Origin: Paludibacteraceae bacterium
GTDB lineage: Bacteria; Bacteroidota; Bacteroidia; Bacteroidales; Paludibacteraceae
Reading direction: 5' to 3'
DNA length: 37,500 bases
Assembly (NCBI GenBank): GCA_024399615.1
Contig: JAKSNQ010000014.1
Span: 1-37,500 of the forward strand
Part shown: piece by piece, positions 1-37,500 of the stretch
How the letters are laid out: each line of letters begins with the position of its first letter
Numbering within the stretch: position 1 is the stretch's first letter
The notes under the pieces: model-generated
Told to the model about the DNA's origin: nothing
The model's input: the letters and a program-made list of their open reading frames with translations, nothing else
Database searches by the model: none
Position numbers and translations under genes: made by a program

Positions 1-994
1 CCATCTGAGAAGTGTAAGAGTTCTCATTGTCGTACCAAGAAACAACCTGTACCTGATAGGTATCCTCGTCGATCTTGCTAACCATGGTCTGGGTAGCGTC
101 GAAGAGTGAACCGAACTTCATACCGATGATATCGCTAGAAACGATTTCGTCCTCGGTATAACCGTAAGACTCGGTCTGAGCAGCCTTCATAGCAGCGTTG
201 ATACCCTCTTTGGTGATGTCCTTACCCTTAACAACAGCAACCAAGATAGTGGTAGAACCGGTTGGAGTAGGGATACGCTGTGCAGAACCGATGAGCTTAC
301 CGTTGAGCTCAGGGATAACCAAACCGATAGCCTTAGCAGCACCAGTAGAGTTAGGTACGATGTTCTGTGCACCAGCACGTGAACGACGGAGGTCGCCCTT
401 ACGCTGTGGGCCGTCGAGAATCATCTGGTCGCCAGTGTAAGCGTGGATGGTAGACATGATACCAGACTGGATAGGAGCGTATGCGTGGAGTGCAGCAGCC
501 ATAGGAGCCAAGCAGTTGGTGGTGCAAGAAGCAGCAGAGATGATCTTGTCCTCAGCGGTCAAGGTGTTGTGGTTTACATTGTAAACGATGGTAGGAAGGT
601 CGTTACCAGCAGGAGCAGAGATAACCACTTTCTTAGCGCCAGCTACGAGGTGAGCAGAAGCTTTCTCCTTAGAGGTGTAGAAACCGGTGCACTCGAGCAC
701 AACGTCAACGTCGTATTGTGCCCATGGGCACTCAGCTGCGTTAGCCTTAGCAGAGATCTTGATCTCCTTGCCATCTACGATGATAGAATCCTCGGTGTAG
801 TCAACGGTGTGCTTACCCTCGCCGAACTTGCCAGCGAAACCACCCTGAGCGGTATCATACTTGAGGAGGTGAGCCAACATCTTAGGGCTGGTCAAGTCGT
901 TGATTGCAACTACTTCATAACCTTCAGCCTCGAACATCTGACGGAATGCGAGGCGACCGATACGGCCGAAGCCGTTAATTGCTACTTTTGTCAT
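1..994 (-). CDS. gapA: Glyceraldehyde-3-phosphate dehydrogenase, type I (3' end cut by window edge)
   Basis: Phosphorylating GAPDH of glycolysis and gluconeogenesis, which converts glyceraldehyde-3-phosphate, NAD+ and phosphate to 1,3-bisphosphoglycerate in the cytoplasm. The reverse strand translates without a stop from an ATG at 994 to the left edge, giving 331 residues of a family usually about 335 long, so only the last few residues are missing. It shows the N-terminal NAD-binding motif INGFGRIGR, the catalytic motif SAASCTTNC with Cys157, and the substrate-loop motif QRIPTPTGS. Wobble positions are rich in preferred codons, as expected of a highly expressed gene. It is divergent from the methyltransferase gene, and its -7 box is at 1096-1103. 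The identification is secure; NAD rather than NADP preference is assumed from the family. Confidence 0.97.
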
Positions 995-1095
995 TGTTGT
1001 AAAAAATTATAAAAAGTTAAAAAACAATTCGTTTTAGACTTAGAAGAACCACTGTGCGAGATATGCAGACATAATACGCACAATTAAATCGAGTG

Positions 1096-1103
1096 CAAAG
1101 TTA
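1096..1103 (-). promoter_or_regulatory. -7 box of the gapA promoter
   Basis: Read on the minus strand this is TAACTTTG followed by C, a match to the Bacteroidetes -7 consensus TAnnTTTG, about 100 bases before the gapA start. No TTTG or TTG lies 20 bases upstream, where the other promoters in this window have it. That place is taken by the dyad at 1118-1136, so the promoter may depend on an activator or be repressible. Confidence 0.6.
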
Positions 1104-1117
1104 CTAAAAATAATTGA

Positions 1118-1136
1118 AACATTATGCATAAATGTT
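1118..1136. promoter_or_regulatory. Candidate operator: dyad over the gapA -33 region
   Basis: Perfect inverted half-sites AACATT (1118-1123) and AATGTT (1131-1136) flank a 7-base centre, ATGCATA. The dyad covers the place where the -33 element of the gapA promoter would be. It is AT-rich, so chance is a real alternative. It also lies about 50 bases upstream of the -33 box of the divergent methyltransferase promoter. Confidence 0.3.
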
Positions 1137-1185
1137 ATAAAAAAAAAGATTTGCAAACTGAATATGACAAATTTTGGTTGTTTTT

Positions 1186-1217
1186 TTTGCTGTTATCAGA
1201 AAAAAAGTGTAATTTTG
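1186..1217 (+). promoter_or_regulatory. Promoter of the methyltransferase gene
   Basis: TTTG at 1186-1189, a 20-base spacer and TAATTTTG at 1210-1217 match the Bacteroidetes sigma-ABfr consensus. Transcription should start near 1224, only about 11 bases before the ATG at 1235. This argues against the in-frame ATG at 1124, which lies upstream of the promoter. Confidence 0.75.
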
Positions 1218-1234
1218 CAGGTTGTATTGCAAAA

Positions 1235-2056
1235 ATGAAGAAAAGCTTGGGAATATATTCGGAAGGTCTGTATCGGGTGTGTGCTTATTTGGGTCACCTT
1301 CTCCGTTCGCGTCATACATTGGGCTACGGAATCCATTCTCCGTACCTATTTTATATTGCGCGCGCGATACTTCCCGAGACGTGCAGATACTATTCGTTTG
1401 ACCAGATCGAACAGTTGAAGACTCGCATGCAGCATATGCGCCAGAAGGTTTATGTGGAGGATTTCGGGACGGGCAGTTCGGGTGAGCGCCGTGTGGATCG
1501 TATTGCGCATGGTTCGCTAAAACCCAGTCGTCAGGCTCAACTGCTGATGCGTCTGGCCGTTATGCAAAAAGCGGAACATATGGTCGAATTGGGCACCTGT
1601 TTGGGCATATCCACAGCTTATATGGCATCTGCCAACAGTAATGCAGAGGTGATAAGCTTCGAAGGTGCGCCCGAATTGGCCGAATTGGCTCGTCGAAACT
1701 GGCGAGAGTTGGGACTGAAAAATATCCGTTGTGTGGTGGGAAATATAGACGAGACGCTACCTGTATTCATTCACGAGCGAACATGTTCGGATGAACACTA
1801 CCGATTGGATATGGCTTTTCTGGATGCCAACCATACGGGCGAGGCTACGATTCGCTATTTCGGCTGGCTGAAAACATTGGCGGGTGAGAAGTCGATATTT
1901 GTGCTGGATGATATTCATGCTTCGCGTGACATGCATAATGCCTGGAAACAGATTTGTGCGATGGAAGGTGTGACAGCCACGATGGACCTGTATGACATGG
2001 GACTGGTATTTTTTGATTCGTGTCTGGAAAAGAAAATGTATCGTATTCGGCTATGA
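1235..2056 (+). CDS. Class I SAM-dependent methyltransferase, O-methyltransferase-like
   Basis: Predicted 273-residue cytoplasmic methyltransferase of unknown substrate. The Rossmann motif I is MVELGTCLGISTAYMA, followed by an acidic strand end (VISFEGAPE) and a later VLDDIHASRDM that would close the SAM and substrate site, as in the Methyltransf_24/O-methyltransferase group. A basic N-terminal segment (LRSRHTLGYGIHSPYLF) precedes the fold, a layout I associate with a Bacteroidetes-specific subfamily. The frame is open back to 1124, but the promoter at 1186-1217 places the transcript start near 1224, so I take the ATG at 1235. A 95-base gap separates it from the adenosyltransferase gene with no visible terminator, so co-transcription is possible. 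Nothing here names the substrate. Confidence 0.8.
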   Translation: MKKSLGIYSEGLYRVCAYLGHLLRSRHTLGYGIHSPYLFYIARAILPETCRYYSFDQIEQLKTRMQHMRQKVYVEDFGTGSSGERRVDRIAHGSLKPSRQAQLLMRLAVMQKAEHMVELGTCLGISTAYMASANSNAEVISFEGAPELAELARRNWRELGLKNIRCVVGNIDETLPVFIHERTCSDEHYRLDMAFLDANHTGEATIRYFGWLKTLAGEKSIFVLDDIHASRDMHNAWKQICAMEGVTATMDLYDMGLVFFDSCLEKKMYRIRL

Positions 2057-2151
2057 GAAAAGCGGTAAAAATACAAACAGAAGACTCGATCAAGGTCGCT
2101 TGTAGGCTGCTTAGTGTGTAGGGAGAGTAGAAAATTGTAAAAAATAAACGT

Positions 2152-2709
2152 ATGAAAGTATATACAAAAACCGGAGACAAGGGCACGACGTGCCTGATAG
2201 GTGGCACGCGAGTCAGTAAGTCGGATGCTCGTTTAGAGGCTTATGGTACCGCCGACGAACTGAACAGTTTTGTAGGTTGGCTTCGAGCAATGCCATTGGA
2301 TGAGCAGATACAGGCCGAACTGGAGTTTATTCAGAACAAGTTGTTTAATCTGGGTGGTTACCTGGCGATAGATCAAGAGAAGTTCGAGCCGACTCCATCA
2401 ACCAGTATTTCGTCGGAGCATATTGTGTACCTGGAGCAGGCTATTGATCGAATGGAGGCAGAATTGCCGGAGTTGCATAGTTTCATTCTGCCCGGCGGAA
2501 GTGAGTCCGTCTCGAGATGCCATATTTGCCGTACGGTATGTCGTCGATTGGAACGCCGAATGGTGGAACTATTTTCGGGGTATGAACAAAGTTCGTCATT
2601 TGATGCAAATGCACTGCAATTTGTCAATAGATTGAGTGATTATTTATTCATTTTGTCAAAAAAAGTGGCGAAAAACGAGAAAATTGACCTTTTTTCGTGG
2701 AAAAGTTAA
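2152..2709 (+). CDS. PduO-type cob(I)alamin adenosyltransferase
   Basis: 185-residue enzyme that moves the 5'-deoxyadenosyl group of ATP onto reduced corrinoid to make adenosylcobalamin, the cofactor of methylmalonyl-CoA mutase and similar enzymes. Diagnostic features are the N-terminal ATP-site motif YTKTGDKGTTCLIGG, the central helix motif CRTVCRRLERR, and the C-terminal FVNRLSDYLFILSK. Length and start fit the family (MMAB/PduO, PF01923). No other cobalamin gene lies in the window, and the 95 bases upstream are too short for a full cobalamin riboswitch and show none, so it probably serves cofactor salvage. CobA- and EutT-type enzymes have different motifs and are excluded. Confidence 0.93.
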   Translation: MKVYTKTGDKGTTCLIGGTRVSKSDARLEAYGTADELNSFVGWLRAMPLDEQIQAELEFIQNKLFNLGGYLAIDQEKFEPTPSTSISSEHIVYLEQAIDRMEAELPELHSFILPGGSESVSRCHICRTVCRRLERRMVELFSGYEQSSSFDANALQFVNRLSDYLFILSKKVAKNEKIDLFSWKS

Positions 2710-2716
2710 GATTTTT

Positions 2717-2748
2717 CTTGCGTGTATGCATTTTTTTTAGTACTTTTG
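2717..2748 (+). promoter_or_regulatory. Promoter of the DUF2795 gene and probably the por operon
   Basis: TTG at 2718-2720 (CTTG at 2717-2720), a 20-base spacer and TACTTTTG at 2741-2748. The predicted transcript start is near 2756, leaving about 70 bases of leader before the ATG at 2826. It is the only well-formed promoter I find before porP. Confidence 0.75.
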
Positions 2749-2774
2749 CACGATAATTTGGAAAAATAACGTCA

Positions 2775-2807
2775 CGTTGGCTAGAAAACAAGTTTTTTTA
2801 GCCGATG
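2775..2807 (+). ncRNA. Leader hairpin upstream of the DUF2795-por transcript
   Basis: GGCTAGAAAA (2779-2788) pairs with TTTTTTAGCC (2794-2803) around a 5-base loop, with one G-U pair. The stem extends outward to 2775 and 2807 through four more pairs, two of them wobble. It lies wholly inside the predicted leader, ends 18 bases before the start codon and is not followed by a U-tract, so it is not a plain terminator. It could affect RNA stability or initiation. Function is inferred from position only. Confidence 0.4.
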
Positions 2808-2825
2808 ATAAAGTTGTAATATATC

Positions 2826-3047
2826 ATGTATTGGACATTGGAATTGGCTTCAAAATTGGAGGACGCTCCTTGGCCAGCTACCAAGGATGAATTGCTAGAT
2901 TACGCGATGCGCGTTGGTGCTCCAATGGAGGTGGTAGAAAACCTTCAGGAATTGGAGGATGAAGAAGAAGAATATGAGACGATTGAGGATATCTGGCCCG
3001 ATTATCCTCAAAAAGAGGACTTTTTCTTCGATGAGGATGAGTATTAA
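2826..3047 (+). CDS. Small acidic DUF2795 protein
   Basis: 73-residue protein with the conserved Bacteroidetes N-terminus MYWTLELASKLEDAPWPATK and a very acidic C-terminal half containing DIWPDYPQKEDFFFDEDEY. The DUF2795 domain is found in small proteins of unknown function; I know of no assigned activity. It has no signal peptide or membrane segment, so it is cytoplasmic. It is the first gene after the promoter at 2717-2748, and its stop codon lies 11 bases inside the start of porP, so the two are probably translationally coupled. The high level of conservation I recall for this family argues that it is real despite its size. Confidence 0.88.
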   Translation: MYWTLELASKLEDAPWPATKDELLDYAMRVGAPMEVVENLQELEDEEEEYETIEDIWPDYPQKEDFFFDEDEY

Positions 3048-4050
3048 TGTGCTCGCAGTAGGAAAGAAAATAAATCACCGCGCAAACGCGCGATACATTG
3101 TTCTGGGGTTGCTGCTGTTGTTAGTGATGTCTGTGAAGGCTCAATTCGACCCTCAAATAGGACAATATATGTATTTGCCAGCCGCCTACAATCCGGCAAC
3201 AGTAGGTGAGGGTGACTTGCTAAAAGTGGCAGGTCTGCATCGCATGCAGTGGACGGGCATAGAGGGGGCGCCAATGAGTACGTATTTTACGTTTGGTTCG
3301 CCCTTTGAGATAGGCAAAACAAAGCATGGCGCCGGAGTGCGATTTTTGAATGACAGGTATGGTCTGTGGACAAATCAAACTTTCCACATCCAGTATGCAT
3401 ATCGTCAGAAGTTAGGCAAAGGTACGCTGAGTGTCGGCTTGGACTTGGGTTTTATCAATGTCTCGTTTCATGGCGATAGCGTGAATCTAAGTGATTTGGG
3501 AGAGTCAGAGTATCATACCCCCGGTGATGAGGCAATACCGATGGGCGAGGCCACAGGTATGAGTTTCGACATGGGCGCGGGCTTGTATTACCGCACATCT
3601 CGCTGGTATGTGGGCGCCAGTTACTCGCATATTCTCCAGCCGGCAGTAGAGCTGACCACCCAGACAGCCACGGTTCCGAATACGCTGCATGTACGAGGAA
3701 CGATGTACGTACATGGTGGGTATAAGATTCGGCTAAGAAACCGCGACTTCGTGTTGATACCTTCGGCGCTGCTACAAACCGATTTTCGGTCGTGGGACGT
3801 GGATGTAAGCCTGATGACCGAGTATTTGGAGAAATACCGTTGGGGACTGAGTTACAGGGTGTTAGGAGGCGTAGGAATACTACTCGGAGTGGAAATATTT
3901 AATGGATTTGACTTGGGTTACACCTATGAGCTGCCCACGAGTAAACTGATGGTTGAGAGTTTTGGTTCGCATGAGATTTACCTCAGTTATAGTCTGGATA
4001 TTCTCCGTCCTAAACGGACCAATCAGTATAAGAGTGTCAGATTCCTATAA
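3037..4050 (+). CDS. porP: PorP/SprF-family outer-membrane protein of type IX secretion
   Basis: 337-residue outer-membrane beta-barrel protein of the PorP/SprF family, a partner of the PorK/PorN ring and needed for type IX secretion in Porphyromonas and Flavobacterium. A signal peptide with a strong hydrophobic run (residues 20-33) and likely cleavage at VKA|QFDP is followed by the family opening PQIGQYMYLPAAYNPATVG. The remainder alternates short polar and aromatic strands typical of a barrel. The frame is open back to 2959 inside the DUF2795 gene; I prefer the ATG at 3037 (3031 is also possible), which overlaps the DUF2795 stop and gives a sensible signal peptide. It stands first in the order porP-K-L-M-N seen in Porphyromonas. 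The family has many paralogs, but this position supports the core copy. Confidence 0.88.
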   Translation: MSINVLAVGKKINHRANARYIVLGLLLLLVMSVKAQFDPQIGQYMYLPAAYNPATVGEGDLLKVAGLHRMQWTGIEGAPMSTYFTFGSPFEIGKTKHGAGVRFLNDRYGLWTNQTFHIQYAYRQKLGKGTLSVGLDLGFINVSFHGDSVNLSDLGESEYHTPGDEAIPMGEATGMSFDMGAGLYYRTSRWYVGASYSHILQPAVELTTQTATVPNTLHVRGTMYVHGGYKIRLRNRDFVLIPSALLQTDFRSWDVDVSLMTEYLEKYRWGLSYRVLGGVGILLGVEIFNGFDLGYTYELPTSKLMVESFGSHEIYLSYSLDILRPKRTNQYKSVRFL

Positions 4051-4070
4051 GTTTGCAGCGTAGGAACTTA

Positions 4071-4092
4071 CAAAAAAAACGGGCTCGGCCCG
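4071..4092 (+). other. Hairpin in the porP-porK gap
   Basis: CGGGC (4080-4084) and GCCCG (4088-4092) form a perfect 5-bp GC stem with a 3-base loop, preceded by a run of eight A at 4072-4079 and not followed by T. It is the only GC-rich element in a 75-base AT-rich gap. On the plus strand it cannot be a canonical terminator. It may shield mRNA ends or set porP/porK stoichiometry; on the minus strand it would look like a short terminator, but no minus-strand gene is present. Confidence 0.3.
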
Positions 4093-4125
4093 ACGCTATA
4101 GAATTAATAACAAAAAAAAGATAGT

Positions 4126-5511
4126 ATGAAATTGAAGAAAATTCTTTCAATTATGGCATTGGCAGTAGTGGTTGCAAGTTGCAACAAACCTGCCGGTGAA
4201 CTGGTAGGCGTTGGAGCAAAAGGTAACTTCAATGAGGCCAATCCCTATGGTATGGTTTATATCAAGGGCGGCAGCTTCATGATGGGTGAGAATGCTCAGA
4301 GCGCTCTCTTTGCTCAACAAGATCGCAATATGATGGTGACTGTTGACCCATTCTGGATGGACGAGACTGAGATTACGAACGATGAGTATAAGCAATTCGT
4401 TGCTTATTGTCGTGACTCTATGGCGCTTCGCTTGGCCGTTCTTAACGGTTTGGAAGAGGAGTATGCATTGGGCGTAGATGAAGATGATTTTGAACCAGAG
4501 ACTTGCCGTTTGAACTGGAAACAAGCCAAGAACCTTTGGACTCGTTATCGTCGTGAGTACGCCGGTCGTCTGAATGATGGTGAGACAGACCTGCTGGAGG
4601 CCATAGCACCCATGTTCTATAACGACATGAGATCTCTGAAGAATACTTATTTGCACTACTCGTACAACTGGTTGTGCTATGACGAGTTGGTTTCAGAGAA
4701 GAATAAGTACAATGTAAAGAAGGGTCGCTATACCGAAACCCCAATCATTCGTGCGGACTCGACCTGGGAAGACGAGCATCACGAGATTCATCGCGTGACA
4801 GTACACCGTCAGTTCCGTAATCCAAGTGATTTGGTTTCAAACAATATTATCGCTGTTTACCCAGATACTTTGGTGTGGGTTCGTGACTTTGCATACAGTT
4901 ACAATGATCCTCTCCTTCAGCACTATTTCTCACATCCCGGCTATGCCAACTACCCTGTAGTAGGTGTGACCTGGGAGCAGGCTTATGCTTTCTGCCACTG
5001 GCGTACGAAGACCTTGTATGTAGAAGGAAAGCAACTGACTCAGGCCTATCGTTTGCCTACAGAGGCAGAATGGGAGTATGCGGCTCGTGGTGGTCGTCGT
5101 ATGGCGGCTTATCCATGGGGTAGCAACTATGCCCGTGACTCAAAGGGTTGCTACATGGCCAACTACAAACCCTATCGTAGTTCTTACAACGAGGATACGG
5201 GTACCTATACTGTAGCCGTTGCCAGCTATCGTCCAAACGACTTTGGTTTGTATGACATGGCCGGTAATGTGGCAGAATGGACCTCATCTATGTACACCAA
5301 CAAGAAGGAGTTCACTACTGACCTGAATCCAACTTACGAGTACATGGCTCGTGAAGAGGATGCTCCTTCCTTGAAGCGCAAAGTGGTAAAGGGTGGCTCA
5401 TGGAAAGATATCTCAGCATACCTGCAATGTGGTGCTCGCACTTATGAGTATCAGGACGAGGGACACTCATACATCGGTTTCCGTTGTATCCGCTCGCACG
5501 TAGGCCAATAA
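4126..5511 (+). CDS. porK: Type IX secretion ring lipoprotein PorK/GldK
   Basis: 461-residue outer-membrane lipoprotein that forms, with PorN, the large periplasmic ring of the type IX secretion system. The lipobox VASC puts the lipidated cysteine at residue 19. The body has the formylglycine-generating-enzyme (SUMF1) fold: VYIKGGSFMMG near residue 44, then VDPFWMDETEITNDEYKQF, LPTEAEWEYAARGG and, near the end, VVKGGSWKD and GFRCIRS. The length fits GldK/PorK. It starts 75 bases after porP and is followed by porL. Enzymatic sulfatase-modifying activity is not expected, because the fold is used structurally in this system. Codon choice is of the highly expressed type. Confidence 0.95.
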   Translation: MKLKKILSIMALAVVVASCNKPAGELVGVGAKGNFNEANPYGMVYIKGGSFMMGENAQSALFAQQDRNMMVTVDPFWMDETEITNDEYKQFVAYCRDSMALRLAVLNGLEEEYALGVDEDDFEPETCRLNWKQAKNLWTRYRREYAGRLNDGETDLLEAIAPMFYNDMRSLKNTYLHYSYNWLCYDELVSEKNKYNVKKGRYTETPIIRADSTWEDEHHEIHRVTVHRQFRNPSDLVSNNIIAVYPDTLVWVRDFAYSYNDPLLQHYFSHPGYANYPVVGVTWEQAYAFCHWRTKTLYVEGKQLTQAYRLPTEAEWEYAARGGRRMAAYPWGSNYARDSKGCYMANYKPYRSSYNEDTGTYTVAVASYRPNDFGLYDMAGNVAEWTSSMYTNKKEFTTDLNPTYEYMAREEDAPSLKRKVVKGGSWKDISAYLQCGARTYEYQDEGHSYIGFRCIRSHVGQ

Positions 5512-5531
5512 AATACGTGAAATGCGTACAT

Positions 5532-5560
5532 GCATGTGTGCTTGCAACGTGCATGTGTGC
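5532..5560 (+). repeat. Short direct repeat upstream of porL
   Basis: GCATGTGTGC occurs at 5532-5541 and again at 5551-5560, 19 bases apart, in the 104-base porK-porL gap. The first copy follows ATGCGTACAT, so the area is rich in alternating purine and pyrimidine (CA/TG) steps. No promoter consensus is present. It could be two half-sites on one face of the helix or a decayed duplication. Confidence 0.4.
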
Positions 5561-5615
5561 GAACCTTAAAAAAGAATAATTAAGTCTGTAATATACGTAC
5601 AAAAAGTTTAGAATT

Positions 5616-6425
5616 ATGGCTAAGCAACAAGAACTAAAAGGATGGGATAAAGTAGTAGCATGGTATGCAGCTAACTCCTACACAATTGGAATGGTGTACA
5701 ACATCGGTGCATCAGTCGTTATTATCGGTGCATTGTTCAAGATTATGCACTGGCCCGGCGCAGGTTACGTGTTAACCGCAGGTATGTTCACCGAGGCATT
5801 CCTGTTCTTTATCGGTATTTTTGAGAAACCTCATGCAGTATACAACTGGGAGACCGTGTTCCCACAGTTGTTGGGCCACGAGGAGCATCCGTTGCAGGAA
5901 AACCTGACCTCTGCTCCCAAGCGCGACAACAATTTCAATGCCCTGTCAGAGGGTGACCTCCGTGCGCTTAAGGATGGTATTGGTAACCTTACCAATGCCG
6001 CAAACCAATTGGCCGACTTGAGCAAATTGGCAGAAGGAAGTGCACGTCTGGGTGAGAAACTGCAGGCTGCTGCTGATGTTACCGACAAATTTGCTTATGC
6101 TCAGAACACCGCATTGGCAGGTGTAGATCGTTTGGGTGAGAAGTTCGCAGCAACCGCTCGTGCAATCGATTCTCTCAAGGCAGACGCAGAGGGTGCCGCT
6201 AAGGAGCAAGCCGCAGCTCGTGCCAATTTGGCCTCTATCAATGCAGCATATGAACTCAACCTGCGCGCCGTTCAGGCCATCACCGCTGATGCTCAGAAAT
6301 TGGCAGATGCAAGTGCTAATGCCACCAAGGCAAGCGAGGCTTATGCAGCTGCTCAGAGCAAGTTGACTCAACAGGTGGCAGACCTCAACAAGGTATATGG
6401 TAACATGCTCAATGCATTGGCCTAA
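5616..6425 (+). CDS. porL: Type IX secretion motor stator protein PorL/GldL
   Basis: 269-residue inner-membrane protein which, with PorM, forms the proton-driven rotary motor of type IX secretion. Two N-terminal membrane segments (about residues 22-43 and 50-69) are joined by the very conserved KIMHWPGAG. Glu60 in MFTEAFLFF lies in the second segment at the place of the conserved intramembrane glutamate of GldL that is linked to proton flow. The long cytoplasmic part from about residue 85 is Ala-rich helix or coiled coil, with repeated LADLSKLA/LGEKLQAAA-like stretches. This tail fits the family. It lies between porK and porM in the same direction. Confidence 0.95.
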   Translation: MAKQQELKGWDKVVAWYAANSYTIGMVYNIGASVVIIGALFKIMHWPGAGYVLTAGMFTEAFLFFIGIFEKPHAVYNWETVFPQLLGHEEHPLQENLTSAPKRDNNFNALSEGDLRALKDGIGNLTNAANQLADLSKLAEGSARLGEKLQAAADVTDKFAYAQNTALAGVDRLGEKFAATARAIDSLKADAEGAAKEQAAARANLASINAAYELNLRAVQAITADAQKLADASANATKASEAYAAAQSKLTQQVADLNKVYGNMLNALA

Positions 6426-6451
6426 GCCCTCTTCTGTAGTCATTAACATTA

Positions 6452-6479
6452 TTTATTAGTAAGAATTTATTAGTAAGAA
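6452..6479 (+). repeat. Perfect 14-base tandem repeat abutting the porM start codon
   Basis: TTTATTAGTAAGAA occurs twice head to tail (6452-6465 and 6466-6479), and the second copy ends on the base before the porM ATG at 6480. The related TTTATTAG lies at 8132-8139, four bases before the porN ATG. Bacteroidetes start regions are A/T-rich and lack a strong Shine-Dalgarno, so the repeat lies in the part that controls ribosome binding. Confidence 0.8.
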
Positions 6480-8096
6480 ATGGGTGGAGCAAAAAACTGT
6501 CCGGAAACTCCGAGACAAAAAATGATAGGTATGATGTACCTGGTGTTGACCGCCATGTTGGCTCTGAATGTATCAGCCGACATTTTGAACGGTTTCTCCA
6601 AGTTGCGTCATAGTATGGAAGGTTCGATGGCTTCCACTGCAGAGCGTAATGAAGATGTATTTACCAACTTTGAAAACGCCTTCAGTAAAGATGGTGGTGC
6701 AGACAAGTATGGTCCATGGTACGACATTGCCAAGGCAGTTCGCGAGTCCAGCGACAGCTTCTTCAATTACATCGATAATTTCAAGATCGATATCATCAAT
6801 CAAATCGAGAACAAGCACTATGCATATGGCACACCAATGTCGGAGATTCAGGTTTCTAACAATGGTGATACCAATATTCCTCATGCTTACGCGTTGAACA
6901 CGTTGGATAAAACCACGGGCAAGATTAACGCAGACCAGTTCAAGGAGAATATGGAGGCATATTGCCACTATCTGACTCATGTGGAGTCAGCGTGCCTGCT
7001 TGAGAAGATAGAGAAGGACCCAAAGTTTGCGCATGAATGGAACATGAAAGCGCAGATGCTCAAGGCTCTTTTTAATACGGATGATACCTATAACGAGGAT
7101 GGTGCAGCAATCTCATGGCAACGCTCTACTTTTGATGAGATGCCAGCAGGTGCCGTATTGGCGTTGCTGACGAAGTATCAGAGTGATATCCGTATGGCAG
7201 AGAACGAGTTGATTAACTTCATGTTCAACGCTGCAGGTTCGTCAGATTTCGTGGTAAACTCTGTTACTCCAGTTATCCTGCCTACGTATGGCGAGTATGT
7301 GATGCAAGGTCAGCGCTATCGTGCACGCATTTTGTCCGCCATGGTTGATACCAACCAAGTGCCTCGCGTCTTCATCAATGGTCAAGAGTGGGAAGGTGGT
7401 GTGTATGACATCGCCGCCGGTGGTGTAGGTGCACATTCGTACAAAGGATATATGCAGATAGGTGACGATACGACTCATTATGAGTTTGAAGGTAAGTACA
7501 CCGTAGGTGCTCCTTCTGCAACAATCTCCAACACCGACCTCAACATCATGTACATCGGCTACGATAACAAGTTCTCTGTTTCTGTACCAGGTGTGGCAGA
7601 TAGCAAGGTTCGTGTATCATGCAACGGTGCATCGGTTAAGAAAGAAGGCGCTCTTTGGATCATTAAACCCAATGGTGGCACTTCTGCCCTTATCGAGGTA
7701 CAGGCCGAAGTGGATGGTCGCTGGGTATCGATGGGTAAACAAGAATACCGTATCAAGACGTTGCCTAAGCCAAATGCATATTTCATCGCGCCAGGCAAGG
7801 AGCCAATCAATGATGGCAAGATTGCGCGTGGTGATCTCCTCAATGCATCATCTCGTCTTGAGGCAAGTTATGGTCCTGATGGTCTGATTCAGGCTAAGTT
7901 TAACATTACCGGTTTCTCTGTGAAGTTGCCTTCAGGTAAGGAAATCAATATCAATGGAACTCGATTGGATAAGAAGACCCTTGATGCTCTTAAGGGTGTT
8001 AAGCAAGGTCAAATGGTAACTTTCCGTTACATTAAGGCCGTAGGTCCTGATGGAAAGACGGTTAGCTTGAGTCCAATCCCACTTGAGTTGCAATAA
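6480..8096 (+). CDS. porM: Type IX secretion motor protein PorM/GldM
   Basis: 538-residue inner-membrane protein with one N-terminal membrane segment (about residues 15-35, opening MGGAKNCPETPRQKMIGMMY) and a large periplasmic part that passes torque from PorL to the PorK/PorN ring. The conserved opening, including NCPETPRQKMI, and the central region with repeated beta domains (D1 to D4 in known GldM/PorM structures) fit the family; the C-terminus ends in LSPIPLELQ. It follows porL by 54 bases. The start codon is fixed by the conserved first residues and directly follows a 14-base tandem repeat. Confidence 0.95.
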   Translation: MGGAKNCPETPRQKMIGMMYLVLTAMLALNVSADILNGFSKLRHSMEGSMASTAERNEDVFTNFENAFSKDGGADKYGPWYDIAKAVRESSDSFFNYIDNFKIDIINQIENKHYAYGTPMSEIQVSNNGDTNIPHAYALNTLDKTTGKINADQFKENMEAYCHYLTHVESACLLEKIEKDPKFAHEWNMKAQMLKALFNTDDTYNEDGAAISWQRSTFDEMPAGAVLALLTKYQSDIRMAENELINFMFNAAGSSDFVVNSVTPVILPTYGEYVMQGQRYRARILSAMVDTNQVPRVFINGQEWEGGVYDIAAGGVGAHSYKGYMQIGDDTTHYEFEGKYTVGAPSATISNTDLNIMYIGYDNKFSVSVPGVADSKVRVSCNGASVKKEGALWIIKPNGGTSALIEVQAEVDGRWVSMGKQEYRIKTLPKPNAYFIAPGKEPINDGKIARGDLLNASSRLEASYGPDGLIQAKFNITGFSVKLPSGKEININGTRLDKKTLDALKGVKQGQMVTFRYIKAVGPDGKTVSLSPIPLELQ

Positions 8097-8142
8097 ATCT
8101 GTTCGCAGAAGTCTATCGTATATTAGGAAAATTTATTAGATA

Positions 8143-9111
8143 ATGAAGAAACTAAGTATTATCGCCATGTTGCTGCTGTGTGTGGCAGCAGTTCATGCCC
8201 AAAGACCTATTGTCTCTTTCTTCGATGCAAAGGGCGCAGTCAATTTCAAGACACAAGAGATTGACCACGAGACCGACACACTCAAACCAATCGTGCATAG
8301 AGTGGATGATGTGGTATGGTTTCGTACGGTATATCGTGTGATTGATATGCGTTACAAGCAGAACTACCAGTTGTATTTCCCCGTATCTCCATCCAACCCT
8401 ACGTATCGTAGTTTGTTCAAGGTGATGGTTGATGCGATAATCAATGGCATGCCAGTCTATGGTAAACCCGATTTTGATATCGATATCACTCCTCACTTTG
8501 AGGCAGAGCCTTTGGCAAAAGCAGAAGTAGCCAGCCTTCTCAATACCGATATGGATGGTGTAGGTGATGGTAATATTGCTACTTCAGAGTACATGATTAT
8601 CAATTACGACTCGGTTCGTGACAAGATGTCCTTCAATAACTATTCTTATGAGGGCTTTGTCAAGAACCAGCTTAAGTGGATGATTCAAGAAGTAGTCTTT
8701 TTCGACAAGCACTATTCACGTTTGTTCACCAAGATTGTGGGTATAGCTCCAATGTCGTCAGCACATGCCGGCAATGAAGACACCCCTCTCACCGAGGCAT
8801 TGTACCAGTCAATCTTGTTCTGGGTAGCATTTGATGACTTCCGTCCATATCTGCAGAAGCAAAACATCATCCCACAAGCTAACGACAACTCTCGTACCAC
8901 TTTTGACCAGTTCTTTGCAGAGCGTCGTTATAGTTCATATCTGATTGGTGATGCCAACATGTATTCTCGTATGTTCTCTGATTTCGCAGTCAGGGGTCGT
9001 GCCTCAGATGTGTTGACAGACCGTATCAAGATGGAAAAGGACATCAAGCGTGAGCAGGAGCGTATTCAAAACGAGTTGCTCAATTTTGAGCTTGATCTCT
9101 GGGAATACTAA
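8143..9111 (+). CDS. porN: Type IX secretion ring protein PorN/GldN
   Basis: 322-residue periplasmic protein that joins lipoprotein PorK in the outer-membrane-associated ring. A signal peptide is cleaved near residue 19 (VHA|QRPIVSFF). Family features include the region with DDVVWFRTVYRVIDMRYKQN, typical of GldN/PorN, and a C-terminal region with LIGDANMYSRMFSDF. It follows porM by 46 bases. It is the last gene of the por set, and a strong hairpin at 9128-9158 follows. The C-terminus is short and charged, without extension domains. Confidence 0.94.
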   Translation: MKKLSIIAMLLLCVAAVHAQRPIVSFFDAKGAVNFKTQEIDHETDTLKPIVHRVDDVVWFRTVYRVIDMRYKQNYQLYFPVSPSNPTYRSLFKVMVDAIINGMPVYGKPDFDIDITPHFEAEPLAKAEVASLLNTDMDGVGDGNIATSEYMIINYDSVRDKMSFNNYSYEGFVKNQLKWMIQEVVFFDKHYSRLFTKIVGIAPMSSAHAGNEDTPLTEALYQSILFWVAFDDFRPYLQKQNIIPQANDNSRTTFDQFFAERRYSSYLIGDANMYSRMFSDFAVRGRASDVLTDRIKMEKDIKREQERIQNELLNFELDLWEY

Positions 9112-9127
9112 TCCCTTTTCTATATAT

Positions 9128-9158
9128 CGGGAGGCGCGAATTTGATTCGCGTCTCTCG
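9128..9158 (+). terminator. Hairpin after porN, probable terminator of the por operon
   Basis: A 14-bp stem, 9128-9141 against 9145-9158 with two G-U pairs and a 3-base loop, whose core is GCGCGAAT/ATTCGCGT. Downstream comes a T-rich but interrupted stretch (GTTTTCTTGTTT, about 9164-9175). It sits 16 bases after the porN stop and before ftsX. The imperfect T-tract leaves room for partial read-through, since no clear promoter for ftsX is visible. Confidence 0.6.
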
Positions 9159-9198
9159 GCATGTTTTCTTGTTTGAGGTTAAAAACTCCGTTAAAAGT

Positions 9199-10065
9199 AT
9201 GTCAAAGCGTAAGTTTCGTTTTTTTAATACCTATCTGACCGCCACTATTTCGGTGGCTCTTGTCTTGTTGCTAATAGGTATGGAATGTGTGATCAGTCTG
9301 GGAACATCCAGCTTGCTCCGCCAACTTAAAGAGGAAACGACTATTACGCTGGTTCTTTCTGACGAAATGACATCCTCCGACTCTGTTCGTGTGTCACGTC
9401 TGCTCGATGTAGCGCCCTTTTGCAAGCGTTATCAGTATATATCCAAGGAGCAGGCCCTAGCAGAGCATATCGCAGAACTGGGTGAGGATCCTACGCTATG
9501 TCTTGATTATAACCCGATTCATGCTGCTTTCGAATTGAAGTTGTCGGCGGATTATGTTCATCCAGACAGCGTAGCCAAGATAGAGCAATTGCTGGCCGTT
9601 TATCCTTTTGTAGAACATGTGGACTATCCACGAGCAATTGTTGGTTTCTTTCAGTCAAACGTGAGTCGAGTGCTATGGGTGCTATTAGCTATTGCGTCGT
9701 TGCTGTTATTTATTTCAATTGTGCTAATAGTGAATACCATACGTCTCACGGTTTATTCGCGTCGCTTCATTATCCACACGATGAAGTTGGTAGGTGCTAC
9801 CCCATGGATGATAAAGGGTCCTATCGTACGACGTAGTATGCGGATGGGACTATACGCCAGCATTCTTGCCATGATGCTAATCTTCGCGGTGCTTTATGGA
9901 ACGGCGAGCAGATATGGTTTTGTTCTATTTGCTATGACTTGGCAGAATATTGCGGTTGTGGCGGTTGTAATATTGCTGTCAGGTGTGCTTCTTACCTTTT
10001 TGTCATCGCTATTTGCTGTCAATAAATACATTCGTTTGAAGGTGGATGACCTATACATAATTTAA
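9199..10065 (+). CDS. ftsX: Cell-division ABC-transporter-like permease FtsX
   Basis: 288-residue inner-membrane protein which, with the ATPase FtsE, controls septal murein hydrolases. It has the FtsX layout: a first membrane segment near residues 14-35, an extracytoplasmic domain of about 120 residues (with ITLVLSDEMTSSDSVRVS), then three membrane segments (near residues 155-180, 210-235 and 250-272). The frame is open back to a TTG at 9142, but that codon is in the loop of the hairpin after porN, and the ATG at 9199 gives the family-like MSKRKFRFFNTYL. Next genes are DUF3098, uppP, truB and queA, an order I recognise from Bacteroidetes. ftsE is not in the window. Confidence 0.92.
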   Translation: MSKRKFRFFNTYLTATISVALVLLLIGMECVISLGTSSLLRQLKEETTITLVLSDEMTSSDSVRVSRLLDVAPFCKRYQYISKEQALAEHIAELGEDPTLCLDYNPIHAAFELKLSADYVHPDSVAKIEQLLAVYPFVEHVDYPRAIVGFFQSNVSRVLWVLLAIASLLLFISIVLIVNTIRLTVYSRRFIIHTMKLVGATPWMIKGPIVRRSMRMGLYASILAMMLIFAVLYGTASRYGFVLFAMTWQNIAVVAVVILLSGVLLTFLSSLFAVNKYIRLKVDDLYII

Positions 10066-10073
10066 TATACATC

Positions 10074-10295
10074 ATGAAATATAATCTTTCTAAACTAAAC
10101 TTAATCCTAATGGGTGTCTCAGTCGCTGTTATTATTTTGGGTTTTGCCTTGATGGGAGGTGCACCCAGCGGCGCAGAGCAGTATAATGCAGACATCTTTT
10201 CGGTTCGTCGCATCACAGTAGGTCCAATGATTGCGTTGTTGGGCTTTGTTCTGATGGTAGTGTCAATCTTTGTTAATCCCAAAAACAAGAAGTGA
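10074..10295 (+). CDS. Small two-segment membrane protein, DUF3098
   Basis: 73-residue inner-membrane protein with two hydrophobic segments (about residues 9-29 and 47-67) joined by the conserved [21 protein letters not shown]. This matches the DUF3098 family, which in Bacteroidetes is found just after ftsX. Function unknown; position suggests a link to division or envelope growth. It starts 8 bases after ftsX, and its TGA stop shares an A with the uppP ATG. Confidence 0.88.
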
Positions 10296-11098
10296 TGTCT
10301 TGGTTTCAAGCTCTTTTACTCGGTCTGGTGCAAGGTCTGACCGAGTTTCTGCCTGTAAGTTCCAGTGGACACCTGACCATTGGTCAAACCTTGTTGGGTG
10401 TTGAGTTCGCTGAGGGTGATATGCTTTTGTTTGACGTTCTCGTTCATGCCGCTACCGTTTTGTCCACTATCGTTATTTTGTGGAAAGAAATAGAGTGGCT
10501 GCTACGTGGTGTTTTTTTGAGTACGAAAATGAACGAGGAGAAATTGTATGTGGGCAAAATCCTCTTGTCGATGATTCCTGTTTTTATCGTCGGTGTTTTT
10601 TTTAAGGATTATGTAGAGAATATTTTCGGCAGTGGTCTGCTGGTGGTTGGTTGCTGTCTATTGGTGACTGCCGCCTTGCTCACTTTTGCTCAGTATTCCC
10701 GTCCTCGTGAGAAAGAACATATAGGATGGTGGGATGCTTTCATCATCGGCATAGGACAAGCATGCGCAGTGTTGCCAGGTTTGTCTCGCTCAGGTACCAC
10801 TATTGCAACGGGCATTCTGTTGGGAAACAAGAAAGAAAAGGTGGCACAATTTTCTTTTATCATGGTGCTCATACCTATTTTGGGTGAAGCTTTTCTCAGT
10901 TGCTTGGATCTGCTTAAGGGTGAAGTAGTCAGCTCCCTTTCGCCAGTGACCATGCTAATAGGGTTCTTGTCGGCGTTCTTGTCTGGTTGCGCTGCATGCA
11001 AGTGGATGATTAACATTGTTAAGCGACAGAAATTGGTGTACTTTGCAATCTACTGTGTACTGATTGGTTTGTTTGCTATCATCTATTCCCTTGTCTAA
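10295..11098 (+). CDS. uppP: Undecaprenyl-diphosphatase UppP/BacA
   Basis: 267-residue polytopic membrane enzyme that removes a phosphate from undecaprenyl pyrophosphate to regenerate the lipid carrier for peptidoglycan and O-antigen, and can give bacitracin tolerance. Signature regions are [16 protein letters not shown], with the (E/Q)xxxE pair Gln13/Glu17, and PGLSRSGTT with the catalytic Ser-Arg. A GTG three bases earlier is in frame, but the ATG at 10295 overlaps the DUF3098 stop (TGATG) and is preferred. It lies directly in the ftsX-queA run. Confidence 0.95.
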
Positions 11099-11132
11099 TT
11101 GTACGGATGGCAGAAGGAATACAGGCGTTATT

Positions 11133-11846
11133 ATGAATTTTGAGTCGGGGGAGATATTGTATTTTGATAAACCGCTACATTGGACCAGTTTTGATGTAGT
11201 AGGAAAGGTTCGTTGGCTACTATGTAAACGTTTAGGAGTCAAGAAACTGAAAGTAGGTCATACTGGCACATTGGATCCTTTAGCAACGGGTGTTGTCGTG
11301 GTATGTACCGGCAAGAAAACCAAACTAATCGACGAATTGCAAGCGCATGTCAAAGAGTATGTAGCCACGCTTCAATTGGGTGCAACGACTCCCTCTTACG
11401 ATTTAGAGAAACCCATTGATGCCATTTACCCAACCCAGCATATTAGTCGTCAACTGATAGATGAAACGCTTACTCATTTTCTCGGTCAGATTTGGCAGGT
11501 TCCACCGACTTTCTCTGCTGTAAAAATCGATGGCAAACGAGCCTATGAGTATGCTCGTAAGGGCGAAGAAGTAGAAATAAAGCCCAAACTATTGGTGATA
11601 GATGAACTGGAAGTGTTGTCTTTTGATGAACAAGCGATGCAACTGACGATACGTGTGGTTTGTTCCAAAGGTACCTATATACGTGCTTTAGCTCGTGACA
11701 TAGGAGAGGCTCTTCAATCAGGAGCACACCTAATCGCCTTGCGTCGCACTCGAGTGGGAGAGATTGGTGTGGACCAATGTATCTCCCCTGAACAATTCGC
11801 TCAGATGTTGGAAACTATGCCAATCGAGAGACCTGTTAGTGAATAG
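11133..11846 (+). CDS. truB: tRNA pseudouridine(55) synthase
   Basis: 237-residue enzyme that converts U55 in the T-loop of tRNAs to pseudouridine. The catalytic motif GHTGTLDPLATGVV places the nucleophile at Asp48, the same number as in E. coli TruB. Other family motifs are FDKPLHWTSFDVV at the N-terminus and CSKGTYIRALARDIG. The frame is open back into uppP (11064), but the ATG at 11133 gives the standard N-terminus. It is 34 bases after uppP and 68 before queA; no separate promoter is seen. Confidence 0.96.
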   Translation: MNFESGEILYFDKPLHWTSFDVVGKVRWLLCKRLGVKKLKVGHTGTLDPLATGVVVVCTGKKTKLIDELQAHVKEYVATLQLGATTPSYDLEKPIDAIYPTQHISRQLIDETLTHFLGQIWQVPPTFSAVKIDGKRAYEYARKGEEVEIKPKLLVIDELEVLSFDEQAMQLTIRVVCSKGTYIRALARDIGEALQSGAHLIALRRTRVGEIGVDQCISPEQFAQMLETMPIERPVSE

Positions 11847-11914
11847 TAGATATTTGGGCTACAGATCAATAGTCAGCAGCAGAGCTGCGTTAAGATATAT
11901 AAATAGCATAAAGA

Positions 11915-13027
11915 ATGAAACTTTCGCAATTTAAATTCAATTTGCCTACCGAGCAGATTGCTCAATACCCATCACGCTTCCGTGATGATTCTCGTTTGTT
12001 GGTTCTTCATCGTAAGACTGGTTTAATCGAGCATAAGACGATGCCTGATTTAGCCTCATATTTTGACGAGGGTGACTTGTTTATTTTCAATAACACTCGA
12101 GTTTTTCCAGCTCGCTTGTACGCGACGAAGGAAAAGACTAATGCCCGCATAGAGGTATTCTTGCTTCGTGAGTTGAGCCACGAGATGCGCTATTGGGATG
12201 TACTAGTTGATCCTGCGCGCAAGATTCGTATAGGAAATAAGTTATATTTTGGCAATGATGATACGATAGTGGCTGAGGTTATCGACAACACTACCTCTCG
12301 TGGCCGTACTCTTCGTTTCCTTACTGACTACGATAATGATGAGTTTGTCGAGCGTCTCTATGCATTGGGTGAGACTCCTCTGCCAAAGTATATCAAGCGT
12401 GATTGGGAGAATAACGAAACTGATGAAGAAGCACGAATTTTGCGTGATAAAGAGATAAAGGAACTTCGTCGTGAGGATGAGGAGCGTTATCAATCTATTT
12501 TTGCTACCGAGATAGGTGCAGTAGCAGCTCCTGCCGCATGTCTTCATTTCTCCAAGAATATTATCAAACGTTTGGAAATCAGGGGAATAGAATGTGAGTA
12601 TATGACTTCGCACATGGGTTTGGGCAACTTCAAGCCAGTGGATGTTGAGGATCTAACCAAGCATAAAGTAGACAGTGAGCAGTTCATTATTCCAGAAAGT
12701 TTGGCCAAGGCTGTTGACCGAGCACATGCTGAGAACCACCGTGTGTGTGCTGTTGGTACAGAAATCATGCGTGCACTGGAGTCTGTTGCCGGTACTCAAG
12801 GGCAAGTAACAGCTATTAACGCATGGACCAACAAATTCATATTCCCGCCATATGACTTCATGGTGGCTAACTCGTTCTTCGTGAACCTCTACATGCCTCA
12901 GTCTTCTCAGTTGATGATGGTGGCTTCGTTTGCGGGCTACGATTATACGATGGCGGCATACAAGGAGGCAGTAAAGGAGGGTTATCGTTTTGGAGATTAC
13001 GGTGATGCCATGCTAGTAATTGACTGA
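11915..13027 (+). CDS. queA: S-adenosylmethionine:tRNA ribosyltransferase-isomerase
   Basis: 370-residue enzyme of queuosine synthesis. It transfers and isomerises the ribosyl part of SAM onto 7-aminomethyl-7-deazaguanine in tRNA to give epoxyqueuosine. Typical motifs are LPTEQIAQYPSRFRDDSRLLV at the start region, IFNNTRVFPARL, and near the end AVGTEIMRALES and NAWTNKFIFPPYDFMVANS. The length fits the family. It follows truB, as is common in Bacteroidetes. No preQ1 riboswitch is seen in the 68 bases upstream, where there is only a 5-bp hairpin without a T-tract. Confidence 0.95.
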   Translation: MKLSQFKFNLPTEQIAQYPSRFRDDSRLLVLHRKTGLIEHKTMPDLASYFDEGDLFIFNNTRVFPARLYATKEKTNARIEVFLLRELSHEMRYWDVLVDPARKIRIGNKLYFGNDDTIVAEVIDNTTSRGRTLRFLTDYDNDEFVERLYALGETPLPKYIKRDWENNETDEEARILRDKEIKELRREDEERYQSIFATEIGAVAAPAACLHFSKNIIKRLEIRGIECEYMTSHMGLGNFKPVDVEDLTKHKVDSEQFIIPESLAKAVDRAHAENHRVCAVGTEIMRALESVAGTQGQVTAINAWTNKFIFPPYDFMVANSFFVNLYMPQSSQLMMVASFAGYDYTMAAYKEAVKEGYRFGDYGDAMLVID

Positions 13028-13068
13028 TAGATGCCTAAGTACTGATTTATTTTTCTAATTTGAAAACT

Positions 13069-13911
13069 ATGCAAAAAAACTTCATTCATTATCTTTGGGC
13101 TTTACTTTGTGTTGCCATGTTCGTTTCTTGCCATAAAGACGAACTCACACCGGAGGAAATACAAAAAGATGCAACAGATTTATTGACCTTAGCTGAAGCT
13201 CAATTAGGTCAAGCTCGTGCGGTAGCAGAGGCAAACTTGATCGCTGCTAAGTTTGAAAAAGATGCTCATGTAGATAGCCTCTTTTGGGCCAAGACCCGTG
13301 AGGACGGTTACATCATCCTCACCTCTTTGCATGATTCGGTAGTAGTTGTAGATATTGCCCAGGAACATGCAACGATGAAGCAGGCGCAGTTGACGGCTGA
13401 GATTTTCTCACGTTATGGTTATCGTACCGCCTTGCCAGATGTTCACCTTTGGGGGGCGATGACTATTTGTGGCGACAGTACCTATTACTTAGATGGTTCT
13501 GTCGTGCCGACCATTTCTATGCTCGTGACGGGCATGGCAATGATGAACCTGTTACCCAAGGAGCTGATAGATCAGTTCTCAGCAGCCCTCAAGAAGGATC
13601 GTGGTGTCTTCTCGGAGGATGTACGTGCAAATTCTAAGGATTTAGAGTATTCCATTGAGGGAGGTGCCTATACTCGCTCTTGGGTGGAGTTGGTAAAAGA
13701 TGCATCGCAGATTGATTGGACCAAGTTGTTGATGAATAATCCTTTTTTAGGAAAGAAACTATTCTCATTCTATACGGTCGAGACCGCGATCCATCAGAGG
13801 GATTCCAAAACTCAAACCTATCGTTGTACCTATCGTCATGGTATAGAAATTCCAATCGATCCAAACGAAGGTATGCCATTCCCAGGTTTCCCAGAGATTT
13901 CGTTCCGTTGA
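13069..13911 (+). CDS. Lipoprotein of unknown function
   Basis: 280 residues, family not recognised. From the ATG at 13069 a signal peptide of type II is followed by the lipobox FVSC, giving lipid-modified Cys21. The next 50 residues are a charged, Ala-rich helix (EAQLGQARAVAEANLIAAKF), probably a coiled coil, followed by a mixed alpha/beta region (VHLWGAMTICGDSTYYLDG). The C-terminal end is Pro-rich (IEIPIDPNEGMPFPGFPE). The TTG at 13060 is also in frame, but the ATG is better. It follows queA by 41 bases and ends before the terminator at 13954-13987, so it is the last gene of the ftsX-queA run. A surface or periplasmic structural role is a guess. Confidence 0.75.
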   Translation: MQKNFIHYLWALLCVAMFVSCHKDELTPEEIQKDATDLLTLAEAQLGQARAVAEANLIAAKFEKDAHVDSLFWAKTREDGYIILTSLHDSVVVVDIAQEHATMKQAQLTAEIFSRYGYRTALPDVHLWGAMTICGDSTYYLDGSVVPTISMLVTGMAMMNLLPKELIDQFSAALKKDRGVFSEDVRANSKDLEYSIEGGAYTRSWVELVKDASQIDWTKLLMNNPFLGKKLFSFYTVETAIHQRDSKTQTYRCTYRHGIEIPIDPNEGMPFPGFPEISFR

Positions 13912-13953
13912 ATTTTCCCTACAACCCTTCGTCCCCAAAGCATTATCAAATAT

Positions 13954-13987
13954 AAAAGGCTGCCTAACAGATGTTGGACAGCCTTTT
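13954..13987. terminator. Bidirectional terminator between the lipoprotein gene and tdk
   Basis: AAAAGGCTG (13954-13962) pairs with CAGCCTTTT (13979-13987), with a further inner CC..ACA/TGTTGG pairing across a bulge. The stem itself ends in A-runs and T-runs, and T-rich sequence follows on the plus strand. It lies between two convergent genes and can end both transcripts. Confidence 0.85.
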
Positions 13988-14026
13988 GTGTTTTTGAGGT
14001 TGGAATATATAACGTTCGTTTTCAGA

Positions 14027-14608
14027 TTACTCAGTCTTAGTCTGCTCGAAGCAACAACGACAGAGAGGTTCGTATTTCTCTGTTTCACCGAGGAGAACCT
14101 GTTTGTTGGACGAGACGAGTCGGTGTGAAAACGATGCCAAATTGCCACATCGTACGCAGATAGCATGTGCTTTGAAGACATCATCTGCGATGGCCATCAG
14201 GTTAGGCATTGGGCCGAATGGAGTTCCCTTGTAGTCCATGTCCAAACCTGCGACGATTACGCGTATGCCGCGGTTAGCCAACTCACGACATACGTCAATA
14301 ATTCCCATATCAAAGAACTGTGCCTCGTCAATGCCAACCACCTCGATGTCTTCTGCCAATAGAAGAATGCTGGCAGACGATTCGACGGGGGTGGAGATAA
14401 TTGCGTTATGGTTATGGCTCACGACTTCGGTATCGGAGTAGCGTACGTCAATGGCAGGCTTGAAAATTTCGACTTTTTGTTTTGCAAATTGAGCACGTTT
14501 CATACGACGAATGAGTTCTTCGGTCTTGCCGGAGAACATGGATCCACATACCACTTCGATGGTGCCTTGGCGTTGGCGAGGGGAACGTCTATCTATTTCT
14601 GAATACAT
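14027..14608 (-). CDS. tdk: Thymidine kinase, type II (zinc-binding)
   Basis: 193-residue salvage enzyme that phosphorylates thymidine to dTMP in the cytoplasm. The P-loop is GSMFSGKT at residues 22-29, the catalytic glutamate is in GIDEAQFF, and the lasso and zinc part has CVRCG and CRCC, the four cysteines of the tetramer-type kinase. A TTG at 14620 is in frame, but the ATG at 14608 fits better. The N-terminal tail before the P-loop is basic and slightly longer than in E. coli. It has its own promoter at 14693-14724 and ends at the shared terminator. Confidence 0.95.
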
Positions 14609-14692
14609 AATGAATAACAATGTAACTAAGGCTGCAAACTACACCTCACTTGGACAATTGGTTAAATGCAGCAAAAGCTGCTAATTTGGCTG

Positions 14693-14724
14693 CAAAGATA
14701 CTGCTTTTTTCTAATATGACCAAA
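14693..14724 (-). promoter_or_regulatory. Promoter of tdk
   Basis: On the minus strand TTTG (14721-14724), a 20-base spacer and TATCTTTG (14693-14700). The predicted transcript start is near 14686, giving a leader of about 78 bases that contains a small GCAGC/GCTGC hairpin (14668-14681). The gap from 14609 to 14815 holds nothing else that I see. Confidence 0.75.
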
Positions 14725-14815
14725 TAAAAGGACAGAAAGTTTTCAACATATTTTCTACAACTTGCCCCATTGTGAAGAGGAAGAAGATTTATGACCGATT
14801 GTATTTGTTTTGATA

Positions 14816-15385
14816 TCAGCCCATTATCCAAGGTGTTCCATAGATAATGTATCCGCCGAATCCCGCTAAGATTATGAGCAAGATGGGATGCAGGCGAAAA
14901 AACAATGTGCCGCAGAAGACGAGTGCAAACATCAGTATGCTCCAATAGTCAATGAAGTTTTCGGGTGTCATGAGTAAGAGCGCAGCAGCAGCAATGAGGC
15001 CAATTACAGTAATTCGCAATGCCATCAGCGACCCAGCTACCCATTTATTATCCTTCATTTTTAGGTAAATGCGACAGATAATAAGCATGATGATAATCGA
15101 AGGCAAGATAATAGACGAGGTTGCCACAACACTACCCAATACAGACATCCACTCGTTCATGCCTGCCGATTGGCAAGCGGTATAGCCCACATAAGTGGCC
15201 GAGTTGATGCCGATAGGGCCGGGAGTCATCTGCGAAATTGCCACAATATCAGTGAACTCTTGTTGTGTCATCCATCCGTACTGGTTGATCTCGTGCTGGA
15301 TGAGTGACAAGATAGCATACCCTCCTCCGAAACCGAATAGACCTATCTTGAAGAACGATGTCAACAATTGCAAATAGACAATCAT
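14816..15385 (-). CDS. Chromate-type transporter, half-size subunit (second of pair)
   Basis: 189-residue polytopic membrane protein of the chromate ion transporter (CHR) family, PF02417. The signature FGFGGGYAILSLIQHE near the N-terminus and MTPGPIGINSATYVGY match the CHR domain, and about five hydrophobic segments follow. Short-chain CHR proteins act as pairs of homologous halves with opposite membrane orientation; this is the second gene and shares an ATGA overlap with the first. Chromate export is the function shown for some members, but the native substrate in gut Bacteroidales is unknown. Downstream comes tdk, with its own promoter. Confidence 0.88.
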   Translation of the reverse strand: MIVYLQLLTSFFKIGLFGFGGGYAILSLIQHEINQYGWMTQQEFTDIVAISQMTPGPIGINSATYVGYTACQSAGMNEWMSVLGSVVATSSIILPSIIIMLIICRIYLKMKDNKWVAGSLMALRITVIGLIAAAALLLMTPENFIDYWSILMFALVFCGTLFFRLHPILLIILAGFGGYIIYGTPWIMG

Positions 15386-15936
15386 CTTTTTCCCCTCCTT
15401 TCTTTTTCATCTCTAATCCATACGACAATAGTGCCTGCAATCAATGCGAAGATGATAATAAGTATTGGTGACACCTTAAGATACCAAATTAGAAAAGCAG
15501 CTACGATGGGGATAATGATTGTTTTCCATGTGATTTTAGCGGACTTAGCCATTTTGTAAAGTGGTGCAGCAATTAGAGCAACTACTGCAGGTCGTATGCC
15601 CTTGAATATGGCCTCAATTGCTTCATTGTCACGGAAATGTGTGAAGCATGTAGCAATAGTCAGAATAATCACAAATGAGGGAAGCACAGCGCCTAATACC
15701 GAGTAGAGCAGACCTCGCCATCCATTGATTTTGTAGCCTACGAAAACAGCCGTGTTGACGGCAATAATACCAGGTGCTGATTGCGCAAGGGCAATTAAGT
15801 CCAAAAATTCTTCTTCTTCAATCCAATGTTGATGATCTACAATCTCTCGTTGAACGAGAGGAATCATAGCATAACCACCTCCCAATGTGAAGGCTCCTAT
15901 ACGGAAAAAAGTAGCGAATAGAGAAAGATTTTTCAT
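15382..15936 (-). CDS. Chromate-type transporter, half-size subunit (first of pair)
   Basis: 184-residue membrane protein with the CHR signature FTLGGGYAMIPLVQREI at the N-terminus and APGIIAVNTAVFVGYKING, followed by several hydrophobic segments and a basic C-terminus (RDEKERRGKR). It is homologous to the next gene and overlaps it by four bases, so the two should be made in equal amounts and form a heterodimer. No regulator of the chrB type lies beside it. It is 47 bases after the lytic transglycosylase gene. Confidence 0.88.
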   Translation of the reverse strand: MKNLSLFATFFRIGAFTLGGGYAMIPLVQREIVDHQHWIEEEEFLDLIALAQSAPGIIAVNTAVFVGYKINGWRGLLYSVLGAVLPSFVIILTIATCFTHFRDNEAIEAIFKGIRPAVVALIAAPLYKMAKSAKITWKTIIIPIVAAFLIWYLKVSPILIIIFALIAGTIVVWIRDEKERRGKR

Positions 15937-15983
15937 GAAAAATTAAAAAGAACTACTGTTTTGTGAAAGTAACTCTATAGCAT

Positions 15984-16667
15984 TTAGTTCGCAGGATTTG
16001 GGGACTTGTTTTGGAGTTTGGCTTCTTCTTGTCGAATTTTGTCTGTTGTGCGCATGATACGATGGACGTAACGTATGGTCTCTTCAGCGTTGAATGAGCC
16101 ATATTGTACAACTGAATCGGTGTAATATTCTTCGTATTTCAGTTGGCTCAAATAGTGCTCTACGTCTGCCCACCGATAGGCATTGGCTCCGTATTTCTTG
16201 GCTAATCTTCGTGCATCATGTATATGTGCAGGCCCTGCGTTGTAACTGGCCAAGGTAAATCGTAGATTTTCAACGGAATCAGTGACAAAATGAAAATGTT
16301 GGCGTAGTGAGCCTACGTATTTCGCTCCTGCACGTATATTGTCTTCCGGTTCAAAGCATGTTGAATCGTTCAGTCCAAATCGTGCGCCCGTCTTTGGCAT
16401 CAGTTGCATCAAGCCTCGTGCTCCCACTTGTGATTTGGCTAAGGGGTTGTAGCGGCTCTCGTGGTAGGCGATGGCTGCCAATATTTCCCAATCGCATCCT
16501 GCTTCGGGAGCATAGGTTACAAAATACTCAGCATAGGGCACATTACTCATCAATTTTTGCTCGGTTAGCATGTCTTCAGCACGTTGACCTTCTTCTATAC
16601 CGAAGAACGCAAGTATAGCAAAGAGTGTCAGTGCACCGATGAGCGAGACCAAATAGGTTCGGCGCAT
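15984..16667 (-). CDS. Membrane-anchored lytic transglycosylase, SLT domain
   Basis: 227-residue murein-cleaving enzyme. A hydrophobic N-terminal segment (about residues 5-23, TYLVSLIGALTLFAILAFF) anchors or exports it. The SLT domain has catalytic Glu70 in AYHESRYNP, then ARGLMQLMPKTGARFG and the late motif ASYNAGPAHI, as in MltF-like family 1 enzymes. It lacks the N-terminal solute-binding domain of MltF. A TTG at 16718 is in frame, but the ATG at 16667 gives the usual positively charged start. It lies 122 bases after the CNNM gene, so a separate promoter is possible, although I find no consensus box. Confidence 0.9.
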   Translation of the reverse strand: MRRTYLVSLIGALTLFAILAFFGIEEGQRAEDMLTEQKLMSNVPYAEYFVTYAPEAGCDWEILAAIAYHESRYNPLAKSQVGARGLMQLMPKTGARFGLNDSTCFEPEDNIRAGAKYVGSLRQHFHFVTDSVENLRFTLASYNAGPAHIHDARRLAKKYGANAYRWADVEHYLSQLKYEEYYTDSVVQYGSFNAEETIRYVHRIMRTTDKIRQEEAKLQNKSPNPAN

Positions 16668-16789
16668 GCGCAAGGTATATTTATATGTTTGGGCAGAATT
16701 CACGGATAGATGGGGCAAATTTGACCTATTATATCAAAGGGGACTATAGCATTCCCCGCTTAGAAGTTTAATTAATTAAATGGGTTGGA

Positions 16790-17842
16790 TTAACGCTCAA
16801 CGGTTTTGAGGCGTTTTTGGCGCTGTTCCCATCGTTCACGAGCATATTGTTGCATGTCGGTGAACTGATCGTTCTCATCGGTAATCTCAAAGCCAAAGAC
16901 GGTCTCTATTACATCCTCAAGCGTGAGAATGCCCTGCAAACACCCATATTCGTCAATGACGATACTTATTTGCTCTTTCCCTTCAATCAAGCGGTCCCAT
17001 ACTTCGGGTATAGGCATATCCTCGTTGAAGTAAGGAAGCGGTCGTCTAATTTCCGACAAGGTGACATTGAACTTGTCCTCGGCCAACAACTCGAGGGCGT
17101 CGCTTCTGAGTACATAACCTGTGATGAACTCTGGCGAATCGGAGTAAATCGGAATGCGCGAGAAATGGTCGAACTTGTCCTCTTTGTAGAATTCGCGCAA
17201 AGTTAGGTGTTCGGGCGCTGTTGCGCAGACGACACGTGGGGTCATGACATCGTAGGCTTTGATATCTTCAAGACGGATTATGTTCTGTATAATTTTGTTT
17301 TCATCCTCGTCAAAGACACCCTCATCTTCACCAACCTCTACCATCGCACTCACTTCCTCTCGTGAAATAGTTTGTTCTTCCTCGGCAACTTTGGGTGCAA
17401 CTAATCTGGAAATCTTCTCGATGCACCATACGATAGGAAACTGTATGATGATGAGCACATGTAATGTGCGTGCCGCAAACGAGGTGAGTGAGCGCCAATT
17501 AGAAGCGCCTAATGTCTTGGGAATAATCTCAGCGAAGACGAGTATGAGAATGGTTGTGATAGCAGACACTAGTCCGAACCATGCGCTTCCAAAGAGCAAG
17601 GTCGCTTGCTGACCAACACCTGCAGCACCGATAGTATTGGCGATTGTGTTGAGTGAAAGAATGGCCGCCAAAGGGCGCTCGGTATCTTGTTTGTACTCGC
17701 GCAGACGTGTCGCATCCTCGTCACCTTCCGACTCTCTCATCTGCAAGTAGGAAAGGGTGGTGGACATCAGGGTCGCCTCTAAAACGGAACATAAAAATGA
17801 TACCGATATGGCAATAAATAGAAAAATAAAAAGTAGTAACAT
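16790..17842 (-). CDS. CNNM/DUF21 and CBS-pair membrane protein (CorB/hemolysin-type)
   Basis: 350-residue protein with an N-terminal DUF21 membrane domain (hydrophobic segments near residues 2-24, 58-80 and 85-110, with ATLMSTTLSYL and EIIPKTLGA) and a cytoplasmic CBS pair (residues about 185-310; DVMTPRVVCATAP and VIDEYGCLQGILTLEDVIE). Relatives transport or regulate Mg2+; the hemolysin name is historical. It ends soon after the CBS pair, without the CorC_HlyC domain seen in longer members. The ATG at 17842 is 4 bases after the lpxB stop, so it is in the lpxB operon. The frame is open to 17911 inside lpxB, which I reject. Confidence 0.9.
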   Translation of the reverse strand: MLLLFIFLFIAISVSFLCSVLEATLMSTTLSYLQMRESEGDEDATRLREYKQDTERPLAAILSLNTIANTIGAAGVGQQATLLFGSAWFGLVSAITTILILVFAEIIPKTLGASNWRSLTSFAARTLHVLIIIQFPIVWCIEKISRLVAPKVAEEEQTISREEVSAMVEVGEDEGVFDEDENKIIQNIIRLEDIKAYDVMTPRVVCATAPEHLTLREFYKEDKFDHFSRIPIYSDSPEFITGYVLRSDALELLAEDKFNVTLSEIRRPLPYFNEDMPIPEVWDRLIEGKEQISIVIDEYGCLQGILTLEDVIETVFGFEITDENDQFTDMQQYARERWEQRQKRLKTVER

Positions 17843-17846
17843 GTTG

Positions 17847-18947
17847 TTATAACCGTGAGATAATATGTGCCGCTGTTTGCGCGGCTGAATGATTGCCCAA
17901 TAACTGGGCAATTTCGTTATATCCTGTCAACATTTGTTGTCGATATCCTGGCTCATTTAAAATATGGTTCAACTCATCCCTAACTTGTTCTACCGTGAAG
18001 CGATGCGCAATTTTCTCCTTAAGCAGTTCACGTTGAAGGATAATATTAGGTAGAGTGAAGAAGGGAGAGTCAAAAAGCAACGGACGCAGGTGACCTATCC
18101 AACTGCATGTGACATGGTAGACAGGTACTTGTGGGCAACCCAAGAGGGCTGCTTCGAGTGTGGCGGTTCCAGAATTGACGATGGCAGCTTCTGCACGAGC
18201 CAGCAAGTCGTAGGTATTATTAAAGACCAACATCTGTTCCGCGTCGTGCCCTAGCAGATCGATATAGAATTTGTGATCGATACCCGGTGCACCTGCAATG
18301 ACAATCTTTCGTCCATCCGCCTCTTGTTTAGCGGCCTCTAACATCAGTGGTAGGCAATGCACTATTTCGCTCCGTCGTGAGCCAGGTAAGATAGCAATCA
18401 AGGGTTCACGCTCAGGTTGCTGATGTTGGCGTTGGTATAATTGGATAGCATCCATCGTTGGATTGCCGACATAGGTACACGTGTAGCCATAGCGTTTATA
18501 AAAAGCTGGTTCGAATGGGAAGATACCCAATACGAGTTCGCTTAGGTGTGCTATCTGATGCACTCGCCATTTTTTCCATGCCCATACCTTAGGCGGTATG
18601 TAGTAACAGATATGAGTGCAAGGCAGATGCTGATGACAAAACTCGGCGATTCGCAGGTTGAACGAGGGATAGTCAACTAAGATGAGTACATCGGGTTTCT
18701 CACGTAGCAGTGCCTCTTTGGCAATGTGTAAGTTTTCTCGTATCGCAGGCATGTTCTTCACGACAGCGATGATCCCCATATAGGCCATATGTCGATAGTC
18801 CTGAAAGAGCAGACATCCTTCAGTGCGCATCATATCGCCTCCTAACCCTACAAACTGAGTTGTAGTGTCCATCTGACGTAGTGCGCGTATAAGCGCCGCT
18901 GCATGCATATCGCCTGAGGCTTCGCCTGCTATGAGAAAATACTTCAT
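17847..18947 (-). CDS. lpxB: Lipid-A-disaccharide synthase
   Basis: 366-residue peripheral membrane glycosyltransferase (GT19). It joins 2,3-diacylglucosamine-1-phosphate and UDP-2,3-diacylglucosamine to form the disaccharide of lipid A. The conserved N-terminus is YFLIAGEASGDMHAA (Asp13, His15), followed by VGLGGDMM, DYPSFNLRIAEF, CYYIPPKVWAWK and, in the C-terminal half, LPGSRRSEI and NSGTATLEAALLGCPQVPVY. The length fits the family. It follows a small membrane-protein gene by 41 bases and surE before that. Confidence 0.96.
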   Translation of the reverse strand: MKYFLIAGEASGDMHAAALIRALRQMDTTTQFVGLGGDMMRTEGCLLFQDYRHMAYMGIIAVVKNMPAIRENLHIAKEALLREKPDVLILVDYPSFNLRIAEFCHQHLPCTHICYYIPPKVWAWKKWRVHQIAHLSELVLGIFPFEPAFYKRYGYTCTYVGNPTMDAIQLYQRQHQQPEREPLIAILPGSRRSEIVHCLPLMLEAAKQEADGRKIVIAGAPGIDHKFYIDLLGHDAEQMLVFNNTYDLLARAEAAIVNSGTATLEAALLGCPQVPVYHVTCSWIGHLRPLLFDSPFFTLPNIILQRELLKEKIAHRFTVEQVRDELNHILNEPGYRQQMLTGYNEIAQLLGNHSAAQTAAHIISRL

Positions 18948-18988
18948 CAGCTATCTGTATTTATCGGTTAGAGGAGAAGAAACGAGTT

Positions 18989-19270
18989 TTATAAACTATA
19001 CATTGCTGAGGCAATCATATACGGAAAACAGCCGAGCAGGATGCCTTTGGCCAGTTTCCACATGTCCATGCTATAGAAGAGGAACAATGCTGCCAGGTCT
19101 GGGAAAACTGACAACATGAGTAGCTTTTGTACTATGGGGTTGGCTCCCTGTCCGAATAAGCGCATCATGTGCCATAAGTTGTAGTTGTCAAGGTACACAA
19201 CGCAGAATAGTGCGGGCAATATCAAGCCCAATATTAAACCATACCAATATGTGTCAAAGCGGTCACGCAT
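18989..19270 (-). CDS. Small polytopic membrane protein between surE and lpxB
   Basis: 93 residues, no named family known to me. Hydrophobic segments lie near residues 9-26, 49-66 and 71-90; the loop holds YNLWHMMRLFGQGANPIVQKLL. I recall short proteins of this kind at this place, between surE and lpxB, in other Bacteroidetes, so it is probably real and conserved. It starts 54 bases after surE. A role beside lipid A synthesis is suggested only by position. Confidence 0.75.
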   Translation of the reverse strand: MRDRFDTYWYGLILGLILPALFCVVYLDNYNLWHMMRLFGQGANPIVQKLLMLSVFPDLAALFLFYSMDMWKLAKGILLGCFPYMIASAMYSL

Positions 19271-19324
19271 GTGTGAACTGAGGTGCCTATTGATTGTTAC
19301 CGGAAATTTGCAGCTGTTTGATTA

Positions 19325-20116
19325 TCAGTCTAACTCATAGTTTATACCTGCGTCTGGAGACGCGAAGTAACGATGCTCAGTCATGTCGATACTGGTAGGA
19401 GATACTGAGATATATCCAGCTTTGTTCGCTGCGCGATCGGTAGGAATCTCGTTGACAGCATAGTCCTCCAAATTATCAGATTTGTCGGTGCTGACAAATT
19501 GACCTGTAATCATGTAGAATGGTTTACCACTAGGGTCGGTGTATGTCATGTACTCCTTGTCCCAATATCCATGGCAATGACGTGTGAGTCGGCATCCTTT
19601 TAATGGCCCCTGGGGCGCATTGATATTCCAACAAACGAACTCGCGTTTAGGCTGCTCTATGATAAACTGAGTAAGGCGTAGAATTTCGGGCTCGAAATGA
19701 GAAAAGTCGGCATCCGGATTGTGGTCACATATTGACCAACCGATGCTGAGAATACCGTGTTCACAGCCCTCGAAAACGGCTCCCATTGTACCCGAATACA
19801 TTACGTTGACACATCCGTTATCGCCATGATTGATGCCAGAACAAATCAAGTCAGGACGCTTGTCAGGGAACAAGATGTGTATACCCAACTTGACGCAATC
19901 GGTGGGCGTTCCATTGCTGGTGTACACCGTTAATCCAGGCTCCTCAATGATTTTATTCAAACGTAAAGGTGTCAGTACAGTGATGGCATTGCTTTGTGCC
20001 GAACGTGGACCATCTGGCGCAACGACCGTTACGTCACCTAATTTTCGCATTATTTTGACAAGAGTCAGAATACCTTTTGCACCCCAACCATCGTCATTTG
20101 TTATGAAAATGTGCAT
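19325..20116 (-). CDS. surE: 5'/3'-nucleotidase SurE
   Basis: 263-residue metal-dependent phosphatase that acts on nucleoside monophosphates and, in some bacteria, on polyphosphate. The conserved N-terminal metal-site motif ITNDDGWGAKGI carries Asp8 and Asp9; further motifs are VVAPDGPRSAQSNAIT (substrate-site Ser) and CSGINHGDNG (Asn ligand). The length is normal for Bacteroidetes members. An AGGAGG stretch lies about 25 bases before the start, too far for a usual ribosome site. It follows glmM by 50 bases and precedes the small membrane protein and lpxB. Confidence 0.95.
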   Translation of the reverse strand: MHIFITNDDGWGAKGILTLVKIMRKLGDVTVVAPDGPRSAQSNAITVLTPLRLNKIIEEPGLTVYTSNGTPTDCVKLGIHILFPDKRPDLICSGINHGDNGCVNVMYSGTMGAVFEGCEHGILSIGWSICDHNPDADFSHFEPEILRLTQFIIEQPKREFVCWNINAPQGPLKGCRLTRHCHGYWDKEYMTYTDPSGKPFYMITGQFVSTDKSDNLEDYAVNEIPTDRAANKAGYISVSPTSIDMTEHRYFASPDAGINYELD

Positions 20117-20166
20117 AATAAATTCGATTTGAATTATTCCCTCCTTTTTGACGAACTACTCCGTTC

Positions 20167-21549
20167 TCACAAGTTGGCCAATCGCTTGATTTCGTCCATG
20201 ATAGCTTGTGCAAATTTGTCAGCTTGCTCCATGGTGGGTGCTTCGCTATATACGCGGATGATTGGTTCGGTATTGGATTTGCGAAGCAAAACCCATCCTT
20301 GAGGGAAGTTAATCTTGACACCATCACGGTCATCAACGTCATACATCTTGTAGATGCCCTTGATGGCCGCCAATATAGTATCTACATCCAATTCAGGAGT
20401 CAGGTCGATACGATTCTTAGAAATGAAATAAGGAGGGTAGGTGGCGCGCAACTCGCTGGCTTTGCATCCCTTGTGCGCAAGATGCGACAGGAACAAAGCC
20501 ACCCCCACTAAGGCATCGCGACCATAGTGAGAGGCAGGGTAGATGACACCACCGTTACCTTCTCCACCTATCACGGCATTGGTTCTCTCCATTTCGGTTG
20601 TTACGTTTACTTCTCCTACTTTGGATGATGTGTATTCACAATTGTGTGCTTCAGTCACGTCTTTTAATGCACGAGAAGATGATAGGTTGGATACGGTATG
20701 ACCAGGTGTGTGTGTCAAGACATAGTCTGCTACTGATACTAGTGTGTATTCCTCGCCGAACATATCGCCATTTTCGCATACCAACGCCAAACGATCAACA
20801 TCAGGATCAACGACGATACCTAAATCTGCTTTACCTTGTTTGAGCAGGTCAGATATTTCGGTCAAGTGCTGGGGTAGTGGCTCAGGATTGTGTGGGAAAT
20901 GGCCATTTGGCGTGCAGTTCAGTTCAATAATGTTCTTTACTCCTAAGGCACGTAACATGGTAGGAATAGCTACGCCACCAATAGAGTTTACTGCATCAAT
21001 TGCTACCGTGAAGTTTGCTTTCTCGATAGCTTCTTTATCCACCAATTGCAGATCCAGCACGTTTTGTACGTGGTATGGCAAGTAGTCTTTCTCTACCATA
21101 TGTCCCAATGCATCCACTTCTGCAAAAGTGAAGTCTTCTTGCTCTGCAATAGCCAAAACCTCCTTGCCTTCAGCATCCGTGAGGAACATGCCCCTGTCAT
21201 TTAGCAACTTGAGTGCGTTCCATTGTTTGGGGTTGTGAGATGCAGTAAGGATAATACCTCCTGCTGCTTTTTCGCCAATGACGGCCAATTCAGTGGTAGG
21301 AGTGGTAGCTAATCCAATGTTAACTACATCATATCCCATCCCGAGCAGCGTTCCGCTGACTAACAGGTCTACCATTTGACCTGAGATTCGGGCATCACGG
21401 CCTACTACGATAGTGTTATTGTTTGGAAGATTACGTTTTCGTTGTGTGGCATAGGCAGCAGTAAAACGAACGATGTCAACAGGGTTGAGGCCATCGCCTA
21501 CGCGTCCACCGATGGTGCCTCGTATGCCAGAGATTGATTTAACGAGCAT
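20167..21549 (-). CDS. glmM: Phosphohexomutase, probable phosphoglucosamine mutase
   Basis: 460-residue alpha-D-phosphohexomutase; the probable reaction is GlcN-6-P to GlcN-1-P on the way to UDP-GlcNAc for murein and lipid A. The active-site phosphoserine loop is TASHNPKQWNALK, the Mg site is DPDVDRLALV, and the sugar-recognition loop is GGEGNGGVIYP. The last is unlike the GGExSGH of classical E. coli GlmM and closer to the archaeal-type form, so a phosphomannomutase or phosphoglucomutase role cannot be excluded. Late motif VLLRKSNTEPIIRVYSEA binds the phosphate. The next gene is surE; a perfect 8-bp hairpin lies 23-44 bases before its start. Confidence 0.88.
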   Translation of the reverse strand: MLVKSISGIRGTIGGRVGDGLNPVDIVRFTAAYATQRKRNLPNNNTIVVGRDARISGQMVDLLVSGTLLGMGYDVVNIGLATTPTTELAVIGEKAAGGIILTASHNPKQWNALKLLNDRGMFLTDAEGKEVLAIAEQEDFTFAEVDALGHMVEKDYLPYHVQNVLDLQLVDKEAIEKANFTVAIDAVNSIGGVAIPTMLRALGVKNIIELNCTPNGHFPHNPEPLPQHLTEISDLLKQGKADLGIVVDPDVDRLALVCENGDMFGEEYTLVSVADYVLTHTPGHTVSNLSSSRALKDVTEAHNCEYTSSKVGEVNVTTEMERTNAVIGGEGNGGVIYPASHYGRDALVGVALFLSHLAHKGCKASELRATYPPYFISKNRIDLTPELDVDTILAAIKGIYKMYDVDDRDGVKINFPQGWVLLRKSNTEPIIRVYSEAPTMEQADKFAQAIMDEIKRLANL

Positions 21550-21572
21550 GATAATGTTTTGATTTTAAGTTC

Positions 21573-21594
21573 TCTCAGCAGTTATTTGCTGAGA
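21573..21594. promoter_or_regulatory. Inverted repeat in the glmM leader
   Basis: TCTCAGCA (21573-21580) and TGCTGAGA (21587-21594) are perfect inverted repeats around a 6-base loop. On the minus strand the stem is not followed by a T-run, so it is not a plain terminator for the lipoprotein gene before it. It could be an operator, an mRNA stability element or an initiation control site for glmM; there is no direct evidence of function. Confidence 0.4.
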
Positions 21595-21603
21595 AAAAGT
21601 ATG

Positions 21604-22143
21604 TTAATAACGTTTGATTTGCATTTTCAGGTCATACACATATGGCGTCACGTCGCTGGAATTGAATCCCTTTTTGGACGGACAAATGATGCGTCCTTCT
21701 GCTCCTGAATATTTCATATGCTTCAAGGCCAGGTGCCATGCCTCACATGCATTGGATGATGCAACATTATATTGGAACTCAATTGGATAAGGAAGTTCGT
21801 TTGTGTTCCAATAAGAAATAGTGTCGGGGTTTTCGGTCAGACTATACTGACGATAACGCACGTTTACGTGATCTTTGGACTGGATTGCCTCTGTTGTCGT
21901 ATCACCCATTGCCGTTAGGTGGAAATAGCAATAGTCGCCCACTTCGATGTAGTCGGTTTCTCCCCATGCGCTGTATTCAGGTTCGTCGGCTAGAGGCAAT
22001 ACGCGAATGTTGTTGATGCGGATGTAAGTGTCGATGAGTTTCTTTTCCGCCTTAAGTGAATTGGCGTAGTTGGTCACGTTTCTGTTACATGCTGATAGTG
22101 CGATAACCACGAAAATCAGTATTACTGGGAATCGATATTTCAT
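21604..22143 (-). CDS. FKBP-like lipoprotein, DUF4827 type
   Basis: 179-residue lipoprotein: lipobox LSAC gives Cys19. The C-terminal part has a degenerate FKBP fold, with VNVRYRQYSLTENPDTISYW and RIICPSKKGFNSSDVTPYVY standing for the usual loop and IPxxLAYG region; key prolyl-isomerase aromatic positions do not seem to be kept. It resembles the DUF4827 proteins of Bacteroidetes, often beside glmM. It is 10 bases after the other FKBP-like lipoprotein gene and 54 bases before glmM, so probably in one operon. Catalytic activity is doubtful; a binding or chaperone role in the periplasm or outer membrane is an inference. Confidence 0.8.
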   Translation of the reverse strand: MKYRFPVILIFVVIALSACNRNVTNYANSLKAEKKLIDTYIRINNIRVLPLADEPEYSAWGETDYIEVGDYCYFHLTAMGDTTTEAIQSKDHVNVRYRQYSLTENPDTISYWNTNELPYPIEFQYNVASSNACEAWHLALKHMKYSGAEGRIICPSKKGFNSSDVTPYVYDLKMQIKRY

Positions 22144-22153
22144 AAGCTTTGAA

Positions 22154-22687
22154 TTATTTAGTATGTTCGATAATTTGTATTTTGTTCAGATGTATGATGC
22201 AATTGGTGTAAAAGTCCACTTGATTGTTTGCTTCAATCCCATATGCTGTGTAGTAGGGGCAAATTAGTTGTGCTTGCTCGTCTTCATGTAGTACAGGTAG
22301 CAGTTTGTCCAGGGCGAATAAAGTCTCGCGTTTGCCGATACGGATTTGTTGTTGTGTATCCTCTATCAATTGGCCATTCAACTTGTAAGTGCAGTAGTGT
22401 AACTCTACTATCATGCCCTCTTTGAGTGCCTCAGATAACGATGTATCACCATTGCGAATAATATGGTACCAATAGCCATCTTCTGACAAGACGAACGTTG
22501 AGTCACATGTCTGTGCATATTTCGTGCAAGTCAGATCAGCCTCTTCTGCCATCCGCAGATTGACCATAGTGATTGCCAGCCCAAGTGAATCAACAGAAGG
22601 TCGATTGGCGGGAGATTGGGGCTTGACACGACGACAGCCACATACTGCAATTATTAACAACGTTAATATGTATAGTTTATGTCTCAT
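22154..22687 (-). CDS. FKBP-type lipoprotein, GldI-like
   Basis: 177-residue lipoprotein with lipobox VCGC (Cys18). The FKBP core is visible: GMIVELHYCTYKLNGQLIED and LICPYYTAYGIEANNQ, the latter like IPxxLAYG; the flap region is shorter. It may be a peptidyl-prolyl isomerase or a non-catalytic relative. In gliding Bacteroidetes the related lipoprotein GldI is needed for motility and type IX secretion. The window also has the por genes, but 13 kb away. It starts 29 bases after the hybrid regulator gene and is 10 bases before the DUF4827-type gene. Confidence 0.8.
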   Translation of the reverse strand: MRHKLYILTLLIIAVCGCRRVKPQSPANRPSVDSLGLAITMVNLRMAEEADLTCTKYAQTCDSTFVLSEDGYWYHIIRNGDTSLSEALKEGMIVELHYCTYKLNGQLIEDTQQQIRIGKRETLFALDKLLPVLHEDEQAQLICPYYTAYGIEANNQVDFYTNCIIHLNKIQIIEHTK

Positions 22688-22716
22688 GTTTGAATATTCG
22701 CTGAATTATGCTCATT

Positions 22717-25700
22717 TTACCCAATGTGGTTTTGCTTACGATATTCGGTAGGTGTTGCTCCAAATGCCGTTTTAAAACATTTAGAAAAATAACGTGCATC
22801 GTTCATACCTACCATGTAAGCCACTTCGGTGATGTTGTATTTCTCGTCAAGTAGTAGTTCTGCCGAACGTTTGATTCGCACATCTCGGATATACTCTACA
22901 GGTGATAACCCCGTCAAACCTTTCAGTTTGTTGAAAAAGACCGTTCTGCCCAGTGCCATCTCATGTACGAGGTCTTCTACAGATAGTTCATTGTTGTCCA
23001 TGTTCTTCTCCATGAACTCCAACAAGTGGGCTAAGAATAATTCATCGGGTGTCATTTCGTTGGGTTTTTCGTTGTTTGGCTTGATGTTCTCTGTCAATGT
23101 CATAAAGCTGGCACGATAAGTCTCTTGCAGACGCTCTCGCTGATGAATAATGTTATCGATACGAGCTAACAGATATTCAGGCGAGAAAGGCTTGGTGATG
23201 TAATCATCGGCACCATATCGCAGAGCTTGTAAGCGTGATTCAATTGCAGACTTGGCTGTTAACAGTACGATCGGGATGTGAGAGGTCAACTCACTTCCCT
23301 TAAGGTGTTGAGTCAGTTCCAATCCGTCCATATTGGGCATCATAAGGTCAGTCAGTACCAAATCAATAGGATGTTGTTGCGATATTTCAATGGCCTCTTG
23401 ACCATCGTTGGCCAGGTGAACATTATAGTAGTTGGATAGGATGCTTTGCAGGAATATGCGCATATCTTCGTTGTCATCCACTATAAGTAGGTTTTTTAAG
23501 TTGGGGTCTGCTACCTCAAAACTCTCCTGTGAAATCTCGTCCTTGCTTTCTTTCATGATGTTTTGATCATCAATAATGAACTCCACATCGTTGGTAAAAT
23601 GGTCTTTGTCACGATGGAATAGGATGGTAAACTGCGTCCCTTTTCCTATTTCGGAATTGACTTCGATGAAACCATTATGCAGATCAACGAGTTCCTTGAC
23701 TAAATTTAAACCGATGCCTGTGCCCGGTTTGTCGGAATAGGATTGGATTTCGTTATTAGATGAGAAACGTTCGAAGAGCACTCCTCGTTTGTCTTTAGGT
23801 ATGCCTACGCCCGTGTCCTCAACTATTACCTTAATATAATCATTCTTTTCGGCTATTCGCAGTGTGATATTCTTTCCTGCAGGCGTAAACTTAAAAGCAT
23901 TGGAAAGCAGGTTGTAAATGATGGTATCGGTCTTGTCTCGATCGACCCATGCGTGTGCATCGGTGGCTTCGTTAATTAACGAATAGGTGATTTGCTTATC
24001 AGTAGCTTCCTTTTGGAAATTGCCGAAAGTAGATTGAGCCAATTGTGCCAAGTCGGTGTATTGCACGCGCAACTTCATCTTTTGATTCTGAATCTTTCTA
24101 AAGTCCAGGATTTGATTGATAAGTCGCAACATACGTGAAGCGTTGGAGGAAACAATCTCCAATTGAGTGCGGGTACTTGGACTGATGTCTTCATTGTGCA
24201 AGATATTCTCGACGGGCCCCGCAATCAGTGTGAGTGGTGTGCGTAGTTCATGTGAGATATTGGTGAAGAAACGCAACTTTATGTCCGTAACTTTTTGCTC
24301 AATCTTCATTTCCTGGCGCAATTGGTTGTTCTGAGCGAATGCGCGATAAAAGACAGCGCTAATTATGAGTAGTAATATCAAATAACCCATCACGGCCCAA
24401 CCTGACAACCAAGGAGATGTTTTTACATGAATAGTTAATGTTTGTTCGTTATCAGCCCACTCGCCTTGTGCGTTGGTACATCTTACACGGAAAGTGTAAG
24501 TGCCTGCGCTTAGATTGGTATAGGTCGCACGCGTGTCGTTCTCCACATAGTTCCAATTGTCATCCACACCATCCATTCGGTAGGCGTATAGCGTGTTGTT
24601 GGCGTAAGCGTAATTAAGAACACCATACTCGATGGTGAACACTGATTCGTTATGACGTAACGTGACTTTTGGGGCATAGCAGATATTATCTGGTAGTGGG
24701 CCGTCGTCATGCACCATTACTGATTTGTTAAACAACAGAAAATCTGTAAAACGTAAGTCGGGCTGCCCTTTAGACATGAACATTTGGCTGGGATTGAAGG
24801 AAAAAACGCCTTTGTTGCAACCAAACAGTATGTTGCCATTTTGGAGGCGCAAACTCTTGGCCTCGCTGAAAATGAGATTTTCGTTGCGTGCCAGATCCTT
24901 GAAGTGTTGGAAACTATCTGATTTGGGGTTATAATGGGTGATTCCATCCTCATAACAAAACCATAATCCTCCGTCATTATCTTCCTCCATAGCCAGAACG
25001 ATGTCAGAGAATAGTCCTGATCGTGTGGTGAAAATCTGTGTGCCGGAGTCATGTAGTACATCTTCAGCCTGCGGATTGGTGATGCGTATCAGGCCTCCAC
25101 CGAATGTTCCAATCCAGATGACACCATTTGTCGCCTTCAGTACACAACGTACATCTACATAAGGTGTTTGTTGACATTCCAAAGTACGTGTATTGACACG
25201 TAGCAAACCGCTGGTTGTAGCGGCCCAAAGTGTTGTGTCATCAATTAACGTGATATTCCTAACTTTTGAGCCGAAATCGTTAGGATAGGATAGCCATTCG
25301 TTGTGGGCGTGTATGAACTTACCATCACGCAGTATGTTGATACCTCCACCATAGGTGGCGATGTACAGGGTACTATCCGATCCGTACAATAGGTCGTATA
25401 TAGCATCATTGAGCAAAGAGAACCGATCTTTGTCCAAATGTTTGAATTGCTGAACCTTTTGATCCCCTTCATACACGAGGATTCCTTCTCCTTTTGTTCC
25501 GTACAGAATTTTTCCATCATTACCTTCTAAAATTGCGTACACGCGTTCGTGCACGTGATGGGAAATCTTTTTGTCGTGGTTTATGAAATGTTGAACCATA
25601 CCAGCCTTGACACTGGCGATCACTTCACCATCGCTCAACTGGGCCATTGCACGCACCTCACCCGAGTGGAAAGAATCTTCTCGTAGGTCGTAGAGGTGAT

Positions 25701-26970
25701 AGAATACGGGTGTCTTGTCTACACGATCCAATCCTAAATCATAGGTTGATAACCAAAGACTTCCATCTCTATCCATCAAGGCGGTGTGAAGCATATTACT
25801 GCAACCGGCCAATCCTTCCGAAGTGAGGCAATCTTCTTCGCGATTGTAACTGCAAAAACCTCCTCCAAACGGATTTAACCAAAGCACGCCCTCGCTGTCC
25901 TCAAATGCAAAGAAATTTTGCTCCAGCAGGTTGCGATAACGTTCGTCAATCTCGCTGACGTAGTGTTTCAATTGTTGGTTATGCGGCTGATATTGCCATA
26001 CTCCTAATTGGTGGTTGACAAACCATACATTATGGTGTTGATCAATATATGGCTGTCCTGTGAAGTGGTCGGATGTGATCAGGGATGTGTTTTTGCTATG
26101 GAAATGCTGCACTTCATCTGATACGTGGTTATAAATGCAAATGCCATCTCCGTCGCTGGTAATCAGCATCTCATCTCCCTCCAATAGAGTGATGCTGGTT
26201 ATCGATGAGTGCAAATCTAAATCTATTCGTTGGAAATGATTGGTATGAGGTATATAATGCCATACAACGCCTGCCTCGGTACCCAACCAAAGTGACTCAT
26301 CATCCACGATACCGCAAGTGAAATAGTTTTCTTGTGACTTGTTACTAGGACGATAAAATTGCTGCTGTGTACCAATCTGCTCCAAACTGCTTGTTGTACC
26401 TACCCAAATGTCATTACTGGTGGTAAGTAGAAAGTTTACTTCGCCATGCAGACTATAGGTAGTCTGTTTCACATCATCCCAATAACCCGCTTCTGCGCTC
26501 TCCTCAATGCATAACAACGTGTTGTCGCCACCCAGCCACATGATGCCAGGTTGAGACTCTAGCAATAAGTTGCTATTGTAGATACGGTTACCCAAACGTG
26601 TGTCGCTAATCGTGGTTGCCAAGATTTGATCGGTATGTTTGTTTAGACGATAGAATCGTCCATCGTACATGCGCATCCAGATGAAACCAAGATGATCCTC
26701 ATATAGGAAGTCAATTCGACTGGTGGACATGTTCTCGCTGGTAAGCGAAGGCTTGTAGGTGCGGAACTTACGGCCATCGAAGCGATTCAACCCATCCCAG
26801 GTGCCTATCCATATGAACCCATCATGGTCTTGCAGCATGGCCATTACCGAATTCTGACTTAATCCATCGGAGGCGGAATAGTGCTGTACAGAATAGTGTT
26901 TTGCTTCCTGAGCAGACATACTGCCCAGAAAACAAATACACATGTTTAATATGAATAGTAATCGCTTCAT
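22717..26970 (-). CDS. Hybrid two-component system regulator (HTCS)
   Basis: 1417-residue membrane sensor and transcription factor in one chain. A signal peptide (cleavage near MSA|QEAKHY) is followed by about 14 Reg_prop blades (for example GFIWIGTWDGLNRFDG) forming two periplasmic beta-propellers, a Y_Y_Y domain (about residues 770-845), a membrane segment (857-878), HisKA with His907 in FFTNISHELRTPLT, HATPase (NLLSNAFKF and DTGVGIP, GTGIGLNL), a receiver (IVDDNEDM and Asp1208 in TDLMMPNMDGLE) and a C-terminal AraC-type HTH (about 1318-1417). Such proteins normally control carbohydrate loci, sensing a glycan fragment with the propellers. No SusC/SusD or glycosidase is in the window. All catalytic residues are present, so it should be active. 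Confidence 0.96.
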   Translation of the reverse strand: MKRLLFILNMCICFLGSMSAQEAKHYSVQHYSASDGLSQNSVMAMLQDHDGFIWIGTWDGLNRFDGRKFRTYKPSLTSENMSTSRIDFLYEDHLGFIWMRMYDGRFYRLNKHTDQILATTISDTRLGNRIYNSNLLLESQPGIMWLGGDNTLLCIEESAEAGYWDDVKQTTYSLHGEVNFLLTTSNDIWVGTTSSLEQIGTQQQFYRPSNKSQENYFTCGIVDDESLWLGTEAGVVWHYIPHTNHFQRIDLDLHSSITSITLLEGDEMLITSDGDGICIYNHVSDEVQHFHSKNTSLITSDHFTGQPYIDQHHNVWFVNHQLGVWQYQPHNQQLKHYVSEIDERYRNLLEQNFFAFEDSEGVLWLNPFGGGFCSYNREEDCLTSEGLAGCSNMLHTALMDRDGSLWLSTYDLGLDRVDKTPVFYHLYDLREDSFHSGEVRAMAQLSDGEVIASVKAGMVQHFINHDKKISHHVHERVYAILEGNDGKILYGTKGEGILVYEGDQKVQQFKHLDKDRFSLLNDAIYDLLYGSDSTLYIATYGGGINILRDGKFIHAHNEWLSYPNDFGSKVRNITLIDDTTLWAATTSGLLRVNTRTLECQQTPYVDVRCVLKATNGVIWIGTFGGGLIRITNPQAEDVLHDSGTQIFTTRSGLFSDIVLAMEEDNDGGLWFCYEDGITHYNPKSDSFQHFKDLARNENLIFSEAKSLRLQNGNILFGCNKGVFSFNPSQMFMSKGQPDLRFTDFLLFNKSVMVHDDGPLPDNICYAPKVTLRHNESVFTIEYGVLNYAYANNTLYAYRMDGVDDNWNYVENDTRATYTNLSAGTYTFRVRCTNAQGEWADNEQTLTIHVKTSPWLSGWAVMGYLILLLIISAVFYRAFAQNNQLRQEMKIEQKVTDIKLRFFTNISHELRTPLTLIAGPVENILHNEDISPSTRTQLEIVSSNASRMLRLINQILDFRKIQNQKMKLRVQYTDLAQLAQSTFGNFQKEATDKQITYSLINEATDAHAWVDRDKTDTIIYNLLSNAFKFTPAGKNITLRIAEKNDYIKVIVEDTGVGIPKDKRGVLFERFSSNNEIQSYSDKPGTGIGLNLVKELVDLHNGFIEVNSEIGKGTQFTILFHRDKDHFTNDVEFIIDDQNIMKESKDEISQESFEVADPNLKNLLIVDDNEDMRIFLQSILSNYYNVHLANDGQEAIEISQQHPIDLVLTDLMMPNMDGLELTQHLKGSELTSHIPIVLLTAKSAIESRLQALRYGADDYITKPFSPEYLLARIDNIIHQRERLQETYRASFMTLTENIKPNNEKPNEMTPDELFLAHLLEFMEKNMDNNELSVEDLVHEMALGRTVFFNKLKGLTGLSPVEYIRDVRIKRSAELLLDEKYNITEVAYMVGMNDARYFSKCFKTAFGATPTEYRKQNHIG

Positions 26971-26981
26971 TTTTATTATAA

Positions 26982-26994
26982 AGGCAACTTGCCT
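26982..26994. promoter_or_regulatory. Short dyad just upstream of the HTCS gene
   Basis: AGGCAA (26982-26987), one base, then TTGCCT (26989-26994): a perfect 13-base dyad, 11-24 bases before the HTCS start. The position suits an operator or a small hairpin that affects ribosome access. No promoter consensus is seen in the 50-base gap, so the gene may be read from the M16 gene. Confidence 0.3.
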
Positions 26995-27020
26995 CTATAG
27001 TTGTTGTCTATTGGAAAGAA

Positions 27021-29825
27021 TTAGTCTTGAGGCATCATTACGACCTCAAACATATTACCGGCTTCAACAAGTTTACGGAGTGTTTGTTGTACCGTTTCTG
27101 CGGTGATGGCATTAACGGCAGCCTCATACTCTGTTACATAGTTGATTCCAGACTTGTAGTAGTTAGCAATGGTTTCAACCCACCAGCCATTCTTCTCCAA
27201 GTCTTCGCTGAAGTCTTTGATCATAGACTCTTTTTCTTTCTGCAAGTCATTGGTCAAAGGACCATTCTCAATGATAGTGTTGACTTCTTCGTGGATGATT
27301 TCCATGAGTCGTGCCTGTTTGTCCGGATCGGTATCAAATTGCATGAGCAGAGCAGCCTTGGCAACCGGATATGCGCTCAAGTACCCTTGTGTACCTACTC
27401 CATAACTACCGCCTTCACGTTCACGGATAGACTCCAAGTAGCGTGTACTAAGGATGCGTCCAATCATCTGCATGTTCAATTCGTTAGCCAAAGTGAAAGG
27501 CATGTCGTATGATGTGTATTGTATACGATTGCTGGCCGTCTTGATTTGCATGTCGCGGGTGAAGTAGTTTTTCACTTGTCCTTCCGGCACACGGATATGG
27601 TGGTCGATAATTTCCTCACGGCTCTTCTGAGTCTTGAGTCCTCCTAACCAAGTGCAAATGAGTTTTTGGGTTGGCTTATCCTCCGGATCGATGTTTCCAA
27701 CGAAGATGAAGATGAAGTCAGCTGGGTTGGCAAAGCGTTCTTTGAAAACCGCCAAAGCACGATCAAGACTAACTTGTTTCAGCACTTCGCTATTGTACAG
27801 TACGGTACGTTTGCTGTTGTTGGTCTGCATCATTTGAATAGAATCGCTGAAAGCAGACTTAGGATTTACGTCCTTGTTCTTGAGTTGGTTATCCAGCAGA
27901 CCGATAAGGGTTTCGTATGCTTGTTCATCACGGCGTGGAGATGTGAAACCCAAGTAGATGAGTTGGAGCAGCGTTTCAAAATCCTTCACAGAAGAAGCAC
28001 CTTCCAAACTTTCTGTATTAGGGTTGATGTAGGTGTTGATGTCCACCGTTTTTCCTGTGAGAGCCTTCTGTAAGTCATTCATCGATAGATTGCCCAATCC
28101 CATGAAACTGATGATGCTGGTGGCCAAACCTGCAGATGGAAGATCCTCTTGTTTTACTTGCGTCAGACCTCCTAAAGAATATGCCTGCATTTGGATTTCA
28201 TCTTTTTTGAACTCGGTAGGCTTGATGACTACGCGAACACCATTCTTGAGTGTCCATTCAGTAGTACCTAGGCTGGCGTTTTTGGTGATTTTCTTGATTT
28301 TGCCTGCCTTAGGTGCTTTCTTAACCAATGTGAGGTCTTTGATTTCGGCCTTGGGGGCTTCAATCTCGAGGGTTGGCATCGCAGCCAAACCTGCTAAAAT
28401 CTCGCCTTCTGTTGGCAGATTAACTTCTGGCTTGGTAGGTGCTTGGATATTGACGATAATATTCTCTTCGCGGATGTAGTTCGTCATGATTTGGTTGAGT
28501 GCATCTACATTGATTACAGGAAGCACCTGTTTGATAAGGTTGTTCTCAAACTCAATACCAGGAATGGCATCACCATCAATAAAATTGCCAATATACTCGT
28601 TTACGTAGCTGATGTTACGGGTAGCAGAACGTTCGTTGTATGCTTTCTCGTAATTATTGAGCATGTTGGTTTTGGCGCGCTCAAGTTCGTCTTCTGCGAA
28701 ACCATAACGACGTGCTTTCTCGATTTGCTCCAGCAATAAAGCGTATGCTGCTTTTTCCTGACCCTCTTTGGCTACTGCTGTGGTGTAGAAGGCGTCGATA
28801 GCAGGATAGAGGTTGAAATAGCTCATCCAACCACCGGTGATAGGTGCTTCGGGTTTAATGAGAATCTCATCCATGCGCTCCCCAATCATGCTGCCTATCA
28901 ATTGATGGCAGATGTTTTGGATATAATCAACGTTAGTTCCCTTGTATTCTTTAGGCAGAGGTTGATGTTTGAATATGACTTTTATTTGTGTTTGCTGTGC
29001 TTCTGCATCGGTAACGACAGCTACGATAGGCTCTTTATTGTCAGCAATTTGCGCAATAGGACGCTCTCCACGATTGACGCGTGCAGGAACGTTAGCCCAA
29101 AGGGCTTTTATTTTGTTTTCAATCTGATCGACATCAATATCACCAACCACGACGATGGCCTGCAAGTCAGGACCATACCATTTCTTGTAATATGCGCGTA
29201 GTGCATCATAAGAAAAGTTGTTGATGACAGCGGTATCACCAATCACGTCTCGTTTTGCGTATTGTGATCCGGGGTACATCAGTCGATTAGACTCTTTCCA
29301 CATACGGCGTGAAGCGGTGGCACCAGTTCTCCATTCTTCGCGGATGACACCACGTTCGTTATCTATTTCTTCGCCGAGCAGACTGACTGCACAACTCCAA
29401 TCATGCATTACCAACAATGCAGAGTCAATAATACCTTCACGATAAGTTGGTACTTCAGAGAGTCGGTATACCGTTTGGTCTAACGACGTGTAGGCATTGA
29501 TATTACCACCAAAGTTGACGCCTACGCTCTCAAAATACTCTATGATGCCTTTGCCTGGGAAATGCTCGGTACCATTGAAGCACATGTGTTCCAGGAAGTG
29601 TGCCAGACCGTTTTGGTTGTCTTCCTCAAGAGTTGCGCCGACTGCTTGAGCGATATGAAACTCACAACGCTGCTTAGGCAGTTCGTTATGGCGGATATAA
29701 TAGGTTAGACCGTTGTCTAATTTACCTACGCGAACCTCAGGATCGGTAGGCATCTTCTCTACCTGTTGTGCACTCGCAAAAATTGCGCAGAGCAGTAGGC
29801 ATACATTAAGCATTAATTTTTTCAT
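27021..29825 (-). CDS. M16-family zinc metallopeptidase (two-unit, pitrilysin/PqqL-like)
   Basis: 934-residue exported peptidase. The signal peptide of [21 protein letters not shown] type is cleaved near ASA|QQVE. The inverted zinc motif HFLEH (His76, Glu79, His80) and the later glutamate in NERGVIREEW are complete. The second M16 domain follows from about residue 520 (TEWTLKNGVRVVI) and lacks the motif, as usual. No T9SS C-terminal signal is seen (the end is VVMMPQD). The ATG at 29825 overlaps the ftsH 3' end by 20 bases and has AAAGG before it; an in-frame ATG at 29852 would put a longer tail before the signal peptide. Expected role: digestion of peptides in the periplasm. Confidence 0.93.
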   Translation of the reverse strand: MKKLMLNVCLLLCAIFASAQQVEKMPTDPEVRVGKLDNGLTYYIRHNELPKQRCEFHIAQAVGATLEEDNQNGLAHFLEHMCFNGTEHFPGKGIIEYFESVGVNFGGNINAYTSLDQTVYRLSEVPTYREGIIDSALLVMHDWSCAVSLLGEEIDNERGVIREEWRTGATASRRMWKESNRLMYPGSQYAKRDVIGDTAVINNFSYDALRAYYKKWYGPDLQAIVVVGDIDVDQIENKIKALWANVPARVNRGERPIAQIADNKEPIVAVVTDAEAQQTQIKVIFKHQPLPKEYKGTNVDYIQNICHQLIGSMIGERMDEILIKPEAPITGGWMSYFNLYPAIDAFYTTAVAKEGQEKAAYALLLEQIEKARRYGFAEDELERAKTNMLNNYEKAYNERSATRNISYVNEYIGNFIDGDAIPGIEFENNLIKQVLPVINVDALNQIMTNYIREENIIVNIQAPTKPEVNLPTEGEILAGLAAMPTLEIEAPKAEIKDLTLVKKAPKAGKIKKITKNASLGTTEWTLKNGVRVVIKPTEFKKDEIQMQAYSLGGLTQVKQEDLPSAGLATSIISFMGLGNLSMNDLQKALTGKTVDINTYINPNTESLEGASSVKDFETLLQLIYLGFTSPRRDEQAYETLIGLLDNQLKNKDVNPKSAFSDSIQMMQTNNSKRTVLYNSEVLKQVSLDRALAVFKERFANPADFIFIFVGNIDPEDKPTQKLICTWLGGLKTQKSREEIIDHHIRVPEGQVKNYFTRDMQIKTASNRIQYTSYDMPFTLANELNMQMIGRILSTRYLESIREREGGSYGVGTQGYLSAYPVAKAALLMQFDTDPDKQARLMEIIHEEVNTIIENGPLTNDLQKEKESMIKDFSEDLEKNGWWVETIANYYKSGINYVTEYEAAVNAITAETVQQTLRKLVEAGNMFEVVMMPQD

Positions 29826-31875
29826 TACCTTTATTTGTGTTAGATTCTTCATTATTCGTTTCTTTATCAGGAACCGCTACCAATTCTTCTGTGTCAGATG
29901 ATTCGGCCTCGGCCTCTTCGTTGGCTAAGATGATCTCATCACCACGTGATTTCCACGGACGTGGTCCGAGTATTGCTTCCACATCATCTCCTGTGATTAC
30001 CTCTTTTTCAATGAGCAACTCTGCTATCTGGTGGTGCTGCTCGGCATGTTCTTCCAAAAGTTGCTTGGCACGCGCCATCTGCTCGTTGATCATACGATTC
30101 ACTTCCGAGTCGATGAGTTGGGCTGTATGTTCAGAGTATGGTTTCCCGAAATAGTTAGCTTGACCGGTGGAGTCGTAGAAGCATAGATTCTTGAGTTTCT
30201 CGCTCATTCCGTAATAGGCCACCATTGCATAAGCCTGCTTGTTGGCACGTTCAAGGTCGTTGAGTGCACCGGTTCCTGTTTGATGGAGGAAAGCCTCTTC
30301 TGCTGCACGGCCACCCAATAATGAGCACATTTCGTCGAATAAATGCTCGGTATTGGTCATCTGTCGTTCTTCCGGCAGGTACCAGGCTGCACCTAAAGCC
30401 ATGCCACGTGGCACGATTGTAACTTTTACCAGCGGATTGCCATACTTGAGCAACCAACTTACTGTAGCATGACCTGCCTCATGATATGCAACCGCACGTT
30501 TTTCCTCGGCTGTCATAATCTTATTCTTGCGCTCCAAACCACCGATGATGCGGTCCACGGCATTCATAAAGTCTTCTTTGGATACCGTCTTTTTATCGTT
30601 ACGTGCCGCAATCAAAGCTGCCTCGTTGCAGACATTGGCGATATCAGCACCAGAGAATCCCGGGGTCTGTTTGGCCAGGAAATTGACATCTACATTCGGA
30701 TCCAGTTTCTTGAGAGGACGTAGATGAACGCCGAAAATCTCAATACGCTCTTTGAGGTCTGGAAGTTCAACATGTATCTGTCGGTCAAAACGTCCGGCAC
30801 GAAGAAGGGCTGAGTCAAGAATCTCGGCACGGTTGGTAGCTGCGAGGATAATAACACCTGAATTGGTTCCAAAACCATCCATTTCGGTCAACAATTGGTT
30901 GAGCGTTGACTCTCGTTCATCGTTTCCTCCGGACATTACGTTCTTACCACGAGCACGACCGATGGCATCAATCTCATCGATGAAGATGATAGAAGGGGCT
31001 TTTTCTTTGGCCTGTCGGAAGAGGTCACGTACACGGCTGGCACCTACACCAACAAACATCTCCACGAAATCGGAACCAGACATGGAAAAGAAAGGCACAT
31101 CAGCTTCGCCGGCAACGGCTTTGGCCAATAGAGTCTTACCTGTTCCTGGAGGGCCTACCAACAAAGCACCCTTTGGAATTTTACCACCCAATTCTGTGTA
31201 TTTCTCGGGGTTCTTGAGGAAGCTGACAATCTCTTGTATCTCTTCCTTTGCACCTTCCAAACCCGCTACATCCTTAAATGTTACTTTGTCTTTTTTGTCC
31301 TTGTCAAACAACTGCGCTTTGGCCTTTCCTACGTTGAAAATACCTCCGGCACCGCTGCCTATACCGCGCATCATCCATACAAAGAACAGCACCATCAGCA
31401 GTAATGGTACCACATTCATCAAGATCATGCCCAGATAGTTCTTGTCTTTTACATAGCTGACCTCGATAGCCTTCGCGCCTGCCTCTTGGCGTTGCTGATT
31501 GACCTCTTCCATGAATTCGTCCATGCGCTCGATAGACGGAATTTCTATTTCTACGAGGTTGTTCTTCTGCTCCATGGCCAACTTGCCCAATATCTCTTCT
31601 TGATATTCGGCGGCTATCTTCAGTTTGGCTATTTTCTTGTCACTCACCTCAACGCTTTCTACCTTGCCTGATTGTACCATCTCTTTCAGGTTTGTGTAGT
31701 TGTATTCGTGACTGACTAAGTCTGCTGCTGTTAGCAACTCTTGCCCGTCGCTTAGCAGTAGACCTATGCTCAGTATGGCGATGATAGCCAGATATATCCA
31801 CATCAGGTTCGGACGTTTGGGCTTATTTCCGCCTTGTCCGTTGTGGTGGGGTGTTTGTTGATCTGTTTTTTTCAT
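29806..31875 (-). CDS. ftsH: ATP-dependent zinc metalloprotease FtsH
   Basis: 689-residue inner-membrane AAA+ protease that degrades unassembled membrane proteins and short-lived regulators. Membrane segments lie near residues 24-42 and 147-168 around a periplasmic domain. The AAA part has Walker A GPPGTGKT (241-248), Walker B IIFIDEID, the second region of homology [20 protein letters not shown], and the protease site HEAGH (465-469) with a later Asp in ALNDLERA. The C-terminal tail is acidic and Asn-rich. It follows rsfS by 69 bases, the usual arrangement in this phylum, and its end overlaps the M16 gene. Confidence 0.97.
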
Positions 31876-31944
31876 TTCGTTTTGTGCGATGTTAGTCGCA
31901 TTTTAGTTTGGTTTAGTTGTGCGGTTCCACCGCGGTAATGTGAA

Positions 31945-32313
31945 TCACAGAAGGTCGTCAATCTCGGTCAATATGCCGTCTTCCCACAGGTGCTCGATGT
32001 CATAAAACGCGCGAGGTTCACGCTGGAAAACGTGTACGATAATCTGTCCGTAGTCCATCGCTACCCACTCTGCATTCTCCAGGCCATCTACGGCAAATGG
32101 CTTTACGCGAAGTTCCTTGCGAACGAAATCCTCAATTTCGTCTGCAATAGCGCATACCTGAGTTGAACTGTTACCCTCTGCTATTACGAAATAGGAGCAA
32201 GGAGCCTCTGGCAGGCGGGTCAAGTCAACCGTCACGATCTTGTGACCCTTGCGGTTTTGAATACCTTCTACAATTTTTTCTACAATCTGTTTGTTACTTA
32301 CTTCGTTATTCAT
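31945..32313 (-). CDS. rsfS: Ribosomal silencing factor RsfS
   Basis: 122-residue cytoplasmic protein that binds L14 of the 50S subunit and blocks subunit joining during starvation (formerly RsfA/YbeB/Iojap). Family motifs include DLTRLPEAPCSYFVIAEGNS, VDGLENAEWVAMDYGQIIVHVF and the end region REPRAFYDIEHLW. The length is normal. Its ATG is separated from the stop of the ABC transporter gene by one base, so it is probably translated from the same message; ftsH follows. This join of a housekeeping gene to the PqqD cassette is unusual. Confidence 0.95.
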   Translation of the reverse strand: MNNEVSNKQIVEKIVEGIQNRKGHKIVTVDLTRLPEAPCSYFVIAEGNSSTQVCAIADEIEDFVRKELRVKPFAVDGLENAEWVAMDYGQIIVHVFQREPRAFYDIEHLWEDGILTEIDDLL

Positions 32314-32314
32314 A

Positions 32315-33952
32315 TTATTCCATATTTAAACATTCTGACATATATTCTTTGACACGAGCATGGTGTGTCACCCATATGATGGTTTTATCTTTCACCTCGC
32401 GTCGCAGGTTCTCTAAGATACGTTGCTCCGTAGCCTCATCTACCGACGAACATGCTTCGTCCATTAGCAGTATGGCGCCTTTTTGCAGAAGTGCACGGGC
32501 GATGGCGATACGTTGCGCTTGACCTTCGCTTAGTCCGCTACCTTGTTCGCTACAGCGCAGATCCAAGCCTTCCTCGCGTTCGAAAACAAAATCAGCTGCA
32601 GCAAGTCTGAGTGCGTTTCGCATTTGTTCGTCAGTTGCTTCTATGTCGCCCAGCAGCAGGTTGTCGCGGATGGTGCCGCTCATCAAACTATTGCCTTGTG
32701 GAACGTATCGGAGGTTGCATCGTAGTGGAGCCGACATCTCCTTCTCTTTCGTTCCGTTGTACAATATCACGTTCCCTTCTTCGGGCCTGAGAAGGCCCAG
32801 CAGGATGCGCATGAGCGTTGATTTGCCGGAACCCGTTTTGCCTACTATGGCTGTGCTCACTCCGGGACGAAAATCGTAATTGAGTTGCTTGATGGTCGCA
32901 TCTGCATTACCCTCATAGGTGAATGTCACATCTTTCACGCGAATACCTAATGGCCCCTCCATCATCTCGGGAGCACCTTGTTCTTCTGCCTTTAGGTCGT
33001 CCATCTCTCTGAGTCGATCCACGGCTGTGAGTGAAGTAATCAATTTTGGCAGATAACCACTCATGTCCATGATGGGGTGCTGTACTTGATTGACCAATTG
33101 CAGACAGGCGGTCATCATACCGTATGTAACTGTGCCGTGCATGATTCCCAGTACGCTCCATGCAAAAGTGGTTATGTATCCGCCCATGAATCCCAAATGA
33201 ATAAACACATGAGACCAGTTGGAATAGGTTACTCTTCGCATGTTGGTATCAAACAACGTCTGCTGTTTCTCATTCATCTGTTGCACACTCTCCTCCTCGC
33301 GACCCATCGACAAGATGAGCATGCGTTTGAGCAGACTCTCCTGCATATGTTTTTGCAATTCGGAATCCTGTTGGCGGATTTCTTCACTTAGGCGTCGCAG
33401 GATTTTGAAATACACTTTGCTCACGATTAGGGCAACGGGCATAATGATGAGCAGTACCCACAGCAGGTTGCGTTGCATGCTGAATAAGATGAACGAGGCG
33501 GCTATCAGTTGGACGAATGACAAAAAGAGTAGGGGAATCTGTTCTGTTACTGTGCTGCTTACCGTACGAATATCTTCTTTCAGTCGGTTGACCGTGTCTG
33601 CCGAATGGAGCAACTCTTTGCCATGCCATTGGGAGCGGATTACTCTTTCAAACAACTCACTTCGGAGCCTGTTTGCTACCATAAAGCGGCTTTTTTCGCG
33701 TACTCGCGTGTTCCAAACCGACAAGCCGACTTGCAGTAGGATAATCGTCAACATCAGTCCCAAGTGCCACCATATATTGCCTTCTTGTACACCTGTGGCT
33801 ACGTCCACTACTGCTTTGCATATCCACACGAAACTGAGTGATATGGCTATGCGCAACATGCCTATCAGGCAGTTGCATAGTATGTGTAGTTTCAGGCCAT
33901 CCAAATGGCGCCATACCCATACCACATCCGTTTTCCACTCGCGTGTTTGCAT
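32315..33952 (-). CDS. ABC exporter, fused permease and ATPase
   Basis: 545-residue type I ABC exporter half-transporter. A six-segment membrane domain (about residues 15-295) precedes a nucleotide-binding domain with Walker A GKTGSGKS (371-378), a Q-loop area (LRYVPQGNSLMSGTIRDNLLL), signature LSEGQ, Walker B AILLMDEACSS and the switch His in WVTHH. There is no C39 leader-peptidase domain, so it does not itself cut a double-glycine leader. It would act as a homodimer. It is 3 bases after the S24/S26 gene and is the last of the PqqD-kinase-peptidase-exporter unit, so its cargo is probably the product of that unit. Confidence 0.92.
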   Translation of the reverse strand: MQTREWKTDVVWVWRHLDGLKLHILCNCLIGMLRIAISLSFVWICKAVVDVATGVQEGNIWWHLGLMLTIILLQVGLSVWNTRVREKSRFMVANRLRSELFERVIRSQWHGKELLHSADTVNRLKEDIRTVSSTVTEQIPLLFLSFVQLIAASFILFSMQRNLLWVLLIIMPVALIVSKVYFKILRRLSEEIRQQDSELQKHMQESLLKRMLILSMGREEESVQQMNEKQQTLFDTNMRRVTYSNWSHVFIHLGFMGGYITTFAWSVLGIMHGTVTYGMMTACLQLVNQVQHPIMDMSGYLPKLITSLTAVDRLREMDDLKAEEQGAPEMMEGPLGIRVKDVTFTYEGNADATIKQLNYDFRPGVSTAIVGKTGSGKSTLMRILLGLLRPEEGNVILYNGTKEKEMSAPLRCNLRYVPQGNSLMSGTIRDNLLLGDIEATDEQMRNALRLAAADFVFEREEGLDLRCSEQGSGLSEGQAQRIAIARALLQKGAILLMDEACSSVDEATEQRILENLRREVKDKTIIWVTHHARVKEYMSECLNME

Positions 33953-33955
33953 GTT

Positions 33956-34411
33956 TTAATGTTTTTTCAAAATTCTCCGTTTTAGCGCTCCGGGGACACA
34001 CTTGGCAAACAGCCAACTGGCCCTTATCGGGAAAAAGATATATTGCAGCAGGCCATAGATGCGCATCTTTGTGCTCGCCATGTCCAGCGTCTTCCCGTCT
34101 CGTTCCACCGCCGTCAACACACCTAAAATCTGGTCCTCGCGTACTCCGTACTCGGGGCGCCATTGGTTGTCGCCGCACATCACGTAGTCTTGCTTCCTTA
34201 CTCGCATGACACGATGCATAATATACTGCCCGTTGTCGCGCTTGAATAAGGGGATGTCCAACCAATGCAGACGCTCATTTGCTTCTTTTTTGCGAATGAT
34301 CAGCAGGTCACGTCTCTGCCTGAGTAAAGGCATCATGCTGGTCCCTACGTTGGTATAGACCAGTACTCCATTGTTGTTCAGTATGTCTTCAAAACTACTT
34401 ACTTCTGCCAT
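33956..34411 (-). CDS. S24/S26-family peptidase, S26B signal-peptidase-like
   Basis: 151-residue protein with the signal-peptidase fold motifs: GTSMMP with the nucleophile Ser25, IMHRV with His66 and CGDN with Asp81. A His where LepB has Lys marks the S26B branch (SipW and ER/archaeal type), so this should be a Ser/His enzyme. No N-terminal membrane anchor is found, but a hydrophobic stretch near residues 118-135 (YGLLQYIFFPI) could bind the membrane. The in-frame TTG at 34429 is rejected in favour of the ATG at 34411. It lies 7 bases after the HPr-kinase-like gene. It may cut a leader peptide or a specific membrane protein; the substrate is unknown. Confidence 0.8.
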   Translation of the reverse strand: MAEVSSFEDILNNNGVLVYTNVGTSMMPLLRQRRDLLIIRKKEANERLHWLDIPLFKRDNGQYIMHRVMRVRKQDYVMCGDNQWRPEYGVREDQILGVLTAVERDGKTLDMASTKMRIYGLLQYIFFPIRASWLFAKCVPGALKRRILKKH

Positions 34412-34418
34412 TATCGTA

Positions 34419-35279
34419 TTATATATCAAATCCCATGCCGTTTGCGCTCACGACTGCCGCTTCGTCATCCATATTGCAGCCAAGAATGTAAAAACTGACA
34501 TTTTGTCCTATTAAATCTATCAGTTCCAACGTCTTGAGCATCATCATTGGGTCGTCTGGTCGATAGATTTGGTTGAGCAGAGTCTGAACAGCCTCACGAG
34601 GGGGAATTTGTCGAATCGTGTTCTCGTTGGCTCGGGTCAGGATACAAATGGCTTTTAGTCGTGCTCGCATATTGGTGCTCAGGTGATGTTTGCCGTCCCA
34701 CGGGGTGCCATACGCCCATACGCCTGATTCTCCAACTTGTAGCAGGGGTTTGTCGTCGTTTACTATGATAGCTCGTTGTCCGAACAACTTGCGCCACAAT
34801 CGTACATGGGTAGATTTGCCTGTCCCGCTTTTGGCAGTAAAGATAACCGCTTCGTACTCATTCTGTTGAGTGTTCTCGGATGTCTCTGTCGCTTCGCTCG
34901 TGGGACGAATGGCGAGGCATGAGCCATGCATCAGCAGCCGACCGCGATTCACGGCAGCTGTGGCAATCTGACGATATACTGCTAATGTCTCCAGATACGA
35001 GTCGTCAAAAGTATATGGTGGCAGACCTTCTTCTTTGCGGGTCTCTTCTGATTCTTTTCGTTCGCGTTCGATGTCCTTCTCGCACGTGCGTACAAAAAAA
35101 TCAGGCTGAATCTCCGCTTGACTCTCCCCTTCTTGCCCACACGTCTTGGAGGAAAGTTCCACAATGTAATCTGCGCACATTGTGTGTACTTCCTCGTACA
35201 GGCTCTCCACCTGTACCACCATATCTGCCAATCGGTATATTCCTGTCATTCGACTTGGGTGTTGGTCCTGTTTAGTCAA
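34419..35279 (-). CDS. HPr-kinase/phosphorylase-like protein
   Basis: 286-residue protein related to the C-terminal domain of HPr kinase. It has MHGSCLA (His118-Gly119-Ser120), a P-loop with KSGTGKST (residues 150-157; the first Gly of the P-loop is Ala149) and NDDKP with Asp175-Asp176, all in the order of HprK. It lacks the N-terminal HprK domain. Between the HGS strand and the P-loop there is a polar insertion of about 20 residues (residues 124-143; Thr/Glu/Ser-rich). Relatives occur in lasso-peptide and related clusters, where a few are peptide kinases. It overlaps the PqqD-like gene by 8 bases. It is probably a kinase of the cluster's own substrate, not of HPr. Confidence 0.8.
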   Translation of the reverse strand: MTKQDQHPSRMTGIYRLADMVVQVESLYEEVHTMCADYIVELSSKTCGQEGESQAEIQPDFFVRTCEKDIERERKESEETRKEEGLPPYTFDDSYLETLAVYRQIATAAVNRGRLLMHGSCLAIRPTSEATETSENTQQNEYEAVIFTAKSGTGKSTHVRLWRKLFGQRAIIVNDDKPLLQVGESGVWAYGTPWDGKHHLSTNMRARLKAICILTRANENTIRQIPPREAVQTLLNQIYRPDDPMMMLKTLELIDLIGQNVSFYILGCNMDDEAAVVSANGMGFDI

Positions 35280-35538
35280 TAATGAGTCCTTCTGCTCGCA
35301 ACTTCTCCACCAATGCCTTTACCTCCGAGCGCAATTGCTCCTCGCTTACCTCATATTCTGTCAGCATCTTCTTGACAATGGCATCTTCGTCCATGCCTTG
35401 TTGAAGGCAGGTGAAAATGTCCTTACCGGTCTCGTTCATGCTGATGACGTTGGGGTAGTATTTGGCGCCTTCGCCTATTGCCAAAGCGGCAATACTGCCG
35501 CAGACATCACGTACTGCAAATTCGTATTTTAGTTTCAT
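35272..35538 (-). CDS. PqqD-family protein
   Basis: 88-residue small cytoplasmic protein of the PqqD family (PF05402), whose winged-helix-like fold in many ribosomal-peptide pathways is the leader-recognition element (RRE). The fold is suggested by a beta-rich N-terminal half (LKYEFAVRDVCGSIAALAIG, with NVISMNETGKDIFTCL) and a helical C-terminal half (EEQLRSEVKALVEKLRAEGLI). It is the first gene of the unit; its promoter is at 35568-35599. It overlaps the HPr-kinase-like gene. No precursor peptide gene lies beside it, so what it recognises is unknown. Confidence 0.85.
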   Translation of the reverse strand: MKLKYEFAVRDVCGSIAALAIGEGAKYYPNVISMNETGKDIFTCLQQGMDEDAIVKKMLTEYEVSEEQLRSEVKALVEKLRAEGLIID

Positions 35539-35567
35539 TTGTGTAAACTTTTAGTCAATTTAGCGTG

Positions 35568-35599
35568 CAAAGGTACTAAATTTTATTCACATACACAAG
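35568..35599 (-). promoter_or_regulatory. Promoter of the PqqD-kinase-peptidase-exporter unit
   Basis: On the minus strand CTTG (35596-35599), a 20-base spacer and TACCTTTG (35568-35575), followed by C. The predicted start is near 35561, about 23 bases before the ATG at 35538. As no other clear promoter is seen down to rsfS, it may also serve rsfS and ftsH. Confidence 0.7.
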
Positions 35600-35656
35600 T
35601 GCACGCGCGAAAAAGTGCATTTTTTCTGCTCTTTTTTGCTGTCTTGGGGCTGATTA

Positions 35657-35688
35657 TTTGCTTATGTCGCAAATTCTTCGTACCTTTG
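35657..35688 (+). promoter_or_regulatory. Promoter of udk
   Basis: TTTG (35657-35660), 20 bases, TACCTTTG (35681-35688). The predicted start near 35696 leaves a leader of about 13 bases before the ATG at 35709, ruling out the TTG at 35658 as start. It is divergent from the PqqD promoter; the 57 bases between the two -33 boxes hold only a weak hairpin (35600-35619). Confidence 0.75.
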
Positions 35689-35708
35689 CACTCCAAAAAC
35701 AACACACT

Positions 35709-36323
35709 ATGTTTATAATTGGTATTGCGGGTGGAACCGGCTCGGGAAAAACAACCGTGGTTCGCAAATTAACGGAACGCCTTTCGAAGGGCGAAGTTGT
35801 GGTCATCCCTCAGGATTCTTATTACAAAGACTCTTCTCACGTACCGGTTGAGGAGCGACAAAACATCAACTTTGATCATCCTAATGCGTTTGATTGGGGG
35901 TTGCTGGAGAGCCAGATTCGCCAACTCAAGCAGGGCTTGCCTATCGAGCAACCTATCTATAGTTATTTGACGTGTACTCGCCAACGTGAGACCGTACATA
36001 TCGAGCCGAAAGAGGTGATTATTGTGGAGGGAATTTTGGCCTTGTGCGATCCTGCACTTCGCGAGCAGATGGACCTGAAAATTTTCGTGGATGCCGATGC
36101 TGATGATCGTTTGATTCGTGTCATTAAACGTGATATTGTGGAGCGTGGCCGAACGACCGAAGCCGTGCTGGAGCGCTACCAACGGGTGCTCAAACCGATG
36201 CATGAGCAGTTTATTGAACCATGCAAGCGCTATGCGGATGTCATTGTGCCACAAGGAGGTCATAATAGTCCGGCTATCAATATGCTCGTTAAGTTTATCA
36301 AGCAGCAACTTCACGAACATTAA
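35709..36323 (+). CDS. udk: Uridine kinase
   Basis: 204-residue pyrimidine salvage enzyme that phosphorylates uridine and cytidine to UMP and CMP. The P-loop is GGTGSGKT (residues 8-15), and other family motifs are DSYYKDSSHVP, NFDHPNAFDW, VEGILALCDPALREQMDLKIFVD and the later region IRVIKRDIVERGR. The length and start fit. The divergent promoter and short leader set the start at 35709. It is 41 bases before the nitroreductase-like gene, probably one transcript. Confidence 0.96.
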   Translation: MFIIGIAGGTGSGKTTVVRKLTERLSKGEVVVIPQDSYYKDSSHVPVEERQNINFDHPNAFDWGLLESQIRQLKQGLPIEQPIYSYLTCTRQRETVHIEPKEVIIVEGILALCDPALREQMDLKIFVDADADDRLIRVIKRDIVERGRTTEAVLERYQRVLKPMHEQFIEPCKRYADVIVPQGGHNSPAINMLVKFIKQQLHEH

Positions 36324-36364
36324 TCGTTTCGTTGCGTTTTTGTAATTATTTGATTATCAATTCT

Positions 36365-36988
36365 ATGAAAAGGTTTTGCATCTTTTCTTCCCTTGTGGCA
36401 GCATGTCTGTTGACGGCTTGCTCGAAGCAGGCATCTGAGCAGGTTTCGTCTGCTTCGCCTTCTTTCGACGAAGTGTTGAAAACGCGTCGAAGTGTTCGTA
36501 ATTTTGATGCTTCAAAAACCATCTCTGCGGACGAAGTGCGTCAATTGTTAATTGCTACTCAGGAAGCACCATCTTGGGCCAATCAGCAACCATCCAAATA
36601 CTATGTGGCTCTTTCGCAGGAAAAGGTGGATGCCGTTCGTGATTTGATTGGTATGAATAAAGAGCGCACTATGGGCGCAACAGTCTTCCTTGTTTCTACT
36701 TTTGAAACCGGCAAGTCGGGGTTCTTCCGTGGCGAAGCTACCAACGAGATTGGGGAAGGATGGGGTGCCTATGACAACGGTTTGAGCAACGCCTACCTCG
36801 TACTGCAAGCCAGAGCGATGGGATTTGATACGCTCATTATGGGCATGCGTGATAGCAATGGTTTGCGCAGTCTGTTTGCTATTCCTGAGACCGAAACGGT
36901 CATGGCGGTTATCGCACTTGGTTATCGTGCCGATGAACCCAATCAGCCGGTTCATCGCGAACTGGACGAGATCGCTTCTTTCTACTAA
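36365..36988 (+). CDS. Nitroreductase-family lipoprotein
   Basis: 207-residue protein with a type II signal peptide and lipobox LTAC (Cys19) followed by a nitroreductase (FMN) fold: DEVLKTRRSVRNFDASK (basic FMN-phosphate site), EAPSWANQQPSKYYVAL, GMRDSNGLRSLFAIPETE and VIALGYRADEPN. Nitroreductases are usually cytoplasmic; the export signal would put it in the periplasm or on the outer membrane. The TTG at 36332 is rejected; the ATG at 36365 starts a normal signal peptide. Its likely partner is udk only through transcription. The terminator at 37039-37070 follows. The substrate is unknown. Confidence 0.88.
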   Translation: MKRFCIFSSLVAACLLTACSKQASEQVSSASPSFDEVLKTRRSVRNFDASKTISADEVRQLLIATQEAPSWANQQPSKYYVALSQEKVDAVRDLIGMNKERTMGATVFLVSTFETGKSGFFRGEATNEIGEGWGAYDNGLSNAYLVLQARAMGFDTLIMGMRDSNGLRSLFAIPETETVMAVIALGYRADEPNQPVHRELDEIASFY

Positions 36989-37038
36989 AATTGTTGATAC
37001 CGATTATTTCTTCTTGAGAAATTTTATGGCGTTATTAT

Positions 37039-37079
37039 GAGGGTGTGTCATGATTGGATGACGCACTCTCTTGTTTTGT
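37039..37079 (+). terminator. Intrinsic terminator after the nitroreductase-like gene
   Basis: GAGGGTGTGTCAT (37039-37051) pairs with ATGACGCACTCTC (37058-37070), with two G-U pairs and a 6-base loop, and is followed by TTGTTTTGT. It lies 50 bases after the stop of the lipoprotein gene and ends the udk unit. Confidence 0.85.
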
Positions 37080-37163
37080 AATATTGATGGTTTTTGGAAT
37101 GTTCTGTTTTTAAGATTTGGGATGTGCCTCTTGCTTGCATACAACGTGATATGGCTCTCGTGG

Positions 37164-37191
37164 GTCGGCCGACAGTCGGCCGACAGTCGGC
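37164..37191. repeat. GC-rich tandem palindromic repeat
   Basis: The 11-base unit GTCGGCCGACA occurs at 37164-37174 and 37175-37185 and is followed by GTCGGC (37186-37191). Each unit holds the 10-base palindrome GTCGGCCGAC. It is a GC island in an AT-rich spacer and resembles a short extragenic palindromic element; number of copies elsewhere is unknown. Confidence 0.75.
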
Positions 37192-37309
37192 AGTGGGTCA
37201 TCCGGCACGAAAATAATTGCCGATTTTTAAGGAGAGGAGATGTTCTCTGTGATTTTTTCGTGAATAGATATAACTGGATTAGATTTGAATAGTGACTATT
37301 ATTTTGATG

Positions 37310-37327
37310 CATAAATACTCATTTATG
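37310..37327. promoter_or_regulatory. Dyad upstream of the right-edge promoter (distal)
   Basis: CATAAAT (37310-37316) and ATTTATG (37321-37327) are perfect inverted repeats with a 4-base centre, about 60 bases before the -33 box. It could be an operator; it is AT-rich, so chance is possible. Confidence 0.3.
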
Positions 37328-37365
37328 TAGCAAAATGCGAGAAAATTGGAGATATTTGTAATAAA

Positions 37366-37380
37366 ATGTAATTTTTACAT
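37366..37380. promoter_or_regulatory. Dyad next to the right-edge promoter (proximal)
   Basis: ATGTAA (37366-37371), TTT, then TTACAT (37375-37380): a perfect 15-base dyad that ends 7 bases before the -33 TTTG. This is where an activator would bind. It is the best operator candidate in the window. Confidence 0.4.
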
Positions 37381-37387
37381 GCTAAAA

Positions 37388-37419
37388 TTTGCATATGTGA
37401 TAGATATTTGCTACTTTTG
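37388..37419 (+). promoter_or_regulatory. Promoter reading out of the right edge
   Basis: TTTG (37388-37391), 20 bases, TACTTTTG (37412-37419), followed by C. The predicted start is near 37427. No gene start is found before the window end (the only ATG, near 37460, is followed by a stop after six codons), so the leader is at least 70 bases long and the gene lies beyond the window. Confidence 0.75.
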
Positions 37420-37500
37420 CATCCGAAAAGTCACAAATAGTCTCATTTGACATAAATCATGCTTGTTATTTCCCGATAAATAATCTCGTTAAAATTTATT

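Follow-up and report, generated by a model that had tools for sequence, protein, structure and literature searches.

What does a cassette encoding a PqqD-family protein, an HprK-like protein, a Ser/His peptidase and an ABC exporter act on when no precursor peptide is encoded beside it? The question is raised by the minus strand of a 37,500-nucleotide stretch of Paludibacteraceae DNA, here called the window, in which all four open reading frames are present as an earlier note had described them. The PqqD-family protein, a discrete RiPP recognition element of 88 aa (35272..35538), is followed by an HprK-like P-loop protein and probable kinase (34419..35279 when read from TTG), an S26-type Ser/His peptidase that is a candidate leader peptidase (33956..34411), and an ABC exporter with a transmembrane domain and an ATPase (32315..33952); rsfS (31945..32313, minus strand; PF02410, E 1.9e-29) lies 1 nt downstream of the exporter. 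The tight packing claimed in the same note stands for the shared strand and for the gaps of 7 nt between HprK and S26 and 3 nt between S26 and ABC. It needs correction at the PqqD-HprK junction: in an alignment with relatives, the HprK starts fall close to an ATG at 35249, which makes this ATG the likelier start and a 22-nt gap more likely than an 8-nt overlap. The gene order pqqD-hprK-S26-ABC-rsfS-ftsH is kept in all three genus members with a window-type cassette (the window, L032 and L068).

The nature of the first protein is indicated by its profile matches, with PF05402 at E 2.8e-15 and, among solved structures, TbiB1 (5v1u/5v1v, E 2.6e-9) and TfuB1 (6jx3, E 8.6e-8). By these matches the window PqqD, of the leader-binding type, is nearest to the lasso B1 proteins. 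In the HPr-rel-A system, a TIGR04353 (PqqD_rel_X) protein is partnered by an HprK-related kinase, and the window has a comparable pair. The window differs in that its PqqD reaches 24.0 bits against TIGR04353, below the cut-off of 35, and its kinase fits no NCBIfam model. The HprK-like protein was also unmatched in a Pfam search at E<=1, and its profile matches to HPr kinase in the PDB are weak (E 0.75-1, with 1ko7 at 0.75). His108, the P-loop S-G-x-G-K-S-T-H and the N-D-D-K-P motif are invariant in 26 of 26 aligned rows, and on these motifs the protein is a probable kinase.

The peptidase carries Ser25, His66 and Asp81 in all 29 rows of its alignment, with the Ser in G-x-S-M-x-P, the His in an H-R motif and the Asp in G-D. 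Its nearest PDB profiles are signal peptidase 4nv4 (E 0.001) and SEC11C (E 0.0011); TIGR02228 signal peptidase I matches at E 2.2e-5 and 24.4 bits, under the cut-off of 51.85, and Pfam gives no match at E<=1. The protein is presumably of the S26B type, as the earlier note had labelled it. The exporter is recognised by PF00664 (ABC_membrane, E 1.9e-26) and PF00005 (ABC_tran, E 4.7e-26) and has no C39 peptidase domain in Pfam. A role in anti-phage defence was set aside on the lack of any PADLOC match for the PqqD, kinase or peptidase, as was a plasmid or phage origin, the cassette DNA having no match in plasmids and the PqqD none in phages. The HprK of one Bacillota locus (L075) has three partial relatives in plasmid records and two in phage records.

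The grouping of these genes extends far beyond the genus. Among the best 80 HprK relatives of the matches listed, with neighbours counted within four genes on the same strand, PqqD is near in 69, S26 in 63, both in 59 and an ABC exporter in at least 32, the last being a lower bound as two exporters were mislabelled as kinase through their P-loop. The PqqD-HprK-S26(-ABC) grouping thus exceeds chance. By record label these 80 relatives comprise 69 Bacillota, 6 Bacteroidota, 3 Actinomycetota and 2 Synergistota, mainly gut and rumen Bacillota, so that the earlier mention of similar sets in Bacteroidetes was too narrow. The peptidase is further tied to export and modification by two fusions among the relatives, S26-ABC (L061) and S26-PF14907 nucleotidyltransferase (L113). 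Closer to home the linkage is looser: at 30 loci with HprK-like matches (27 from the same genus and 3 from the same order), PqqD and S26 accompany HprK as separate genes at 11, PqqD comes with an S26-ABC fusion at one and alone at another, HprK has neither at 16, and at one no HprK was called. The absence of linkage in most genomes, which the earlier note had named as evidence against a common system, is therefore not what is seen for the window type (59/80), and is seen in part among its own relatives (16/30).

The same 80 loci bear on another idea, regulation of a membrane or house-keeping protein by the cassette through phosphorylation and cleavage, with the adjoining rsfS-ftsH as one possible route. 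While rsfS stands 1 nt behind the exporter and is followed by ftsH in all three genus members with the cassette, no locus among the 80 except L068, itself one of those three, has rsfS and then ftsH at up to five genes from HprK, and the HprK-like genes of other relatives sit at quite different places. Such a regulatory role is considered highly improbable.

A candidate substrate is found in a family of small peptides, some 30-60 aa long, in which the leader (Y-x-x-P-x-M/L ... D-I/V-I-T-T-S, or in its fuller form K-Y-x-x-P/A-x-L-x-I/V-V-...-D-I/V-I-T-T-S) is conserved and the core varies. Leader peptides are present in 38 of the best 80 HprK loci listed, and none is shown in 42. At E<0.01 the peptide HMM gives 47 matches in 17,780 small ORFs and 0 in 17,780 shuffled ones; 40 of the 47 have an HprK no more than 2 kb away, where 19.6 would be expected and 1000 random placements never gave more than 29, and 44 share its strand. 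The named-species records include a Coprococcus catus (L104) and a Kandleria vitulina (L078) with the trio and a peptide, and a Faecalibacterium prausnitzii (L085) with the kinase and two peptides. A conserved leader with a variable core thus tracks a recognition protein, as would be expected of a RiPP system. The window itself has no precursor by profile search, as the earlier note had also found beside the cassette; its suggestion that the system may modify and export a small protein encoded elsewhere gains support from this co-occurring small-ORF family, which it had proposed to look for.

The leader also links the family to phosphorylated lasso peptides, of which the BsfA/B1/B2/K/N pathway of Bradymonas is an example (PMC10368454). 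When 83 peptides are set in an ungapped register, Tyr(-17) occurs in 77, Pro(-14) in 43, Ile/Val(-2) in 78 and Ser(+3) in 64, in a count where the picker rewarded the very residues counted and where the genus peptides were those with E<1e-6 from loci up to L237. Set against the lasso precursor pattern of YxxPxL and Thr(-2), the Tyr is nearly always there, the Pro in only about half, and position -2 is Ile/Val, as in BsfA (PMC10368454). That precursor has Tyr(-17), Pro(-14), Leu(-12), Ile(-2) and phospho-Ser3, so that the positions of Tyr(-17), Pro(-14), Ile/Val(-2) and Ser(+3) are shared (PMC10368454). In the three peptides of the window's own genome the Ser lies one residue earlier (Tyr+18). 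The phosphorylated lasso pathways (Bradymonas Bsf, paeninodin, pseudomycoidin) have in common with the cassette a discrete PqqD-type B1, an HPr-kinase-like K, an ABC exporter, a YxxPxL-like leader with Ile/Val(-2) and Ser at +3, and the nucleotidyltransferase N, which is found here in cassette relatives. They differ in that the cassette has an S26 Ser/His peptidase, no B2 was found and no cyclase is seen beside it, and in that the precursors of the window's genus are encoded in trans, mostly behind tail-bearing proteins.

It could be argued from this likeness that the cassette is a decayed lasso-peptide cluster, in which B1, kinase and exporter survived the loss of B2 and the cyclase. The B1-like PqqD and the many leaders with YxxPxL/M would fit, as would the known occurrence of HPr-kinase homologues and nucleotidyltransferases in lasso clusters (PMC8498205, PMC7533575, PMC10368454). 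The lasso-type leader protease B2 (PF13471) has no match at E<=0.01 in any of the three cassette genomes, which are drafts of 68-86% completeness, in line with the absence of a transglutaminase-like protease reported earlier, and no ORF resembling the Asn-synthetase-like cyclase C was noticed around the cassette. Decay would, however, have to be reconciled with an S26-containing set that recurs in 59 of the best 80 loci listed, with active-site residues that do not vary in any of the 29 aligned rows and with peptides that are numerous, dispersed and diversified; it is therefore judged unlikely. The earlier description of the system as incomplete is misleading, since PqqD-HprK-S26 without an adjacent lasso B2 or cyclase recurs across phyla.

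Within the genus, peptides and cassette were compared in 178 genomes, mostly drafts and phylogenetically non-independent, of which three have the window-type cassette (the window's own, G010 and G152). A genus profile at E<=1e-5, partly circular as it was built with peptides from the three cassette genomes, finds 3 peptides in the own genome, 13 in G010 and 18 in G152, and one each in 2 of the other 175. A non-circular profile, built without rows from the cassette genomes, finds at E<=0.05 13 in G152, 4 in G010 and 0 in the own genome, and at most 3 in any other; one peptide of the own genome appears at E 0.248. Some weaker matches (E 1e-3 to 0.05) that coincide with the N-terminal part of long frames, such as L192, L193 and L200, were judged to be chance. 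One genome without the window-type cassette (G065) has two such peptides and a type II kinase; its 5.4-kb contig looks by eye like a G152 locus (L219), which may point to misbinning or transfer. In the 175 other genomes, a type II HprK and SIICASG peptides occur together in 96, the peptide only in 10, the kinase only in 32 and neither in 37 (Fisher p 1.6e-10). The leader subtype thus appears largely to go with the cassette subtype inside one genus, and the match is not clean, given the 10 genomes with type II peptides and no HprK detected and the type II profile matches in G152 (2) and G010 (1).

The peptides of the window's genus are dispersed through the genome, away from the cassette. Among those with E below 1e-4, 34 of 40 evaluable lie directly downstream of a gene for a protein with a conserved tail, including three of three in the own genome. 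These upstream proteins are large and, judged by eye, apparently secreted. The tail cannot serve as a marker of the peptide system, as it is generic and occurs in all 178 genomes of the genus, with 26 copies against 3 peptides in the own genome. No named type IX secretion sorting domain was matched in five tail proteins (Pfam and NCBIfam, E<=0.1); the window itself carries type IX secretion genes, porP-gldK-gldL-gldM-gldN (3037..9111, plus strand; 5/5 above NCBIfam cut-offs), as context.

This arrangement might mean that peptides and cassette are functionally unrelated, their co-distribution reflecting shared ancestry and the peptides belonging to the secreted proteins only. The genus peptides do adjoin tail-bearing proteins rather than the cassette, the genomes are akin, and 10 have type II peptides with HprK undetected. 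The leader family nevertheless lies near the trio in named-genome loci (40/47 within 2 kb), its subtype largely follows the cassette subtype in one genus, and the leader resembles the lasso-B1 recognition motif, which leaves this explanation with a rather small probability.

The cassette is instead probably a common apparatus for RiPP-type peptide export that serves precursors encoded in trans. PqqD would bind the peptide leader, and the HprK-like kinase would phosphorylate the peptide, with the conserved Ser (or Thr) at about core position +3 as the most likely target. Removal of the leader near the I/V-T-T-S stretch would fall to the S26 peptidase as the probable leader protease, and the ABC exporter would carry the variable core outside. 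Sequence comparison establishes the gene set and its linkage, along with the peptide family, its conserved leader, its co-distribution with the cassette and the place of its genes; the steps from binding to export, cut site included, and the partnership with a secreted protein are inferences. As peptide genes lie mostly behind large, apparently secreted tail proteins, the exported peptide probably acts together with such a protein, a pairing that points to a function on the cell surface more than to a classical antibiotic. A bolder and tentative extension is a two-part surface system of Bacteroidota and Bacillota, in which each of a set of large secreted proteins with a conserved C-terminal domain would have a small peptide of its own encoded together with it. 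One genome-wide PqqD-kinase-S26-ABC machine might phosphorylate, trim and export the peptide, which might join the protein's C-terminal region, covalently or not, outside the cell; leader subtypes would be swapped along with cassette subtypes upon machine replacement.

If the reading as a trans-acting export system is true, gut and rumen bacteria have an undescribed way to place peptides outside the cell, their orphan PqqD, HprK-like, S26 and PF14907 genes gain a substrate and a function, and one machine may serve up to 18 precursors scattered over a single draft genome (G152). An S26 peptidase would also join the RiPP leader proteases; in a term search, S26 and signal peptidase were unmentioned in the main text of a 2023 review of that group. 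No description of this gene set was found in the open-access literature, most subscription papers lying outside the search's reach. PCAT exporters, in which C39 is fused to ABC, share the possible coupling of leader cleavage to ABC export, and L061 has peptidase and exporter in one chain; they differ in having C39 where the cassette has S26, and the leader end here lacks a double-glycine motif. Radical SAM/SPASM RiPP systems (TIGR04463 and TIGR04334 kin) are also related, as a SPASM-type enzyme stands beside the same peptide family in some of the 80 loci, but none is seen beside the window cassette and SPASM-like matches fall far under cut-offs. At non-Bacteroidota loci, all six tested 438-456 aa neighbours of leader peptides are radical SAM/SPASM-like. 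The three cassette genomes encode 2, 1 and 1 SPASM proteins, with 0 on the cassette contig.

The four minus-strand genes at 32315..35538, read in the earlier note as encoding a PqqD-like protein, an HprK-like kinase, an S26-type peptidase and an ABC exporter, are all present in the window as described. Their packing by overlaps or gaps of at most 7 bases stands for the gaps of 7 and 3 nt but not for the pqqD-kinase junction, where translation of the kinase likely starts at the ATG at 35249 and leaves a gap of 22 nt; a further 1 nt precedes rsfS. The PqqD assignment is certain (PF05402, E 2.8e-15, Pfam), and the nearest profile matches of this protein are TbiB1 and TfuB1, discrete leader-binding B1 proteins of lasso peptide pathways. 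Pfam shows transmembrane and ATPase domains but no peptidase domain in the exporter, and matches neither the kinase-like nor the peptidase-like protein at E ≤ 1. His108, S-G-x-G-K-S-T-H and N-D-D-K-P of the former are invariant in 26/26 aligned rows, as are Ser25, His66 and Asp81 of the latter in 29/29.

The window spans an entire contig; the draft genome to which it belongs measures 1.78 Mb, is 76% complete and yields a single HprK-like and a single PqqD match. Within the genus, kinase matches at E ≤ 1e-20 occur in 6 of 178 genomes and near-full-length matches at ≥61% identity in only three, the source genome and two others (G010 and G152), all of which share the gene order pqqD-hprK-S26-ABC-rsfS-ftsH. 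For G152 the order was read from L068, taken for contig C104 of that genome since the two agree in length and in match position. A scan of named genomes yielded at least 592 confirmed kinase relatives, the best 80 of which were analysed; these are labelled Bacillota (69), Bacteroidota (6), Actinomycetota (3) and Synergistota (2). Among these best 80, PqqD lies within four genes of the kinase on the same strand in 69 loci, S26 in 63, both in 59 and an ABC gene in at least 32. Six neighbouring genes that were tested proved to be PF14907 nucleotidyltransferases, a domain to which the S26 peptidase is fused at L113:8963-10516. In the kinase tree, the window clusters with G010 and with the contig taken as the G152 cassette (L068; 100/99), surrounded mainly by Bacillota sequences and distant from the four included kinases of a second type (type II) found in the genus; the tree gives no firm order for the deeper Bacteroidota branches. 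The type II genes do not always form a single operon: among 30 loci retrieved from the window's relatives around HprK-like matches, 16 hold a kinase with no adjoining PqqD or S26. In many relatives (L033, L050, L051, L052 and others) a lone HprK-like gene follows addAB-like nuclease genes, a label based on reading frames and one PDDEXK match. No description of the gene set was found in the open-access literature searched.

Near the PqqD, HprK-like and S26 trio of the named genomes, an open reading frame of about 30-60 aa recurs, for example MEKYETPVMEVIEFETEDVITTSDDDDITMPEI. Searched with its profile, the 17,780 small ORFs from the collected loci gave 47 matches at E < 0.01, against none at this threshold for shuffled small ORFs; at least one peptide at E < 0.05 is present in 38 of the best 80 of at least 592 loci. 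Of the 47 peptides, 40 are no more than 2 kb from the kinase (against an expectation of 19.6) and 44 share its strand; five searched against Pfam and NCBIfam matched no family. In Bacteroidota, Candidatus Physcocola equi (L069) has two same-leader peptides near the cassette, about 1.7-1.8 kb off on the opposite strand, and L099 has one directly before pqqD. A 117-aa member with a long Asn/Thr/Tyr-rich core is found in Kandleria vitulina (L078:4492-4845). The module seems, from sequence, to serve different chemistries, since six tested peptide neighbours (L093, L096, L103, L110, L136 and L147) are radical SAM/SPASM-like, though scoring well short of every named cut-off, and the adjoining peptides contain Cys. 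Genes of 438-459 aa adjoin leader peptides at these six loci and also at L086, L116 and L121, the last three being grouped here by size and place only.

In the pathway proposed here, PqqD would bind the peptide leader, phosphorylation would occur at the T-T-S stretch, S26 would remove the leader near I/V-T-T-S and the processed peptide would then be exported. Cleavage on the cytoplasmic side is suggested by the absence of a strong hydrophobic segment from 27/28 S26 rows and by a 746-aa protein of one relative (L061:1716-3956, genome G048), directly behind PqqD and HprK, in which S26 is fused to the N terminus of an ABC exporter, making it the S26 counterpart of the C39 peptidase-ABC exporters (PCATs). 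The B1 protein of lasso pathways reportedly requires Tyr(-17), Pro(-14) and Leu(-12) in the leader, and the Bradymonas precursor BsfA, which carries Ile(-2), is phosphorylated at Ser3 by its kinase in a reaction accelerated by B1 (PMC10368454). Under ungapped lasso-style numbering, 83 peptides resemble BsfA in Tyr(-17) (77/83), Ile/Val(-2) (78/83) and Ser(+3) (64/83), while Pro(-14) occurs in 43/83; these counts are upper bounds because the register finder favoured the counted residues. The Ser of the three source-genome peptides lies one place earlier. In PMC10368454, phosphorylation still took place when the three motif residues were all alanine, and cleavage fell only partially, which counts against this reading of the leader motif. 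The lasso leader protease (PF13471) was found in none of the source genome, G010 and G152.

A 12-row peptide profile, containing no row from these three genomes and thus non-circular for them, found 13 peptides in G152, 4 in G010 and none in the source genome; 48 of the 175 other genus genomes had 1-3 each (all at E ≤ 0.05). A genus profile at E ≤ 1e-5, circular for the three genomes because it was built with their peptides, gave 18, 13 and 3 in G152, G010 and the source genome, and among the other 175 only one match each in G065 and G076. The G076 match belongs to a second leader subtype (Y-N-Q-P-E-V ... S-I-I-C-A-S-G), which is widespread (108/178 genomes at E ≤ 1e-3) and also matched in G152 (2) and G010 (1). 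The second kinase type was found in 128 genus genomes, with some matches partial; its search recovered only the window-type gene in the three window-type genomes. Across the 175 others, second-type peptide and kinase are both present in 96, peptide only in 10, kinase only in 32 and neither in 37 (Fisher p 1.6e-10, merely indicative as the genomes are incomplete and related).

The genus peptides are dispersed in the genome. Of 42 at E < 1e-4, two lie at contig ends, and 34 of the 40 evaluable are separated by 6-142 nt from a preceding gene on their strand that encodes 114 (partial) to 1,347 aa with the conserved C-terminal tail K-F-x-E-N-G-x-L-Y-I-x-x-x-G-x-x-Y-D-x-x-G-R-x-V-K, called by fixed pattern in 32 cases and by eye in two (L223, L236). 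The six exceptions are at L222, L227, L230 (one of its two peptides), L231, L237 (the second peptide) and L243. All three source-genome peptides (L206, L207 and L208; contigs C71, C49 and C26) follow a tail protein, and their own C-terminal tails are acidic, with net charges of -10, -11 and -7 after TS. The tail proteins, judged by eye, are putatively secreted; the tail itself is generic, being present in 178/178 genus genomes with 26 copies in the source genome. No named type IX secretion (T9SS) domain was matched in five tail proteins, though the window encodes PorP-GldKLMN (3037-9111, plus strand; 5/5 exceed NCBIfam cut-offs). Another conserved C-terminal domain takes this role in the 80 named-genome loci, which had been chosen around the kinase: it occurs in 23 of 1,043 predicted proteins, 19 of them with a peptide directly behind and a 20th (L119) with a weak one. 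Of the 40 peptides with an upstream gene there, 19 follow such a protein and 8 a cassette gene. The link between peptide and secreted protein is positional. In many genus genomes, a second-type leader forms the start of a protein of about 360-400 aa lacking any evident signal peptide, such as MKKIYTQPRIEIVATEPQQIISTSGG... (L239:1592-2701). At L243, the free peptide adjoins a 305-aa lipoprotein-like gene.
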